Shown here: in pieces, positions 1 through 64,000 of the stretch
Layout of the letters: each line of letters opens with the position of its first letter
How positions within the stretch are numbered: position 1 is the first letter of the stretch
Assembly (NCBI GenBank): GCA_019429275.1
Contig: JAHYJC010000001.1
Location: 1 to 64,000, forward strand
Direction of reading: 5' to 3'
DNA: 64,000 nt
Origin: Lentimicrobium sp.
Lineage (GTDB): Bacteria; Bacteroidota; Bacteroidia; Bacteroidales; Lentimicrobiaceae
Program-made: the position numbers and the translations under genes
The notes under the pieces: model-generated
What the model saw: the letters and a program-made list of their open reading frames with translations, nothing else
Told to the model about the DNA's origin: nothing
The model's database searches: none

Positions 1-111
1 GTCGCGAAGTTCATCGGTCTGCATACCATCTATGCCTCCGGCTCCCTTATTGGCAGTAACCTGCTTTAAGGCTCTTGTAACATTACGAATGTCTAATATT
101 TCTTCAAGCAT
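1..111 (-). CDS. ltrA: Group II intron reverse transcriptase/maturase, N-terminal fragment
   Basis: The first 37 codons of an open frame begin with ATG at 111 and leave the window without a stop. The peptide opens MLEEILDIRNV and continues with the ANKGAGGIDGM block. That block is the hallmark N-terminal RT-0 region of intron-encoded reverse transcriptases, which splice the intron RNA as a maturase and copy it into DNA during retrohoming. A GGAAG-like ribosome site lies about 20 bases upstream. The ORF sits inside the intron, as expected for a domain IV reading frame. The fragment is too short to tell whether the whole gene is intact. Confidence 0.85.
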   Translation of the reverse strand, partial: MLEEILDIRNVTRALKQVTANKGAGGIDGMQTDELRD

Positions 112-730
112 ATTACTTAAAAAAAAACTTCCTACTGGCGTTTGTCCTTAGTGGTTGTGTGGCTTGGCTCAACTCCTCCCATGTTCTATTTTAAGCTTCC
201 GGCCTATCTTCACATGGGCAGTTCTCTAAAGTGTTTCGGCTGTTATCGCTTTTGCCATAAATCCAAATAATTCCTTAGCCTTTCTAACATTCAGTCCTTC
301 GTCCTTCTGTGAGGCTTCTCCGTTTTTTTTCTTTTTCGAAGCTCGTTTCAGGCTTACTATGACCTCTGCTGACTTCTGGTGCTACCATAATGTTATTCTT
401 AGTCTAACATATGTTCCTACTTCGGCACTCGCACGTACCTCCGTCAGTTTAACCCCAGATCTCTCAGGGTAAGTATATCCGCTTTCAGTCCATGTCACCT
501 CTACATTTACGCCCTGATGCTCTGCACAGTAATTGGGCTTTTGCTTGTTTTGCAGCATCACCCACAGCAGACCGCCTTATATGTAGTTTCTGTTCGTAGG
601 TGCAGACTTTTGCCGCCAGCTTCCTTCAGATTCCATCTCGCGATGGACACCCTTGCTCTTGGCTAACACTCCTTACTGTGAAGCGTGTTCGGGACTTACA
701 CCCTATAGCTGATATACATGCCTGACGCAC
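1..730 (-). mobile_element. Group II intron, 5' portion (truncated by window edge)
   Basis: Read on the minus strand, the element opens at 730 with GTGCG, the usual 5' end of a bacterial group II intron. About 620 bases of structured, non-coding domain I-IV type sequence follow, including a GGGTGTAAGTCCC stretch typical of domain I. The intron-encoded reverse transcriptase then starts at 111 and runs off the window. Domains V and VI and the 3' end lie outside. The 5' splice point directly abuts the T-run of a rho-independent terminator, which is the known target habit of class C (IIC) introns. The class assignment is therefore an inference from target and 5' sequence, not from a folded structure. 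Confidence 0.85.
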
Positions 731-753
731 AAAAAAAGCGGCCTAAAGCCGCT
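731..753 (-). terminator. Rho-independent terminator of the receiver gene; intron target
   Basis: A perfect 6-bp stem (AGCGGC/GCCGCT, 737-742 with 748-753) with a 5-base loop is followed on the minus strand by seven T residues (737-731). It lies 55 bases after the stop of the receiver-domain gene. The group II intron begins at the very next base. Confidence 0.85.
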
Positions 754-808
754 CTGCAAGAATTTTAAATTGTTTGTACACTTTTAGTTTTCTGTAAGCA
801 GTTCATTT

Positions 809-1294
809 TCAGGAATTTTCATTTTTCTCGGCAGGCACGCCGGCTCCCAGAAAAACACTGAGTTTTTCTAACAGAAGATTTTTATCTATTGGCTTTGAAA
901 TATAGTCAATACAACCAGAAGCATAACAAAGCTCTACTTCATTATCATGAACATAAGCTGTTTGGGCAATTACCGGCAATCCCGGCCTGATGCTGTGAAT
1001 GGCGACAGTAGCTTCAAAACCATTGATGCCAGGCATGTTGATATCCATCAGGATAACATCTATTTCTTTGTGCTCTCTGACAAGGTTGATAGCTTCCTGA
1101 CCGGATGAAGCCCAGAGAATTGAAGCCGAAGTGTGACGTAAAATGGTTTTCAGGTAAAGAAAACTGCAATCTGTATCTTCAGCTATAAGAATGGTTTTAC
1201 CGGACCAATCATAAATTTTACCCTTGTTGTAACCTGAAAAATCCGTAAAAAGAAGTTCTCTCATTGTAGTTTGATTATCGCAGAATGACCTCAA
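809..1294 (-). CDS. Stand-alone response-regulator receiver protein
   Basis: This 161-residue protein is essentially one CheY-like receiver domain (about residues 33-150) with no DNA-binding or enzymatic output domain. The acidic pocket is visible as ILIAEDTD. The phosphoacceptor Asp is in VILMDINMPG, the switch Thr/Tyr region is IAQTAY, and the conserved Lys is in ISKPID. It should take a phosphate from a histidine kinase and signal by protein contact. Its receiver closely resembles the one at the end of the hybrid kinase at 2888-5098 (both share the IAQTAY, GC.(N/D)YI and KPID blocks), so the two may act together. A second in-frame ATG at 1264 is an equally possible start. It is followed by a strong terminator and then by the group II intron. 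Confidence 0.85.
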   Translation of the reverse strand: MRSFCDNQTTMRELLFTDFSGYNKGKIYDWSGKTILIAEDTDCSFLYLKTILRHTSASILWASSGQEAINLVREHKEIDVILMDINMPGINGFEATVAIHSIRPGLPVIAQTAYVHDNEVELCYASGCIDYISKPIDKNLLLEKLSVFLGAGVPAEKNENS

Positions 1295-1703
1295 TCTGCC
1301 AATTTATAACATTTCTTTTGGTAAGGTTACAGGTTTATCCCTGAATTATCAAAAAGTAATCCAAGAATGAATGATTTTTTAAGAAAAATACGATTTAATA
1401 CTAAAATACAAAATTATAGGGATATATTACACTATATATCAACGTATTAGACAGATTCAATTCATAATATTGTTTTTACTTACATGCGATAATGAAAATA
1501 AATTAAAATATTAATTCCTAATTTAAAATAAATCATTCGCTTACTAATGGAAAAATAAAAGCCTTAAGCGAAAATTCGTGATCCAATATACTTTTAAATC
1601 AAACCTGAGGTAAATGAGAATAACCCTATATACCTGTATAACAATATGATATAATCATATTTTATTCATTTTTCACATCATTATGAATAAAACTAAATTT
1701 ATT
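1295..1703. other. Non-coding AT-rich gap
   Basis: About 400 bases between the receiver gene and the tRNA promoter. I see no credible reading frame, only AT-rich sequence that must hold the upstream region of the minus-strand receiver gene. Confidence 0.6.
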
Positions 1704-1711
1704 TAACTTTG
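1704..1711 (+). promoter_or_regulatory. Bacteroidota -7 promoter box for tRNA-Arg
   Basis: TAACTTTG matches the TAnnTTTG -7 consensus of this phylum exactly. It lies about 65 bases before the mature tRNA. No clear -33 TTG is seen at the usual spacing. Confidence 0.55.
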
Positions 1712-1775
1712 CACCCGCAAAACAAGATGCATCGAACCCACTTAGGTTTATTGTTTCAGGGCTTTTTGCAGAACG

Positions 1776-1849
1776 GGTCCGGTAGCTCAGTTGGATAGAG
1801 CAGCAGCCTTCTAAGCTGCGGGTCAGGCGTTCGAGTCGCCTCCGGATCA
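1776..1849 (+). tRNA. tRNA-Arg(TCT)
   Basis: A complete 74-base cloverleaf is visible. The acceptor stem is GGTCCGG/CCGGATC (one G-T pair), the D stem GCTC/GAGC, the anticodon stem GCAGC/GCTGC and the T stem AGGCG/CGCCT, with TTCGAGT as the T loop. The anticodon loop CTTCTAA gives anticodon TCT, so it decodes AGA and possibly AGG. The discriminator base is A and CCA is not encoded. The gene stands alone. Confidence 0.97.
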
Positions 1850-1863
1850 CAAATTCTCAACAT

Positions 1864-1902
1864 AACCGCTTGTAAACTAACACTTTACAAACGGTTATTT
1901 TA
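1864..1902 (+). terminator. Terminator after tRNA-Arg
   Basis: An inverted repeat (AACCGCTTGTAAA with TTTACAAACGGTT, one mismatch) with a short loop is followed by a T-rich tail (TATTTTATTTT), 15 bases after the tRNA. Confidence 0.75.
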
Positions 1903-1907
1903 TTTTG

Positions 1908-2228
1908 CAGACACTCCAAAATGCAGATTTAGCAAATCAGCCCCGCCGTATTTCCTGACTCAGGGCTGATATTTACCAAAGAAACCAAATACCTTCTTTC
2001 TTCTTTTAATTGCCTCTTTTTGAATACTATTTTTTAAGAAAAGTTTATACAATTTGTAGATATTCAGCTACGAAAAATATCTGCATTATAAGGCAACAAA
2101 ACATCCAATCTTTTTGAATATCATTATATCTTAAACATGTGAAAAAAAACATTTTTGGGGCAGCCGAAGATTTTCAGGAAGGAGAAATAAAATAACAATT
2201 TAGATAAATGCCCCGGGTGTGTCAATAA
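1908..2228. other. Non-coding gap with one hairpin
   Basis: No gene is seen. The only structure is a perfect 8-bp inverted repeat, ATCAGCCC (1936-1943) with GGGCTGAT (1963-1970), with a 19-base loop and no T-run. The rest is AT-rich. Confidence 0.5.
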
Positions 2229-2708
2229 TTACTTTTGATTCATGAGTTTTTGAGCCCAATTTTTTGCCCTGTCTATTTCACCTGGTGAAACGGGGCCTTC
2301 CGTATCGTCCACAAAAAAACCTTTGGTCGGAGCAATCAATTCAACTCCTTTGGCTTTCAGTTTTCTGGCAAGGGGTTCGGCTGCATATCCAAAAATCCAA
2401 ACAATTAAATTCAGAAATTTATTGTTGACCATTTTTAGATCTATCCGGGTATAAAAAGCAGCCACTTTAATGCCTTTTAAACTTCCAGGAGGAAGGCTTT
2501 GAATAAACGCAAGAGTTTTGGGTAATGGCCTGTACTATTGGGTGGGCGAACCAATCACCATCATATCATAATTTTTCAAATCATCAGGCTTCACTTTTTC
2601 GGGTTGCATTGCCACAGAATCTCCTGATGAAATTAAAGCATCGCGAATGGCAAATGCTATTCTTTCGGTATTACTGAAAACTGATTCATAAATAACAAGT
2701 GATTTTAT
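2229..2708 (-). pseudogene. Flavodoxin-family protein, broken
   Basis: A single continuous frame encodes a flavodoxin-like fold. It starts KSLVIYESVFSNTERIA (the FMN phosphate-binding loop) and has the MMVIGSPTQ segment, then ends with a 78-codon C-terminal part. Two lesions are visible. The codon where the start Met is expected (2708-2706) is ATA rather than ATG, and no other ATG lies before an upstream stop. An in-frame TAG at 2537-2535 follows GSPTQ. There are no frameshifts, and codons on both sides still read as sensible protein, so the decay looks recent. An intact copy would be a small FMN electron-transfer or oxidoreductase protein. Only the C-terminal 78 codons (ATG at 2465) could still be translated. 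Confidence 0.8.
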
Positions 2709-2887
2709 GCAAGTGCTTACTTTTCAATATTCAGTTTCTAATAATCCCAGGGCTTTAATTGTAATGATGTGCTTTCAGCATGTTGATAAACTCAGTTGGA
2801 AAACAATTCTTTATGAACTCCAGCAGCCGATAAAAATCAAAAAAACAATACTTAAACATTAAATCCTGCTTTCATATAATAGAATTT

Positions 2888-5098
2888 TCAATTATTCAGG
2901 ATACGATCTGCATACTTTCCGATTAAGGCCAACAATTTCTTCCTGTCAATGGGCTTTGTGATGTAATTATTGCAACCTGACTGAATTGCCTTTTCATTGT
3001 CTTCCTGGTTTGCGTAAGCTGTTTGTGCAATAATAATAACCTCATTATTAAAGGTTCTGATTTGCCGTGTAGCTTCCAGACCATTGAGTTCCGGCATTTT
3101 TATATCAACCAGTATGAGGTTAATTCCCGGGGTTTTACGCATTAATTCAACCAACTCCACACCATTTGTCACCGTTAAGATTTCAACTGCCATGGGTCTG
3201 ATCATCCTTGAAATCAGGTTAAGGCCTATTTCATCATCATCGGCAATGACTACTTTTAATCTGCCCTTCAGAGATTCTAAAGCTGAAATTCCAGTCCCTG
3301 AAGTACTCTTGATTTTGGTTTCATCACAACTATTATGAAAAGGAATTGTAAAAATAAAATCAGTTCCTTTGCCTTCTTCAGAGTTTAGTTCAATTTTTCC
3401 ACCAAGCAATTCGACATAGGCTTTGGAAATGGCCAATCCAAGCCCGGCACCTTCATAAGTGCGAGAATTATTTGATTCAACCTGCACAAACCGATCAAAA
3501 ATAGTTTTATGCTTTGCTGTTGGTATTCCTATTCCTTCGTCCCTGACAAAAAACTCCAGAAAACTGCCTCTAATTTTATATCCAAATTCTATTTTGCCTT
3601 TATTGGTATATTTCATGGCATTTTTTAACAGATTGGTCAAAATGGCAATCACCTTTTCCTTGTCAGAACTAATGATGGAATCTCCATTCTGAAAAGCCTT
3701 ATAACATAACAACTGCAGTCCTTTTGATTCTGCTTCACTTTTGAAGAAATTATAAAGAAAATCGAGTTGATCGTTCAGGCTGAATGAAGTAATTTTTAAT
3801 GTAACAAGTTTGGATTCAACTTTCGAAATATCAATCAGGTCGTTGATAATGTTGAGCATTCTTACTCCGCTCATTCTGATTAGGTTTATGTATTCCCGGG
3901 TCTGAAAATCCGAAAGTCCGGGTTCCTTTAAAAGTTCGGCAAATCCAAGAATTCCATTCATGGGAGTTCTTATTTCATGACTCATATTTGCAAGAAAAGC
4001 AGATTTAAGCCTTTCGCTTTCTTCGGCTTTTTCTTTTGCAATGATCACTTCTGAATTTACTTTAAGTAAGGTTGCATTCTGTATTTTAATGATTTTATTT
4101 TTTTTAATCATTTGTTGTTCATGTTGCTTTCTGCTTGTCAAATCAACCCCAACAGCTGACAATCCATTTACTTCTCCAGTTTCATCTCTCAGTAAAATAT
4201 AAGCCCAGGCAACATACACAATACCGCCCTTTTTCTTTAAAATACCATTCTCAAAATAAAAATTACTCTCTTCTTTCCTGGTAAAATTTTTAAAAAGAGT
4301 CCGGTGTTTTAATCGTTGATCAGGTAATATTAATACATCGATGAAATTTCCACCTTCCAATTCATCAAATGTATAACCGGTTCTTTTCAAAAAACTCTCG
4401 TTACAGAATGTAATTCGTCCTTCAATATCGAGCATTACAGATAAGAAATTGGAACTTTTGAGGATTTCAGAAAATCTTCTTTCAAATTCAATCAACTTGT
4501 CTTTGGCGTTTCTGTTTAACCAGCTTTCGTAATGTTTTAACATCAATCTGCCTAACAATACGGTTGCAGGGGTATAAATGAAGATCAGGGGCAGAATCAA
4601 AGCTCTGCGCATTGTTGCTGAAAGCTCCTCAGGGAGCAGAAAGGTGCAGAAAAGCATCACAAGGTGGATAAGAAAACCAAGCGCAAGCAATTCAGAAATA
4701 CTGTTTTTTGTATTCCAGCCAGGCCTTGTAATTCTCCATGCTATGCCAATGGTACCGGAAGAAAAAATCGTGGCTATACCCATCCATACCCCATCTCCAC
4801 CCATTTGCCATCTGAAAGCAATATCTAATACCATTGCAAAAATGGTAGGAATTCCTCCGAAAAAGAGGCCTGAAATTCCCAACATTACAGTCCTGGTGTC
4901 AAAAACAACTCCCGGCACCAGTTGCCAGGGCAGGAGCATAAGTACAATTCCAATCCCGCCAATAATTGCACCTATCGCAAGTTTAACCACAAGACTCCGC
5001 TTTCCACGATAATTTATCCAAAAATTATCATAAAGCATACTGAAAGATAGTAAAACTGAGGTATTCAGCAGGAGTCCGGTAATAAAGGAACCCATCAT
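2888..5098 (-). CDS. Hybrid sensor histidine kinase with 5TM-LytS sensor, PAS and receiver
   Basis: This 736-residue membrane kinase has, in order: a multi-pass N-terminal region of the 5TMR-LYT type (about 1-190; note the VVFDTRTVMLGISGLFFGG segment), a PAS domain (about 205-325), a coiled linker, a HisKA dimerisation domain with phospho-acceptor His374 in NMSHEIRTPMNG, a HATPase domain (N493, DEGIGIP and GAGLGLAISK boxes) and a C-terminal receiver with Asp665 in LVDIKMPELNG. All catalytic motifs look intact. It should sense an envelope or cytoplasmic cue and pass phosphate from His to its own receiver. No phosphotransfer protein or DNA-binding partner is adjacent. The stand-alone receiver at 809-1294 is the nearest candidate partner. 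Confidence 0.92.
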   Translation of the reverse strand: MMGSFITGLLLNTSVLLSFSMLYDNFWINYRGKRSLVVKLAIGAIIGGIGIVLMLLPWQLVPGVVFDTRTVMLGISGLFFGGIPTIFAMVLDIAFRWQMGGDGVWMGIATIFSSGTIGIAWRITRPGWNTKNSISELLALGFLIHLVMLFCTFLLPEELSATMRRALILPLIFIYTPATVLLGRLMLKHYESWLNRNAKDKLIEFERRFSEILKSSNFLSVMLDIEGRITFCNESFLKRTGYTFDELEGGNFIDVLILPDQRLKHRTLFKNFTRKEESNFYFENGILKKKGGIVYVAWAYILLRDETGEVNGLSAVGVDLTSRKQHEQQMIKKNKIIKIQNATLLKVNSEVIIAKEKAEESERLKSAFLANMSHEIRTPMNGILGFAELLKEPGLSDFQTREYINLIRMSGVRMLNIINDLIDISKVESKLVTLKITSFSLNDQLDFLYNFFKSEAESKGLQLLCYKAFQNGDSIISSDKEKVIAILTNLLKNAMKYTNKGKIEFGYKIRGSFLEFFVRDEGIGIPTAKHKTIFDRFVQVESNNSRTYEGAGLGLAISKAYVELLGGKIELNSEEGKGTDFIFTIPFHNSCDETKIKSTSGTGISALESLKGRLKVVIADDDEIGLNLISRMIRPMAVEILTVTNGVELVELMRKTPGINLILVDIKMPELNGLEATRQIRTFNNEVIIIAQTAYANQEDNEKAIQSGCNNYITKPIDRKKLLALIGKYADRILNN

Positions 5099-5234
5099 AG
5101 GATGCGTTGATATTTTAGTTTGAAATGTGTTTGGGAATGCTAATATACATAATTTTAAAAGTTCGGATCACTTTTTTAAAATCCAGGCTTAGACACTAGT
5201 CAAATTATAAACTTTTAAAATCAATTTTGGCTGA

Positions 5235-5798
5235 TTAATTAACAGCTTTCCATTTTCGATATTCCTCCACCAAACTAACAGAAGTCTCATCAGGTGAACT
5301 AACGGAAGTTGTTACAGTCATTTTCCTGGTTCCAGCAGGCCAGAAAACCACGGGCATATAATCATTTCCGTAAGATCCGTTTGAGCTGACATAGGTCTCA
5401 GAATCAAAGGCTGCACTAATACTCATCATCATAGGGCTGTTTTTATCATATTGATAGAGCCTGGCTGCAGAAAGGGATGGAAAATCGAGAGTTACTTCTC
5501 CGCAAAGTTGTCCGTCCTGCTCGTAAAGACGCGTTTTGATATTGGTAGCCCCCGGAAAGTCCTGCTCTATCTGATCGCCATCTATATAACGTTCCAGAAT
5601 TTCACCAAAATCTTCTGCTGAAACATCATTGTCCTCATCCTTCACCGAAATGATATTGATGTAACGAATGGTAAGTTTTCCTGAGTTTTCACCTGTCAGT
5701 TCAAAGGTGTATTCTTTTTTTTCCACGGTAAGACAGGAACTCAACAATAGAATTAACAGCGAAAAAATAAAAAATCTAGAGTATACCGGAGCTTTCAT
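5235..5798 (-). CDS. Hypothetical lipoprotein
   Basis: Starting at the ATG at 5798, the product begins MKAPVYSRFFIFSLLILLL and has the lipobox LLSSC, so it should be exported and lipid-anchored (about 187 residues). A longer frame back to 5861 is open but would bury this signal peptide. The mature part is mostly beta-strand-like, with an acidic stretch (KDEDNDVSAEDF) and no recognised motif. I cannot assign a function. It stands alone between the hybrid kinase and the divergent vitamin-salvage cluster. A TATCTTTG -7 box at 5830-5823 supports the shorter start. Confidence 0.75.
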   Translation of the reverse strand: MKAPVYSRFFIFSLLILLLSSCLTVEKKEYTFELTGENSGKLTIRYINIISVKDEDNDVSAEDFGEILERYIDGDQIEQDFPGATNIKTRLYEQDGQLCGEVTLDFPSLSAARLYQYDKNSPMMMSISAAFDSETYVSSNGSYGNDYMPVVFWPAGTRKMTVTTSVSSPDETSVSLVEEYRKWKAVN

Positions 5799-5822
5799 AT
5801 TTTTGCAAGTTAGTTTTGCATT

Positions 5823-5830
5823 CAAAGATA
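5823..5830 (-). promoter_or_regulatory. -7 box for the lipoprotein gene
   Basis: TATCTTTG on the minus strand fits TAnnTTTG exactly and sits 25 bases before the ATG at 5798. A second, weaker TAACTTGC lies at 5812-5805, almost touching that ATG. Confidence 0.45.
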
Positions 5831-5849
5831 AATCAATTCTGAATACCTG

Positions 5850-5857
5850 TACCTTTG
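5850..5857 (+). promoter_or_regulatory. -7 box for the YkoF-like gene
   Basis: TACCTTTG fits TAnnTTTG exactly, 35 bases before the ATG at 5893. It lies back to back with the divergent minus-strand -7 box at 5823-5830. Confidence 0.55.
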
Positions 5858-5892
5858 TCATGAATTCATAAAAAAATACAAGCAGAATTATA

Positions 5893-6138
5893 ATGAAAAT
5901 CTCAGTTGAAATTAGCTATTATCCTCTTAATGAGAGATATAAAACTCCAATAAAAAATTTTATTGCTGCACTAAACGAAAACAAAAACCTGGTAATACGC
6001 ACAAATACAATGGCAACCCAGATTTTTGGAGAATTTGATGAAGTAATGTTCACCATTCAAAAATGCATGAAGCAAGCTTTTGAATTACCGCATTCGGTTT
6101 TTGTAATGAAAATAATCAATGCTGATCTTCAGGAATGA
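5893..6138 (+). CDS. Small YkoF/MTH1187-like thiamine-binding-family protein
   Basis: The 81-residue protein (MKISVEISYYPL... ending IINADLQE) has the length and layout of a single ferredoxin-like domain of the YkoF/MTH1187 family. That layout is an N-terminal strand with a YPL turn, a helix rich in Asn/Lys, then a NTMATQIFGEFDEVM segment and a final helix and strand. In that family, members bind thiamine or its hydroxymethylpyrimidine part and accompany thiamine salvage. There is no signal peptide, so it is cytoplasmic. The family call is from pattern only. It precedes a PnuC-type transporter and a NadR-type kinase, which fits vitamin salvage. A 104-base gap separates it from the transporter. 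Confidence 0.6.
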   Translation: MKISVEISYYPLNERYKTPIKNFIAALNENKNLVIRTNTMATQIFGEFDEVMFTIQKCMKQAFELPHSVFVMKIINADLQE

Positions 6139-6242
6139 AACCGGGATTTTCTCATCATATTATTCTTAATTATCTGAAAATTAAATTATTCACATTACTA
6201 GTTTCTAAAAATCATAATGTGTCCTTTTAATAATAGACTTTG

Positions 6243-6878
6243 ATGGCAGAATTCTGGGATATTTTCATTTCAAATTTAATGGACACTACCTGGCTTGAAG
6301 CTATCGCAGTGGTGCTGGGTATTGCCAGTGTTTGGTATGCGCGTCGTGAAAATATTCTGGTTTACCCAACCGGAATAATCAGTGTATTAATCTACGTTTA
6401 TATTTGCTTTTATACCAGATTATACGCTGATGCCGGAATTAATTTTTTCTATTTTCTGGTGAGTGTTTACGGATGGTATAACTGGGTCAGAGGATCAGTT
6501 GAAAAAGGAAAGCTTGAAATTTCGGTCAACAATATCCGGCAACAAATTTCCGGAATTGGTTTCATTTTCATTTCATATTGGGCTATCATCGGACTTATCT
6601 GGATATTTAACCGGGACGATATGGTTTATATGCATTCCTATGTTCCATGGGTGGATGCTTTTACCACATCTATCTTCATTGTCGGAATGATACTAATGGC
6701 CCGTAAAAAAGTTGAAAACTGGGTTTACTGGATCATTGGTAATATCATTTCAATTCCACTGTATTTTACCAAAGGACTTGTATTTACTAGTTTTCAATAC
6801 CTGGTTTTTTTGATTATTGCGATTTTTGGATACGTTGAATGGAGAAAACGATGGGCCTTGAGTCAAAAAGCGCTCTAA
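6243..6878 (+). CDS. pnuC: PnuC-family vitamin (nicotinamide riboside or thiamine) transporter
   Basis: About 211 residues with seven or so hydrophobic segments. It carries PnuC-family marks such as WLEAIAVVLGIASVWYARRENI at the start, YPTGIISVLIYV, and the SVYGWYNWVRG helix end. PnuC proteins let a vitamin diffuse through the inner membrane, and trapping by phosphorylation drives net uptake. The following gene overlaps it and encodes a NadR-type kinase, which argues for nicotinamide riboside. The preceding YkoF-like gene argues for thiamine (PnuT). The ATG at 6243 is preferred over the TTG at 6240. No TPP-riboswitch hallmark was seen upstream. Confidence 0.85.
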   Translation: MAEFWDIFISNLMDTTWLEAIAVVLGIASVWYARRENILVYPTGIISVLIYVYICFYTRLYADAGINFFYFLVSVYGWYNWVRGSVEKGKLEISVNNIRQQISGIGFIFISYWAIIGLIWIFNRDDMVYMHSYVPWVDAFTTSIFIVGMILMARKKVENWVYWIIGNIISIPLYFTKGLVFTSFQYLVFLIIAIFGYVEWRKRWALSQKAL

Positions 6879-7384
6879 AACGCATTGCCATCACAGGCCC
6901 TGAATCAACAGGAAAATCATGGCTGGCAAAAAAACTGGCGGTCCATTTTAATGAACCCTGGGTGCCGGAATATGCACGCTTTTATATGGAAGCCAAAGGA
7001 AATCAATATGACTTTAATGATATACTGACCATTTCACAAGGACAGTTTCTTGCAGAAGAAAGAATTGTAAAAAAAGCCTGTAAGTATCTATTTTGTGATA
7101 CCGATTTTCTGGTTACCCGGATATGGTGTTTGTTTAAGTATGGAGAATCACATCCATGGATTGATTTTATGGCAGGCAACCACTTGTATTATCATTATCT
7201 GCTCTGCAACACCGATTTGCCCTGGGAACCTGATGCAATGCGTGAGCACCCTGGTCAACGCGAAGAACTTTTCGAAATGTATGAAAATGAACTAAAAACC
7301 AGACGACTACCTTACAGTATTATTTCAGGAAATGGAGAGGATCGTTTAAATGCCGCCTTAGAAATCATTAACCGCTATAAATAA
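6851..7384 (+). CDS. nadR: NadR-like ribosylnicotinamide kinase (AAA_28 ATPase)
   Basis: This is a P-loop kinase of about 177 residues, matching the C-terminal kinase domain of NadR without the N-terminal repressor and adenylyltransferase domains. The Walker A motif is ITGPESTGKSW, followed by the family's PEYAR motif. The enzyme would phosphorylate nicotinamide riboside to NMN and so trap what PnuC imports. The gene overlaps the end of the transporter gene by 28 bases (ATG at 6851; an ATG at 6839 is also open) and ends in a TAATG overlap with the next gene, so the three are surely co-transcribed. A different nucleoside-like substrate cannot be excluded. Confidence 0.85.
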   Translation: MGLESKSALKRIAITGPESTGKSWLAKKLAVHFNEPWVPEYARFYMEAKGNQYDFNDILTISQGQFLAEERIVKKACKYLFCDTDFLVTRIWCLFKYGESHPWIDFMAGNHLYYHYLLCNTDLPWEPDAMREHPGQREELFEMYENELKTRRLPYSIISGNGEDRLNAALEIINRYK

Positions 7385-8271
7385 TGGAACTTCAGAAAAG
7401 GGGTTATTTGTATGCTTTAATTGCAACCATTTGTGGTTCAATGGTCTACCTTTTCAGTAAAGCAGCTTTGAATCAGACTTCACTCGCTCAATTTGGTTTC
7501 TGGTGGTTTTCGCTTGCCATCCTTTGGAATTCATTAATGGCTGCTCATCCAAAAGGTGGCTTTAACATATCATCTTTAAAAAGAGGCGATTACAAAAATT
7601 TAATTTACATAGGCATCTTCGAAGTATTTGCAACAGTCAGTTTCTATGCTGCAATCTACATTACTGAGAACCCATCCATACCTTCATTTCTAAGAAACCT
7701 TGAATATTTGTTTGTAACTTTACTGGGAATCTGGTTGCTATCGGAGCGATTTAGCAAAACTACAGGAATAGGTGCTTTATTGATACTGACCGGTGCTTTC
7801 ATCATCAGTTTCCAAAATGCAGGTCTTTCAGGATTCATGTCATCAACTGCAGCGCTTATGCTTATTTCAACATCTTTTTATGCAATTCGCACACTTCTTG
7901 TGAAGAAAAATATCGGAGAATTAAGGCCTGTGGTACTGGCTTTAAACCGTGCCATTTTTATACTTATTGTCGCTATTTTATTTGTCGTTATCACCAAAGA
8001 ATCAATCATTATTTCAAAGAGTGCTTTCCTGAATATTTTGGCCGGATCATTTGTCGGGCCATTTCTTACATCCATATTTCAGTATTCAGCCTTGCGTTAT
8101 ACCCAGGCTTCAAGAACAGTTATTATTCAAAGTACCACGGGATTATTCGTCATTATTGGTTCTTTGATTATGTTTAGTAGTTTGCCCACCAATTCTCAGA
8201 TTGCCGGCGGATTGGTTACCATTGTAGGTGTAATACTCATGATGAAAAAGAAAAAAGATGCCGAGGTTTAA
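7384..8271 (+). CDS. EamA/DMT-family transporter
   Basis: 295 residues with ten predicted membrane helices arranged as two EamA repeats (about 5-140 and 150-290). The second repeat contains YSALRYTQASRTVIIQSTTG, typical of drug/metabolite transporters. The substrate cannot be read from sequence. Members export amino acids, nucleosides or other metabolites. Its ATG overlaps the kinase stop by one base, so it is translationally coupled to the vitamin-salvage genes. Coupling suggests, but does not prove, that it moves a related compound. Confidence 0.85.
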   Translation: MELQKRGYLYALIATICGSMVYLFSKAALNQTSLAQFGFWWFSLAILWNSLMAAHPKGGFNISSLKRGDYKNLIYIGIFEVFATVSFYAAIYITENPSIPSFLRNLEYLFVTLLGIWLLSERFSKTTGIGALLILTGAFIISFQNAGLSGFMSSTAALMLISTSFYAIRTLLVKKNIGELRPVVLALNRAIFILIVAILFVVITKESIIISKSAFLNILAGSFVGPFLTSIFQYSALRYTQASRTVIIQSTTGLFVIIGSLIMFSSLPTNSQIAGGLVTIVGVILMMKKKKDAEV

Positions 8272-8330
8272 TATTTTAAAAAATTGCAATTCCCTGAATA
8301 ACCGGTTTTCGGGTCAGAATCGCGAAAAAG

Positions 8331-8340
8331 TACATTTTTG
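8331..8340 (+). promoter_or_regulatory. Probable -7 region for the galactanase gene
   Basis: TACATTTTTG resembles the -7 box with two additional T residues and lies 36 bases before the ATG at 8377. Confidence 0.35.
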
Positions 8341-8376
8341 TAGTAATGTAAGCACCCATCATTAATTCAAAAAATA

Positions 8377-9471
8377 ATGGATCTAAATCGAATTGGATAT
8401 TATTTTATTTACTACAACATCCTTTTAGTGTTGATGCTTTTGTCGCAGGCCTGCGACAATAAAGATAAAGACGGGGTTGATCCTCCAAATGAAGCATTTG
8501 TTTTCAGGGCAGCCGACCTCTCCCACTTACCTGAAATTGAAGAAGCCGGTGTCGTTTTCTATAATCGCATTGGTGAACCTGAGGATATGCTTTCGACCCT
8601 GAAAAAGGCAGGGCTTAACACGGTAAGAATCAGGCTATGGCATAATCCGGCCGATGGAAGGTCAGGTTTTCAAGAGGTTAGTAGTTTTTCGGAAAAAGTC
8701 AGAAGCAAAGGCCTAAAAGTATGGCTCACAGTCCATTACTCCGACACCTGGGCTGATCCTGGTCATCAGGCAGTACCTGAAATGTGGAAAAACCTCGGCC
8801 TGAGCGAGCTTTCTGACAGTATTTATCAATATACAACCAGAATCATAACACAAATTAAACCCGATTTTATTCAGATAGGAAATGAAATCAATGGTGGAAT
8901 TTTATGGCCGGTCGGAAGATCATCCAACATGGTTAATTTTAAGGAATTGCTGAGATCAGGAGTAAAAGCAGTCAGAGATCAGGATAAAAACTGTAAAATC
9001 ATGATGCATTATGCCGGAATTAATGGCTCTGAATATCTTTTAAGTAATCTTCAAAGTATTGATTACGATATCGTTGGAATTTCATATTACCCATTCTGGC
9101 ATGGAAAAGATCTGGCAAAACTTGAGTCAGATCTTATAGCTTTGAGCAAAACATTGATTAAACCAATTGTGATCGCTGAGACTTCTTACCCGTTTACTTT
9201 AGGATGGAACGACTGGACAAACAATGTTATTGGTGAAACAGGACAGATTCTTCCTGACTATGCTGCTTCGGAAGAAGGACAAGCCGCATTTATGAATGAA
9301 ATGAAAAGAATCTCAACATCTTCTGCTCAACTGATTGGATTTTCTTATTGGGGCGGCGAATGGGTAGCCTTCAAAGGGCAGCAGGCAACCAATGGTTCCT
9401 CATGGGAAAATCAGGCATTTTATGACTTTTCTTTCAGGGCACTTCCGGTGATTGAGGTTTTTAGCGAATAA
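8377..9471 (+). CDS. Arabinogalactan endo-beta-1,4-galactanase (GH53) lipoprotein
   Basis: The 364-residue protein starts with a membrane signal ending in LSQAC, so it should be a surface or periplasmic lipoprotein. The rest is a GH53 (beta/alpha)8 barrel. The early GADLS-type motif is seen as RAADLSHLPEIE, and NTVRIRLWHNP and WLTVHYSDTWADPG follow. The acid/base Glu lies in QIGNEINGG, and the nucleophile Glu in VIAETSYPFT. GH53 enzymes cut beta-1,4-galactan side chains of pectin. The gene stands alone with no SusC/SusD pair nearby, so it is not part of a visible polysaccharide-utilisation locus. Catalytic residues look intact. Confidence 0.93.
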   Translation: MDLNRIGYYFIYYNILLVLMLLSQACDNKDKDGVDPPNEAFVFRAADLSHLPEIEEAGVVFYNRIGEPEDMLSTLKKAGLNTVRIRLWHNPADGRSGFQEVSSFSEKVRSKGLKVWLTVHYSDTWADPGHQAVPEMWKNLGLSELSDSIYQYTTRIITQIKPDFIQIGNEINGGILWPVGRSSNMVNFKELLRSGVKAVRDQDKNCKIMMHYAGINGSEYLLSNLQSIDYDIVGISYYPFWHGKDLAKLESDLIALSKTLIKPIVIAETSYPFTLGWNDWTNNVIGETGQILPDYAASEEGQAAFMNEMKRISTSSAQLIGFSYWGGEWVAFKGQQATNGSSWENQAFYDFSFRALPVIEVFSE

Positions 9472-9583
9472 TTCTAGAGAAAACCGGGATCATCAAAAAG
9501 AAGATTGCATACTAACAATTGGTTTTTAGGGCCATTAACATTTTTGATTTCTTACACTAACTTCAAATTAAATTTCTGACTTT

Positions 9584-10873
9584 ATGTCTATTTCAATTTC
9601 TCAACGGGCAAAATCCATAATTACTTTTATAAAGACTTTTTTCATACTGATTATTTTTTTTACCAGTTTCTCGGTTTTATCAAGCCTTATTCCTGACAAA
9701 GCGGTGAGAAATAACATTGAAAAAAGTATGAAATATGTTGAAAATCAACCAGATTATCCGCATATGATGATTTATGGGGATCACCACCGTCTGGATTATG
9801 CCATGGATGGAATGATCACAAATATTATTTATACCATTGATAATGAGGAACTTTTAAAATCAGCCTTTCTGGGCAGGTGCCGAATGAATGAAGACCCAAA
9901 CACTACGCACTGGAAACATGTGGTTTATAACATAGAGAACAAAAACCTGAAACCCAATGTAAATTATGCCCGATATTGGCATGGCAACTCCTTCTTTTTC
10001 AGAATATTATATTGGATCACCCATTATAATGAATTAAAATGGATCATTTATATATTGACTTCAGTATTAATTGTGCTTTTTGCTATACTACTACATCGTG
10101 AAACCGGAACTTTAAAGGCAATGGCATTACTCCTGGGACTTTTCTTTGTGAATATTTATGTAATGCAATTTTCAATGCAAATGTCGCCGGTACTCATTAT
10201 TTCTATCATCTCAAGTTTTTACCTGGTTAAAAATCTTAAAGTCGGTGGAAAAAAAACGGGTTTACTGTTTTTTATTACAGGCTCTGTTACAGCATATTTT
10301 GACTTGCTTACCGCTCCGGTTCTAACGCTTGGGATACCAATGCTACTTTGGGTTGAACTACAAAATGAAGATGATAGTACACAAAAGCAACTGATTTCCG
10401 GGTTTAAGAATCTGGTTGGTTTTGGTCTGCTTTGGCTAACAGGTTATGTGGCAAGTTGGACAATGAAAATAATAATTACAATACCGTTCGCTGAATTCGA
10501 TATAATTTCTGATGTTCTAAATCAGTTTAAACTTCGCTCAGGCACTCTGGGTCTCAGCAGAATTTCAGCAATTGAAGCCAATTTCAACCTGTTACCACTG
10601 GTGTTTATCAACATTTTGCTTATTATACCTGTAATCCTGAGTATTTTTTATTTCAGAAAAAAGGGAATATCTAAAGCTATCCTTTTCCTTTTAGTAGCAG
10701 CAATGCCATACCTTTGGTATTTTGGAGCTGCTGATCACTCCTATTTTCATAATTGGTTCACATACAGGGTACAAGCCGTTTCAATCAGCGGTGTATTCCT
10801 GGCAGCCATTAGTCTTGTAAACCGTGTAAAATTACTTGAGCATTATCATAAAATTTTCAGAATCAAAATCTGA
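9584..10873 (+). CDS. Polytopic membrane protein of unknown function
   Basis: 429 residues. An N-terminal helix (about 14-34) is followed by a hydrophilic, probably external region to about residue 145. That region contains repeated His/Tyr/Trp residues (YGDHHRLDYAMDGM, THWKHVV, YARYWHGNSFFFR). About eight further membrane helices follow. This layout, with a long first loop bearing acidic and aromatic residues, recalls GT-C type lipid-linked-sugar transferases, but I see no defining motif and do not claim that. It ends with a basic tail. It stands 110 bases after the galactanase and 230 bases before a glycosyltransferase on the same strand, so a role in surface glycans is possible. Confidence 0.7.
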   Translation: MSISISQRAKSIITFIKTFFILIIFFTSFSVLSSLIPDKAVRNNIEKSMKYVENQPDYPHMMIYGDHHRLDYAMDGMITNIIYTIDNEELLKSAFLGRCRMNEDPNTTHWKHVVYNIENKNLKPNVNYARYWHGNSFFFRILYWITHYNELKWIIYILTSVLIVLFAILLHRETGTLKAMALLLGLFFVNIYVMQFSMQMSPVLIISIISSFYLVKNLKVGGKKTGLLFFITGSVTAYFDLLTAPVLTLGIPMLLWVELQNEDDSTQKQLISGFKNLVGFGLLWLTGYVASWTMKIIITIPFAEFDIISDVLNQFKLRSGTLGLSRISAIEANFNLLPLVFINILLIIPVILSIFYFRKKGISKAILFLLVAAMPYLWYFGAADHSYFHNWFTYRVQAVSISGVFLAAISLVNRVKLLEHYHKIFRIKI

Positions 10874-11105
10874 ACAAGTAATTACTTTTAAAATTATAAT
10901 TTAACGTAACTCTTCCTGCATCAACTCACTCATCGGCTTTCTAACCACAGAAAAATACCAGCAATTCTTAAGTATAGCAACTGGAGTCTGGAGCACTTAA
11001 CAGCTCAAACATACTAAAACGTAATAAATCAGAAACACATAACCTTGAAACAAGATTCCTTAGAATTCCATATCTTTACAAACCTCAATAAAAAGCATTC
11101 ATCGC

Positions 11106-13073
11106 ATGAAACTTTCGGTTGTAATTGTTAACTACAACGTTAAATATTTTCTTGAACAATGTCTTCATTCTGTTGAGGCTGCTATAAAAAATATTGATGC
11201 TGAGGTCTTTGTAGTTGACAACAATTCAGTTGACGGATCCATTGAAATGGTCGCCGAAAAGTTTTCATGGGTAAAACTTATTGCAAATAAAAGTAATACA
11301 GGCTTTTCAAAAGCCAACAATCAGGCAATTAATGATGCAAAAGGCGAATATATTTTGCTGCTGAACCCTGATACAATTGTTGAACTTGACACCTTCACCC
11401 GCTCGTTAGAATTTATGGATTCCCATCCCGATGCCGGTGGATTGGGCATCAAAATGGTTGATGGCAGCGGAAAATTCCTTCCAGAATCAAAACGGGGATT
11501 ACCAACGCCCAAAGTGGCATTTTACAAAATTTTCGGATTTTCAGCACTTTTCCCAAAATCAAAGATTTTCGGGCAGTACCACCTCGGTTACCTGAACAAT
11601 GAAGAAACCCATGTGGTGGATGTGCTTTCCGGTGCCTACATGATGCTCCGGCGCCAGGCGCTGGAAAAAACCGGTTTGCTTGATGAAACTTTCTTTATGT
11701 ATGGTGAAGATATCGATTTAAGCTACCGAATAACCAAATCCGGCTACAATAACTACTATTATCCGGGAGCAAGAATTATTCATTACAAAGGCGAAAGCAC
11801 TAAAAAGTCCAGCATCAACTACGTTTTCGTATTTTACAACGCAATGGTGATTTTTGCAAAAAAACATTTTTCGCAAAAAAATGCACGCATTGTCTCTTTT
11901 CTCATTCACATTGCCATTTACCTTCGTGCAGGAATTTCAGTAATTTACAGACTACTCAAATCCGTTCTCCTGCCGCTGGCCGATGCTGCAGTTTTATATG
12001 CAGGATCTCTTCTTATTGTTGACTATTGGGAATCAAATGTTACGTATACCATTGGAGGGCATTATCCAACCTTGTTCTTGTTCGGGCTATTGCCTGCCTA
12101 TGTTATCATTTGGCTCTTTTCAGTGCTGGTTGCTGGTGGATATGACAAACCCCTGAACCTCAGAAAGATATTTACCGGAATTTTTGCAGGTACCGTTGTT
12201 ATTCTGGTATTTTACGCATTGCTCCCATCCACTTTCAGATTCTCGAGGGCAATCATAATGCTTTCAGGCATGTGGGGGCTGCTTTCAATGACCGGAATAA
12301 GATTGTTGCTTCATTTTGCAGGGTTTAAAAACTACCGCCTCGGTTACAATGAAAACCGAAGATTTGCAATTATTGGGAACAGCGAAGAATCGGAAAGAGT
12401 TGCCGATTTACTTCGGAAAAGTTTAACGAATACAGGGTTTATCGGCCTGGTTTCAATGTCAGAAAAAACTGAAAAAACCAACGGAACCATCGGCGTAATA
12501 TCTAACATCCGAGACATCATCAGCATTTACAAAATTGACGAAGTGCTTTTCTGCGCCAGAGATATACCGGCTAATCAGATTATTGACACCATGACTCAGC
12601 TTAGCGATCTGGAGGTTGAATTTAAAATTGCTCCGCCTGAAAGCCTTTCAATCATAGGTTCAAATTCGATAAGTACTACTGGTGATCTTTACGTAATTGA
12701 AATAAATTCAATAAACAGAAGAAACAATATGAGGAACAAGCGATTGTTCGACATGGGTTCAGCCATGCTCCTGCTGCCTTTTTCTCCTGTGCTAATGTGG
12801 ATCATGAGAAATCCGGGTGGATTTGTAGTTAATATTTTCAGGGTTCTGTCAGGATGGAGAACATGGGTAGGCTACGGACAACTTCCGACGAATTCAACCA
12901 GTCTGCCACCAATTCGGAAAGGGGTGTTAAATCCTAAAGATGCACTGAAAATTAACAACATTGATCAGGATACTGCAGTGAGGCTAAGCATGCTCTATGC
13001 ACGCGATTACAGGTTATCAAGCGATATAAATATTTTTCTGAAGGCTTTTCGCCACTTGGGGCGCAAGGTTTAA
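11106..13073 (+). CDS. GT2 glycosyltransferase fused to a degenerate sugar-phosphate-transferase-like region
   Basis: 655 residues in three parts. Residues 1-250 are a rhamnosyl/GT2-type domain with SVVIVNYNVKYFLEQCL, VFVVDNNSVDGS, LLLNPDTIVE and FFMYGEDIDLSYR, all intact. Residues about 275-410 hold several membrane helices. Residues 420-540 look like the CoA-binding-like Rossmann domain of polyprenyl glycosylphosphotransferases (RRFAIIGNSEESERVADLL). A short end part begins KRLFDMGSAMLLLPFSPV, like the entry helix of the Bac_transf catalytic domain, and keeps a WVGY-type motif. It lacks the acidic catalytic core, so the last part should be inactive. The protein probably adds sugars to a lipid-linked glycan at the inner membrane. 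Confidence 0.85.
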   Translation: MKLSVVIVNYNVKYFLEQCLHSVEAAIKNIDAEVFVVDNNSVDGSIEMVAEKFSWVKLIANKSNTGFSKANNQAINDAKGEYILLLNPDTIVELDTFTRSLEFMDSHPDAGGLGIKMVDGSGKFLPESKRGLPTPKVAFYKIFGFSALFPKSKIFGQYHLGYLNNEETHVVDVLSGAYMMLRRQALEKTGLLDETFFMYGEDIDLSYRITKSGYNNYYYPGARIIHYKGESTKKSSINYVFVFYNAMVIFAKKHFSQKNARIVSFLIHIAIYLRAGISVIYRLLKSVLLPLADAAVLYAGSLLIVDYWESNVTYTIGGHYPTLFLFGLLPAYVIIWLFSVLVAGGYDKPLNLRKIFTGIFAGTVVILVFYALLPSTFRFSRAIIMLSGMWGLLSMTGIRLLLHFAGFKNYRLGYNENRRFAIIGNSEESERVADLLRKSLTNTGFIGLVSMSEKTEKTNGTIGVISNIRDIISIYKIDEVLFCARDIPANQIIDTMTQLSDLEVEFKIAPPESLSIIGSNSISTTGDLYVIEINSINRRNNMRNKRLFDMGSAMLLLPFSPVLMWIMRNPGGFVVNIFRVLSGWRTWVGYGQLPTNSTSLPPIRKGVLNPKDALKINNIDQDTAVRLSMLYARDYRLSSDINIFLKAFRHLGRKV

Positions 13074-13175
13074 GAGAATTAAAACCTTTTTAACCTTAAT
13101 TTGTTAAATAGTCCAGTTAATGAAACTCAAGCTTTAGTCCCGGCCACAGGTCTACCCAATAAATATAAAATTGAA

Positions 13176-14474
13176 ATGGCAAAATTTGAAGTTATAATGC
13201 CCAAACTGGGCGAAAGTATTATTGAAGCAACCATCACAAAATGGTTAAAAAATCCGGGTGATCGCATTGAAGAAGACGATCCGATTGTTGAAATAGCTAC
13301 TGATAAAGTGGATTCTGAAATTCCTTCACCGGTCGAAGGAAAAATGATTCAGGTTCTTTTCAATGAAGGCGACATAGTTCCGGTTGGAAAAATTATAGCT
13401 GTAATTGAAACTGATCCAGATACAGAAACCGAGGTAGTCAAAGAAGTTACAGAATCGAAAAAGGAATTATCACCAGCTCCTAAAGTTGACTCTGCAATTA
13501 AAGAGGTCATGGTGGAAATAGAAAGTACTTCCGACAGATTTTATTCGCCTTTGGTAAGGAATATTGCTAAAACAGAAGGCATTGCGCAATCTGAACTCGA
13601 TAAAGTTCAGGGTACCGGCAAGGATGGAAGGGTAACCAAGGATGACCTGATGGCATACCTAAAGAACCGCGGCCCACAAACTGCTTCGATACCTGCACCC
13701 AAGGCTCAGGCACCCACACCACAAACATTTGTACAACCAACTGCTGTTCCTGTATTTTCTGGTCCTGGTGACGAGATCGTTGAGATGGACCGAATGCGTA
13801 AACTCATTGCCGACCATATGGTGATGTCGGTAAAAGTTTCCCCGCATGTAACCTCATTTATTGAAGTTGATGTCACCAATATTGTGAAGTGGCGCGATAA
13901 GGTAAAAGACGACTTCCTGAAGCGCGAAAAAGAAAAAATAACCTTCACCCCGATTTTTATTGAAGCAGCAACTCAGGCACTTAAAGATTTTCCTGGCGTA
14001 AATGCTTCGGTTGATGGATACAAGGTAATTTTGCGTAAAAACATTAATATAGGCATGGCTGCCGCACTGCCAAATGGGAATCTTATTGTACCTGTAATTA
14101 AAAATGCAGATCAGAAAAATCTGATTGGCCTTGCAAAAGATGTTAACAGCCTCGCCAACAAAGCCCGCACAAACAAACTTGAACCTGATGATATATCAGG
14201 CGGCACTTTCACCATTACCAACCTTGGAACCTTTGGCAGCATTACCGGCTCACCGATCATTAATCAGCCTCAGGTAGCTATTCTGGGTATTGGTGTAATC
14301 AAGAAAAAGCCTGTTGTTCTGGAAACTCCTGAAGGTGATGTCATTGCCATTCGCCACATGATGATTCTTTCACTCAGTTACGACCACAGAACAGTTGATG
14401 GTGCCCTGGGAGGAATGTATCTGCAGCGGATGCAGCAACTTCTTGAAAGTTTCGACATCAATCGGGTAATCTAA
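13176..14474 (+). CDS. Dihydrolipoamide acyltransferase (E2) of a 2-oxo acid dehydrogenase complex
   Basis: 432 residues from the ATG at 13176 (MAKFEVIMPKLGES). A longer frame back to 13101 would add non-conserved residues. The domains are an N-terminal lipoyl domain with the lipoylated Lys in IATDKVDSE, an E3-binding domain near residues 120-160 (SPLVRNIAKTEGI), a Pro/Ala-rich linker and the catalytic domain with the SYDHRTVDGA active-site motif. It transfers acyl groups from lipoate to CoA. Whether the substrate is pyruvate, 2-oxoglutarate or a branched-chain 2-oxo acid cannot be told. E1 and E3 genes are not adjacent. It ends at a clear terminator. Confidence 0.92.
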   Translation: MAKFEVIMPKLGESIIEATITKWLKNPGDRIEEDDPIVEIATDKVDSEIPSPVEGKMIQVLFNEGDIVPVGKIIAVIETDPDTETEVVKEVTESKKELSPAPKVDSAIKEVMVEIESTSDRFYSPLVRNIAKTEGIAQSELDKVQGTGKDGRVTKDDLMAYLKNRGPQTASIPAPKAQAPTPQTFVQPTAVPVFSGPGDEIVEMDRMRKLIADHMVMSVKVSPHVTSFIEVDVTNIVKWRDKVKDDFLKREKEKITFTPIFIEAATQALKDFPGVNASVDGYKVILRKNINIGMAAALPNGNLIVPVIKNADQKNLIGLAKDVNSLANKARTNKLEPDDISGGTFTITNLGTFGSITGSPIINQPQVAILGIGVIKKKPVVLETPEGDVIAIRHMMILSLSYDHRTVDGALGGMYLQRMQQLLESFDINRVI

Positions 14475-14497
14475 TCTCAAAAAAGGCTTAATTTCGC

Positions 14498-14527
14498 AGC
14501 ACCACAGCCTTTGCTATGGTGCTTTTT
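14498..14527 (+). terminator. Terminator after the E2 gene
   Basis: AGCACCACAG pairs with CTATGGTGCT (one mismatch), with a 6-base loop and a run of six T residues. Its end lies just before the ATG at 14543 and overlaps an earlier possible start at 14516, which argues against that start. Confidence 0.85.
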
Positions 14528-14542
14528 TATTTAGATAGCATT

Positions 14543-15364
14543 ATGAAACTAAATCTCACTAAACCCTTAGCTGTTTTTGATCTGGAAACTACGGGAACAA
14601 ATGTAGGATCAGACAGAATCGTAGAAATAAGTATTATAAAAATTCACCCTGATGGCAGGGAAGAAACGCTGACCCGGCGCGTAAATCCGGGCATTCCTAT
14701 TCCCGCGGAGGTTACGGCTATTCATGGCATCAATGATGAAGATGTAAAAAATGAGCCTCAATTTGCAGCTTTAGCTCCCCTGATTAATCAGTTTCTGGCC
14801 AATTGCGATTTGGGAGGATTTAACTCCAACAAATTTGATATTCCCCTGCTTGTTGAAGAGTTTTTAAGGGCTGATATTGATTTCGACGTCAAAAGCCGGA
14901 AGTTTGTTGATGTACAGAATATTTTTCATAAGATGGAACCCCGCACTTTGAAAGCCGCCTATAAGTTTTATTGCAACAAGGACATTGTGAATGCGCACTC
15001 AGCCGAAGCTGATACCCGGGCAACTTATGAAGTTTTACTGTCGCAACTTCAACGCTACGAAGGAGTTGAATACACCGATAAGGATGGAAAAATCACAACT
15101 CCGGTAGTAAATGATGTCAGAATGCTTCATGATTTCTCTTTTCAAAGCCGAAATGTTGACCTTGTCGGACACATCATCTACAACGAAAAGAATCAGGAAG
15201 TCTTTAATTTTGGAAAATATAAAGGCAAACCTGTTGAAGAAATTTTCAGCCATGAGCCCTCCTATTATGACTGGATGATGAAAGCCGACTTTCCCCTCTT
15301 CACAAAAAAAATAATCACATCAATAAAACTGAGAGGATTTAACAAAAGTTCTGTGAAAATTTAA
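14543..15364 (+). CDS. DnaQ-like 3'-5' exonuclease with C-terminal ExoX-like tail
   Basis: 273 residues from the ATG at 14543. The exonuclease fold covers about residues 1-180. ExoI is AVFDLETTGTNVGSDRIVEI, ExoII is GGFNSNKFDIPLL, and ExoIII is NAHSAEADTRATYEV (HxAxxD form). This is a DEDDh nuclease. The C-terminal part (FNFGKYKGKPVEEI, ending in a PSYYDWMM block) is the small domain found after such exonucleases in this phylum and in ExoX-like proteins. Likely roles are proofreading or repair of DNA ends. The gene starts right after a terminator and is followed by an FAH-family gene. Confidence 0.88.
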   Translation: MKLNLTKPLAVFDLETTGTNVGSDRIVEISIIKIHPDGREETLTRRVNPGIPIPAEVTAIHGINDEDVKNEPQFAALAPLINQFLANCDLGGFNSNKFDIPLLVEEFLRADIDFDVKSRKFVDVQNIFHKMEPRTLKAAYKFYCNKDIVNAHSAEADTRATYEVLLSQLQRYEGVEYTDKDGKITTPVVNDVRMLHDFSFQSRNVDLVGHIIYNEKNQEVFNFGKYKGKPVEEIFSHEPSYYDWMMKADFPLFTKKIITSIKLRGFNKSSVKI

Positions 15365-15436
15365 CCTGGATTTGTAAAAATCCGTGTTTTGTAAGAAAAT
15401 TCAGCATTTTATTCATTGATTACATAACCGTTAGCT

Positions 15437-16048
15437 ATGAAAATAATTTGTATTGGTCGCAATTATTCAGAGCATGCGAAAGAACTGAACAATCCTTTAC
15501 CTGCCGAACCTGTTTTTTTTATGAAGCCTGAATCGGCCCAGTTGCGGAATAATCTGCCGTTTTTTTATCCTGAATTTTCAAAAGACATTCATTATGAGGT
15601 TGAACTGGTGCTTCACGTCAACAAAGTAGGTCGCAATATTCAGGAAAAATTTGCACACACCTATTTCGATGGAATCGGGGTTGGTATAGATTTTACTGCC
15701 CGCGACCTGCAGCAGAAAGCCAAAGAAAAGGGGCTTCCATGGGAGATGGCCAAGGCTTTTGACTTCTCAGCCCCAGTGAGCAGCTTTCTCCCCCTGGATT
15801 TATTTGCAAACCTCAACAATATTTCATTCGGGCTTTTTAAAAACGGCGAGTTGGTTCAGAATGGAAATTCAAAAGATATGATTTTCTCGTTCAACACAAT
15901 TATTGCTTATGTTTCAAGGTTTGTAACCCTTAAACAAGGGGATTATATTTTTACAGGTACTCCGGCCGGAGTAGGGCCTGTTAAAATTGGAGACAAACTT
16001 GAAGCATTTATCGAAAATGAAAAATTACTGCTCTGCAATATCAGGTAA
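15437..16048 (+). CDS. Fumarylacetoacetate hydrolase (FAH) family protein
   Basis: 203 residues forming one FAH fold. The family marks are IICIGRNYSEHAKELN, the metal-binding Glu pair in HYEVELVLHV, the GIGVGIDFTARDLQ segment, and GDYIFTGTPAGVGPV near the end. Members act as acylpyruvate hydrolases or oxaloacetate decarboxylases with a divalent metal. The exact substrate cannot be read from the sequence. There is no operon context that narrows it. It faces the DUF721/RecF genes convergently across about 107 bases. Confidence 0.9.
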   Translation: MKIICIGRNYSEHAKELNNPLPAEPVFFMKPESAQLRNNLPFFYPEFSKDIHYEVELVLHVNKVGRNIQEKFAHTYFDGIGVGIDFTARDLQQKAKEKGLPWEMAKAFDFSAPVSSFLPLDLFANLNNISFGLFKNGELVQNGNSKDMIFSFNTIIAYVSRFVTLKQGDYIFTGTPAGVGPVKIGDKLEAFIENEKLLLCNIR

Positions 16049-16155
16049 ATTTTTTTATACAGAATATTGAATATCAATCAGGTAATGAATTTTGTGAACA
16101 TTTGAAACTTTTGTCCGGGCTTTTTAACTTTCTATATTTTTGAGTTGAAAATTCA

Positions 16156-16452
16156 CTATACAAAAGCAATATCATCAATTACGTCAGATCCGGCAGCCTT
16201 ATTCAACGATTTAATCAGTTTGGTGCGGGCATACCCAAGTTCCTCGCGAAGGGCCGGAGAATTCAGTTTTACATATAAAATCCTATGTTTAATATACAAG
16301 TGAGTTGTATCCCGGGCAATCATTTTTCCGACCACACTATCCCAAAAACCAATGACTCGTGCCTGATTCAGTTTATCGCTGATGCGGTATGTACTGATCA
16401 ACTCCTCAATTACATCTTTCAGCGACTGGTTATTCGATGTCCGTTTTACCAT
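16156..16452 (-). CDS. DUF721 (DciA-like) protein
   Basis: 98 residues with the DUF721 pattern: an N-terminal helix, the WDSVVGKMIARDT segment, the YIKHRILYVKLNSPALREEL block and a basic C-terminal helix. DciA proteins load or recruit the replicative helicase DnaB in bacteria without DnaC. The gene lies 44 bases after recF and so probably in the same transcript, a common arrangement in this phylum. The family is clear, but the role in helicase loading here is inferred. Confidence 0.85.
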   Translation of the reverse strand: MVKRTSNNQSLKDVIEELISTYRISDKLNQARVIGFWDSVVGKMIARDTTHLYIKHRILYVKLNSPALREELGYARTKLIKSLNKAAGSDVIDDIAFV

Positions 16453-16496
16453 GAAAGTTTCTTTATCATTTGACTTCTAAATTTTTCCTCAAAATT

Positions 16497-17603
16497 TTAT
16501 ATCGGCGAAACAACACCCTGCTTTACCTCGAAGATGCGGTGATCAATACTCGCTGACTCAAATATTTTATTCACTCGTTCGGGTTGGGTATCGGTTATAA
16601 AAACTTGTCCGAAACTATTATCACCTACCAGATTGATCAGTTGAGATACCCTTTCGCTGTCGAGTTTATCGAAAATATCGTCTAGCAACAAAATGGGTTT
16701 AAATCCTTTAATTCCCTGAGTGTAATCAAATTGCGCCAGTTTTATCGCCAATACAAAAGATTTTTGCTGCCCCTGAGATCCAAACTTCTTTACAGGATAT
16801 CCGCCGATTGTAAATTCCAGGTCATCTTTATGAACTCCGGTTGTGGTATACCTGACCGTAAGATCGCGCTGCTGGTTGGCAGTTAAAAGTTCTCTTAGCC
16901 CTGTATTTTTAAGATCAGAATGATAGGTTATATCAACCAAATCCTTCCCATTGCTGATAAATTCAAAATATTTCCGGAAAACTGGGACAAACCCGTCAAT
17001 AAAAACGCGTCGGCATGCAAAAATGCGTGAGGCCGGAGCACTCATTTGTTCATCCCATATTTCGAGGGAAGCGTTATCAAAGTACCTGTTTTCGGCAAAA
17101 TTTTTTAGCAGTGCATTGCGCTGAGCCAGCGATTTATTGTAGGTTATCAAATCATCAAGATACAATCTGTCGAACTGCGAAATCACAGAATCAAGGTATT
17201 TGCGCCTTAGCTCACTTCCTTCGTTAATCAGGTCGCGGTCGTAGGGCGAAACCATAACCAAAGGAAATTCTCCGATATGATCGGCCAAACGATCGTATTC
17301 CTTAGAATTTATTTTAAACTGCTTTTTTTGATTTCTGCGCTGAATGCAACTTACTTCATCGGAACCATTTCCATTCCTTTCAAATTGACCATGAATGGCA
17401 AAAAACTCCTCCTCATGCCTGATGTTTTGGTTATCAACCAAATTAAAATAACTTTTGGTAAACGAAAGATAATGAATGGCGTCCAGCAGGTTCGTTTTCC
17501 CAACTCCGTTAAGTCCGGTAAAACAATTGATCTTCTCAGAAAACACCAGTGAGGCATCCGGGTAATTCTTAAAATTTATAAGTTTAAGTTTCCTGAGGTA
17601 CAT
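16497..17603 (-). CDS. recF: DNA replication and repair protein RecF
   Basis: 368 residues with all RecF/SMC-type ATPase marks: Walker A (FTGLNGVGKTNLLDAIHYLS), the ABC signature as GSQGQQKSFVLAIKLAQ, and Walker B plus D-loop as PILLLDDIFDKLD. RecF binds gapped DNA and helps RecOR load RecA. The C-terminus is of normal length. It is 6 bases after the ispH stop on the same strand and followed by the DciA-like gene, so ispH-recF-dciA form a likely operon. Confidence 0.96.
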   Translation of the reverse strand: MYLRKLKLINFKNYPDASLVFSEKINCFTGLNGVGKTNLLDAIHYLSFTKSYFNLVDNQNIRHEEEFFAIHGQFERNGNGSDEVSCIQRRNQKKQFKINSKEYDRLADHIGEFPLVMVSPYDRDLINEGSELRRKYLDSVISQFDRLYLDDLITYNKSLAQRNALLKNFAENRYFDNASLEIWDEQMSAPASRIFACRRVFIDGFVPVFRKYFEFISNGKDLVDITYHSDLKNTGLRELLTANQQRDLTVRYTTTGVHKDDLEFTIGGYPVKKFGSQGQQKSFVLAIKLAQFDYTQGIKGFKPILLLDDIFDKLDSERVSQLINLVGDNSFGQVFITDTQPERVNKIFESASIDHRIFEVKQGVVSPI

Positions 17604-17609
17604 TGTAAT

Positions 17610-18503
17610 CTACTTGATTTTGAACTTATTATAAATGAAATCAGCAACTTCCTGCAGCTGGTAATGAGGTGTTGACGTGGCCCCTGAAATTCCAATTCGA
17701 TCAGTTACGTCGAACCAATCGCCGACCTGAGAGGCATTTTCTACAACATAAGTCCGTGGATTGACCTCGTGCGAAATACCGGCAAGAAACTTACCGTTTG
17801 AGCTATCGACACCACTTACAAAGATAATGATATCATTTCGTCTGGCAAACTCTTTTAGTTCAGGAACTCTTCGGCTCATCTGCCGGCAGATGCTATTGAT
17901 AATTTTTACATTATCAGGGTTCCCTGTTATTTGAAATGAAGTTTCTTTTATAAACCGGCAAATTTCCTGATAAAGCTGATCATCGGCAGTTGTCTGGGCA
18001 AAAACATGCAAAGGTTCATCAAAGTTGAGAAGTTTAACATCCTCAAAACCTTCAACAACAACGTCATTTCCAGTAGATTGCCCCAACAATCCAACGACTT
18101 CCGGGTGCTCTTTTTTACCAAAAATCACAACTCTCCCTTTTCCTGAACTGCTTAACAAAATACTACTTTTCTTTACTTTTTGCTGTAAACGCTGAACAAA
18201 AGGGCAGGTGGCATCGAGGAAACTTTGATTATATTTATTCAGAAGGTTATAAGTTTCAGGAGGTTCACCATGGGTTCTGATGAATGCCACTTGGTTGCCG
18301 GTGCCAATCTCAGTATGATTTATGGTTGTCATTCCTTTCTTTCTCAACCGCTCAAGCTCTGTATCATTATGAATTAACTTTCCCAGGCATTGCAATTGTT
18401 CTCCCTGCTCAAGTTTTTCTTCAGCAAAACGAATTGCTCTGTTCACACCCGAACAAAATCCGGAAGTTAAATCAATTTCAATTTGAGGAATTGAATTATT
18501 CAT
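17610..18503 (-). CDS. ispH: 4-hydroxy-3-methylbut-2-enyl diphosphate reductase IspH
   Basis: 297 residues from the ATG at 18503. The last step of the MEP pathway gives IPP and DMAPP. The three cluster Cys are in SGFCSGVNRAI, DATCPFVQRLQ and NSICRQMSRR. The substrate-binding His residues are in LIHNDTELERL, THGEPPETY and KEHPEVVG. The GEPPETY and ICRQ variants are the usual Bacteroidota form. A longer frame to 18533 is open, but the -7 box at 18530-18523 lies within it, so the shorter start is right. It heads a likely operon with recF. Confidence 0.95.
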   Translation of the reverse strand: MNNSIPQIEIDLTSGFCSGVNRAIRFAEEKLEQGEQLQCLGKLIHNDTELERLRKKGMTTINHTEIGTGNQVAFIRTHGEPPETYNLLNKYNQSFLDATCPFVQRLQQKVKKSSILLSSSGKGRVVIFGKKEHPEVVGLLGQSTGNDVVVEGFEDVKLLNFDEPLHVFAQTTADDQLYQEICRFIKETSFQITGNPDNVKIINSICRQMSRRVPELKEFARRNDIIIFVSGVDSSNGKFLAGISHEVNPRTYVVENASQVGDWFDVTDRIGISGATSTPHYQLQEVADFIYNKFKIK

Positions 18504-18522
18504 GACACAAAAGTACAAAATG

Positions 18523-18530
18523 CAAAGATA
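18523..18530 (-). promoter_or_regulatory. -7 box for ispH
   Basis: TATCTTTG on the minus strand fits TAnnTTTG, 20 bases before the ispH ATG at 18503. Confidence 0.5.
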
Positions 18531-18625
18531 CACTGTCCTGGCTCAGTGGTCTGATTTCAAAGACAGTTGAGCACTTTAAGAACGCTCTATAATTATCTTA
18601 TCTTTAATTGAATCCCGCCTGTTTC

Positions 18626-19687
18626 CTATTTGCTTCCGGCAAAATCAGACAAGTTGAAGGCGATACTTATAAAATTGGGTGAACCTGCCAGATGATAGGC
18701 GGAGCGGGCATAGGAGAAATTAAATTTGGATACCCTGAATCCAAAACCCCACGAAAAACCGACTGTACCCCTTCTGCTCTCCAGCTTCATTTCCTGCCTG
18801 CGTTGATAATTATAACCTAAGCGCACGCTTAAATTCTTACCAGGCAGAAACTCACCTCCAATCGCCACGTGCCGCATGGCTTTATCAGCAAATTCTCCGG
18901 CTTTACTTTTTGTTTTTACCTCGCCGGTAAAAGGATCCACAACATCTTCAGCAGGATCGTAATAGGTAAGGTCCCATTTCTGAAGATTTGTCAGCAAAAT
19001 AGAATAGCGAAATGGGAGGTGCTGCAATCTTTTCGAAAGTCCTAATTGAAGTTCGAAAGGCAAAGGCTCATTATTTCCTGATGTGTAAGTAGTGAGTTGC
19101 CGGCCTATATTACGCGCAATAAGCGATGTTGTAAAACCTGAGCGGGCATGATAGGTACCTGCAACATCGACACCTAATCCAACAGAATTATAAGTTTCAA
19201 AAGCCGAGTAAATCGTTTTCAGGTTGGCTCCAATGCTGAAGAGTGAGTCGAGTCGACGCCCCCAGCCCAAAACCAGGGCAAATTCCCCTGCGGAAAATTC
19301 ACCGGCATCTTCAGGAATAATTCCGGTTTCATCGGTGTAATCAAATCTGCCATAATTTATGTATTGCATACTTGCCGCAAGACTACCAATTTTATCGTAT
19401 GTTCTTGAATAACTGACAAATCCAGAATTAATATCAGCAAAATAATCCACAAAATTCAGGGAAATGGAATTATGCATTTCGCTATTAATAAGTGAAGGAT
19501 TATTAAGCCCGACAGAAAGATCATTATCGGCAATGGCTACAAAATTTCCACCTAAAGCAACTACCCGTGGAGAATTTGGAAGATTCAGGAAACGGTAGGT
19601 ACTTGTTCCGCCAATCTGGGCACTAGCAACAAAAGCAGTAAAAACCTGAATAAATGAAATGAATATTACAAATAATCGAACTGTCAC
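18626..19687 (-). CDS. porQ: Type IX secretion system protein PorQ
   Basis: The protein belongs to the PorQ family, marked by GGTSTYRFLNLPNSPR, VALGGNFVAIADND and GLNNPSLIN, then a beta-barrel body (YGRFDYTDETG, LGYNYQRRQEMKL). PorQ helps attach type IX cargo to the outer surface. The frame is open to an ATG at 19717, but that ATG lies inside a perfect TAAATTTG -7 box. A GTG at 19687 gives a normal signal peptide (VTVRLFVIFISFIQVF..VASAQ), so I chose it (353 residues). Two proteins with type IX sorting domains occur at 59314-63684. Confidence 0.9.
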   Translation of the reverse strand: MTVRLFVIFISFIQVFTAFVASAQIGGTSTYRFLNLPNSPRVVALGGNFVAIADNDLSVGLNNPSLINSEMHNSISLNFVDYFADINSGFVSYSRTYDKIGSLAASMQYINYGRFDYTDETGIIPEDAGEFSAGEFALVLGWGRRLDSLFSIGANLKTIYSAFETYNSVGLGVDVAGTYHARSGFTTSLIARNIGRQLTTYTSGNNEPLPFELQLGLSKRLQHLPFRYSILLTNLQKWDLTYYDPAEDVVDPFTGEVKTKSKAGEFADKAMRHVAIGGEFLPGKNLSVRLGYNYQRRQEMKLESRRGTVGFSWGFGFRVSKFNFSYARSAYHLAGSPNFISIAFNLSDFAGSK

Positions 19688-19714
19688 GTTATAAGATTTT
19701 GTTGAGAACTGCAG

Positions 19715-19722
19715 CAAATTTA
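19715..19722 (-). promoter_or_regulatory. -7 box for porQ
   Basis: TAAATTTG on the minus strand fits TAnnTTTG. Expected transcription start is near 19709, about 22 bases before the GTG at 19687. Confidence 0.5.
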
Positions 19723-19886
19723 ACGCTGAATAAATAACACTGGTTCTGAAACGCAGTTCTTCGTTGATTATTGCAGGTCAATATGTAATAATGTTTGGGC
19801 TCTGTTAGAATTTTCTGCCATCTAAAACACCTCATCAAAACCAGTTAAAAACTGTAACATAAAAGGCATGAGTTTTCATTCAAGAA

Positions 19887-22154
19887 CTAACTGCTGATTT
19901 GTTTTCTGATAAGATTTAAAGCGCTTCCTGCTCTATACCAATCAATCTGTGAGTCATTATAGGTATGATTTACCATGAGTGAATCCTTTGTTCCGTCAGC
20001 ATGTTCGGCGACAATGGTCAATGGTTTGCCTGCCTGAAAATCAGTAAGTCCAACAACTGAAATCAAGTCATCTTCAAGAATTTTATCATAATCAGACTTA
20101 TTGACGAATGTGAGTGCAAGCATGCCTTGTTTCTTGAGGTTGGTTTCATGAATTCGGGCAAATGACTTCACAATCACAACTTTAACCCCAAGATGCCTCG
20201 GTTCCATAGCTGCATGTTCGCGCGATGATCCTTCCCCATAATTCTCATCACCAACAACTATCGAACTAATTCCCATAGCTTTATATGCCCTTGCCACGGA
20301 TGGCACTGCATCGTACTTATCTGAAAGGATATTTTTAACAAGATTGGTCTGATTATTAAAATAATTTACGGCTCCAATGAGCATATTGTCCGAAATATTG
20401 TCAAGATGTCCTCTGAACCTTAGCCAGGGCCCTGCCATAGAAATATGGTCAGTGGTGCATTTGCCCTTTGCCTTGATCAATAGTCGCATTCCATGCAAAT
20501 CCTTTCCATCCCAGGCCGGGAAAGGTTGCAGTAACTGCAACCGTTTTGAATCAGGTTTTACAACCACACTCATATGACTCCCATCTTCGGGAGGGGCAAC
20601 ATATCCTGCATCCTGAACATCAAAACCATTGGGAGGCAGTTCAAGCCCCTCAGGCAAATCGAGCGAAACCCATTCACCTTCCTCGTTGAGTAATTTGTCA
20701 GTCAACGGATTAAACGTCAGCGTTCCTGCTATGGTCATTGCTGTAACCATCTCGGGCGATGCTACAAAACCATGGGTATTTGGATTTCCATCGTTTCGTT
20801 TGGCGAAGTTTCTGTTGAAAGAGGTAATAATAGAATTTTTTCTGAAAGGATCATCGGTATGCCTTTTCCATTGTCCTATACATGGGCCGCAGGCGTTAGA
20901 CATAACCACTCCGCCAATTTCCTCAAAAACATCAAGAAGGCCATCGCGTTGGGTGGTAAATCTTATCTGCTCCGATCCTGGAGTAATGATAAACTCGGTT
21001 TTAACCTTCAATTTTTTTTCTTTAGCCTGCCGGGCAACAGATGCAGCACGGGTAAGGTCTTCGTAGGATGAATTGGTGCAGGATCCAATCAACCCCACTT
21101 CCAAAGTCAAAGGATATTCTTTCTCTTTTGCGATTTTTACAAACTCCGAAATTCCGTATGCTGCATCAGGGGTAAAAGGTCCGTTGATATGCGGTTCAAG
21201 CTCGGAAAGATTGATTTCGATCAATTGGTCAAAATATTTTTCAGGGTGGGTGTATACTTCCTCGTCAGCCCGCAAATCTTCAATAATTTTGTCGGCCAAT
21301 TCGGCCACTTTTTCTCTTCCAGTCTCTTTCAGATAGGCACTCATCTTTGTGTCATAACCAAAGATGGAGGTAGTGGCTCCGATTTCAGCACCCATATTAC
21401 AAATGGTTCCTTTTCCTGTTGCTGAGATTGAATCGGCTCCATCGCCAAAATATTCAACGATTGCACCTGTTCCACCTTTTACAGTTAATATTCCGGCAAC
21501 TTTCAGAATCACATCCTTGGCTGATGTCCAGCCGTTTAGCCTGCCTGTAAGTTTTACACCAATAAGTTTGGGCATTTTCAGCTCCCAGGCCATTCCGGCC
21601 ATAACATCCACAGCATCAGCACCTCCAACGCCAATAGCAATCATGCCTAAGCCACCTGCATTTACTGTGTGTGAATCAGTACCTATCATCATGCCGCCAG
21701 GAAATGCATAGTTTTCAAGCACAACCTGATGTATAATTCCTGCGCCCGGTTTCCAGAATCCGATTCCGTATTTGTTCGAAACTGATTGCAAAAAGTCGAA
21801 AACTTCCTTGTTTTGCTCCAGAGCAAAATCAAGATCGGCTTTGGCACCTGTCTGCGCCTGTATGAGATGGTCGCAATGCACCGTTGAAGGGACTGCCGTT
21901 TTGTTTCTGCCTGCATTCATAAACTGAAGCAATGCCATCTGCGCAGTTGCATCCTGCATGGCCACCCTATCGGGCGCAAAGTTCACATAATCAAAACTTC
22001 TTTTATATTCCTGAGCAGGAAGGCCTTCGAATAGATGGGCGTATAAAATTTTTTCGCTCAGTGTAAGTGAGCGTCCTGTAAGTTTTCGGGCTGCTTTAAC
22101 TCTTTCGGGTAGCAAAGAATAAACTTTCTGAATTAAATCGAGATCAAATACCAT
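19887..22154 (-). CDS. acn: Aconitate hydratase
   Basis: 755 residues from the ATG at 22154 ([12 protein letters not shown]); an ATG at 22169 is also open. It converts citrate to isocitrate in the TCA cycle through a 4Fe-4S cluster. Cluster Cys residues are in [16 protein letters not shown] and [11 protein letters not shown]. Substrate-binding segments include [31 protein letters not shown] and [14 protein letters not shown]. The domain order and length match the mitochondrial-type aconitase common in this phylum, not AcnB. It stands alone between porQ and a conserved hypothetical gene. The divergence from neighbours is unremarkable. Confidence 0.96.
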
Positions 22155-22323
22155 AAAATGTGTTTTCAAAAATTGGTGAAGTAATAATTAGTCATTTTGT
22201 TGAAAGTTTGCAATTCCAGCCAAAACATGCAATTAAATGGTAAAATATTTGGCTGTATCAAGGATTCAGAGGCAACAACAGTCAAAACAAAATAAAGTTT
22301 TGGCTGACATTTGCCTTAAATGG

Positions 22324-22857
22324 TCAGGAACCTTTGTCACCCACAAAATAATCGACTTTATCTTTAAAAAGAACGTTAAAAGTAGTGAGGCTTCCGTATA
22401 TACGTGTAATGTATTGCTGAATGTTGAGTTTATCTTCATCGTTCAGTGTACTTGAATTAACTCTCTGTTCAAGCACTCTTAACCTATCACGTACCATTAC
22501 TATTTTGTGAAAAAATGCATCTATAGGAATTTCCTTTTCTTTAAGTGAAGTATCACCAGGATATAGCACCATCTTTCCTCCTATCCATTTTTGTCCCATT
22601 GGGACTGTTTCCTGAAGGTCGGTAAAACGGCGAAGAACCCTGATAAGACTTTTTTCTATTTTTTCATAAGTCACAATTTCAGGAGGGGTTTCAATGGCTT
22701 CCATTACCCTGAGTCCCTGAAAATCGCGCTGAATGATTCGGGTACCATTTTCAATAAAAGTAATTTCCCAGGCTTCTGTCCGCACCTGTATGATCACTCC
22801 TTTTCCAAATTGAGGGTGTTCAACCCTTGAACCAACGCCCAGATTTAATTCGTCCAT
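22324..22857 (-). CDS. Conserved hypothetical protein with SH3/CarD-like N-terminus
   Basis: 177 residues. Residues 5-50 (LGVGSRVEHPQFGKGVIIQV...) resemble the small barrel seen at the C-terminus of UvrD/PcrA helicases and in CarD-like proteins that bind RNA polymerase. The rest is helical, with an ERIEKSL-like amphipathic stretch and no catalytic motif. Function unknown. It lies 10 bases after coaE on the same strand, so it is co-transcribed with the coaE-ybbR-yajC group. A role in transcription or DNA repair is possible from the N-terminal likeness only. Confidence 0.7.
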   Translation of the reverse strand: MDELNLGVGSRVEHPQFGKGVIIQVRTEAWEITFIENGTRIIQRDFQGLRVMEAIETPPEIVTYEKIEKSLIRVLRRFTDLQETVPMGQKWIGGKMVLYPGDTSLKEKEIPIDAFFHKIVMVRDRLRVLEQRVNSSTLNDEDKLNIQQYITRIYGSLTTFNVLFKDKVDYFVGDKGS

Positions 22858-22867
22858 GATTCATTCA

Positions 22868-23467
22868 TTATTTCTTAATTTCTGATATTTTCAATAATTC
22901 GTAGTGTATTTTTAGCACCTGAGGAATAACAATATCAACATCACTATTGTTGACAACGAAATTGGATTTTTCGATTTTCAAATGTTCTGGCCATTGATTT
23001 TCAATACGTGAAAGTACCTCTTCACGGTTAAATCCATCGCGTTGAATTACCCTGGCAATCCTTTCTTCCTCGGGAGCAGCTACAACAACAATTGAATCAA
23101 AGAGACTGTAAAATCCTGATTCAAAAATAATCGCTGATTCCTGTATTATATAGGGTTTATCAGTTTGTCCTTCGGCCCACAGTAAAAAATGCTGCCTGAC
23201 TCTTGGATGAATGATGGTGTTTAATTCCTGTAACTTTTTCACATTCCCGAATGCTTTTGATGCCAGCTTGCGTCTGTCGATTGTACCTTCAGCTGAAAGA
23301 ATTTCGGTTCCGGCCATTTTTGTAACAAGAGATATTACTTCGGGAGTATCCAGAAATTTTTTTGCCTCAACATCTGCAATATAAACCGGCACACCAAGTC
23401 TGTTAAAGAGACTTGCTATGGTGGATTTTCCGCTACCTATGCTTCCGGTTAGACCAATTTTTAACAT
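22868..23467 (-). CDS. coaE: Dephospho-CoA kinase CoaE
   Basis: 199 residues from the ATG at 23467 (MLKIGLTGSIGSGKST). It catalyses the last step of CoA synthesis, ATP-dependent phosphorylation of the ribose 3'-OH. The P-loop GSIGSGKST, the YIADVEAKKFL CoA-domain segment, HPRVRQHF and the lid ERIARVIQRDG are all present. A longer frame to 23482 adds five residues. It follows the YbbR-like gene after 146 bases. Confidence 0.95.
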   Translation of the reverse strand: MLKIGLTGSIGSGKSTIASLFNRLGVPVYIADVEAKKFLDTPEVISLVTKMAGTEILSAEGTIDRRKLASKAFGNVKKLQELNTIIHPRVRQHFLLWAEGQTDKPYIIQESAIIFESGFYSLFDSIVVVAAPEEERIARVIQRDGFNREEVLSRIENQWPEHLKIEKSNFVVNNSDVDIVIPQVLKIHYELLKISEIKK

Positions 23468-23613
23468 GCATCTGGCAATCAAAATACAAACCTACATGAA
23501 ATTATCGAAAAATCAACGGAAAGAAACGAAATTCTGAGATGTAAGCAGGTTAAAATCAATTAACCGGCCTTAACTTCCTCATTTAAAAACGCTGCCAGGT
23601 TTGATCTGTTGCT

Positions 23614-24621
23614 TTACTTTATTATCAGATATTCTACCATATCGGGTTCTATTTTAATAACCTTCACAAACGAAGGCGCAGTACCAACTGTCACCGGAAT
23701 TCGGTTTCGGTTTGTTTCTTTCCCTGATTCCGGATCAGCAAACAGTGTAAACATAGAAGGATCGAGGCGGGTGTAATCTTTCATTGCAACAAGACATATT
23801 ATTTCGACTTTTTCGGGAAAGGTCCTGTAAGATGAACCTTTCAGCTTGTTGACATTCATTCTTACCGGAACTTCAATTTTTGCTTCGGTAAATTTTTCCA
23901 CTTCCAGTTTAATTTCAACACTATCTGATGAAAAACTTATCGGAGGGTAAAATTCAGGTTTTATAAGCGCAAGTTTTTCTATAAGCCCTGACTTCAGACT
24001 GCTATAGGTTTTTTGTTCGGTCGATATAGACCTAATGGTGTCAACAATATTTTTCAGACCACTTATCCAGATTGAATCAGGGTTGATACTGACAGAGTCG
24101 TAAAGTTGGTATTGCCTGGAAAATTTGAGAGAAACATCGGGTTTAACAACCACAAGTTTTGTCCAGGTTTTTTCAAAAATAAAGTGTAAAGTATCAGGTT
24201 CAATTGCCAGTATCTCGACACCTGAAGGCAACTGGCTTGAAAATGTACTGAAATTTCTGGATGTTCTCAAATAGCCAAAGTACTGATCTGCTTTACGGTG
24301 CAGATTTAAATTGCGCAATTCGATTTGCAATGGCTTCGTCCTTGCTTTAATCATACGCGAGTAGAAATCGATGCCAGTTGCTTTTACTGTTATTGATATC
24401 ACTGAATCGGCATTCGATGTCAGAATTTTACCTTTTGGTAGAGAAGCCGCTTCAACATCAAAATTAATTTTCACCTCATATTCATAGGTGAGTTTAATCA
24501 TGCCCCACATAATTGCCGAGAATAGCAAGCAAATCAAAAAAACGGAAAGCTTTGTACGAAGCTTTCCGTCATTTGGTTTTGTTATTCTGGCAAATTGCGT
24601 TAGGATATATCTTTTCACCAT
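23614..24621 (-). CDS. YbbR/CdaR-like protein
   Basis: 335 residues: a short cytoplasmic N-terminus (KLRTKLSVFLICLLFSA, one membrane helix about residues 25-45) followed by an extracytoplasmic region of repeated YbbR-type beta domains. Segments such as LPKGKILTSNADSVISITVKA and PESGK..RIPVTV-type strands repeat. YbbR/CdaR proteins in Firmicutes regulate the cyclic di-AMP synthase; here that role is not shown. In this phylum the gene usually sits between yajC and coaE, as it does here, and may relate to the envelope. The stop lies 146 bases before coaE. Confidence 0.8.
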   Translation of the reverse strand: MVKRYILTQFARITKPNDGKLRTKLSVFLICLLFSAIMWGMIKLTYEYEVKINFDVEAASLPKGKILTSNADSVISITVKATGIDFYSRMIKARTKPLQIELRNLNLHRKADQYFGYLRTSRNFSTFSSQLPSGVEILAIEPDTLHFIFEKTWTKLVVVKPDVSLKFSRQYQLYDSVSINPDSIWISGLKNIVDTIRSISTEQKTYSSLKSGLIEKLALIKPEFYPPISFSSDSVEIKLEVEKFTEAKIEVPVRMNVNKLKGSSYRTFPEKVEIICLVAMKDYTRLDPSMFTLFADPESGKETNRNRIPVTVGTAPSFVKVIKIEPDMVEYLIIK

Positions 24622-24660
24622 CCCGGAAGATTATAGGTTAAAGATTTGAGGTTGCAGAAC

Positions 24661-24981
24661 CTATTTCTGCTGATTGCCCAGCTGGTCAGCAGCATCACCT
24701 GCAATAGCAGTTTTCTCAACGCGAAGTCTCGATCCATCTTCTACTTCAATTGTAAAAGTAGTATCCTGAACTTCAACTATTTTACCATGGATTCCACCAA
24801 TGGTAACAATTTTATCTCCTTTTTTCAGCGCCTCCCTGTATTTGCGGGTTTCTTTTGCCTTTTTAGCCTGAGGTCTGATGAAAAAGAAGTAAAAAACAAC
24901 CATTAAAAGTGCGAGCAGTATAAAAGAGCTGTATCCGCCTCCCCCTTCTGTTGGGGCCATTAATAATGTTGATGTGAGCAT
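24661..24981 (-). CDS. yajC: Preprotein translocase subunit YajC
   Basis: 106 residues from the ATG at 24981 (MLTSTLLMAPTEGGGG). One membrane helix (LLALLMVVFYFFFIRPQAKK) is followed by the conserved cytoplasmic part KKGDKIVTIGGIHGKIVEV. YajC associates with SecDF and the Sec translocon. A longer frame to 25038 is open but overlaps the DUF1573 gene and lacks conserved residues. The gene follows DUF1573 by 28 bases. Confidence 0.95.
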   Translation of the reverse strand: MLTSTLLMAPTEGGGGYSSFILLALLMVVFYFFFIRPQAKKAKETRKYREALKKGDKIVTIGGIHGKIVEVQDTTFTIEVEDGSRLRVEKTAIAGDAADQLGNQQK

Positions 24982-25009
24982 TTTATAATTTTTAGGTTTA
25001 ACAATAAAT

Positions 25010-25495
25010 TCACTTACGCAATTCTTCGGGAAGCACAACTTCAGCCTTAATCCTCAACACCTGAGAATTGGGCTGAGTGTTACTTAAAATGGTGATGGTT
25101 TTATTCTGGAAGCCACGCCGGTTCTCAGAATCAAATTTTACATCAATTTTGCTGGTTTCTCCGGGCCTTATTGGTGTTTTTGGAAAATCAGGCACCGTGC
25201 AGCCACATGATGAGCTAACTTTGGATAATATTAAATCTGATTTCCCACTATTTTTAAACTTGAAGCTATAAGCAACTTTTTCGCCCTGAATTATCCTGCC
25301 GAAATCATGAAAATCTTTATCAAACTCAAGAACGGGCATGTTTCCGGTTTCTTTACCACTGGCGGTATTAGGATTTTTAACAATATCGCCGGTAAGCAGT
25401 TCCTCGCTTCCACTGCGGCTTCCACACGAAGATGAAAAAATAAACAGTATCAAAAAAATACCCGCTGAAATTAATAAGTGAAATATCTTTTTCAT
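25010..25495 (-). CDS. DUF1573 lipoprotein
   Basis: 161 residues. The N-terminal signal ends in FSSSC, so it is a lipoprotein. The body is a DUF1573 Ig-like domain with KDFHDFGRIIQGEKVAYSF, KVSSSCGCTVPDFPKTPI and GETSKIDVKF. DUF1573 proteins are common envelope proteins in Bacteroidota, with no settled function. The Cys-Gly-Cys motif (SSCGCTV) may bind metal or form disulfides. It sits at the head of the yajC-ybbR-coaE group with its own -7 box upstream. Confidence 0.9.
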   Translation of the reverse strand: MKKIFHLLISAGIFLILFIFSSSCGSRSGSEELLTGDIVKNPNTASGKETGNMPVLEFDKDFHDFGRIIQGEKVAYSFKFKNSGKSDLILSKVSSSCGCTVPDFPKTPIRPGETSKIDVKFDSENRRGFQNKTITILSNTQPNSQVLRIKAEVVLPEELRK

Positions 25496-25531
25496 AATCA
25501 GGAAATCGTTATTAAATTAATTACTGGTTTG

Positions 25532-25539
25532 CAAAAATA
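25532..25539 (-). promoter_or_regulatory. -7 box for the DUF1573-yajC group
   Basis: TATTTTTG on the minus strand fits TAnnTTTG, 36 bases before the DUF1573 ATG at 25495. Confidence 0.45.
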
Positions 25540-25602
25540 GTCAAAAACAGCACGCCCCGAACCAATCTTCGGGCAAACCACACTTTGCAATTTATAATTG
25601 GA

Positions 25603-26052
25603 TTAAAAGTTGGGGATTTCAGACAAATCACGAATTATAAAAACATCGTATTCGCCCAGTGGCTTAAATCCTGAAGTTTTATATAGGCGCAGAGCCACCT
25701 CGTTTTGATGGTGAACCTCAATTTTTATCTGATATCCATCTTTCTTAGCCTTTATTAAACTTGCACTCAGCAACATTTTGGAAAGACCTCTGCCCCTATA
25801 TTGCAGATCAATTCCAAAGTGGTGAAGATATGTGCGGCGTTTATCGTTGGTAAGCCATGATGTACCTATGATTTTACCAGTTTCATTACATAACAAAAGG
25901 AGGTGGCCACCATTTATCAGGGTTTGTTCAATAACCTCAGCATCATCGCCCCGGTGTTTGCCGCCAAGCCCATTTTCATTCCAAAAATTATTGACTTCCT
26001 CATAATCTGAGTGAAGGTAATCGCGCAAGTAACAACCAGTTTCGGATGACAT
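25603..26052 (-). CDS. GNAT-family N-acetyltransferase
   Basis: 149 residues covering one GNAT fold. The acetyl-CoA pyrophosphate loop is LQYRGRGLSKMLL (R/Q-x-x-G-x-G/A form), with the beta-bulge region LRLYKTSGFKPLGEY near the end. The substrate amine is unknown. It sits 8 bases after nusB on the same strand and is likely co-transcribed with it. It shows no RimI-type C-terminal signature. Confidence 0.85.
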   Translation of the reverse strand: MSSETGCYLRDYLHSDYEEVNNFWNENGLGGKHRGDDAEVIEQTLINGGHLLLLCNETGKIIGTSWLTNDKRRTYLHHFGIDLQYRGRGLSKMLLSASLIKAKKDGYQIKIEVHHQNEVALRLYKTSGFKPLGEYDVFIIRDLSEIPNF

Positions 26053-26060
26053 AGTTATTT

Positions 26061-27023
26061 TTATTCTATCAAACCCCTGCCTGTTTTTTTGATAAGATCT
26101 TCAGCACGAAGATCGGCTACAATTTTGTCAAGCATTCCATTCACAAACTGTCTGCTTCGGGGAGTGCTGTAATCTTTTGAAATTTCAATGTATTCATTTA
26201 ATGTAACTTTTACCGGGATTGACGAAAATTCGGTAAGTTCGGTCAAAGCCATCTTCAACAGAATCATATCGAGCATTGCAATGCGTTCAATGTCCCAGTT
26301 TTGAGCTTTTTTTGCTATAAGTACATCAAAATCTGCGTTGTGTACAATTGTTTTTCGGAAGAGTTTCAGCACAAAATCTTTGATAAGATCCTCTCCTTCA
26401 TCATCGGGATTTATCATAAGCGGCGGCAAAGGCTCAAAATCATCCATTTCGGAAGTCCATTTTTTTAGAGTTTTAGCAAGAAGAAAGGCTGCCGTATCAA
26501 TATCATCGGCCCAGTGAATATTTTTTTCTTCAAACAGGCTTGTAAATGCCTCGCTACCCATCATAAACTCACCGAAGAGATGCAATACAATATCCTTTTC
26601 ATCGCGATAGTTTACCGAAGGTTTTCCCATGAAATTGATAAAAATTTCAGAATCACGGAATGTCAGGAATATTTTCCTGATGATATCCTGATGTTCTGAC
26701 CATGAAATTTTTAAACGCTGAATATTTTTCTGCAGGTCTCTGTTTTCTGAGAGCTGCCTGATAAACTGATTTTCAACAAAACGGGTGTTCGGATGAAGTT
26801 CTGCATCGGTTGGTAAAAATTTCAATCGTGCATCTTCCATGCGGTTAAATGCGAAATCTCTAACTTCAATAAGCGAGGAAAGTAAATAAATATAAAGGTC
26901 ATAAATGCTCTCAATACTTGAAATCAAACTTTTTTCCTGCTTTGCAACTTCACTCCCTTCGGACTGAAAATAAGCATATAAAGTTTGCAAAACTTTTATC
27001 CTTAAGTGCCTTCTGTTTAGCAT
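26061..27023 (-). CDS. nusB: Transcription antitermination factor NusB (long Bacteroidota form)
   Basis: 320 residues, over twice the length of E. coli NusB. It starts with MLNRRHLRIKVLQTLYAYFQ, the NusB N-terminal arginine-rich helix. A lineage-specific middle insertion of about 150 residues follows. The C-terminal half is the classical NusB core (WDIERIAMLDMILLKMALTEL, KVTLNEYIEISKDYSTPRSRQFVNGMLDKI). NusB with NusE binds boxA RNA in ribosomal transcripts. The gene is divergent from parA. Confidence 0.95.
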   Translation of the reverse strand: MLNRRHLRIKVLQTLYAYFQSEGSEVAKQEKSLISSIESIYDLYIYLLSSLIEVRDFAFNRMEDARLKFLPTDAELHPNTRFVENQFIRQLSENRDLQKNIQRLKISWSEHQDIIRKIFLTFRDSEIFINFMGKPSVNYRDEKDIVLHLFGEFMMGSEAFTSLFEEKNIHWADDIDTAAFLLAKTLKKWTSEMDDFEPLPPLMINPDDEGEDLIKDFVLKLFRKTIVHNADFDVLIAKKAQNWDIERIAMLDMILLKMALTELTEFSSIPVKVTLNEYIEISKDYSTPRSRQFVNGMLDKIVADLRAEDLIKKTGRGLIE

Positions 27024-27063
27024 TGATCCTGTTATATAAATGAACTCAAATCCTTTAAGTGCG

Positions 27064-27071
27064 CAAAATTA
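27064..27071 (-). promoter_or_regulatory. -7 box for nusB
   Basis: TAATTTTG on the minus strand fits TAnnTTTG, 40 bases before the nusB ATG at 27023. Confidence 0.45.
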
Positions 27072-27412
27072 CAGTTTTTTCCTTGAAAACGCTCATTAAA
27101 TATAACTGAAAACAACATGGTAGATTTAACTCACAATTGCTTCTATGATTCATTAAAAAATCCGCCAAAACAGAATTTTAATACTTCAGGGCTTTCAATC
27201 TTAATAATTTGAAGAATCAATATAATTGAATTAATTATTTGCAAAATCTAAAACCCAAAATGTATTGGGGTTATTGTTAATAACTTTGCTCTGATAATTA
27301 AAGCCATTGTTGGCAAAACCTTGAAGTAGTATAAAAAATTGTACCTTTGTGAAGTGAGTTATCCGAACAGATAAGTCCATTAAAATGTTGAATTTTAGAT
27401 ATTTAATTTTAT
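27072..27412. other. nusB-parA divergent intergenic region
   Basis: About 340 bases without a gene between the divergent nusB and parA promoters. It is AT-rich. I searched for a parS-type palindrome here and did not see one. The parA promoter at 27321-27349 is the only clear element. Confidence 0.5.
27321..27349 (+). promoter_or_regulatory. Promoter of the parA-parB operon
   Basis: A -33 TTG (27321-27323) is separated by 18 bases from a perfect -7 box TACCTTTG (27342-27349). This is the standard Bacteroidota promoter form, about 64 bases before the parA ATG. Confidence 0.7.
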
Positions 27413-28228
27413 ATGGGAAAAATAATAGCAATTGCAAACCAAAAAGGTGGAGTCGGAAAAACCACAACTGCCATAAATCTTGGTGCAGCTTTTGCAGTGC
27501 TTGAGCATAAAACTTTGATAATTGATGCTGACCCGCAAGCCAATTCAACATCAGGTGTGGGTTTTGATCCAAAAAACATCAAAACCAGCATTTATGAATG
27601 CCTCATGGATGAAGTTGAGCCCCAGAATATCATTTTAAATACAGCAACCCCAAACCTCGATTTGCTGCCAGCTCATATTGATTTGGTTGGAGCCGAAATT
27701 GAGATGATCAATCAACCCAACCGTGAAAAAATGATGCGCAGGGTGATTAATAAAATCAGGGATAATTATGATTTTATTGTCATAGATTGCTCACCTTCGC
27801 TGGGTTTGATTACTGTCAATTCTTTGGTTGCAGCCGATTCAGTAATTGTTCCTGTTCAATGCGAATACTTTGCGCTTGAGGGACTTGGAAAACTATTAAA
27901 TACGATTAAAATTGTACAATCGAGGCTCAATACGAATCTTGATATTGAAGGTATACTACTTACCATGTATGATTCACGCCTACGCCTCTCAAACCAGGTG
28001 GTTGACGAAGTAAAAGCACATTTCCAGGATATGGTATTTGAAACCCTGATCAATAGAAACACCAAATTGGGCGAAGCTCCGAGTTTTGGAGAGACCATCA
28101 TCATGCACGATGTAAACAGTACAGGCGCAATAAACTACCTCAATCTGGCGAGAGAGATTCTGCAAAAAAATGAGCTTACAAAACTAAAAGCATCAGAAAA
28201 ACAAATAGACATTGAAGATGAATCCTAA
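27413..28228 (+). CDS. parA: Chromosome-partitioning ATPase ParA (Soj)
   Basis: 271 residues of a ParA/MinD-type ATPase. The deviant Walker A is NQKGGVGKTTTAINL. Walker A' is LIIDADPQANSTSG and Walker B is FIVIDCSPSLGL. It forms ATP-dependent dimers on nucleoid DNA and moves ParB-bound origins. There is no N-terminal DNA-binding domain, so it is the chromosomal type. It overlaps parB by 11 bases. Confidence 0.96.
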   Translation: MGKIIAIANQKGGVGKTTTAINLGAAFAVLEHKTLIIDADPQANSTSGVGFDPKNIKTSIYECLMDEVEPQNIILNTATPNLDLLPAHIDLVGAEIEMINQPNREKMMRRVINKIRDNYDFIVIDCSPSLGLITVNSLVAADSVIVPVQCEYFALEGLGKLLNTIKIVQSRLNTNLDIEGILLTMYDSRLRLSNQVVDEVKAHFQDMVFETLINRNTKLGEAPSFGETIIMHDVNSTGAINYLNLAREILQKNELTKLKASEKQIDIEDES

Positions 28229-29108
28229 GAAAAAAGCCCTGGGAAGAGGACTAAGTGCCATTCTTGAAAGCCCCGAAACTGATATAACATCCAAAGACAT
28301 TTCCGGCAATTTTGTTGCTGGTGCCATTGCATCATTACCCATCAGCCAGATTGAAGCTAACCCTTTTCAACCCAGAGAAGAGTTTGATACCGAAGCTTTG
28401 AATGAACTGGCCGAATCCATTAAGGAACAAGGAATAATTCAGCCGGTTACTGTGAGGAAAATGGGATACGATAAATATCAGATAATTTCGGGTGAGCGTC
28501 GTTTGAAGGCATCGAAAATTGTCGGGTTGACTGAAATCCCATGCTTTATCAGGATAGCCAATGATCAGCAGATGCTTGAAATGGCCCTTGTTGAAAACAT
28601 ACAGCGCGAAAACCTTAATGCCCTCGAAGTTGCTATTGGTTATCAGCGACTCATCGAAGAATGTGAAATCACACAGGAAGAACTCTGTCAACGGGTGGGC
28701 AAAAACAGAACTACCGTTACAAACTACATCAGGTTGCTTAAACTACCCGCAGAAATTCAGGTTGCTGTGCGCGACAATAATATAAGCATGGGACATGCCC
28801 GGGCTATTATCAACATTGAAGATGAACAAACGCAACTTACTATTCTGAAAAACATTGTTGCTAAAGATCTTTCGGTGAGGGAGGTTGAAGAAATTGTTAG
28901 AAACCTGAACAAATTGCCTTCTGAACCCAAAGTCAGGAAACCGGTTGAAATGCCATCAGAAGTTGAAAACTACCGAGATCAGGTTGCCAGCCGATTCAAC
29001 ACAAAAGTAAATGTCAGCCTTAATGATAAAGGCAAAGGCAATATTGTGATCAGTTTCAATTCTCAAAAACAATTACAAAATATACTTGAAGAACTTATTT
29101 CCCGTTAG
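28218..29108 (+). CDS. parB: Chromosome-partitioning protein ParB
   Basis: 296 residues from the ATG at 28218; the frame is open from a TTG two codons earlier. It starts with the KKKALGRGLSAIL motif common to chromosomal ParB proteins. The CTPase/ParB box is seen as QIEANPFQPREEF and SGERRLKASKIVG, plus the ALVENIQRENLNALE segment. A helix-turn-helix (TQEELCQRVGKNRTTVTNYI) binds parS. A C-terminal dimerisation region follows. It overlaps the parA end. Confidence 0.96.
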   Translation: MNPKKKALGRGLSAILESPETDITSKDISGNFVAGAIASLPISQIEANPFQPREEFDTEALNELAESIKEQGIIQPVTVRKMGYDKYQIISGERRLKASKIVGLTEIPCFIRIANDQQMLEMALVENIQRENLNALEVAIGYQRLIEECEITQEELCQRVGKNRTTVTNYIRLLKLPAEIQVAVRDNNISMGHARAIINIEDEQTQLTILKNIVAKDLSVREVEEIVRNLNKLPSEPKVRKPVEMPSEVENYRDQVASRFNTKVNVSLNDKGKGNIVISFNSQKQLQNILEELISR

Positions 29109-29125
29109 ATCAATAAGTTTTCAAA

Positions 29126-29758
29126 ATGATGGAAAATTCCGGGGCTATTCCGTGTTCATTCTTCAGGATTACCGCTTTATTTTTCATTGCGGTTGTCATT
29201 CTTTTTTTTGTTGGAATAAAAACAGTTTCATCACAGGACACCACCCTTGTGGTAACCAAAGATGGAATTCTGACCGATACATCAACTGTCACTAAACATT
29301 CGCCTCACAAAGCTACCATATACTCTCTGGCTCTTCCGGGCCTTGGCCAGGCATATAATAAGAAATACTGGAAAATTCCGATCATTTATGCAGGTTTTGG
29401 CTTCTTTGGATATTCTATCAAAATTAACCACAAAGAAATGAAGAAATTCACAGAAGCCTACAGATATATAATCAATAAAGAAACATATCCGATTGATAAT
29501 GTATACGTAACAAGATATCCGAATACCAGTGATTTGTTGAGAGGGCGCGATTTTTACAGAAGAAAAGTTGAACTTAATATTATCTACAGTGCAGCTTTCT
29601 ACCTTCTTAATGTTATTGATGCGGCAGTTGATGCTCACTTTTTCGATTACGATATATCTGACAACCTCTCAATGAGTATTGAGCCGGCCATTATTCCTGC
29701 ACAAAGTCCTGGCCTGCCACATTCCAATGGAATCAGGCTCTGTTTAAACATAAATTAA
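29126..29758 (+). CDS. DUF5683 membrane/envelope protein
   Basis: 210 residues with a signal or membrane helix (about 12-33), then the DUF5683 pattern (HKATIYSLALPGLGQAYNKK, YWKIPIIYAGFGFFGYSI, a further hydrophobic segment around residue 155). The family is conserved in Bacteroidota next to parB and dapB, with no established function. It lies 17 bases after parB and 2 bases before dapB, so it is in the same operon. An ATG one codon later is equally possible. Confidence 0.85.
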   Translation: MMENSGAIPCSFFRITALFFIAVVILFFVGIKTVSSQDTTLVVTKDGILTDTSTVTKHSPHKATIYSLALPGLGQAYNKKYWKIPIIYAGFGFFGYSIKINHKEMKKFTEAYRYIINKETYPIDNVYVTRYPNTSDLLRGRDFYRRKVELNIIYSAAFYLLNVIDAAVDAHFFDYDISDNLSMSIEPAIIPAQSPGLPHSNGIRLCLNIN

Positions 29759-29760
29759 AA

Positions 29761-30489
29761 ATGAAACTTAAAATAGCATTATCGGGTTATGGAAGAATGG
29801 GCAAAGAAGTCGAAAAAGCGGCTTTAGCGCGCGGTCATTCTATAATTTTGAAAGCAGACAACATATATGATTGGGAAAATACAGGAGAATTATTACCTCA
29901 ATGCGATGTAGTGATTGATTTCAGTATGCCCGCATCGGCTCCCGATGTAGTTAAAATGTGTTTTAAGCACGCAATCCCGGTAGTATCAGGAACAACTGGA
30001 TGGAACAGGGAACTTGAACCCTTGCGGCAGCTGTGCATCGATGAAAGAAAAACCTTCTTTTATGCACCAAATTTCAGCATTGGAGTAAATATTTTCTTTG
30101 AAATCAATAGCAAATTGTCAGAATTGTTGAGCAATCACAAAGATTATTATCCACACATTCACGAAATTCACCATATTAAAAAAATAGATGCTCCGAGCGG
30201 AACCGCCATTGCTCTTGCCAATGACATAAATGTCCATCATTCCGTTTATCAATCGGGGTGGACCGATCAACCGGGTGCTGAAAATGAAAAGGTACTCATT
30301 ACCAGCGAAAGAACCGGAGAAATTCCTGGCACTCATATTGTTGAGTGGGCTTCTGCAACCGACAACATCGAAATCAGGCATACAGCCCATAGCAGGCAGG
30401 GTTTTGCAACAGGTGCCGTAATTGCAGCTGAATGGGTAATTGGAAAGAAAGGATATTTCGGTATGCGCGATATGCTGAAAATCAATTAA
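29761..30489 (+). CDS. dapB: 4-hydroxy-tetrahydrodipicolinate reductase DapB
   Basis: 242 residues. The N-terminal Rossmann motif is ALSGYGRMGKEVE. The catalytic region is HEIHHIKKIDAPSGTA, with the paired His residues and Lys. GATTGWNRE-type substrate segments appear as VVSGTTGWN. It acts in the lysine/diaminopimelate pathway and supplies peptidoglycan precursor. The gene lies between a DUF5683 gene and lepB in the core cluster. Length is normal. Confidence 0.96.
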   Translation: MKLKIALSGYGRMGKEVEKAALARGHSIILKADNIYDWENTGELLPQCDVVIDFSMPASAPDVVKMCFKHAIPVVSGTTGWNRELEPLRQLCIDERKTFFYAPNFSIGVNIFFEINSKLSELLSNHKDYYPHIHEIHHIKKIDAPSGTAIALANDINVHHSVYQSGWTDQPGAENEKVLITSERTGEIPGTHIVEWASATDNIEIRHTAHSRQGFATGAVIAAEWVIGKKGYFGMRDMLKIN

Positions 30490-30553
30490 TCAAAAAAAAT
30501 ACTAATATTGCACCTTGTCGAAAATACTTCACCGTGCAACTAAAAACTTTAAA

Positions 30554-32062
30554 ATGTCTCCAACAATTGTACTGATTCTCATCCTTGTATTTTTCCCGGT
30601 TCTTCTCTGGAAAACATTTAAAACAGCAGGATATGAAGGATGGCATTCGGCCATTCCGGTTTATAATTATTACCTCTGGCTAAAAATTATAAACAAACCT
30701 TTATGGTGGTTTATATTTTTAGTCATCCCGTTTATCAATGCATTCATGGTAATGCTGATGGTAGTGGAAACCCTCAAATGTTATAAAATTCACGGCCTTG
30801 ATCGACAGGCTCTTGCGGTTCTTTTTCCATATGTCTACCTGCCCTGGTTGGGGATGAAAAAGGAGAAGGATTACACTCAACCTGAGAACAGGGTAGCTAT
30901 CAAAAAAACAGCAACCCGTGAATGGGTAGATGCCATTATTTTTGCAGTAATCGCAGCTACGATCATACGTGTTTTTATGATTGAGGCTTACACCATACCA
31001 ACCTCATCGATGGAGAAATCGTTGCTGGTGGGCGATTTTTTATTTGTCAGCAAGTTAAGTTATGGGCCCAAGGTACCAAACACACCCATTGCCTTCCCTT
31101 TTGTTCATCACACCATGCCACTCACTCAAAGTACAAAATCTTATGTTGAGTGGATAAAGCTACCTTATTATCGATTCCCCGGATTCACATCCATCAAAAG
31201 AAACGATGTAGTTGTTTTTAACTATCCTGATGGCGATACTGTAGCACTTAAGGTTCAAAATCAAAGTTATTATGCCCTCATTAGAGATTATGGCAGAAAG
31301 AGGGTTTGGAGCGACAAGGCCAATTTTGGCGAAATTGTTGCCCGGCCTGTTGATAAAAGAGAAAACTACATCAAACGATGTGTTGCTGTAGCTGGTGATA
31401 CCCTGCAAATCAAAAATCAAATTGTTTACATAAACGGAAATCAGGCAGAATTTCCCGAAAATGGTCAATTTAAATATCTGGTCAGAACTGATGGGAACAG
31501 AATTAACCCAATGGCACTAGATAAACTTGATATAACGGAAGATATTTCAATGACTGCCCAAAACGAGATGATGCTTACCCTTACCAATGAATCGGTAGAG
31601 AAACTAAAAGGGTTCATCAACGTTAAGGAGGTACGGCAGATTATTCAGCCAGATGGATTCTGGCAACCTTATATTTTCCCGTTCGATTCGGCTTACCCAT
31701 GGAATTTCGACAATTTTGGCCCTCTGGTAATTCCGGCTCAGGGAATGACTGTAGAACTCACGCCTAAAAATATTGTTCTTTATTCAAGAATCATTAAGAA
31801 CTACGAAAACAATGCACTTGAAGTTTATGGTGAAAAAATTCTCATCAATGGAGAACCAGCCACATCCTATACCTTTAAAATGGATTATTACTGGATGATG
31901 GGCGATAACCGACATAACTCAGCCGATTCAAGGTTCTGGGGATTTGTACCTCACAATCACATTGTAGGTAAAGCTGTTTTTGTCTGGCTTTCACTTGACA
32001 ACCACAAACCTCTCTTTGGGGGAAAAATAAGATTTAACAAACTTTTTAGAACCATTAAATAA
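30554..32062 (+). CDS. lepB: Signal peptidase I (LepB), long Bacteroidota form
   Basis: 502 residues from the ATG at 30554. A TTG 39 bases earlier is also in frame but is less likely. The N-terminal 110 residues add two or more membrane helices, seen in this phylum. After a further membrane helix, the catalytic Ser lies in [12 protein letters not shown], and the general-base Lys in [15 protein letters not shown]. The C-terminal box E is [18 protein letters not shown] long insertion separates the Lys box and box E. The enzyme cleaves signal peptides of exported proteins at the inner membrane. It is 13 bases from a cyclophilin gene. Confidence 0.95.
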
Positions 32063-32075
32063 TAGAACCAAAAAA

Positions 32076-32522
32076 ATGATTACTGCAGAAATTCATACTG
32101 AAAAAGGCCTTATGAAGGTCAACTTTTACGAAAAAGATGCTCCCAATACTGTGGCCAACTTTGTAAAGCTATCGAAGAGCGGGTTTTATAACGGCCTGAC
32201 TTTTCACCGGGTAATTCCTGACTTTGTGATTCAGGGTGGTTGCCCCAACGGAACGGGAGCGGGTGGCACGGGGTATTCGATAGACTGTGAGCTCGACGGC
32301 GACAATCAGTACCACGACAGGGGAGTTCTTTCAATGGCTCATGCCGGCCGAAATACCGGAGGGTCGCAGTTTTTCATTTGTCACAGCAGGCAAAACACAG
32401 CCCATCTTGACAGAAACCATACTTGTTTTGGAAAAGTTTATGAGGGACTTGATGTTATTGATAAAATCAGAGGCGGAGATAAAATTACTGAAATAAAAAT
32501 AATTGAAACTGACACAAATTGA
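32076..32522 (+). CDS. Cyclophilin-type peptidyl-prolyl isomerase
   Basis: 148 residues, a single cyclophilin domain without signal peptide, so cytoplasmic. The motifs [35 protein letters not shown] and [11 protein letters not shown] carry the active-site Arg, Phe, Gln and His-type residues. It catalyses cis-trans isomerisation of proline peptide bonds. It lies 13 bases after lepB and is probably co-transcribed with it. Confidence 0.94.
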
Positions 32523-32739
32523 TGCTTTGCTGACCTTACAATAGCCTGAGAAAAGCTCTTTCTGTTGTTCGATACTGCCTGGCACAATGAATTATTATTG
32601 ACAATCCGGAAGGCTTTATTTTAAACCCTGTTTGCAAGAAAAAGGTCTGGGATGGTAACATTTAGGGCGATTCTTTCCGAATGGCCAATAAATGGACCCG
32701 AAGATTATTGTACATCAGGGACTATCGAACTGTTTTTTG

Positions 32740-32747
32740 TATTTTTG
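32740..32747 (+). promoter_or_regulatory. -7 box for ftsK
   Basis: TATTTTTG fits TAnnTTTG, 24 bases before the ftsK ATG at 32772. The 217 bases upstream of it hold no visible gene. Confidence 0.5.
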
Positions 32748-32771
32748 CAATTCTGAATCAATCAGTACGAT

Positions 32772-35288
32772 ATGGCTAAAAAGGGAAATACCCTTAAAAA
32801 AAATGTTCTCAAAGATGAATTTGAGGATAAACCCGTTAAAAAAAGGAAAAGTGGAACCAAAACATCCATACTTCCAGCATGGATCGGCGATGGACGTGTT
32901 GTAAAAGTTATTGGTATATTCTTTATTTTACTGGGCATTTATCTTCTTTTTGCATTTTCTTCCTATTTATTTCTCTATTTTAACTGGGGTGCCGACGATC
33001 TGCTTTCTGACTTTTCATTCAGGAGAATTTTATTTGAAACCAGCACCGAAGCCGAAAACTGGGCTGGCCGGCTTGGGGCTGCTTTATCCATACTTCTCAT
33101 TAAAAAGGGCTTTGGAATAGCTGCTTTTTTTATAATTCTGATTTTGTTTGTTACCGGAATCCGGATGTCGATGGGTATTTCGATTCTGAAGACCGGCAAA
33201 ACTGTTTTAAATTCACTTCTCGGCTTGTTATGGTTTCCTGTTGCATTTGGATTTATTTTTCAAAATACTGCATATGCAATTCTTGGTGGTGTTACCGGTT
33301 ACCAGACTTCACTCTGGCTTCAGGGCGTATTAGGAAGAACAGGTACTGCAATCGCTTTGATATTCACATTACTTGCAATTCTGGTGCTGGCTTTTAACAT
33401 GCCTCTTGAACTTCCAAAAAGGCCATCAAGGCTGGCCGAAGAAGACGAAACACAGGATGGGCTTGAAACTACTCAATCGGGCAAGAAAAAGAATGCACTG
33501 GTTAACCCGCTTGAAGACAAATACAACACAGTTGAGTTTTCTGTCGATCATGGAGAGACCGACCAGAAAAATGCAGATTTAAAAAGTAATGGCATGCCTG
33601 AAACAGAAGCTTCGGAAGAATTTGAAAATGTATCACTTAAAACTGTTGCAACAAAACCTGTAAAAGAGATAGAGTTAACCATTGAAAATCCAACAACTGC
33701 ACAAAGCACAAGTAATTCAGAACCAATTACCCGCTTCACGATTGACACCGAGTTTGACCCAACACTCGATCTTCCTGATTACAAATATCCGACACTGGAT
33801 TTACTTGATGAATACGGCAGTGGCAGCAACATCACCGTGCAAAAGGAAGAATTGGAGACCAACAAAAACCGCATTGTTGAAACTCTGGCCAATTACAGCA
33901 TACAGATTGACAAGATAAAAGCCACCATTGGCCCAACCGTTACTCTTTACGAAATTATTCCGGCACCTGGCGTTAGAATTGCAAAAATCAAAAACCTCGA
34001 AGATGACATTGCCCTGAGTCTGGCTGCGATGGGAATAAGGATTATTGCACCTATTCCAGGTAAAGGAACCATAGGTATTGAAGTACCAAATCTAAAGCCC
34101 GAAATAGTTGGCATGAAGACCATTATGGGTTCCGAAAAGTTTATGGAATCGAGATTTGAACTTCCCTTTGGAATGGGCAAAACCATCCAGAATGAGCCAT
34201 TTATTGCTGACCTGACAAGGATGCCACACATATTGATGGCAGGAGCCACCGGACAGGGAAAATCTGTTGGGCTAAATGCAATTATTGCATCCATCCTCTA
34301 CAAAAAACACCCTTCACAGGTTAAATTTGTGATGATTGATCCCAAGAAGGTAGAACTGACACTTTTTTCGAAAATTGAGCGTCATTTCCTGGCAAAACTT
34401 CCCGATTCTGAAGAAGCCATCATCACCGATACAAGAAAAGTTGTCAGGACCCTGAATTCTTTGAACAAGGAGATGGATGCAAGGTACGATCTGCTTAAGG
34501 ATGCTCAGGTAAGAAACATTAAGGAATACAATCTGAGGTTTATCGACCGTAAACTCAATCCTCAGAATGGGCATCGCTATTTGCCCTATCTGGTTGTGGT
34601 AATAGATGAATTTGCCGATCTGATTATGACAGCGGGGAAAGAAATAGAAACGCCGCTTACCAGGCTGGCGCAATTGGCACGAGCCATCGGCATTCACCTT
34701 GTTATTGCAACGCAAAGGCCTTCGGTCAACATCATTACAGGAACTATCAAAGCCAATTTCCCGGCACGCATTGCCTTCAGGGTAATTTCCAAAATAGATT
34801 CCAGGACCATTCTTGATACCGGTGGAGCAGATCAGCTTGTCGGGCGAGGAGATATGCTTCTTTCTACCGGAAGTGACCTGATAAGGTTGCAGTGTGCTTT
34901 TGTTGACACCCATGAAGTTGAAAGAGTAACAGATTTTATTGGTTCACAAAGAGCTTACCCCGATGCATACCATCTGCCGGAATTTGCAGATGAGCACGAT
35001 GAAAAGGAGGTGGATTTTGATCCCTCAGAAAGAGACGAATTGTTTGAAGATGCTGCCAGGCTAATCGTTCAAACGCAGCAAGGGAGTACTTCCTTGCTAC
35101 AGAGGAAGCTGAAACTTGGCTATAACCGTGCCGGACGAATTATTGATCAACTTGAATCTGCCGGAATCGTGGGCCCATTTGAAGGAAGCAAGGCAAGAGA
35201 AGTAAAAGTTTCAAATGAGTTTGCTTTGGAACAGTTTTTGAAAGACATTACTCCTGAAAATAACGGAAAAAATTCAACGACCAATTAA
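32772..35288 (+). CDS. ftsK: DNA translocase FtsK
   Basis: 838 residues. About four membrane helices occupy residues 40-215, then a variable linker to about residue 330. The alpha/beta motor domain has Walker A (AGATGQGKSVGLNAI) and Walker B (LVVVIDEFADLIMT). The gamma winged helix is at the C-terminus (LLQRKLKLGYNRAGRIIDQL). FtsK pumps chromosome ends through the closing septum and links to dimer resolution. The basic N-terminal tail (KKGNTLKKNV) is typical. It is followed by lolA after 8 bases. Confidence 0.96.
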   Translation: MAKKGNTLKKNVLKDEFEDKPVKKRKSGTKTSILPAWIGDGRVVKVIGIFFILLGIYLLFAFSSYLFLYFNWGADDLLSDFSFRRILFETSTEAENWAGRLGAALSILLIKKGFGIAAFFIILILFVTGIRMSMGISILKTGKTVLNSLLGLLWFPVAFGFIFQNTAYAILGGVTGYQTSLWLQGVLGRTGTAIALIFTLLAILVLAFNMPLELPKRPSRLAEEDETQDGLETTQSGKKKNALVNPLEDKYNTVEFSVDHGETDQKNADLKSNGMPETEASEEFENVSLKTVATKPVKEIELTIENPTTAQSTSNSEPITRFTIDTEFDPTLDLPDYKYPTLDLLDEYGSGSNITVQKEELETNKNRIVETLANYSIQIDKIKATIGPTVTLYEIIPAPGVRIAKIKNLEDDIALSLAAMGIRIIAPIPGKGTIGIEVPNLKPEIVGMKTIMGSEKFMESRFELPFGMGKTIQNEPFIADLTRMPHILMAGATGQGKSVGLNAIIASILYKKHPSQVKFVMIDPKKVELTLFSKIERHFLAKLPDSEEAIITDTRKVVRTLNSLNKEMDARYDLLKDAQVRNIKEYNLRFIDRKLNPQNGHRYLPYLVVVIDEFADLIMTAGKEIETPLTRLAQLARAIGIHLVIATQRPSVNIITGTIKANFPARIAFRVISKIDSRTILDTGGADQLVGRGDMLLSTGSDLIRLQCAFVDTHEVERVTDFIGSQRAYPDAYHLPEFADEHDEKEVDFDPSERDELFEDAARLIVQTQQGSTSLLQRKLKLGYNRAGRIIDQLESAGIVGPFEGSKAREVKVSNEFALEQFLKDITPENNGKNSTTN

Positions 35289-35296
35289 TACACTAA

Positions 35297-35923
35297 ATGA
35301 AAAATTTACTTTTAACAACTTTAATAATTTTTATAGCCTTTGCTGTTGTGGCCCAGTCAGATACCAAAGCAAAAAGCATTCTTGATGAAGTTTCGGCAAA
35401 AACAAAGAACTTTAAAACCATTAAGATTGAGTTCACTTATAAAATGGAAAATCCGGCTCAGAAGATCAGTGAGAGCTTTAATGGCACCCTGTTTTCGAAA
35501 GGCGATAACTATAAATTGATATTCTCAGGACAGGAAGTTTTTAGCGACGGCAAAAACATGTGGACATTTCTAAAAGATGCCAACGAAGTTCAGATAAACG
35601 AAGCTGAAAATACCGAAAACAGCTTCTCTCCTACCAACCTGCTATCTTCCTATAATGAGAATTTTAAAGCCAAACTGATTCAGGAAAATTCAAAACAATA
35701 TATCATTGAACTGACTCCGATTCAGAAGAAGAACTTTAATAAAGTAAGGATTGTTACCGATAAAACAAAAAAAATTGTAAATAGTCTGACCGTCTTTGAT
35801 AAAAACGGCAGCACTTACACTTACATCGTTAATAAATTCGAAACAGAGATACCTTTCAAGGATAACATGTTTACTTTCAGGGTTGAAGATCATCCGGGAG
35901 TTGATGTGATAGATATGAGGTAG
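35297..35923 (+). CDS. lolA: LolA-like outer membrane lipoprotein carrier
   Basis: 208 residues with a signal peptide (LLLTTLIIFIAFAVVAQS). The body is a LolA half-barrel: KSILDEVSAKTKNFKTIKIE, GTLFSKGDNYKLIFSGQEV, DGKNMWTFLKDANEVQINE. LolA carries lipoproteins through the periplasm to the outer membrane. Here it follows ftsK, as it often does in this phylum and elsewhere. A terminator ends the unit. Confidence 0.9.
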   Translation: MKNLLLTTLIIFIAFAVVAQSDTKAKSILDEVSAKTKNFKTIKIEFTYKMENPAQKISESFNGTLFSKGDNYKLIFSGQEVFSDGKNMWTFLKDANEVQINEAENTENSFSPTNLLSSYNENFKAKLIQENSKQYIIELTPIQKKNFNKVRIVTDKTKKIVNSLTVFDKNGSTYTYIVNKFETEIPFKDNMFTFRVEDHPGVDVIDMR

Positions 35924-35943
35924 GAAAATATAAAATCCTTCGA

Positions 35944-35970
35944 AGGCTTCAGCAATGGAGCCTTTTTTTT
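35944..35970 (+). terminator. Terminator after lolA
   Basis: AGGCTTC pairs with GGAGCCT (one G-T pair), with a short loop and a run of eight T residues. Confidence 0.8.
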
Positions 35971-36040
35971 ATACATGATCAACAATACAGTGGCTTTTAT
36001 GTTATGCAATTGAAAAACTCAACCAACCAAAACCAAAGAC

Positions 36041-36511
36041 ATGCATTCACTTTACACCTTCACACTTTTACTTCACTCATGGAACAGATGGATTATCCTT
36101 GTGGCAGGCATACTTTCGATAATTCTGGCCATTTCGGGAATGATAAAAAAAAACAATTACAATAAGCTTAACAGGACAACTTCACTTATTTTCCTGAGCA
36201 GTCTTCACTTTCAATTGTTGATTGGCCTGCTTCTTTATTTTGTCCTGAGTCCTGTCACATTGCAGGCCCTGTCGGATTTTGGAGCTGCTATGAAAAATTC
36301 AACTTTAAGATACTGGGCTGTGGAGCATTCATTTGTAAATGTTATTGCCATTATAGTTGTGCAGGCCGGAAGCCTCATAACCAAAAGCAGGCAAACCGAT
36401 CAGAAGAAATTCAAGGCCACACTTATCTGGAATGGAATAGCACTTCTGTTAATCATAATTATTATACCGATGGGGTTTATGGGTGTGGAAAGACCCTGGT
36501 TCAGATTTTGA
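36041..36511 (+). CDS. Small four-helix membrane protein, cytochrome-b-like
   Basis: 156 residues with four hydrophobic helices (about 15-35, 45-68, 90-110, 128-148). His residues occur inside or near the helices (LLHSWNRW, SSLHFQLLIG, AVEHSFVNV), the layout seen in haem-binding four-helix proteins and in DUF-type relatives. Haem binding is only a suggestion from spacing. No partner redox gene is adjacent. It stands alone, 117 bases after lolA and its terminator. Confidence 0.7.
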   Translation: MHSLYTFTLLLHSWNRWIILVAGILSIILAISGMIKKNNYNKLNRTTSLIFLSSLHFQLLIGLLLYFVLSPVTLQALSDFGAAMKNSTLRYWAVEHSFVNVIAIIVVQAGSLITKSRQTDQKKFKATLIWNGIALLLIIIIIPMGFMGVERPWFRF

Positions 36512-36633
36512 GCGCCTCTAAAAATGGCACCTTCCATAAAAACTAAATGGTAAAATTACGAATCAACTATCTGAATATTTTCCCTGACATTCAAGAATAA
36601 TTTACTGTATATTTACGGATTCATAATCAGAAA

Positions 36634-36641
36634 TACTTTTA
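36634..36641 (+). promoter_or_regulatory. Near-consensus -7 box for the NUDIX regulator
   Basis: TACTTTTA differs from TAnnTTTG only in the last base, 26 bases before the ATG at 36667. Confidence 0.35.
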
Positions 36642-36666
36642 TTCTGGTTTAAAACCAATCAGTCAA

Positions 36667-37416
36667 ATGCATCAGGAAATTGTAAATGAAGGGCTGAATT
36701 TACATGTATCGGTTGATTGTGTGGTATTTGGTTTTGAATTCGGCAAACTGAATGTATTGCTACTTGAAAGGAAAATGGTTTTTCAGGGAAAAGAATACAG
36801 TGACCTAAAATTACCGGGTGATCTCGTTAAGATTAATGAAGACCTTGATACTGCTGCAGCCCGGGTTCTATTCGAACTCACCGGACTTGAAAATATTTAC
36901 CTCAGGCAATATGCTGCCATCGGCACTCCCGACAGGTTAAAAAGGCAGGCAAGGGACATGGAATGGCTCAGGCAAATAGGCCATCCTGAGGAAACAGTTG
37001 TTACGGTTTGCTATTATTCATTGATCAACATTGATCAGGAAAAAATACAAAAATTTATACTCCAGGACAATGCACGCTGGCATCCTGTTTCTCAGGTAAA
37101 AGACCTTGCATTTGACCACATGGAAATTTTAGATGATGCGTTGAAATCATTACGCAATGAGCTGAGATTTAATCCTATAGGGTTTGAACTTTTGCCTTTG
37201 AAATTCACACTTACACAGTTGCAAAAGCTATATGAAATCATTTTGGGTATAACCCTCGACAAGCGCAACTTCCGCAAAAAAGTTTCAAATATCCCCTACG
37301 TAATCTCAATTAACGAAAAAGAAAAAGGTGTTTCTCATAAACCTGCCCAATACTACACCTTCAGTAAGAAAGTGTATGAGAAAACAAGAAGAACTTCACT
37401 GGATTTCTTTGTTTAA
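36667..37416 (+). CDS. NUDIX-fold transcriptional regulator (NrtR/AraR type)
   Basis: 249 residues: a NUDIX-like domain (about 10-150) followed by a winged-helix domain (about 165-245, with TLTQLQKLYEIILGITLDKR, NFRKKVSN). The NUDIX box is degenerate: where the consensus has RExxEExG, this protein has RVLFELTG. Two metal-binding Glu residues are thus lost and hydrolysis is unlikely. This matches NrtR (NAD salvage) and AraR-type (sugar) regulators, in which the NUDIX domain only binds the effector. Which effector it binds is not visible. Confidence 0.85.
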   Translation: MHQEIVNEGLNLHVSVDCVVFGFEFGKLNVLLLERKMVFQGKEYSDLKLPGDLVKINEDLDTAAARVLFELTGLENIYLRQYAAIGTPDRLKRQARDMEWLRQIGHPEETVVTVCYYSLINIDQEKIQKFILQDNARWHPVSQVKDLAFDHMEILDDALKSLRNELRFNPIGFELLPLKFTLTQLQKLYEIILGITLDKRNFRKKVSNIPYVISINEKEKGVSHKPAQYYTFSKKVYEKTRRTSLDFFV

Positions 37417-37496
37417 GATTTCCAAAAAGAAAAATTTCAGGATCAATATTTTCTCTCAATCTGCGTTTCTGTAAAAATCCGGCAATCCTGACCTGT

Positions 37497-38063
37497 ATGC
37501 ATGAAATTGAACCTTTTTATGGCTGGCGTAATCTTTACGATGCTGCGCTTGATGCAAAATCACCTTTTTATGGACGTGAATACAGTGAATATGAATGTAT
37601 TAATTCGGTTTATAATTACTATATTCATCCGCTGTGGGATGAGATGGGTTCGGCTACGCTTTATATAAAACTTCTGTATGTTGATTATAACCTTGGTTTT
37701 GGTGTAATTGAATTTTTGGGCGAATGGAATGACTTGTTATATAACGACATCATGTTTCTAAAGCGAAACGTTATTGAACCCTTAAACAATAATGGAATCG
37801 ATCGTTTTATATTGATTGGCGAAAACATTCTTAATTTTCATGCAGATGATAATTCATATTATCAGGAATGGTACGATGAAATAGAAGACGGATGGATCGC
37901 ATGTGTCAATTTCAGAGCGCATGTGCTGCAGGAAATCAGGGAAAGACACCTTGATTATTATCTGGCAACAGGAGGAAATCTTGACTATATGAGTTGGCGA
38001 ACACTAAGTCCTGCGCAGTTGTTGACTGTTGTTGATGGTTTGATTACAAAAAGATTATCATAG
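37497..38063 (+). CDS. Conserved hypothetical protein
   Basis: 188 residues, rich in Tyr, Trp and acidic residues (MHEIEPFYGWRNLYDAA, YYQEWYDEIEDGWIACVNF), with no signal peptide and no known catalytic motif. It is probably cytoplasmic. It lies 3 bases before an acylphosphatase gene, so the two are co-transcribed. I do not recognise the family. Its clean codon use and close linkage suggest a real, conserved gene. Confidence 0.75.
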   Translation: MHEIEPFYGWRNLYDAALDAKSPFYGREYSEYECINSVYNYYIHPLWDEMGSATLYIKLLYVDYNLGFGVIEFLGEWNDLLYNDIMFLKRNVIEPLNNNGIDRFILIGENILNFHADDNSYYQEWYDEIEDGWIACVNFRAHVLQEIRERHLDYYLATGGNLDYMSWRTLSPAQLLTVVDGLITKRLS

Positions 38064-38066
38064 GAA

Positions 38067-38336
38067 ATGAAAAAGTGTATCACCATAAGAGTTTCAGGTA
38101 AAGTTCAGGGTGTTGGCTTTCGATACTACACTGCTGATGCTGCGAATAAAACAGGTATTTCAGGATATGTAAAAAATGAAACTGATGGCAGCGTTCTGAT
38201 TGAAGCAGAAGGAACACCTGATCAACTCACACTATTTCTGCAATTATGCAGGCAAGGCCCTGTACGATCGGTTGTCAGCAATCTTATGTATAACGACAGT
38301 CCTTTGATGTCCTATACATCATTCAGAATCAGGTAA
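38067..38336 (+). CDS. acyP: Acylphosphatase
   Basis: 89 residues with the acylphosphatase signature VSGKVQGVGFRYYT (phosphate-binding loop and catalytic Arg) and SGYVKNETDGSVLIEAEG (catalytic Asn in GYVKN). It hydrolyses acyl phosphates such as acetyl-phosphate or carbamoyl-phosphate. Length and motifs are normal. It is the second gene of a pair with the hypothetical at 37497. Confidence 0.96.
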   Translation: MKKCITIRVSGKVQGVGFRYYTADAANKTGISGYVKNETDGSVLIEAEGTPDQLTLFLQLCRQGPVRSVVSNLMYNDSPLMSYTSFRIR

Positions 38337-38501
38337 ACCTGCATTCCCTTTTCAGGCAATCGAGCGCACCTTCACCAAAAATCAAACCACCACCCGGGAA
38401 TTTGGTCATATGAATACCTAACCGAAATTCATTAGAAACCAGGAGATTTCCTTTATGGAAGATCAATCCATAAACCCTTATGTTAAATCTGTTTTCCATT
38501 A

Positions 38502-39182
38502 TCATTCAACTGTGGCAGTTGCCCTTAGCATTTCTCTTTTCCCCGGAGGCCCTGACAAGCGTTCTACATTAAATCCTGCATCTTGCAAGGCCCTTCTTAC
38601 TGAACCTTTTGCGCAGTAGGTTACAAATACTCCTCCGGCAACCATTTTACTTCTTATAACTTTAAAAACTTCGGGCACCCAAAGTTCAGGTTCTGCCTGA
38701 GGTGAAAAGGCATCGAAATAAACCAGATTAAAAAGAGAAGATTCAGGTAAACCAGACTGCAACTTTCTGTCAAATTTTTTAAAAATGAACCATTTATTCA
38801 ATTGCAGCAGCGAACCATCATTTGCTGAATGCATAGACAGAAATTCCTGCTTTAAAGGTTTAAAGGAATCAAATTCTGTATAATTCAGTAAGTTGACTAT
38901 TTTATGTGAAAGAGGAAAAGGTTCAAAAGTGGTGTAATTTACCTTGATTTGATTTTTTATCGAAATTTCCAGAGTGAGTAAGGCATTGAGACCTGAACCA
39001 AATCCCACTTCAAGTATTGATATACTGGCAAATGATTCTGCTGCTTTATTAAATCCCCGATTGATAAAAACATGCTGAGATTCATTGATAGCTCCGTGAA
39101 TCGAATGATAGTTTTCGTGTTTGCTCTCATTAAAAAGTGTATGAGAACCGTCCTCGGTAATGACTAATTTAACTTCCTGCAT
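38502..39182 (-). CDS. mnmD: tRNA 5-methylaminomethyl-2-thiouridine methyltransferase MnmD
   Basis: 226 residues, matching the methyltransferase half of MnmC without the oxidoreductase half. The SAM-binding motif is ILEVGFGSGLNALLTLE, and the family motif is YFDAFSPQAEPELWVPEVF. It makes mnm5s2U at the wobble position of tRNAs for Lys, Glu and Gln. It lies 3 bases after an unrelated lipoprotein gene on the same strand. Confidence 0.93.
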   Translation of the reverse strand: MQEVKLVITEDGSHTLFNESKHENYHSIHGAINESQHVFINRGFNKAAESFASISILEVGFGSGLNALLTLEISIKNQIKVNYTTFEPFPLSHKIVNLLNYTEFDSFKPLKQEFLSMHSANDGSLLQLNKWFIFKKFDRKLQSGLPESSLFNLVYFDAFSPQAEPELWVPEVFKVIRSKMVAGGVFVTYCAKGSVRRALQDAGFNVERLSGPPGKREMLRATATVE

Positions 39183-39185
39183 TTT

Positions 39186-40496
39186 TTACTTATTGTAGCG
39201 CAAATTAAGTGAAACAATTTCGTACGGCAGTTCATGGTTTTGAACAGGATGCGAAAACGGAAGTCGGTAAGTTGTAATATTTTTACCAAAGGCAACAAAA
39301 AGATAATTATCTAAATCATCAAAAGCCAGGATAACAGGAGTTGGAACGGTAAGAAAATGGGTTGCACTTGACAAATCAGGGCGATACCACCAGATTTCAT
39401 TACCCGAAAGTATAAAAAAATGTTCATTTTCAGAGTTTATAACACTTTCCATACTCTCGAAAGGAAATGTCTTCAATTTCACTAAAGTGTGCTCATCGAT
39501 TGAATATTCATAAACCGCAGCACTCATCGGTTCATTTACAAAAACCATAACTGATTTATCAGAAAAATGTGACAAATGAACAACCTGTCCGGTGATTTGC
39601 ATTGACCGGAAAACCGTTCCACCCGGAAAATTAAAAACCACCATTTCAGTAAACTGTTGGTTAAATGGCTCAAGAACAGAAATTAATTTTGACTGATGCC
39701 TGATGAATTTCTTAAAAATTCCATTTTCGAATTTCTGACTCCTGAATGAAGCATTGCCATCATTATCATACCCATTGATGTACCCCTCACGATTTGACAC
39801 AAAAACATCGTTATTCCCGAAGTACAACCCATAATACCAAGGTTGTGGAGGATTTAAAACTGCCGGAATATTCCAGATTAAGATTTTTTTATTCAGGTCC
39901 CAGGCAACCAGTCCACTGTAAACACTTCCGGCTATATACAACAGATTTCGTATAGGATTTAAAGCACTGCCCAAAAAATCGCCCTGAAAACTGAATAATT
40001 CTGAAAAGCCGGCATCAGAAGGCAATTCAAAGACCTGAAATTGGTTGAATTGTTTTTGTGTGACTGCAATTAATGAAACCAGTTTTCTTTCCGCTTCAAT
40101 AATTTGAATATCAACCCATTCATTCCAACTATATTCTTGGTCTGATACTTTTATCTGCAAAAAATAATTGCCATTTTTCAATCTGATTTCATCTAAAACT
40201 ATGTACGCATTCAACTGAAAATCAACATTATTTACTTCAAAATTCAGTACTGGCAAAACCGGTGAATACAGGTTATTCATTAACGAAACTTTTATAGTAA
40301 CAATATTTCTGAAATGACTAATCCCTGCTTTTACAAAAATTGTATCGCCATAGCTGAAAATTTGTTTTGGGTAAGGTGTATTTATTGAAATTACCGGTGG
40401 TGTAGCATGATTATCGGCTTCTTTACAGGAATTTACCAGCTGAGCAAGGAAAGCAAAAAGAATAAAAAAGCAATAATGAAGCTTCATAAGGTTCAT
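39186..40496 (-). CDS. Ig-domain plus beta-propeller-like lipoprotein of unknown function
   Basis: About 436 residues from the ATG at 40496 (or 40487), with signal and lipobox AQLVNSC. Residues about 30-135 resemble an Ig-like domain (VISINTPYPKQIFSYGDTIFV...). The remainder has repeated strand pairs with YVTN/WD-like rhythm (LLYIAGSVYSGLVAWDLN, DVFVSNREGYINGYDNDG), so a beta-propeller is likely. An upstream ATG at 40568 is open, but a near-consensus -7 box (TACTTTTA) lies just inside that frame. Function unknown. Surface or periplasmic location is inferred. It may share a transcript with mnmD. Confidence 0.75.
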   Translation of the reverse strand: MNLMKLHYCFFILFAFLAQLVNSCKEADNHATPPVISINTPYPKQIFSYGDTIFVKAGISHFRNIVTIKVSLMNNLYSPVLPVLNFEVNNVDFQLNAYIVLDEIRLKNGNYFLQIKVSDQEYSWNEWVDIQIIEAERKLVSLIAVTQKQFNQFQVFELPSDAGFSELFSFQGDFLGSALNPIRNLLYIAGSVYSGLVAWDLNKKILIWNIPAVLNPPQPWYYGLYFGNNDVFVSNREGYINGYDNDGNASFRSQKFENGIFKKFIRHQSKLISVLEPFNQQFTEMVVFNFPGGTVFRSMQITGQVVHLSHFSDKSVMVFVNEPMSAAVYEYSIDEHTLVKLKTFPFESMESVINSENEHFFILSGNEIWWYRPDLSSATHFLTVPTPVILAFDDLDNYLFVAFGKNITTYRLPFSHPVQNHELPYEIVSLNLRYNK

Positions 40497-40608
40497 CAGG
40501 AGAAAACTTCTAAAAAAAGCAAAGCATGAATTCATGTAAAAAATTGAATATTGATAAAAGTAAGACATTCCATAAACTTAACATATTAAACAGCAAAAAT
40601 ATTTTTCT

Positions 40609-40616
40609 TACCTTTA
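40609..40616 (+). promoter_or_regulatory. Near-consensus -7 box for the exonuclease gene
   Basis: TACCTTTA differs from TAnnTTTG in the last base, 18 bases before the ATG at 40635. Confidence 0.35.
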
Positions 40617-40634
40617 ACCAATAAAATATGAGCT

Positions 40635-41354
40635 ATGTTAGAGCATGTAAAAACTGAAAAAGTATTGTTTCTTGATATTGAAACAGTTCCGCAATATCCG
40701 TCTTATAGTGATATGCCGGAAAATTTTCGAAAATTCTGGGACCTAAAAGCTCCAAAAATAAGAAATGAAGAAGAAAAAAAAGCTGATATAAAGCCTGCAG
40801 AATTATATTCCAAAGCGGGAATATATGCTGAATTCGGAAAAATTATCTGCATTTCAATTGGCTTTATTTACAACAATAAATTAAGAATCAAGTCATTTGC
40901 AGATGATGATGAAGCAAAACTACTCAGTGATTTTGGATTGATGCTTGAAAAGAGTTTTAACAAACCTGAAATATTATTGTGTGCGCACAACGGTAAGGAG
41001 TTTGATTTCCCTTACATATCAAGGCGAATGCTCATCAACGGCATTAAGCTACCCACAATTCTTGACCTGGCAGGTAAAAAGCCATGGGAATCGCCATTCC
41101 TTGACACCATGGAACTCTGGAAATTCGGAGATTTCAAAAATTATACTTCACTTGCGTTGCTGTCAGCAATTTTCAATATTCCCACGCCAAAAGACGATAT
41201 TGACGGAAGCCAGGTAGGTAAAGTTTACTGGGTTGATAAAGATTTGGCGAGAATCACAATCTATTGTCAAAAGGACGTAATAGCCATTGCCCAGCTGTTG
41301 TTGAGGTACCAGGGAAAACCTATGATTGAGGAACAAAATATTATCTATACTTAA
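40635..41354 (+). CDS. PolB-type 3'-5' exonuclease (DEDDy family)
   Basis: 239 residues of a DnaQ-like nuclease. ExoI is VLFLDIETVPQYPSY, ExoII is LLCAHNGKEFDFPYISRRM, and ExoIII is ARITIYCQKDVIAIAQLLL, a DEDDy form with Tyr four residues before the last Asp. It resembles the exonuclease domain of family B polymerases but has no polymerase part. It may act in DNA repair or RNA trimming. It stands 94 bases before the FKBP gene. Confidence 0.88.
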   Translation: MLEHVKTEKVLFLDIETVPQYPSYSDMPENFRKFWDLKAPKIRNEEEKKADIKPAELYSKAGIYAEFGKIICISIGFIYNNKLRIKSFADDDEAKLLSDFGLMLEKSFNKPEILLCAHNGKEFDFPYISRRMLINGIKLPTILDLAGKKPWESPFLDTMELWKFGDFKNYTSLALLSAIFNIPTPKDDIDGSQVGKVYWVDKDLARITIYCQKDVIAIAQLLLRYQGKPMIEEQNIIYT

Positions 41355-41415
41355 GCTTGCATGTTAATTTTTCAAAATAAATGGTTGTTTCTGTTACTAC
41401 AGAGCGCCAAATTTA

Positions 41416-41423
41416 TACTTTTG
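41416..41423 (+). promoter_or_regulatory. -7 box for the FKBP gene
   Basis: TACTTTTG fits TAnnTTTG, 24 bases before the ATG at 41448. It lies inside a longer open frame starting at 41361, which argues for the shorter start. Confidence 0.5.
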
Positions 41424-41447
41424 CGTCTTATTATAAAATCTGCAGAA

Positions 41448-42197
41448 ATGAAAAAAAATATTGCCATCGCATCCATTATGTTTCTTCTACTGACAAGTCT
41501 GAATTCAGAAGCCATTGCTCAAAAGAGTAAAAAAGACAAGAAAAGTAAAGAAGCCACAGAAGCACCTGCAATTGAGCTTCTTAAAACACGCCAGGACTCC
41601 ATAAGCTATATGATTGGAAGAGACATTGGACGAAATATGAAAACAAACGAAATCGATGTCACCGCTGAATTATTATACAAAGGGTTAAAAGACGGGTTAA
41701 ATGGCGTCGATGCGGTTTTGGATGAAAAGGTTACTGAGGCCCTTATGATGTCGTTTCAAATGGAAATGATGGCGAAACAGCAGAAGGCTGCCGAAACCAG
41801 CAATGCCATTGCCAGGCAGGCAGGTGAAGCTTTTCTTGCCGAAAACCGCACAAAATCAGGAGTTATTGAAACCCCGAGTGGATTACAGTACCGTGTAATT
41901 ACTGAAGGTTCAGGAGACCATCCTTCTGCTGAGGATGTTGTGGAAGTTCATTATACCGGCAGATTGATCGATGGTACAGTTTTCGACTCTTCAGTAGAGC
42001 GTGGTGAATCCATTAAGTTTCCGCTTAACGGAGTTATACCAGGCTGGACAGAAGGCGTGCAGCTGATGTGTCCCGGTTCAAAATATGAGTTTGTAATCCC
42101 CTCTGAACTTGCTTATGGAGAAAGAGGCACAGGTCCTATTCCAGGTGGTTCGGTGTTGATCTTTGAAGTAGAGCTTATTTCAATAGAGAAACAGTAA
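41448..42197 (+). CDS. FKBP-type peptidyl-prolyl isomerase, exported (FkpA/Mip-like)
   Basis: 249 residues from the ATG at 41448. A signal peptide (KKNIAIASIMFLLLTSLN) is followed by a Lys-rich stretch. Next comes an N-terminal dimerisation domain (SISYMIGRDIGRNMKT... ), then the C-terminal FKBP domain (VVEVHYTGRLIDGTVFDSS, VIPGWTEGVQLMCPGSKYEF, PGGSVLIFEVELI). It catalyses proline isomerisation during periplasmic folding. Domain order and length match FkpA/Mip. Confidence 0.94.
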   Translation: MKKNIAIASIMFLLLTSLNSEAIAQKSKKDKKSKEATEAPAIELLKTRQDSISYMIGRDIGRNMKTNEIDVTAELLYKGLKDGLNGVDAVLDEKVTEALMMSFQMEMMAKQQKAAETSNAIARQAGEAFLAENRTKSGVIETPSGLQYRVITEGSGDHPSAEDVVEVHYTGRLIDGTVFDSSVERGESIKFPLNGVIPGWTEGVQLMCPGSKYEFVIPSELAYGERGTGPIPGGSVLIFEVELISIEKQ

Positions 42198-42310
42198 AGC
42201 CCTTCAGGTTAATTCTTGAAAACAATCTGAGGTTGAATAAAAGGCTATATCCTTAAATAGGAAATAATTAAAGCCATGAACCTGAGTTATTTAAGGCTGA
42301 ATGGACGATA

Positions 42311-43432
42311 TTATTCTGTATCCGGGAAAATCTCTTCGATTTTACGTTCCAGGGCTTTTCCCCGTAGTCCTCGTGCAATGATTAATCCATCCTTATCAAT
42401 CAGTACTGTGTGCGGAATCGATTTAACACCATAAATGCGGGCAGCTTCACTCTGCCAGTATTTCAGATCGCTGACATGCTGCCAGATCAAACCATCCTTT
42501 GAAATAGCCGTCAACCATGCGTCTCTGCTACGATCAAGGGATACCCCAAAAATTTCAAATCCAATTTTGTTAAATCGCTGATATAATTTCACCACTTCGG
42601 GGTTATCGCGCCGGCAGGGAGCGCACCATGAAGCCCAGAAATCAATCAATACGATATTGCCTCGCAGGGATGATAATCTAAGCAAATCACCTTCTGGGTT
42701 AGGTAATTCAATTTCAGGAGCTTCATTTCCAGACGCCAGCTTACGTTCAAGCTGTGTGCGGGCAGCAAGTTCTTTTGCCAGTTTAAATTCGGGATAAACC
42801 GATAAAACGCCCTGAGTTACAGATTCATAAACTTCAATGTCTGAAGCAATTTCCAGTTTGTCGAGGAAAAGAAGTGTGGCGGGAGACAACCTGTTGGTCG
42901 TAAGTGCTGCACGCAGGTAATCAAGTTTATCGGCATTAATTTTATGGTAAGAGGCTTCAATTTCTGTCTTAAATGTTTCAAAATCCTCTCTCCCCTGAGA
43001 TGCTGAATAAATAGTATTGAGACTATCAAGCTTGTAATCAAATCGCGAAATATTTCCGGCAATTGTATATGCCAGGCGTGTATCTTCAGAACCTTCAACT
43101 AAAGGATTACGGTTCAACTTATCAGCCTGAAGATTCAGGTTAATGGAATCGCCCGGAAGCACAAATAAAACAAGATAATTGCCTGAATTGAGGGCAAGTT
43201 TATAAACGCCAAAACTCTTTTTTTCAAAGGAAAATGTAAAAGATCCATCATTGTCAGAAACTGTGCTGATGCCGGTGGCATTCACTTCAAAAGCATCTGA
43301 AAAGGTAACATTTAAGCCCGAATTATTTTCACCATTTAATTTACCGGTAACAATTGTTTTTTGCTGAGCATGTAGCATTGCGGCTTTAAGAACCAGCAGA
43401 AGAATAATTGCAATAAGTTTTTGATAATTCAT
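42311..43432 (-). CDS. TlpA-family thiol-disulfide oxidoreductase with DUF4369-like N-terminus
   Basis: 373 residues: a signal peptide, an N-terminal beta-rich DUF4369-like domain (KTIVTGKLNGENNSGLN..., LVLFVLPGDSINLNL) and a C-terminal thioredoxin-like domain (about 240-370). The active site is WASWCAPCRRDNP, and the cis-Pro region is IYGVKSIPHTVLID. It should reduce or isomerise disulfides outside the cytoplasm. Such fusions are common in Bacteroidota. It faces the FKBP gene convergently and has a -7 box upstream. Confidence 0.92.
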   Translation of the reverse strand: MNYQKLIAIILLLVLKAAMLHAQQKTIVTGKLNGENNSGLNVTFSDAFEVNATGISTVSDNDGSFTFSFEKKSFGVYKLALNSGNYLVLFVLPGDSINLNLQADKLNRNPLVEGSEDTRLAYTIAGNISRFDYKLDSLNTIYSASQGREDFETFKTEIEASYHKINADKLDYLRAALTTNRLSPATLLFLDKLEIASDIEVYESVTQGVLSVYPEFKLAKELAARTQLERKLASGNEAPEIELPNPEGDLLRLSSLRGNIVLIDFWASWCAPCRRDNPEVVKLYQRFNKIGFEIFGVSLDRSRDAWLTAISKDGLIWQHVSDLKYWQSEAARIYGVKSIPHTVLIDKDGLIIARGLRGKALERKIEEIFPDTE

Positions 43433-43451
43433 AAAAATGATTATTAAGTAG

Positions 43452-43459
43452 CAAAATTA
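43452..43459 (-). promoter_or_regulatory. -7 box for the TlpA-like gene
   Basis: TAATTTTG on the minus strand fits TAnnTTTG, 19 bases before the ATG at 43432. Confidence 0.45.
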
Positions 43460-43597
43460 GCAATAATGCTTTAAAAATTACCGGTTGCCTGAAAAGTAGT
43501 AAACAGGAAGTTTGATCCTGAAAATTATAGTAAATCCAAATTAATCAATTGTTAAAAAATAATCACCAGATAGCCTTTAGAGCGTAATGCAATTTTA

Positions 43598-43605
43598 TAC
43601 TTTTG
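43598..43605 (+). promoter_or_regulatory. -7 box at the start of dnaB
   Basis: TACTTTTG fits TAnnTTTG exactly, but only 4 bases separate it from the dnaB ATG at 43610. Transcription would start at or next to that ATG. Confidence 0.45.
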
Positions 43606-43609
43606 AGGA

Positions 43610-45133
43610 ATGGAAGATAATGCTAAAATTACAACTACCCGCAATAAAAAGGGAACCCGGATGCAGGGGCTGAATGATATTTTTGAACATGGCAAAGTAC
43701 CACCACAGGCCATTGATCTTGAGGAAGCTGTGCTCGGAGCAATCATGCTTGAAAAGGACGCACTGGCCGCTATCATAGATGTTATCAGGCCTGAAGCCTT
43801 TTACAAAGAAGCCCACAGAATTATTTTTCAGGCCATCACCAAGCTCTTTTCAAAAGGAGAACCCATTGATATTCTTACAGTTACCAATGAACTTAAGTTT
43901 ATTGGAGAACTTGAAGCAGCCGGAGGACCATTTTATATCGCCCAACTCACAAACCGGGTTGCCTCAGCTGCCAATACCGAATTTCATGCCCGCATCATCC
44001 TTCAGAAGTTTATACAGCGTGAGCTCATCAGAATATCATCAGAAATAATAAAAGACGCTTACGAAGACACTACTGATGTATTTCAACTGCTTGATAAAGC
44101 CGAAAATCAGTTGTTTAGTGTCGGAGAAAACAACATGCGCCGCAATTATCTCGACATGCACTCCCTTGTCAGAGATGCAGTTAAGCAAATTGAAGCTTCA
44201 AAAACAAAGCAATTCAGCGGAGTAGCTTCCGGATTTACTGAACTGGATCGCATTACATCCGGATGGCAACCATCTGACCTGATCATCATTGCTGCACGTC
44301 CGGGTATGGGTAAAACAGCTTTTGTGCTGACCATTGCCCGAAATGTTGTCGTCGATTTTAAGAAACCAGTTGCAATGTTTTCACTGGAGATGTCTTCTGT
44401 TCAGTTGGTTACAAGGCTCATCTCTGCAGAAGCCCAGCTTCCTGGCGACAAACTTCGCAAAGGAAACCTGGAAAACTATGAATGGGAGCAATTAAATTCC
44501 AAAATCAACACCCTTATTGATGCTCCGTTATATATTGATGACACACCTTCACTTTCAATTTTCGAACTTCGGGCCAAATGCCGGAGGCTAAAAGTTCAAC
44601 ACGACATTCAATTGGTAATTGTCGACTACATACAATTGATGTCGGCAGGAATGGACCGGAACAGCGGTAACCGTGAACAGGAAATCAGTACGATATCAAG
44701 ATCACTAAAAAGCCTTGCAAAGGAACTTAATATCCCGGTTATTGCGCTTTCACAGCTTAACCGGTCAGTTGAGCAGCGTCCCAATAAAAAACCATTGCTT
44801 TCCGACCTTAGGGAATCCGGCGCTATTGAGCAGGATGCCGACATGGTAATTTTCATTTACCGGCCCGAGTATTACAATCAGGGCACAGATGAAAATGGTG
44901 CCAATCTAAGCGGACACTCTGAAATTATCATAGCAAAACACAGAAACGGAGCGCTAAAAGAAGTGCCTCTGCGCTTTATCAGTAAGTTTGCAAAATTCAC
45001 AGATCCTGAACCTGGTAATTATAATCTGGCAGAAAGCATTTCGCCCAATGCACAATTCGATAATCATACCAGCACGGTTACCATTCCATCAAAAATGAAT
45101 GATATGGCTGAGGATATAGACACTCCTTATTAA
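43610..45133 (+). CDS. dnaB: Replicative DNA helicase DnaB
   Basis: 507 residues. The N-terminal domain (VPPQAIDLEEAVLGAIMLEKDAL) binds primase, and the C-terminal RecA-like motor has Walker A (ARPGMGKTAFVLTIA), Walker B (QLVIVDYIQLMSAG) and the ALSQLNRSVEQRPNKKPLLS motif. No intein is present. The start at 43610 gives an MEDNAKITTTRNKK tail typical of this phylum. An ATG at 43661 is the alternative, because the -7 box ends 4 bases before the first ATG. Confidence 0.96.
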   Translation: MEDNAKITTTRNKKGTRMQGLNDIFEHGKVPPQAIDLEEAVLGAIMLEKDALAAIIDVIRPEAFYKEAHRIIFQAITKLFSKGEPIDILTVTNELKFIGELEAAGGPFYIAQLTNRVASAANTEFHARIILQKFIQRELIRISSEIIKDAYEDTTDVFQLLDKAENQLFSVGENNMRRNYLDMHSLVRDAVKQIEASKTKQFSGVASGFTELDRITSGWQPSDLIIIAARPGMGKTAFVLTIARNVVVDFKKPVAMFSLEMSSVQLVTRLISAEAQLPGDKLRKGNLENYEWEQLNSKINTLIDAPLYIDDTPSLSIFELRAKCRRLKVQHDIQLVIVDYIQLMSAGMDRNSGNREQEISTISRSLKSLAKELNIPVIALSQLNRSVEQRPNKKPLLSDLRESGAIEQDADMVIFIYRPEYYNQGTDENGANLSGHSEIIIAKHRNGALKEVPLRFISKFAKFTDPEPGNYNLAESISPNAQFDNHTSTVTIPSKMNDMAEDIDTPY

Positions 45134-45146
45134 CATCCGGATGTTA
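45131..45146. repeat. 16-base perfect palindrome after dnaB
   Basis: TAACATCCGGATGTTA begins at the dnaB stop codon and lies 68 bases before the next ATG. It has no T-run, so it is more like a protein-binding site or a short hairpin than a classical terminator. Confidence 0.6.
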
Positions 45147-45214
45147 AATATCAACCAGGCCAATAACAAACCTGTGAATTCTGCGTTATTTTTAGAAAGA
45201 ACATTTATCAAGGA

Positions 45215-46474
45215 ATGAAAAAATACGCTTTTCTTTTATCTGTTTTAGTATTGTCTATCATGAATGTATATGCATCCTATGTATTCATTCCAATGGATAA
45301 AACGCAGAAAAATCACTTAAAAGCCTATGGTATAGCCTATTGGACATTACAGCAGGAAGTTGAGGTTAGCTGGCTACTGAATTACCGGGGTGGTAGTTTC
45401 ATGTTCAAACATCATCCATTGCTGGAAGGAGAATGCGTTGTGCGTGGTGTTTCCTATTCTATTATTGCCGACTTGCAGGCTGATGCTATTTTGATGGAAA
45501 TCAGCGATCCCGCAGTCAATATGGATGAAATGAGGCTACAAAAAGCACCCAGGATTGCTGTATATACTCCAAAAAGTAAATTGCCCTGGGACGATGCTGT
45601 TACGCTGGCTCTGACTTATGCTGAAATTCCATACGATATCGTATATGATGAAGAAGTAATCGGAGGCGTTCTTCCATTATATGACTGGCTTCATCTGCAT
45701 CACGAAGATTTCACCGGGCAGTATGGGAAATTCTGGGCTGCTTACAGAAATGCAGCCTGGTATCGCGAAGATGTTGAAAAAACTGAAGCCATGGCTGCCA
45801 GTCTCGGATTCTCAAAAGTGTCTCACCTCAAAAGAGCTGTTGCTCATAAGATACGCGATTTTACAGCAGGTGGAGGATACTTATTTGCCATGTGCTCGGC
45901 CCCTGACAGTTACGATATTGCTCTGGCAGCTGAAAACCTCGACATTTGTGATATAATGTTTGATGGCGATCCGGCTTCCCCTGATGCAAACGATCACCTT
46001 GAATACCATAAATGCTTTGCTTTCACAGATTTTAGCCTTATAACCAACCCTTATGAATATGAAGTCTCAAACATTGATGTTACAACTACCCGCAAAGTAA
46101 CCATGGCCAACGACTTCTTTACGATTTTCGACTTTTCAGCAAAATGGGATCCGGTACCTTCAATGCTGACACAGAATCACGAAAGAGTAATCAAAGGATT
46201 TATGGGTCAGACAACAGCATTTAACAAAGATTTCGTCAAGTCAAATGTAATTTTAATGGGTGAAAACAAAGTAGCCAATGAGGCAAGATACATTCATGGT
46301 ATCTTTGGGAAGGGCACCTGGACCTTTTATGGAGGTCATGATCCTGAGGATTATCAGCATCTGGTTGGAGATCCGCCAACAGATCTGAATATGTATCCGA
46401 ATTCACCGGGTTATCGTCTTATTCTGAACAACGTACTTTTCCCTGCGGCAAAAAAGAAAAAACAAAAAACCTGA
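45215..46474 (+). CDS. Secreted class-I glutamine-amidotransferase-like protein
   Basis: 419 residues with a signal peptide (KKYAFLLSVLVLSIMNVYAS). It belongs to a Bacteroidota group often labelled asparagine synthetase B, but neither the N-terminal Cys amidotransferase nor the synthetase domain of AsnB is visible. Instead, RIAVYTPKSKLPWDDAVTLAL, a GGGYLFAMCSAPDS segment with a possible nucleophile-elbow Cys, and GTWTFYGGHDPEDY resemble a class-I GATase fold. The reaction is unknown. It precedes the TonB receptor by 64 bases and may be co-transcribed. Confidence 0.65.
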   Translation: MKKYAFLLSVLVLSIMNVYASYVFIPMDKTQKNHLKAYGIAYWTLQQEVEVSWLLNYRGGSFMFKHHPLLEGECVVRGVSYSIIADLQADAILMEISDPAVNMDEMRLQKAPRIAVYTPKSKLPWDDAVTLALTYAEIPYDIVYDEEVIGGVLPLYDWLHLHHEDFTGQYGKFWAAYRNAAWYREDVEKTEAMAASLGFSKVSHLKRAVAHKIRDFTAGGGYLFAMCSAPDSYDIALAAENLDICDIMFDGDPASPDANDHLEYHKCFAFTDFSLITNPYEYEVSNIDVTTTRKVTMANDFFTIFDFSAKWDPVPSMLTQNHERVIKGFMGQTTAFNKDFVKSNVILMGENKVANEARYIHGIFGKGTWTFYGGHDPEDYQHLVGDPPTDLNMYPNSPGYRLILNNVLFPAAKKKKQKT

Positions 46475-46538
46475 ATTGTCGATTCACTGACAAATTCAAC
46501 ATGGAACCTGTCATTTAAACTATCTCATTCCAATTTTT

Positions 46539-48911
46539 ATGCAAAGGATTCTATTCCTTATAGTTCTGCTTCTTTGTATTCAGGACCATAACTTGTATGC
46601 ACAACAGAAGTACACCATCAGCGGGTATGTGCGTGAAAAAAACAGCCGTGAACTGCTACCCGGAGTAAACATATACATTGCGTCGATACAAAGCGGAACA
46701 GTTTCAAACAATTATGGATTCTATTCCATTACTCTTCCTCAAGGTGATTACAGGGTAAGTTATTCATTTGTTGGTTATTCGACTGAAAGCAGGGATATTA
46801 ATCTGCGTGCCAGCCAGATGATTGATATTGAACTAGATCCATCAGTAACTTTGAGTGCGGTTGTCATTGAGGCTGTAAAGGCAGAAAGAATTAGCGAAAG
46901 TAACCGCATAAGTATGATTTCTTTACCAGTAAATCAAATCAGAAATATTCCGGCTCTTCTTGGTGAAAAGGATGTATTCAAAGCGCTTCAGCTTATGCCA
47001 GGTGTGCAGAAAGGATCTGAAGGCAGCAGTGGTTTATATGTCAGGGGTGGCGGGCCTGATCAGAATCTTATTATACTGGATGATGCCCCGGTTTACAATG
47101 CAAGCCACCTTTTTGGTTTTTTCTCAATCTTCAACGGCGATGCGCTTAAAAGTGTAGAGCTCACAAAGGGCGGCTTTCCTGCCCGTTTTGGTGGCAGGCT
47201 ATCCTCTGTGGTAGAAATGACCATGAAGGACGGCAACAAGAAGAAGTTCGCAGGCGAAGCTGGTATTGGACTAATTTCTTCGAGAATTGTACTGGAAGGC
47301 CCGATAAAAAAAGATACTTCTTCTTTTCTGATCTCAGCGCGAAGAACTTACATCGATGTCCTTACCAGACCCTTTATGGAATCAGGTTTTAATGGGGGAT
47401 ATTATTTCTATGACCTCAATGCAAAACTCAACTATGATTTCGGTCCAAAAAACAAAATCTATTTATCAGGCTATTTTGGTCGCGATAAATTCCAGTTTAC
47501 CGATAAGTACAGCTATGACAATAACACCTATAAAAACAAAGCAGGCCTTTACTGGCAAAATGCAACAGGAACTCTAAGGTGGAACCACCTGATCAGCAGC
47601 AGAATATTTGCAAATACCTCACTTTTTTATAGTCGCTACAACCTCACTATTTTCAATGAAGAGAAATCCAATAACGAAAGTTATTCACTTAAATACTTCT
47701 CCGGAATAAGGGATATTGCCCTTAAATATGACCTTGAATATCATGTTTCGACAAAATACCTTTTAAGAGCCGGATTACAGTCGACTACCCACCTTTTCAC
47801 GCCAAGTGCTATTGTTGAAAAAGACAGCCAGACATTGTTCGATTACCAGAAGAAAACCAGGTATAATTCTCTTGAGTCTGGCATTTACATGGAAAATCAT
47901 TTCAACATCAACAACCGCTTTCAGGCCAATGCCGGCATCAGGTTAAGTCATTTTATTGCCGAAAAGAAGAATTATTTTTCACCTGAACCCAGAATTTCAG
48001 CAAACTACCTGATTGAAGAAGGCCTATCTGCCAAGGCCGCATTTTCAATAATGAACCAATATATCCACCTTTTAAGTAATACCGGCATAGGTTTACCTAC
48101 AGACCTTTGGGTACCATCAACCGACAGGGTTAAACCACAAAATTCAAAGCAATTCTCAGCTGGCCTTGCAAAGGATGTGATTAACTACAATCTCACAGTT
48201 TCGCTAGAAGGATATTATAAATGGAGTAATAACATCCTTGGATATAAACCCGGAGCAAGTTTTCTTCTTCTGGATGATCCAACAGAAGCTCAGAATTTTA
48301 CCTGGCAGGACAATGTTACAGCCGGCAAAGGAAAGTCGTACGGGGCAGAATTGCTAATTCACAAGAAAACAGGCAAACTCAGCGGTTGGATCGGTTATAC
48401 CCTTTCGTGGACAAAACTTAAGTTTGATGAAATTAATTTTGGCGAATACTTCTGGGCAAGATACGATCGCCGGCACGATTTGTCTGTTGTTCTGATTTAC
48501 AATATCAGGGAAACCATAACACTATCAGGAAGCTGGGTTTATGGAACCGGAAATGCTATTACACTGCCTCTCGGCGAATATCCTGGCTATTTGCATGGTC
48601 CGTTCGATGATCTTTTGTCAGGAACTAATTCATATTACTACAATTACTTTAATACCATAACAGATTATGGTAAAGTAAATTCTTCGAGGATAAGGGCATA
48701 TCACCGCCTTGATATGGCAATACAGTTTCACAAAAAAATAAAGCAAAGAGATCGAACCTGGGAAATCGGGCTTTATAACGCTTACAACCGTAAAAATCCA
48801 TTTTTCTATTTTATTGACCAGGAATACAATGATAGCGGATCGGTCAGTAAACTGAAGCAGGTTTCAATATTCCCGGTCGTTCCGTCGGTTTCGTACAGTA
48901 TAAAGTTTTAA
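46539..48911 (+). CDS. TonB-dependent receptor with carboxypeptidase-like N-terminal domain
   Basis: 790 residues. A signal peptide is followed by a CarboxypepD_reg-like domain (ISGYVREKNSRELLPGVNIY, FVGYSTESRDINL). The plug domain follows (LGEKDVFKALQLMPGVQKG, SGLYVRGGGPDQNLIILDD, FGGRLSSVVEMTMKDG), then a 22-strand-type barrel ending in Phe. It imports a ligand across the outer membrane using TonB energy. It lacks a SusD partner; instead a DUF4249 lipoprotein gene follows by one base, a known pairing in this phylum. The ligand is unknown. Confidence 0.93.
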   Translation: MQRILFLIVLLLCIQDHNLYAQQKYTISGYVREKNSRELLPGVNIYIASIQSGTVSNNYGFYSITLPQGDYRVSYSFVGYSTESRDINLRASQMIDIELDPSVTLSAVVIEAVKAERISESNRISMISLPVNQIRNIPALLGEKDVFKALQLMPGVQKGSEGSSGLYVRGGGPDQNLIILDDAPVYNASHLFGFFSIFNGDALKSVELTKGGFPARFGGRLSSVVEMTMKDGNKKKFAGEAGIGLISSRIVLEGPIKKDTSSFLISARRTYIDVLTRPFMESGFNGGYYFYDLNAKLNYDFGPKNKIYLSGYFGRDKFQFTDKYSYDNNTYKNKAGLYWQNATGTLRWNHLISSRIFANTSLFYSRYNLTIFNEEKSNNESYSLKYFSGIRDIALKYDLEYHVSTKYLLRAGLQSTTHLFTPSAIVEKDSQTLFDYQKKTRYNSLESGIYMENHFNINNRFQANAGIRLSHFIAEKKNYFSPEPRISANYLIEEGLSAKAAFSIMNQYIHLLSNTGIGLPTDLWVPSTDRVKPQNSKQFSAGLAKDVINYNLTVSLEGYYKWSNNILGYKPGASFLLLDDPTEAQNFTWQDNVTAGKGKSYGAELLIHKKTGKLSGWIGYTLSWTKLKFDEINFGEYFWARYDRRHDLSVVLIYNIRETITLSGSWVYGTGNAITLPLGEYPGYLHGPFDDLLSGTNSYYYNYFNTITDYGKVNSSRIRAYHRLDMAIQFHKKIKQRDRTWEIGLYNAYNRKNPFFYFIDQEYNDSGSVSKLKQVSIFPVVPSVSYSIKF

Positions 48912-48912
48912 G

Positions 48913-49776
48913 ATGATGAAAACAAAACTTATTTATATTTCCGGATTAATCGCTTGTTTTTTCTTTATGAGCAGCTGCGAGAATATGGTTTCCGATGTGG
49001 ATGTGCCCTTATCAGACCCAAGGCTTATTGTTCATTCAGTTATTTCACCACAGGATGAATTCATAAAAGTTATAGTATCCAAAAGCAGTCCACTTTATAC
49101 TCAATCAAATTACAATTGGGAAGATCGTTTTCCTCCTGTAACCAATGCTGTGGTAAAACTCACCGAAGGAAATAATTCAATAATACTCCCCTATAATCCC
49201 GAGCTGAAGGCGTTCAGTATATCTGCCGAATTCTTCCCTGTTATTCCGGGAAAAACCTATAACCTCGAAGTCACCGCACCCGGAGGATATTATGCTACAG
49301 CTACAACAACTATTCCTGACTTTGAAGTACCTGAAATTGAAATTTTGGACATTGATAATATTTCGGACATGGGAAATATTGCAGTTATGGTAAATTTCCG
49401 ATTCAGAGATATTCCCGGACAGGGACAATACTATCGTGTGGCGCCGGGTTTTTTAACCGGCGATGATTACTACAACGAAACTTATGTTTATGAAATTGGA
49501 CTCAGTCGGGGAGAAAACTATATTACAGACAAAAACAGCGATGGTGAATATTTCACATTCCGCACTTCCGAAGTTTATACAGGATATAATAGTAATGTCA
49601 AAATTTACATCAGATTATTCGTGACTGGTGAAAGCTATTACAATTATCACCGTTCAGTAAGTTCATTCGAAGGTGAAAATCCTTTCAGCGAACCAACGCC
49701 GGTTTATACAAATATAAATGGAGGACTTGGGTTATTTGCTTCAACAATTGGCCGCTTCATAGAAGTAAGCCCATAG
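48913..49776 (+). CDS. DUF4249 lipoprotein
   Basis: 287 residues. The signal ends in FFMSSC, so it is lipid-anchored, probably at the surface. The body has the DUF4249 pattern: LIVHSVISPQDEFIKVIVSKSSP at the start, NAVVKLTEGN, FFPVIPGKTYNLEVTAPGGYYATA, and a Tyr/Phe-rich C-terminal half. It is encoded one base after the TonB-dependent receptor and probably acts with it, for example by capping the receptor or binding ligand. No function is established. Confidence 0.9.
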   Translation: MMKTKLIYISGLIACFFFMSSCENMVSDVDVPLSDPRLIVHSVISPQDEFIKVIVSKSSPLYTQSNYNWEDRFPPVTNAVVKLTEGNNSIILPYNPELKAFSISAEFFPVIPGKTYNLEVTAPGGYYATATTTIPDFEVPEIEILDIDNISDMGNIAVMVNFRFRDIPGQGQYYRVAPGFLTGDDYYNETYVYEIGLSRGENYITDKNSDGEYFTFRTSEVYTGYNSNVKIYIRLFVTGESYYNYHRSVSSFEGENPFSEPTPVYTNINGGLGLFASTIGRFIEVSP

Positions 49777-49796
49777 ATAACATCTCTTTCATGCTG

Positions 49797-50315
49797 TTAA
49801 ATGGTTGGGAATATCAATGGAGTTTCCTTGCGCCTGAAAGTGATGTAGGAATAATCGAACCCCAGGGTATCTTTCGATTCAACATCAATGCGGTCAACTT
49901 CCTGCCATTCGTTATAATCAATTTCGGGGTAAAAGGTATCAGCATCAAAAACTTTATGCACCAAAGTGAGGTAGAGTTTATGGGCCAAAGGCATAAACTG
50001 CCTGTATATCATACCACCGCCGATGATAAAATTTTCGCTGCACTCATCCATTCTGGCAATTGCATCCTCAATGGAATAGGCCATCACACAACCCGGAATC
50101 TCTTCGCCCGGAACATCTGTAATTACCACACTTCGCCTGTTGGGCAAAGGCCGTATAGGAAGTGATTCAAAAGTACGTTTTCCCATAACGATGGTATGTC
50201 CGGTGGTAAGTGCTTTAAACCGCTTAAGATCTTCTGGAATATGCCAGAGCAACTGGTTATCTTTTCCAATGGCAAGATTGTCGGCTATTGCAACAATTAT
50301 GGAGATGGTTTTCAT
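49797..50315 (-). CDS. folA: Dihydrofolate reductase FolA
   Basis: 172 residues. Family marks are SIIVAIADNLAIGKDNQLLWHIPEDLKRFK, TIVMGKRTFESLP and NFIIGGGMIYRQFMPLAHKLYLT. The catalytic acid is in LPEDL-type context (HIPEDL). It reduces dihydrofolate to tetrahydrofolate using NADPH. The gene lies 44 bases after thyA on the same strand; together they form the classical thymidylate cycle pair. It faces the DUF4249 gene convergently with only 20 bases between. Confidence 0.96.
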   Translation of the reverse strand: MKTISIIVAIADNLAIGKDNQLLWHIPEDLKRFKALTTGHTIVMGKRTFESLPIRPLPNRRSVVITDVPGEEIPGCVMAYSIEDAIARMDECSENFIIGGGMIYRQFMPLAHKLYLTLVHKVFDADTFYPEIDYNEWQEVDRIDVESKDTLGFDYSYITFRRKETPLIFPTI

Positions 50316-50359
50316 TCTTTATGATAATGTTTATAAGCAGTTTGACCAATCAGTTAAGA

Positions 50360-51154
50360 TTATACAGCTACCGGTGCTTTTATGTGTGGATGAGGATCAT
50401 AGTCCTCAAGAACAAAATCTTCGAAACGGAAACCAAAAATATCCTTAATTTCCGGATTGATTTTCATTACAGGCAACGGCCTGAAGTCGCGACTTAACTG
50501 AAGAGCGATCTGTTCGGTATGGTTAAGATAAATGTGTGCATCGCCAAAAGTATGGATAAATTCTCCGGGTTTCAATCCGGCAACCTGAGCCATCATCATG
50601 GTAAGCAATGCATAAGAGGCAATGTTAAAAGGTACACCCAGAAAAATATCAGCGCTGCGCTGATAGAGTTGGCATGAAAGTTTTCCACTTGCCACGTAAA
50701 ATTGAAAAAGTACATGACATGGAGGCAGCGCCATTTTATCAATATCGCCCGGATTCCAGGCACTTACCATCATTCTTCGGGAATCGGGCTGATTACGGAT
50801 CAGGTTTAATACTTCACTAATCTGATCAATAGTTCTGCCATCGGAAGTAATCCAGGAACGCCACTGGCGTCCGTAAACAGGACCAAGGTCACCATTTTCA
50901 TCGGCCCATTCGTCCCAAATCGTAACCTTATTATCGTGAAGATATTTTATATTGGTTTCGCCTTTTAAAAACCACAGCAATTCATGAATGATGGACCTGA
51001 GATGAAGTTTTTTGGTAGTGAGTGCAGGAAATCCCTCGGCCAGATCAAACCGCATCTGATAACCAAAAACACTGATGGTGCCGGTTCCTGTGCGGTCATC
51101 CTTCCGGATTCCGTTTTCCATTACATGATGAAGTAATTCATGATATTGTTTCAT
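50360..51154 (-). CDS. thyA: Thymidylate synthase ThyA
   Basis: 264 residues from the ATG at 51154, exactly the length of E. coli ThyA. Motifs are [12 protein letters not shown], the catalytic Cys in [32 protein letters not shown] and HIYLNH. It methylates dUMP with methylene-tetrahydrofolate. A frame back to 51175 is open, but the perfect -7 box at 51180-51173 covers that codon, so the shorter start is preferred. It is co-transcribed with folA. Confidence 0.97.
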
Positions 51155-51172
51155 TCCTTCTTGATATTTCAG

Positions 51173-51180
51173 CAAATTTA
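51173..51180 (-). promoter_or_regulatory. -7 box for thyA-folA
   Basis: TAAATTTG on the minus strand fits TAnnTTTG, 18 bases before the thyA ATG at 51154. Confidence 0.5.
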
Positions 51181-51284
51181 TTGCATTAATTTCTTGATAT
51201 CTTACAAACCAGCCATTGAAAACCTGAAGCTTTGTCTATAGGTGGTATAACCTGTTCCTAAGCAAAGATTCCCTGTTTAAACAA

Positions 51285-52373
51285 TCATGCTTCTTCTTTC
51301 CTGCTTTTGAAATGAAGAGAATCGCCCCATTCATCATACCCAATTTTATTTCCCGATAAGTGTATTCTGGCCTCAAGGCAATTTTTACAATCTGAGGCTT
51401 CTTCATCGGTGCAGGGTTTATTTTCGTAGAGCTTGTAATCGTCGCGATACTTACCTGGAGTAATATTCGGCATAATGATATTGGCTCCGATTTTCAGGGC
51501 CTTTTCTCTTCCTATGGGATCGATGGCCTGAAGCGCAGTAGCTGATGCTATATTGATATTTTTCATCATTAATCTGAGTATGGCAATCATTTTAAGTGAG
51601 AGATTAAACCTTTCTTCGATGGGCAATAAACCATCGTGAAAATTCCAGAGAGGTGTATCGGCATGCTCAATGTATGGGCCCATCCCACACATATCAATGT
51701 CCATCTCTTTCATGAATAAAAGGTCGGATGCCAGATGATCTAATGTTTGAAAAGGCAGCCCGATCATTACTCCCGTTCCAACCTGATAACCAGCGGTTCT
51801 CAAATCGCTGAGGGCCTGAAGCCGGCGCTCAAATCTGTGAGTATTGTTTTGCGGATGAATTTTATAATAAAGATCTCTGTCGGAAGATTCTATGCGCAAT
51901 AAATAGCGATGCGCACCGGCATCGAACCAGCGTTTGTAAACATCCGGTTTTTGCTCTCCCAACGAAAGTGTTACTCCAAGTCGGCCATCAGAAAGCTGCT
52001 TGATACCTCTTAACAGACCTTCCATTCTAAGCGTAAATGCTTCTCCTTCAACTTCACCACCCTGCAGAACTACCGAACCATAATTGCTTTCAAAGGCAAA
52101 TCTTGCTGCTTCGAATATTTCTTCATCAGAAAGATTATACCTGGAGGCTTTACGGTTATCTTTCCTGATGCCACAGTAATAGCAATTCTTGCTGCAAATA
52201 TTCGAGAATTCAATCAATCCTCTGAAAAAGACTATATTACCGATATATTTTGTTTTAGTAGCCGCTGCAGCTTCAAAAAGCAAACTCCGGTCATCTTTTT
52301 CAGTTGATAAAAGTTTTACAATTTCACTATGGGTGAAATTATCTTTTGAAAGGATTTCCCGAATATCTGACAT
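51285..52373 (-). CDS. hydE: Radical SAM protein HydE ([FeFe]-hydrogenase maturation)
   Basis: 362 residues of a BioB-like radical SAM barrel. The SAM cluster Cys residues are in ICSKNCYYCGIR (Cx3Cx2C). A C-terminal CTDEEASDCKNC block (Cx7Cx2C) matches the optional second cluster of HydE. Other marks are VVLQGGEVEGEAF, GMGPYIEHADTPL and PNITPGKYRDDYKLYENK. HydE helps build the dithiomethylamine ligand of the H-cluster. No hydF, hydG or hydrogenase gene lies nearby in the window. Confidence 0.9.
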   Translation of the reverse strand: MSDIREILSKDNFTHSEIVKLLSTEKDDRSLLFEAAAATKTKYIGNIVFFRGLIEFSNICSKNCYYCGIRKDNRKASRYNLSDEEIFEAARFAFESNYGSVVLQGGEVEGEAFTLRMEGLLRGIKQLSDGRLGVTLSLGEQKPDVYKRWFDAGAHRYLLRIESSDRDLYYKIHPQNNTHRFERRLQALSDLRTAGYQVGTGVMIGLPFQTLDHLASDLLFMKEMDIDMCGMGPYIEHADTPLWNFHDGLLPIEERFNLSLKMIAILRLMMKNINIASATALQAIDPIGREKALKIGANIIMPNITPGKYRDDYKLYENKPCTDEEASDCKNCLEARIHLSGNKIGYDEWGDSLHFKSRKEEA

Positions 52374-52396
52374 TATTTTATATTCCGATTTGACAG

Positions 52397-52404
52397 CAAA
52401 ATTA
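52397..52404 (-). promoter_or_regulatory. -7 box for hydE
   Basis: TAATTTTG on the minus strand fits TAnnTTTG, 23 bases before the ATG at 52373. Confidence 0.45.
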
Positions 52405-52435
52405 ATCTAAAATCATGATGAGTTGATAAAACTCT

Positions 52436-53671
52436 TTATCTCCGCCAGTTCGACACTGCCAGATGCCATGAATTGCGGTAGTTTTCTGATCTTACAAGTT
52501 TATAATCAAGCATATTGCCCCATATAGGCTCTAGATTAAATAAGAATCTTACCGATAAAGGATTACCGGCTTCACCATAAGTCCATTCTTCTGAAACCAT
52601 ATTCCTGAAAACAATGCTGGGCGGACCGTAAACAATATAAATCATACCTCTGTCTGATTTCCAGCCTTCTGATGACAAAGCAAAAAACCGATTGGCCTCC
52701 TCCACCCTTTTATAGTAATTTTTGATTTGCTGAAGCGCACGTTCAGGATGACCGGTAATTCTAATCCAGAAATCATCAACAGCAGCTCTCGCTGGTTTGC
52801 TCTGCATATCCCGAAATTCGCCTTCGGTTGATATATAGCGCAAAGATTCTCTCATTTCATTAACTGTGCCAATCTCAGGAAAACCATCATAGAAACAGTG
52901 GACAAGAAATATATATTCATCGCCAACCTTTACAAAGTAAGATCCTTGTTTTTCGAATTTCAGAATATTTGTTAGTCCTTGTTCAACTTCAACATTGAAA
53001 ATACTGTCAACCTCAAAATCGCTAAATTTATGCTGAAAAGCATAAGGTGAGCCCGGAATTTCCTTTTTTCCGGGGAAGTAAGCAATAGTTATCTTATTTG
53101 TGGTATCGATAAACTTTACCCTGAAGGTTTCATTCCTGACGATGAAATTTCGCAAAAGGGGTAAATTGTCGGTCCCAACCAAAATAAAATCAGCTTCTCC
53201 AATCTCTTTTTGCTTATTTATTTTAAGGAAACGCCCATTTGTGATTCCCGAGTTTAAATCACTGAGCTCAGTATTTAAAATGTAATTCCTGCCTCTCAAC
53301 AGCACCAGTGGGATAGAATCCATAAAGATTCCACCAATATTCAAGGAATCAACACCATAATAAGAAGCAGAATCAAGCAAAATTGAATTATCGTAACCAT
53401 CATAAATCTGATAAAAAAATCTGAATTTTGCCTTTGTGGAATTTCCTTCTGCTTTATATACAAGCTGTTTGTAAGGAAATGAAACATACAATTTTGTAAG
53501 GGTATCATCAAGATGGAAAAAATCATATTTCAATCCCTTTATTTCAGATTCGGGATTATAGAATGAGGCAATATTTCGGTATGCCAGGCGGGCAGGACTT
53601 TTGCAGGAATATTGAAAAACAAGTGCAATGCCTAAGGCAAAAAGCACAAAAATATTTTTAGTGAACCTCAT
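52436..53671 (-). CDS. GWxTD-domain lipoprotein
   Basis: 411 residues with signal and lipobox (VFQYSC). The C-terminal third carries the GWxTD-type motif in the variant form EGWKSDRGMIYIVYGPPSIVF, followed by EEWTYGEAGNPLSVRFLF. The N-terminal part is beta-rich. GWxTD proteins are widespread envelope proteins in Bacteroidota with no firm function. It lies 62 bases after hydE on the opposite end of the same strand and 103 bases from the M23 gene. Confidence 0.88.
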   Translation of the reverse strand: MRFTKNIFVLFALGIALVFQYSCKSPARLAYRNIASFYNPESEIKGLKYDFFHLDDTLTKLYVSFPYKQLVYKAEGNSTKAKFRFFYQIYDGYDNSILLDSASYYGVDSLNIGGIFMDSIPLVLLRGRNYILNTELSDLNSGITNGRFLKINKQKEIGEADFILVGTDNLPLLRNFIVRNETFRVKFIDTTNKITIAYFPGKKEIPGSPYAFQHKFSDFEVDSIFNVEVEQGLTNILKFEKQGSYFVKVGDEYIFLVHCFYDGFPEIGTVNEMRESLRYISTEGEFRDMQSKPARAAVDDFWIRITGHPERALQQIKNYYKRVEEANRFFALSSEGWKSDRGMIYIVYGPPSIVFRNMVSEEWTYGEAGNPLSVRFLFNLEPIWGNMLDYKLVRSENYRNSWHLAVSNWRR

Positions 53672-53773
53672 GATATGATTATTATTGCTTTGAAAGTCTG
53701 CTATTACATTTTAAAACCATTATTATTGACAAACCTGCCGATTGACCATATTATCAATTAATTTGAACAGATA

Positions 53774-54769
53774 CTATGCCACGCGGAGCCGGGTTCCAAT
53801 TTTGAGCGTTTTTTTCTGACTGATACCATTCAACTGACAAAGCCTGTTTACTGAAGTTTTATATCGTTTTGCAATAGAAGTCAGCGTATCGCCTTGTCGT
53901 ATGGTATGGTATTTATTTACCACTTCACCACCAAAGGTATTTGTTTCAGTTATATTTTTTTGAGTTTGCCAGAACGCTCTGTCAATCAACAGTGTATCTT
54001 TTATGAGGGTATAATTTTCAAAATCAAAAATGCGGTCGGGACTAAAGTGTTCGCCCAGGTAACGGGTTTCGAAGTGCAGATGTGTAGTGGTAGCCCGACC
54101 CGTGCGGCCTCCAATGCCAATGGGTTGACCTGCCTTAACTTCCTGGTTAACACTGACCAATATTTTAGAGAAATGGCTGTAAACGGTTTCCAGTCCATTA
54201 TGATGCCTTATGACAACCATTTTCCCATATCCGCTCATAACTCTTGCTATCCTTACTTTGCCATCAAAAGCACTCACAACGGTATCATTTTCAGTAAGCT
54301 TAACATCCATGCCGGCATGAAAACGACTGCCGCGCCAACCATATTTTGAAATTAATTTACCTTTGAAAGGAAAATGAAACGGTGTTTCATTGGGGTTATT
54401 CAGCCAGATAAAAACAGAATCATGTATTTCAGAAACCGGAGGCATACCGGTTCTGATATACAAGGTATCCCATTTGTTTTTGTATAGTTCAACCGAAGGA
54501 ATAAAAATACTGTCATCCGTCAAAGGGCGTTCCTCATCCTCAGGTAAAATTTCATCATGAAATTGAACCTCCTCTGAATCAGAAATAATTGCATCCTGTG
54601 CATTCAAAAATGTCGCAGTATCGATGGCAAATGCTTGTGCAACTGCATATTGAGTGGAAACAACAATAAAAGTTGAAGAAAATAAAAGTTGAAAAAATAT
54701 TACTCGTGAATTCAAGGTCATTTTGAAAAAAGGTAAATGAATTTTTATTGAACGCATTATCGGTCGCAT
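53774..54769 (-). CDS. M23 metallopeptidase with C-terminal LysM domain
   Basis: 331 residues. A signal region (about 17-45) is followed by a linker. The M23/LytM domain (about 140-255) has the zinc ligands in SRFHAGMDVKL and TTTHLHFETR. A LysM peptidoglycan-binding domain ends the protein (HTIRQGDTLTSIAKRYKTSV). It should cut peptidoglycan cross-links in the periplasm. The ATG at 54721 would give a cleaner signal peptide, so the true start may be there. Confidence 0.92.
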   Translation of the reverse strand: MRPIMRSIKIHLPFFKMTLNSRVIFFQLLFSSTFIVVSTQYAVAQAFAIDTATFLNAQDAIISDSEEVQFHDEILPEDEERPLTDDSIFIPSVELYKNKWDTLYIRTGMPPVSEIHDSVFIWLNNPNETPFHFPFKGKLISKYGWRGSRFHAGMDVKLTENDTVVSAFDGKVRIARVMSGYGKMVVIRHHNGLETVYSHFSKILVSVNQEVKAGQPIGIGGRTGRATTTHLHFETRYLGEHFSPDRIFDFENYTLIKDTLLIDRAFWQTQKNITETNTFGGEVVNKYHTIRQGDTLTSIAKRYKTSVNRLCQLNGISQKKTLKIGTRLRVA

Positions 54770-54846
54770 TATTTTTTGCCTTAATCACGAGATAAAAACA
54801 ACAAGATTTATGGTTGTATAATTTCCAAATGTTGTCCTCGACTTGA

Positions 54847-54854
54847 CAAAAGTA
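54847..54854 (-). promoter_or_regulatory. -7 box for the M23 peptidase gene
   Basis: TACTTTTG on the minus strand fits TAnnTTTG, about 78 bases before the ATG at 54769 or 126 before that at 54721. Confidence 0.45.
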
Positions 54855-54910
54855 ACATTTTTGCATTTAGAAAATGAAACAGAACCAATGATTCAGCACA
54901 TAGGTTCATT

Positions 54911-54942
54911 CAAAAAAAGCCGGGGTTTTCATCCCGGCTTTA
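54911..54942 (-). terminator. Terminator after the FadL-type gene
   Basis: On the minus strand, AAAGCCGGG pairs with CCCGGCTTT through a loop of about 8 bases, followed by a run of T residues. It lies about 20 bases after the FadL-like stop. Confidence 0.85.
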
Positions 54943-54962
54943 ATGTCTGATAAATAAAGTAG

Positions 54963-56573
54963 TTAGAAACTAATGTCAACGCCCAGAGCTACAGTAAAAG
55001 CTTTGCGGTTATAAGTTTCTTTATATGCAGGATAGGGCGCTGCAGCAGGGAATTCCCTGACATTTTCAAGGTACATGGTATTCATAGCACCCAGGTTGAT
55101 GCCGATATTGTTGGTAACCAGGTAGCGCAGACCAGCGGCAATACTGTTGGTTGACAAACTGTGGCTAAGATCTGTCTGGTAAATATCCATAACACCGGTT
55201 TGAGTGCGAAGATAACCGGCACTCACAAGAAATTTGTCGGTAAGTTCATATTCAACACCAAGTCCAAGTTCCCAGAAATTTTTATCCATTACCTTGTCGT
55301 TCTTAACAAATTCGCCATTAAGTTTTTTGCCGTATCCAGCACCTTTGTCAAAATAATAATGCACGCCAGCACTAATATTTAGTTTGTCGGTAGCTTTAAA
55401 TCCGGCACCAACCGAAAGCATAGAAGGCATATCGCTGGGTGTTTCAGCACCGTCGGGATAAAGTCCGGTTTGATCAACGGTTGTTGAGTTTTTAACATTT
55501 ATACTGGCTTTATGCTCATATTTCAAGCCGATGTTCAGCCTGTCGAAATTGAGGTTTACGCCAATCATGGGAACAAACCCTCCGCCGTTTTGTTTTGCAT
55601 CAACTTCTTTATCTGCAGTAGCAGCAGCATTAGCTGACATTGCCTGAGAGTTAGCGCTGTAGGATGCTGAAGCTCCAACGAAAAAGCCCTGGGTCTGTTC
55701 AATGCTCATATTAGTAGGGTCACCACCAAGAGCAGTAATGGTTGCCTGTAGTGTAGCCACTTCCTGTGCAGTCAGACCAGCATTTGTACCCTGTGACAAA
55801 GGAACACCTCCTCCACCGCCATCAAGAATGGGTTGAAGTGAAGTTCCGGTGGCCTGCAAGGTTGTAGATACTGTTGCAAGATAACCTGATAAGGCAGTAA
55901 AAAAGGCAGGGGCCTTAACCATCTCACCACTATAGTTCAAAGCCGGAAATACAGGATTAATTTGAATATTTTTGAGATAACCTGTATAATGATTGTTCAT
56001 CATTACATAGCGAAGGCCGGCACTTAGTGACAGAATGTCATTGATCTTGTAACTCACTCCTCCCTGAATACCATAGAAAACAGACCTTCCTTCAAATTCA
56101 GTTTCAAAACTGTATTGGGTCGTAGGAATGCCACCGCTGGACAGAGAACCGGGAAGACCAGCCACCAGCATTTCAAATGAAGGAAGTCCATCAGCAAACT
56201 TAGCACTTCCACCGCCACCAATAGGATTAAAGCCCAGTGAAAAGGCAAGTTTGTCCTTTTTATAAACGGCATAAACTGATGGAAATAAAGGTGCAACAAC
56301 ATCGCCCTGAAATTCACTGCGGTTTAATCCGGGAAAAGTAGTTTCTATTGTACGTGTTTGAGTGATGTACTGATTGTTTAAAGAGATGTGAAATCCATCT
56401 TTAAGAAAGACCAATCCGGCCGGGTTATAATAAACAGCATCCAGACCCAGCGAGGCATCACGCACCGGCATCCTTATGAAAGAAGCACTCTGGTTAGTAT
56501 TGTGAACAATACCTCCAGCCATTGAAATCAGTGCCAAAGCACTAAGGGTGATCAAGAGTAGAATCTTTTTCAT
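54963..56573 (-). CDS. OmpP1/FadL-type outer membrane protein
   Basis: 536 residues from the ATG at 56573. A signal peptide (KKILLLITLSALALISMAGG) is followed by the FadL signature ASLGLDAVYYNPAGLVFL and a long beta-barrel (SLNNQYITQT, LSVGAGFKATDKLNISAGVH, ending VALGVDISF). FadL proteins pass hydrophobic molecules such as long-chain fatty acids across the outer membrane. A low-complexity Ala/Ser/Gln-rich loop near residues 230-340 is unusual in length. The longer frame to 56612 is not supported. Confidence 0.92.
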   Translation of the reverse strand: MKKILLLITLSALALISMAGGIVHNTNQSASFIRMPVRDASLGLDAVYYNPAGLVFLKDGFHISLNNQYITQTRTIETTFPGLNRSEFQGDVVAPLFPSVYAVYKKDKLAFSLGFNPIGGGGSAKFADGLPSFEMLVAGLPGSLSSGGIPTTQYSFETEFEGRSVFYGIQGGVSYKINDILSLSAGLRYVMMNNHYTGYLKNIQINPVFPALNYSGEMVKAPAFFTALSGYLATVSTTLQATGTSLQPILDGGGGGVPLSQGTNAGLTAQEVATLQATITALGGDPTNMSIEQTQGFFVGASASYSANSQAMSANAAATADKEVDAKQNGGGFVPMIGVNLNFDRLNIGLKYEHKASINVKNSTTVDQTGLYPDGAETPSDMPSMLSVGAGFKATDKLNISAGVHYYFDKGAGYGKKLNGEFVKNDKVMDKNFWELGLGVEYELTDKFLVSAGYLRTQTGVMDIYQTDLSHSLSTNSIAAGLRYLVTNNIGINLGAMNTMYLENVREFPAAAPYPAYKETYNRKAFTVALGVDISF

Positions 56574-56870
56574 TTGAAGATTTTTTGGTTTACAAAGGCT
56601 AAAGTATGGCAATTATTACATATATCAAAATATTTATCAAGATAGGGTAAGGTGGTAACATGTTCATTAATTATTCACTTTTTTCAGATAATTAAATACA
56701 CACATGCTCAATTGTTGAAGCTGAAAGCATAAAAACAGTATAATCTTTTGATTTACAAATGATCACAATTATTCAGCTTATGAAATAAGACCGTACATGA
56801 GCATTTGAAGGAAGCTCTCAACTGTCAATAAAACCCGGCTTTAAAATCAATTAAGCAGCAGGAGTTTTTT

Positions 56871-57110
56871 TTACATCTTATTGATCTTCATAAATTCTTT
56901 TACTATTGGCTCTGCTTTTTCTAAATCAGTATCCAATATATACAAATCAACTGAATATGGTGTACCGGTTGAAAATCCTCTGAAATTTGACTGCTCATAT
57001 TCGTTGATAACATTCGTTGGTATGCCTTCCTTTTCCAATTCAGACCTGAGAAGTTCAACGGTTATTTCGGAACCGGCAAAAACCCGTACTAATTTGCTCT
57101 TCGTTTCCAT
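56871..57110 (-). CDS. DUF2007-type small protein
   Basis: 79 residues from the ATG at 57110 (METKSKLVRVFAGSEITVEL). It fits the DUF2007 pattern of a small ferredoxin-like signal-transducing domain: LLRSELEKEGIPTNVINEYEQS, then VDLYILDTDLEKAEPIV. There is no signal peptide. Function unknown. It stands alone between the FadL-type gene and ung, about 110 bases after the ung start. The extra N-terminal residues of the longer frame (to 57173) are not conserved-looking. Confidence 0.8.
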   Translation of the reverse strand: METKSKLVRVFAGSEITVELLRSELEKEGIPTNVINEYEQSNFRGFSTGTPYSVDLYILDTDLEKAEPIVKEFMKINKM

Positions 57111-57222
57111 GGCTTTAGTTTTAACAGATAAATAATTTTCAATAAAAATAATGCATTTGCTGTTGAAATTCACATAAGTTGATTATTAAACAGGAGAAAA
57201 CGTATAACTTTTGAAAATAGAA

Positions 57223-57903
57223 CTAGTCCAGCCGCCAAACTATCGGCTCAATGCCTTTGGAAACCAGCAACTCATTGGCTTTTGAAAAGTGTTTGCAGCC
57301 ATAAAATCCACGATATACACTCAGGGGAGAAGGATGCGGAGCTTCGAGCACGAAATGTTTCGACAAATCGATCAGCGATTTCTTTTCGCGGGCAAAGTTT
57401 CCCCACAATAGAAACACCAGATTAGCCCGCTCTTCAGACAATTTTTTAATCACCGCATTTGTAAAAATTTCCCATCCCCTACCCTGATGCGACCCGGCCT
57501 GATTGGCCCTGACAGTCAAAGTGGCATTGAGTAACAAAACACCACGCTCTGCCCAGGCTGCAAGGTTTCCTGATTTCGGATATGAAAGTCCGGTATCGGT
57601 TTGTAGTTCTCTGAAAATATTCTGCAGTGATGGAGGAAAATCTACACCTGATGGTACCGAAAAACACAATCCGTGCGCCTGACCATCACCATGATATGGA
57701 TCCTGACCCAAAAGAACAATTTTAACTTTATCAAACGGAGTTTTGTTAAAAGCTTCGAAAATCTGATTTCCGGGAGGATAAATCCTATACTTTTTTTTCT
57801 CTTCGATCAAAAATTCTTTAAGATCCTGAAAATAAGGGCTGGAAAATTCCTCAGAAAGAACTTGTTTCCAGCTTTCATGAATTTGTGGATTTATTTTGTC
57901 CAT
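57223..57903 (-). CDS. ung: Uracil-DNA glycosylase (family 1)
   Basis: 226 residues. The water-activating motif is VLLGQDPYHGDGQAHGL with the catalytic Asp and Tyr. The DNA-intercalation loop is APHPSPLSVYRGF with the catalytic His. LLLNATLTVRANQAGSH and FLLWGNFAREK are also standard. It removes uracil from DNA. Length is normal. It is divergent from the small lipoprotein gene at 58011. Confidence 0.97.
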   Translation of the reverse strand: MDKINPQIHESWKQVLSEEFSSPYFQDLKEFLIEEKKKYRIYPPGNQIFEAFNKTPFDKVKIVLLGQDPYHGDGQAHGLCFSVPSGVDFPPSLQNIFRELQTDTGLSYPKSGNLAAWAERGVLLLNATLTVRANQAGSHQGRGWEIFTNAVIKKLSEERANLVFLLWGNFAREKKSLIDLSKHFVLEAPHPSPLSVYRGFYGCKHFSKANELLVSKGIEPIVWRLD

Positions 57904-57952
57904 TTTCAGTTACATTTTCGAATAAAACGGATAAACAATAAAACTGATTTTT

Positions 57953-57984
57953 TTGAGTTAATAGGTATGAGATGATTATATTTG
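57953..57984 (+). promoter_or_regulatory. Promoter of the 42-residue lipoprotein gene
   Basis: A -33 TTG (57953-57955) within a T-rich run is separated by 21 bases from a perfect -7 box TATATTTG (57977-57984), 27 bases before the ATG at 58011. Confidence 0.6.
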
Positions 57985-58010
57985 CAAAAAAAAACACAAC
58001 GGGTAAAAAT

Positions 58011-58139
58011 ATGAAAAAAATTGCTGTAATGCTATTGATAACATTATCTCTTGGAATTATAATGTCATCGTGCAATTCCACCAAAAAATGCTCTGCATAC
58101 GGTGAAACCGACAAATATAAGGTTGATCGTAACCGCTAA
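58011..58139 (+). CDS. 42-residue lipoprotein
   Basis: The product has a classical lipoprotein signal (KKIAVMLLITLSLGIIMSSC, lipobox MSSC) and a mature part of only 22 residues. That part reads CNSTKKCSAYGETDK followed by YKVDRNR. A second Cys in the KKCSAYGE motif is the only other feature. The gene has its own promoter and a terminator, so it is a real transcription unit and not a by-product of a longer gene. Function unknown. Small lipoproteins with a C-x-A-Y type motif occur in this phylum, but I cannot name the family. It is 100 bases before an outer-membrane protein gene. Confidence 0.8.
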   Translation: MKKIAVMLLITLSLGIIMSSCNSTKKCSAYGETDKYKVDRNR

Positions 58140-58158
58140 GAAAACATTTCTTCTGATC

Positions 58159-58186
58159 AGCCTGTGAACTGACACGGGCTTTTTTT
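58159..58186 (+). terminator. Terminator after the 42-residue lipoprotein gene
   Basis: AGCCTGTG pairs with CACGGGCT (one G-T pair) with a 6-base loop, then a run of seven T residues. The T-run overlaps the -33 region of the next promoter. Confidence 0.85.
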
Positions 58187-58187
58187 G

Positions 58188-58218
58188 TTGATAGCGGCAT
58201 ATTCTTTGATTATATTTG
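58188..58218 (+). promoter_or_regulatory. Promoter of the 58239 gene
   Basis: A -33 TTG (58188-58190) is separated by 20 bases from a perfect -7 box TATATTTG (58211-58218), 21 bases before the ATG at 58239. Confidence 0.65.
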
Positions 58219-58238
58219 TACTCGGAATAAAACAGAAT

Positions 58239-59012
58239 ATGCAACACGTCTTTAAAGTACTTCTACTTTTTTCTACACTATTGCTCTTTTCATCACATTT
58301 AGCCCAGGCTCAATATATTGATGAGAATGAGTATGATCTGACCGGCGACAATCTGCTTTTCAGAAAAGAAATGAGTGGAAGTGGAATCATACATAATAAT
58401 GGCTGGGGAGTTGAATTCAGAATGGGCAGAAATAAAACGTATTTCAAAAAAAATATGTTTGAAGCAAACCTTATTGAAATGCGCAACAGCAAGGAAATCA
58501 AGTCAATAAATCCTTTCTTTACCAATACACGCAGCTATTATTACGGAAAACTTAATGCGGTTTACATGCTTCGCACCGGAATAGGCCAGCAGAGGATGTT
58601 AAACCGAAAACCATATTATGGTGGTGTTGAACTTCGTTTATTTTATTCAGGTGGTATATCTGCAGGCTTCGCCAAACCTGTTTATCTTCACATCATCGAA
58701 CTTGATGAAGGCTCCTACAGATACATTACGATTACTGAACGATATGATCCTGAAAATCATTTTCCTGACAATATTTATGGCAGAGCATCTTTTTTAAAGG
58801 GATTTGATGAACTCGGGTTCTATCCGGGTTTATATGCAAAAGCCGGCTTGAATGTTGATTTTGGCACCCTGAATCAAAGGCCAAAAATCATTGAGGCCGG
58901 AATAGCTTTTGATGCATTTGCAAAAGGAATTCCCATGATGGCTTTTTCGGATCCGAATCAATTCTTTCTCACACTTTATATCAGTTTTGGAATTGGCAAA
59001 CGATACGACTGA
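58239..59012 (+). CDS. Outer-membrane-type beta-barrel protein, unknown function
   Basis: 257 residues from the ATG at 58239. The signal peptide is MQHVFKVLLLFSTLLLFSSH.. ending near AQAQ. The mature protein is rich in alternating strands with Gly/Tyr/Arg (SGSGIIHNNGWGVEFRMGR, FYPGLYAKAGLNVDFG) and ends in LTLYISFGIGKRYD. The pattern is that of a small outer-membrane barrel. A longer frame back to 58185 crosses the promoter and is not used. The function is unknown. It may be co-regulated with the small lipoprotein gene. Confidence 0.75.
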   Translation: MQHVFKVLLLFSTLLLFSSHLAQAQYIDENEYDLTGDNLLFRKEMSGSGIIHNNGWGVEFRMGRNKTYFKKNMFEANLIEMRNSKEIKSINPFFTNTRSYYYGKLNAVYMLRTGIGQQRMLNRKPYYGGVELRLFYSGGISAGFAKPVYLHIIELDEGSYRYITITERYDPENHFPDNIYGRASFLKGFDELGFYPGLYAKAGLNVDFGTLNQRPKIIEAGIAFDAFAKGIPMMAFSDPNQFFLTLYISFGIGKRYD

Positions 59013-59260
59013 GATTCAAGAGATTTGGCAAACAAAATTCCTTTGAGATAATCCACCCATCCAACTTTGATTTTCCAGATCAGATCAGGACGAATCAGGC
59101 ATCTATTTCATAAGGATTCATCTAATTAATTCCAAATTCCTTGCCTTATCCGGCAATCTCCTGAAAATCTGATTCAAAACCAATCCGCAATTCGGGATTG
59201 AATTGAATGAATGAAACATGATAATAATTTCATTCAATCCGTTACCAGTATAATACAAAT
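59013..59260. other. Convergent intergenic gap
   Basis: About 250 bases with no gene. An imperfect inverted repeat (GGATTGAATTGAATGAATG with CATTCAATCC near 59190-59240) is the only structure. A terminator for the opposite strand follows. Confidence 0.45.
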
Positions 59261-59295
59261 AAAAACGCCCGGCAGATTAAGAATTCTACCGGGCG
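59261..59295 (-). terminator. Terminator after the type IX cargo genes
   Basis: On the minus strand, GCGCCCGGTAG and the opposed CTGCCGGGCG form a GC-rich stem with a loop of about 9 bases, followed by TTTTTAT. It lies 19 bases after the stop of the 59314 gene. Confidence 0.8.
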
Positions 59296-59313
59296 CAGAT
59301 AAGAACTGAATTA

Positions 59314-60786
59314 CTATTTTCGGATAATAACCCTGGACATTGCGTTATAATCATCGACCTGTAATCGCAATACATACATTCCATCAGGCAAATCGCCCAG
59401 CTCCAGATTTTTAATCATCCCGGAAGCTACAGGAATTTTGTCTGTAAACCTGACTTTTCCAAGCAGGTCATATAAATTGACTTCGGCAACACCATTCACA
59501 GAATTTTTTAATTTAACATTAATGGTATTTACTGCAGGCACAGGATAAACTTTTATACCATTCTGAACTGAACCCGGATCATCTATTCCAAGAGTAACAG
59601 TCCGGAAGTTCCATGTAGGACTCCAATCGCTGGTATCCCTGCTACTGTTTGCCAGGACTCTCCAATAAAAAACACCAGCACTGTCAAGGACATGAATGGG
59701 AACCTTAAACTGAACATTATTTCCCGAAGTTGGTGAAAGAACATTATACTTGAAAGCAGAGGATAAATCGCTGTTTTTGCCTAATTCCAAAGAATACGAA
59801 AGAGTGCCTGATATTCTTGACCAGGTCAATGAAGGTTGTAAGATTACGTTAGTTGAATTATTTGCAGGACTGACAAGATTTACTGTTGACAGAGTTGTAA
59901 AACTCCTTATGGGCGAAAAAAGTGTATCCTTTGAATGAATTGCGGCCATTCTCCAATAATACTGAGTATTAAAATTCAAAGTATCCGGTCTTGTTCTGGT
60001 TACAGTTTTAAGTGCATTATAAATTTCATAATGCAAAAAATCAGGTTCAGTGGAAATATAGATATTGTACTTATTAACTCCTTTAATTTCGGTCCACTGT
60101 AATTCGACATCCGGAGTCATCCCTACAGCCCCATCAGCAGGCTGACGAAGCGGAAATGTATTAATAATGGTTACGCTTCTCACATCTGACCATTCAGAGA
60201 CATCGGCCGTATGTTGTGCCCTCAATCTCACATAATACGTTTCGCCAAAGTAAAGGTTTGCTGCATTTGCTCTGCCAAGATGGCCGGCAGCATTGAATAT
60301 AGCCAATGCCGGACTATCAAATGTACTTGTCGTATCGAATTGAAATTCAAAGGTATCAATACCATTTATTGATTGCCATTGCACTTCAACGTTACTGTTT
60401 ACCGTAGCGTTGGGGAGAGGTCTGCTAATGGTTGGCCTCACAATAATTGTAAATTTTCTGGTCTCTGTCCAATCAGAACTACCTGTCGGATCAACAGCCT
60501 TTACACGCCAGAAATACACACCGCCAAACATAAGGTTTGAAACCTGATATCTTGTGAGATCGGTTGTAAATTCCGAAGGAGCAGTAAATGCTTCATCAGT
60601 ACTTAGCTGAATCATGTAATACAATCCTGGAGCTCCAACTACCGAATTCCAGTCAAGATCTAACTTGGGTGCAACGCCGGTCAGATTGTTCGAGGGAGAA
60701 ACAAGCTCAGGAGCAGAAATATCCTGAGAAGCCATAGTAAAAACTGATCCTATTGCCAGAACAAGTGAGAGAATTATTTTTTTCAT
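59314..60786 (-). CDS. Secreted FN3-repeat protein with type IX sorting domain
   Basis: 490 residues with a signal peptide (KKIILSLVLAIGSVFTMAS). Four fibronectin type III-like repeats of about 95 residues follow (each opening with a P-x-L/N-x-x-x-x-V/T type strand and closing with YYWRV/YFWRV and W(S/T) motifs). The C-terminal 80 residues are a type IX sorting domain (IKVYPVPAVNTINVKL..., DGMYVLRLQVDD). It should be exported by the type IX system and attached to the surface or released. It lies 51 bases after the 60838 gene, likely in one transcript. Confidence 0.9.
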   Translation of the reverse strand: MKKIILSLVLAIGSVFTMASQDISAPELVSPSNNLTGVAPKLDLDWNSVVGAPGLYYMIQLSTDEAFTAPSEFTTDLTRYQVSNLMFGGVYFWRVKAVDPTGSSDWTETRKFTIIVRPTISRPLPNATVNSNVEVQWQSINGIDTFEFQFDTTSTFDSPALAIFNAAGHLGRANAANLYFGETYYVRLRAQHTADVSEWSDVRSVTIINTFPLRQPADGAVGMTPDVELQWTEIKGVNKYNIYISTEPDFLHYEIYNALKTVTRTRPDTLNFNTQYYWRMAAIHSKDTLFSPIRSFTTLSTVNLVSPANNSTNVILQPSLTWSRISGTLSYSLELGKNSDLSSAFKYNVLSPTSGNNVQFKVPIHVLDSAGVFYWRVLANSSRDTSDWSPTWNFRTVTLGIDDPGSVQNGIKVYPVPAVNTINVKLKNSVNGVAEVNLYDLLGKVRFTDKIPVASGMIKNLELGDLPDGMYVLRLQVDDYNAMSRVIIRK

Positions 60787-60837
60787 TGTTGTTGAATTTT
60801 CTAATTAAATAAAATATTTCAGCTTATCAGACTTACC

Positions 60838-63684
60838 TTACCTGGCAGTAACAAATTTAGCAACTCGTACACCTGTATCTGAGGTTACTTTCAGAAGATA
60901 GGTACCATTTGAAAGTCCGTCAGCTGAAACCGATATATTCTGATCGCCCCGGAGAACGAAAGTTTCAAGCGATTTTACGAGTGTTCCCCTGAGGTTGAAA
61001 ATTTCAATCTGAATATTTTCATTTTTCGATAGTGACAATGAAAAATTAACTTCAGACTGAACAGGATTAGGGTACACTTTAAGTGTTTTAGAAATCGGTG
61101 AATCTTCAAAATCAGGACCATCGATTCCGACAAAAAGACGATTTTCAAAGATGCCGTTGCCATGAGTTGCAATGTATATAGCTCCGAAATTATTGACACC
61201 AGTATAATTCTCAATCCAAGGCCTTGAAATTGTTTGCTGACGAACCATCATGACAGGGATAGTCCCAAGTCCGGTATTTTCGGCTGACCATGTCGGACTT
61301 GCAGATAATGATTCTGTAGAATAAACGCCAAGCTCTGTACCAAGAATAACCCGACTTGTATTGTTCATTTCGATGATTACTGAATAAACCGGCATAGCGG
61401 GCAAATTGCCCTGAATCGGATTAAATTCCGGATCTGAACTCAAAGCGTTGGTCGATCTGAATACAAACTCGCTATTACCATAATTCCCCAAAGTAACAAT
61501 CACATGATTATCGTTTTTTGGATCAACAGCAATAGAGGTTACATAACGTTGTCCAAAATCTTTAACAATTGAGGTATTGATTATACAGCCGCTACTTCTC
61601 ACATCAGCTCTGATAGAATCGTATGCCAGAGCAACATTTGCAATGCGATAAAGTTTTCCATCAGTTGTTCCAACGTAAACATAATTGGCATCCGAAGAAA
61701 ATGCAAGACTTGAGGGAACTCCAGTTATATTGGCTATCCTGTCCCATGATGGCAAGGAGCTGAAATTCAATATGTTTCTTGACATATAGACAGCATTAGA
61801 AGTGCCAATGAACATCAATGATGAAACAACATCTTTCACCTGCAAGGTATCTCCATTATTCAGTCCAACAGGCAGAGTATATTTAAAGGGGAATTGGTTG
61901 TTTTTACTCCGGGCAATGACAACATCTCCGGCATTATGATTTTTTGTAGCTTTAAATGTTACGCTATCTCTGGAATACACATTATTGAAACTTTCCCATA
62001 ATTTAAATGGTGTAATAAAGTTACCGGAATTTTGATTTGCAACTTCAGCACCATATAAAAATGAGTTGGCTTCAGAAACACCATAGTCATTCGAGCGGAC
62101 CAGCAATCCCCCGGTTGAAGAATAAAAAACTGCTGCAGGGTTTATCATTGACATGTCAACGGTTCCTCCAACAAAATTGCCTAAAATCTGAGTAGCATTC
62201 TCTACTGTGTTTCCCTTTCTGTCGAGATATAACACTCCATTACCCTGAGTTCCACCAAGCGTTCTGCCCATGTCGTCGTAAGCGACAGTGTAAAACATAG
62301 AGGTTTTATAATTTCGGTTGAGAGACTGAACCGATTCAAAGTTATTACTTGTGACACCCACGCCCAAATCATTAGAAAAATAGATATTTTGGGTGTTATT
62401 TGGATTTATAGCAATAGAGTGGATAAGAATTCCAACAAAAGAAGTATTTCTTCTTTCCTGCCATTGATAAAAGCCTGTTTCCTGAATTTTAGTACCTTCC
62501 CAAACAGTAACTCCACCAATAAAAATTTTATCGGGATTAGCAGGACTCACAACAATGCAGCCGGCATATTCGCCATAATTAATTCCGGTAGTTGAGTTTC
62601 CGAATACATTGAACAAAACACTGCCACCGGGGCCTACTATTTTCCAGGTTTCGCCTTTATCGCGGGAAACAAATATTCCTCTTAACTGGCCGCGAAGATT
62701 TCCTGATACGGATCCATCAGAAACCATCATGGCGTAAATTGTTGAAGCATCAGAAGGAGCAAAAGCAACTTCTATCCTGCCTATAGCTTCGTTAGGAAGA
62801 CTATCCTGCCCTGCACCGGTTGAGCGCAAAACGAATCCATCAGAAGTTCCGTTAGATGAAATATAGAGTAAATTGTCGACTGAAGCTGCAATTGCACCGT
62901 CAGGTCCTATCTTTACTTCAGTACTGTTGCCTGATAAATTCTGACTTCCAGATTTGGCAAAAACCCAGTTTTGTCCTCCGTCAGAAGAAAATCTGAGACC
63001 ATTGTTTGTGGCAGCCAGAACAACTCCGTTGTTGCCTGCAGCAATTTTATTAACAAAAGCCCAGTCTGCTGAAGGATTATTGACAGAGCCTGGATTGGTT
63101 GAAGCGAGTTTCGTAAACGTATTTCCATCAGTCGATTTATAAATTCCCTGACCTATAAATCCACTGAATAAATTTAGCCTTTCGCTGGAAAAAGTTTCAC
63201 CAGTACCAACATAAATGTCACCTCCGGGAGCCTGAGTCATACAGGAAACGTTCAGAACATTGTTTCCGGTTTGAACCTGATTCCATGTAAGTCCTCCGGT
63301 TGTTGATTTCCATAACCCTCCTGAAACACTTCCGGCAATAATTGTTTTTGCCGTATTGTCTCTATTATCAATAATTATTGCACGGGTACGGCCGGCTATG
63401 TTATCCGGACCCATTGATGTCCAGTTAAGCCCTATTGCACCCGATGATTTTAATTCTTTAGCCTGATTCCTTGCATTGATAACATCAGCCGGATTGACCT
63501 GACCAGTTACCTGATTTCCTCTCAACTGAGCCATATATGACCAGCCGGCTTTTATGCCGTCGGAGAAAATTTCCGTATCAGATTGTCCCGAAAGATTCCT
63601 GTAAGAGCCGGAAGTTGTGAGCATGAACATACATGCGCCAAAAGTTAATGCAAAGAAACCAAAGAGTAAACTTCTATTTTTCAT
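60838..63684 (-). CDS. Secreted BNR/VPS10-type beta-propeller protein with type IX sorting domain
   Basis: 948 residues. After a signal peptide (LLFGFFALTFGACMFML), the protein has repeated sialidase/BNR-like propeller motifs: WTSMGPDNIAGRTRAI, SGGLWKSTTGGLTWNQV, GIYKSTDGNTFTKL, LRFSSDGGQNWVF and GIFVSRDKGETWKIV. These Asp-box-like SxDxGxTW segments mark beta-propellers of photosystem-II-stability-factor or VPS10 type. The end (about 865-948) is a type IX sorting domain (LKVYPNPVQSEVNF..., SNGTYLLKVTSDTG). No catalytic sialidase residues could be recognised. It probably binds or processes extracellular material. Confidence 0.9.
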   Translation of the reverse strand: MKNRSLLFGFFALTFGACMFMLTTSGSYRNLSGQSDTEIFSDGIKAGWSYMAQLRGNQVTGQVNPADVINARNQAKELKSSGAIGLNWTSMGPDNIAGRTRAIIIDNRDNTAKTIIAGSVSGGLWKSTTGGLTWNQVQTGNNVLNVSCMTQAPGGDIYVGTGETFSSERLNLFSGFIGQGIYKSTDGNTFTKLASTNPGSVNNPSADWAFVNKIAAGNNGVVLAATNNGLRFSSDGGQNWVFAKSGSQNLSGNSTEVKIGPDGAIAASVDNLLYISSNGTSDGFVLRSTGAGQDSLPNEAIGRIEVAFAPSDASTIYAMMVSDGSVSGNLRGQLRGIFVSRDKGETWKIVGPGGSVLFNVFGNSTTGINYGEYAGCIVVSPANPDKIFIGGVTVWEGTKIQETGFYQWQERRNTSFVGILIHSIAINPNNTQNIYFSNDLGVGVTSNNFESVQSLNRNYKTSMFYTVAYDDMGRTLGGTQGNGVLYLDRKGNTVENATQILGNFVGGTVDMSMINPAAVFYSSTGGLLVRSNDYGVSEANSFLYGAEVANQNSGNFITPFKLWESFNNVYSRDSVTFKATKNHNAGDVVIARSKNNQFPFKYTLPVGLNNGDTLQVKDVVSSLMFIGTSNAVYMSRNILNFSSLPSWDRIANITGVPSSLAFSSDANYVYVGTTDGKLYRIANVALAYDSIRADVRSSGCIINTSIVKDFGQRYVTSIAVDPKNDNHVIVTLGNYGNSEFVFRSTNALSSDPEFNPIQGNLPAMPVYSVIIEMNNTSRVILGTELGVYSTESLSASPTWSAENTGLGTIPVMMVRQQTISRPWIENYTGVNNFGAIYIATHGNGIFENRLFVGIDGPDFEDSPISKTLKVYPNPVQSEVNFSLSLSKNENIQIEIFNLRGTLVKSLETFVLRGDQNISVSADGLSNGTYLLKVTSDTGVRVAKFVTAR

Positions 63685-63734
63685 ATTATTAGAGTTTATG
63701 GATATTTCGATTTAAGAAATACTAAACAGGGGGG

Positions 63735-63763
63735 CAAGTTACGCCTTTTTTAAAGACACACAA
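63735..63763 (-). promoter_or_regulatory. Promoter of the type IX cargo genes
   Basis: On the minus strand a -33 TTG (63763-63761) is separated by 19 bases from TAACTTG (63741-63735). It lies about 50 bases before the ATG at 63684. Confidence 0.55.
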
Positions 63764-63765
63764 GC

Positions 63766-64000
63766 CCATTGCCCCATTTTTTTCATTCCAAAAATACATC
63801 AATTTCAATTACAATTGTGAGATTCAGGTTCAAAAAGACCGAAATTTATTGATCCCATTTCAGTGACAAATGTAAATTAATTTGCGACTTTAAAAATAGG
63901 CCATCAGTGAATAAAGAAATAAAATCATTTGAAATCTATATTTTGACGCCGGAAACTATGAAATAAGGTACTTTTATCATAGGTTTGCCAATGATTTTGG
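63766..64000. other. Non-coding window end
   Basis: No gene is seen up to the window edge. A perfect minus-strand -7 box (TACATTTG, 63874-63867) may be a second, more distant promoter for the cargo genes. Confidence 0.4.

Follow-up and report, generated by a model that had tools for sequence, protein, structure and literature searches.

A very small lipoprotein gene of Lentimicrobium belongs to an undescribed, widespread Bacteroidia family and adjoins a gene for a predicted outer-membrane barrel

INTRODUCTION

LptM (formerly YifL) is a very small lipoprotein subunit of the Escherichia coli LPS translocon, according to the accessible portion of its description (PMC10567701). In Bacteroidota, the outer-membrane lipoproteins BamH-BamK and BamM work with a barrel; the available parts of the two reports on them (PMC12578637, PMC12611786) place them at the cell surface, unlike the periplasm-facing position predicted below for the lipoprotein described here, and describe no 22-residue subunit in the Bacteroidota BAM complexes. 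Against the BamK family, our protein scored 16 bits over residues 1 to 32, below the 120-bit cut-off. The PG1828 family lipoprotein (NCBIfam NF050142) is also small, and 25 of 36 members of the family described here match its model at E values up to 0.1. When ten members were aligned to this 59-position model, seven matched, with matches ending at residues 23 to 31, and the best reached 27.3 bits over residues 1 to 31, below the 50-bit cut-off; the protein that we started from did not match. Across its whole genome, the same model gave 21 matches, none above the cut-off and none at the locus in question.

That locus lies in a stretch of 64,000 nucleotides (here, the window) from Lentimicrobium sp. 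(GenBank assembly GCA_019429275.1, contig JAHYJC010000001.1, positions 1 to 64,000). An initial annotation of the window had drawn attention to a tiny lipoprotein gene beside a gene for an outer-membrane protein. Here we report how this pair compares across Bacteroidia and what the lipoprotein might do.

RESULTS

The features of the locus are the following (window coordinates, strand, and basis).

57223..57903, minus: ung, uracil-DNA glycosylase, the divergent neighbor (NF003589, 332.7 bits)
57952..57984, plus: promoter-like TTTG-N21-TATATTTG upstream of the lipoprotein ORF (pattern scan)
58011..58139, plus: small lipoprotein ORF with a CxAY motif, 42 codons and a stop (ORF call, purifying selection, homologues)
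58011..58070, plus: predicted lipoprotein signal peptide, residues 1 to 20, with the lipid Cys next (read from the sequence)
58071..58136, plus: mature 22-residue lipopeptide (alignments and a motif-free control)
58159..58187, plus: terminator-like hairpin (58159-58180) and T-run between the lipoprotein and barrel genes
58184..58218, plus: promoter-like TTTG-N23-TATATTTG upstream of the barrel ORF (pattern scan)
58239..59012, plus: 257-residue outer-membrane protein, a predicted 8-stranded beta-barrel with no Cys (AlphaFold, fold comparison)

Read by eye, the lipoprotein precursor divides into MKKIAVMLLITLSLGIIMSSC and, after the cleavage point, NSTKKCSAYGETDKYKVDRNR, which begins with the lipid Cys at residue 21. 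It starts with MKK, continues with a hydrophobic stretch and a lipobox-like SSC, and leaves 22 mature residues, which include KKCSAYGE. Cys21 is the predicted site of cleavage and acylation.

Among 20 homologous ORFs of 42 codons, the window's included, pairwise codon differences in frame were 2,311 synonymous and 3,130 nonsynonymous, compared with 560 and 4,978 in one shifted frame and 347 and 5,207 in the other. The window ORF and that of locus L138 gave a dN of 0.151 and a dS of 1.044, and several other pairs were saturated. The tiny ORF is a real coding sequence under purifying selection. Most of our scans required CxAY, so the invariance of the motif in them arises partly by selection; a scan that did not require the motif serves as the control. 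In 68 loci (including at least two contigs counted under two identifiers), it found 53 small ORFs with a lipobox upstream of the barrel gene, all 53 of which carry CxAY. On the opposite strand, these stretches yielded four ORFs, none with CxAY. Rfam had no match at 57800-59300. The gene that had been proposed for a 42-residue lipoprotein, with a 22-residue mature part carrying KKCSAYGE, is thus borne out; it is of the kind prone to be overlooked by length cut-offs.

In the alignments, Cys21, Cys27, Ala29, and Tyr30 are invariant, and the tail beyond Tyr30 varies in both sequence and length. Among 102 unique members picked by the motif, the mature length ranges from 16 to 40 residues (median, 22), the second Cys lies at +6 from the lipid Cys in 85, and the variable position of CxAY is occupied by P in 66, A in 33, and D in 3, the scan having admitted P, A, S, and D.

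The window lipoprotein matched no Pfam or NCBIfam family beyond weak matches to the signal region or chance matches. Pfam LPAM_1 was weakly matched by 12 of 36 members (best E value, 0.0073) and not by the window protein, and 1 of the 36 matched NF047847 with an E value of 0.026. In a PDB sequence search with the lipoprotein profile, all the alignments shown lay in the signal region (best E value, 0.044). Literature searches, mainly of open-access papers, gave no description of the family among the papers listed.

The adjoining gene was said to encode an uncharacterized outer-membrane protein, and the structural model agrees with this. AlphaFold placed the barrel block at a pLDDT of 85 to 99, with 11 strand segments that we read as eight membrane strands plus extra strands between the fifth and sixth; the barrel modeled for a second species is alike. 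Compared with known 8-stranded barrels, the model gave Z scores of 15 to 17, as expected of an 8-stranded OmpA-like fold, and it matched the structures of OmpA, OprF, NspA, OmpW, and PagL at 5 to 12% identity. The closeness to OmpA (1qjp; Z, 15.6; rmsd, 2.7) and OprF (4rlc; Z, 16.5; rmsd, 2.6) extends over 133 aligned residues each, at 8 to 9% sequence identity. Unlike OmpA, NspA, and OprF, the protein joins strands 5 and 6 by a long connection that is well conserved, and it is too short for an OmpA-type C-terminal domain. The common fold says nothing about function. No Pfam family was found for 44 homologues at E values up to 0.1 or for the window barrel at E values up to 1, NCBIfam offered none for the window barrel or its homologues beyond weak or chance matches, and a PDB sequence search gave a best E value of 0.45. 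The barrel is a separate family, likewise undescribed, and a possible, not a required, partner of the lipoprotein.

We examined the occurrence of the two families in the window genome (4.19 Mb in 108 contigs, 96% complete), whose closest named relatives are Lentimicrobium, Lentimicrobiaceae, and Bacteroidales assemblies, and in 40 relatives. The barrel is present in 30 of these 41 genomes, and an ORF with the required CxAY motif lies just upstream in 28 of the 30 barrel loci. A first, narrower barrel profile found the family in 49 of 296 genomes of the phylum. The corresponding narrow lipoprotein profile matched 276 of the 296 at E values up to 1, mostly over residues 1 to 25, in the signal peptide; its matches do not enter our counts.

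Broader profiles detected the barrel in 195 of 246 Bacteroidia genomes at E values of 1e-6 or less and the lipoprotein in 154 at the same threshold, or in 206 at E values up to 1e-3. The 52 lipoprotein matches between the two thresholds may represent signal peptides only and were scored as absent, so the number of genomes with the barrel only may be inflated. From the best lipoprotein matches, 28 additional loci were read, and every one has the motif; the remaining matches are counted by profile score alone. The initial annotation had suggested a motif search in other Bacteroidota, and these counts answer it: the ORF belongs to an undescribed, widespread family of very small Bacteroidia lipoproteins.

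At 1e-6 or less, 129 of the 246 genomes have both families, 25 the lipoprotein only, 66 the barrel only, and 26 neither. Co-occurrence is weak (odds ratio, 2.0; P = 0.034, not corrected for phylogeny), and the 25 and 66 discordant genomes reject a strict dependence of one on the other. The lipoprotein can exist without the barrel, and the two are separable.

The expected conservation of linkage was found as well. Among the 112 genomes in which the places of both genes were among the matches listed, the lipoprotein gene lies within 3 kb of the barrel gene in at least 74; the pairs scored as lying on different contigs may include assembly breaks. Every linked pair has both genes on the same strand with the lipoprotein upstream. 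Of 59 named loci, two were broken off and excluded; in 44 of the other 57, the lipoprotein lies about 1.2 kb or less upstream of the barrel on the same strand. The remaining 13 lack it at that position, one of these having a copy at a distance of 5.6 kb. Six of the 44 show no ung, two of them with fewer than 400 bases of contig upstream.

The ung gene is a comparable neighbor. Of the 83 genomes with both genes among the matches listed, 57 have the lipoprotein and ung in divergent orientation at most 1.5 kb apart. Eight of the 57 carry the barrel at another place, and five (G449, G505, G474, G387, and G456) gave no barrel match. Within the order, two genomes (79% and 95% complete) likewise have the lipoprotein beside ung and no barrel match. 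Among the 28 best lipoprotein-centered loci, ung is present in 26 and the barrel in 22. Eight loci of the order that come from outside the genus (L052-L059) all have the barrel next to the lipoprotein, and one has ung there. In four families (f25, f32, f33, and f34), the lipoprotein has relocated: in 26 loci of the first lipoprotein survey, of which 16 carry the motif as judged by reading, ung is near in none and the barrel in one. An early candidate statement, that ung is the lipoprotein's most faithful neighbor, was dropped, as ung and the barrel are retained about equally.

Motif matches at five loci (L155, L166, L167, L169, and L172) give the order ung (minus), lipoprotein (plus), osmC (minus), barrel (plus), lipA (plus). 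We infer that this order is ancestral and that the window lineage retains ung, lipoprotein, and barrel from it; the genus retains the lipoprotein-barrel pair without an osmC or lipA motif nearby. Among 29 barrel-centered loci, a lipA motif lies downstream in 25, an osmC motif upstream in 23, and the lipoprotein within 1.5 kb in 15. The linkage of lipoprotein and barrel is therefore old and real; it is no more telling than the adjacency to ung, and neither is universal. Three further genes, ung, osmC, and lipA, belong to the same conserved neighborhood, so adjacency gives the barrel no special standing. No lipA match was found in the window genome at E values up to 1e-10, and its three OsmC matches are all on other contigs; the barrel thus does not need lipA.

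Several other features of these neighborhoods deserve mention in their own right. In most of the L209-L237 and L062-L087 loci (the latter read by eye), the barrel gene immediately precedes lipA, the gene for lipoyl synthase, and osmC is divergent. Apparent tandem duplicates, with two same-strand lipoprotein matches starting less than 200 nt apart, occur in at least six genomes (G503:C12, G488:C19, G409:C57, G474:C44, G387:C53, and G443:C40). In six loci of a family with no barrel match (L091-L095 and L098), by-eye reading places the lipoprotein between ribH-like and ytxJ-like genes, with a tail reading YxSYP or YxTYP and with lipA- or osmC-like genes near in several. In the window, a FadL-type outer-membrane protein (PF03349) is encoded at 54963-56612 (minus), and ORFs resembling it, by eye, are seen on the far side of ung in several Lentimicrobium loci. 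Two large secreted-looking proteins are encoded at 59314-60786 and 60838-63684 (both minus), and their C termini resemble, by eye, type IX secretion sorting domains.

The tiny gene had been credited with a promoter and a terminator of its own. For the terminator, an intergenic hairpin with a T-run recurs in 17 of the 18 loci that represent the genus, the window included. The promoter pattern in the window alone is at chance level (8 observed versus 5.1 expected; for TATATTTG, 5 versus 4.8). What favors a promoter is its recurrence: TAnnTTTG precedes the lipoprotein ORF in 26 of 36 loci, the window included, and also occurs in 26 of 36 within the final 60 nt of the gap that leads up to the barrel. 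Random 80-nt windows contain it at a rate of 3.4%.

The two -7 boxes are indeed identical in the window, as had been pointed out, and they are identical in 2 of the 18 loci having both. The presence of TATATTTG at both genes is thus a coincidence, and the co-regulation proposed from it is rejected: in the genus, each gene has its own promoter-like box, with the terminator between them. In a few relatives (L023, L173, L174, and L177), gaps of 1 to 14 nt between the two genes, dependent on the start codon chosen, suggest an operon.

Finally, we considered the side of the membrane. In Bacteroidota, the signal that sends lipoproteins to the surface consists of one polar or basic residue and, after it, two or more acidic residues (PMC5080379). 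None of the 102 lipoprotein members has two acidic residues at positions +2 to +6, and all have at most one. The absence of this signal predicts an anchor facing the periplasm rather than a cap or a surface signal, and the lipoprotein is accordingly predicted to be retained on the periplasmic side.

DISCUSSION

One account of the neighborhood is that the gene order is ancestral and the neighbors have no common function, a reading compatible with any of those below and one that we consider somewhat better than an even bet. The cluster unites unrelated functions (DNA repair, OsmC, and lipoyl synthase), in line with such an account, which nevertheless leaves the conservation of the small ORF itself, and the rise of pairs separated by a few nucleotides, without explanation.

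For the lipoprotein itself, our preferred explanation, held tentatively and at rather less than even confidence, is that it would be a periplasm-facing accessory micro-subunit of some envelope protein, LptM-like and with a lone thiol. The acyl anchor would hold the short tail at a membrane, probably the outer membrane on its inner leaflet. There, Cys27-x-Ala-Tyr30, which lies six to nine residues past the anchor, would dock on a common envelope protein, and the lipopeptide may serve as a small stabilizing or maturation subunit, as LptM does on LptD. With Cys21 acylated, Cys27 is the sole other Cys, so any disulfide would be inter-chain, in a homodimer or with a partner. Counting against this reading, the neighbors ung, osmC, and lipA point to no envelope machine, nor do the ribH/ytxJ-like and gmhB/speA-like neighbors noted by eye.

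A narrower alternative is that the lipopeptide is the dedicated partner of the adjacent 8-stranded barrel, assisting its assembly or plugging it from the periplasmic side. The upstream, same-strand linkage speaks for it, as do the in-order loci that keep the barrel and mostly lack ung, the gaps of a few nucleotides in some lineages, the retention of the pair in the genus without osmC or lipA motifs, and the weak, phylogenetically uncorrected co-occurrence. We nonetheless think it unlikely, at perhaps one chance in several, because each family occurs in genomes without the other and, in the genus, the two genes have separate promoter-like boxes and a terminator between them. Structure prediction placed the peptide with low confidence. 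When AlphaFold was run on the read-through chain of lipopeptide, gap, and barrel (stops entered as residues; alignment rows from the window and named loci, mostly unpaired), the peptide had a pLDDT of 54 to 67, and in a second species it had 59 to 68; placement is judged here by pLDDT and through a linker that contains a signal peptide, and it speaks neither for nor against an interaction. A disulfide between the two proteins is unlikely, since 48 of 57 named barrel homologues have no Cys beyond residue 25 and the window barrel has none.

We give still less credence to a membrane-tethered thiol, in which the single free Cys27 would act in redox protection or sensing. The invariance of the second Cys in the alignments would suit such a role, and so would the company of osmC and lipA in the barrel-centered loci and of ytxJ-like and osmC-like genes, by eye, near the lipoprotein of one family. 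However, osmC and lipA encode cytosolic products, whereas export is predicted for the lipoprotein; the window genome keeps the lipoprotein gene with no lipA match; and a mere thiol would have no need of an invariant Ala and Tyr.

A peptidoglycan tether in the manner of Lpp, in which a C-terminal Lys is the point of attachment, would accord with a small lipoprotein of housekeeping type, but it is very improbable: a C-terminal Lys occurs in 5 of 102 members, the window protein ends in Arg, and the mature lengths fall below that of the E. coli Lpp helix. Least probable of all is the proposal in the initial annotation that the lipopeptide caps, lubricates, or signals through the barrel, which draws on the conserved linkage; the missing export signal (PMC5080379) and the separability of the two families speak against it.

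Two families, one of about 42 residues and one of barrels, thus recur in 154 and 195 of 246 Bacteroidia genomes and match no Pfam or NCBIfam family. The lipoprotein illustrates how length cut-offs can conceal conserved parts of the envelope. If it is an accessory subunit, it would offer a way into outer-membrane biogenesis in a phylum that relies on machines different from those of E. coli.

The closest comparison is with LptM. LptD (PF04453) had no match in the window genome, and the LptM family (PF13627) was not among the 22 families matched by 36 lipoprotein members at E values up to 10, a scan in which HMMER filters discard most weak matches; unlike LptM, the CxAY lipoprotein also has a second Cys. 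LptM binds the LPS translocon, a contact that is hypothetical for the CxAY lipoprotein. A more specific version of the preferred reading is that the CxAY lipopeptide is a convergent Bacteroidia counterpart of LptM that would insert its acylated N terminus and Cys-x-Ala-Tyr into a major outer-membrane machine (the LPS translocon, BAM, or the adjoining barrel) and form or template an inter-chain disulfide during its maturation; in this full form we regard it as improbable.

As with LptM in the available portion of its description (PMC10567701), a conserved stretch follows soon after the lipid Cys and the chromosomal neighbors are conserved. Many members of the lipoprotein family contain the sequence K-x-P-x-Y. 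This sequence resembles the LptM motif, and the CxAY motif lies slightly further from the anchor than the motif does in LptM.
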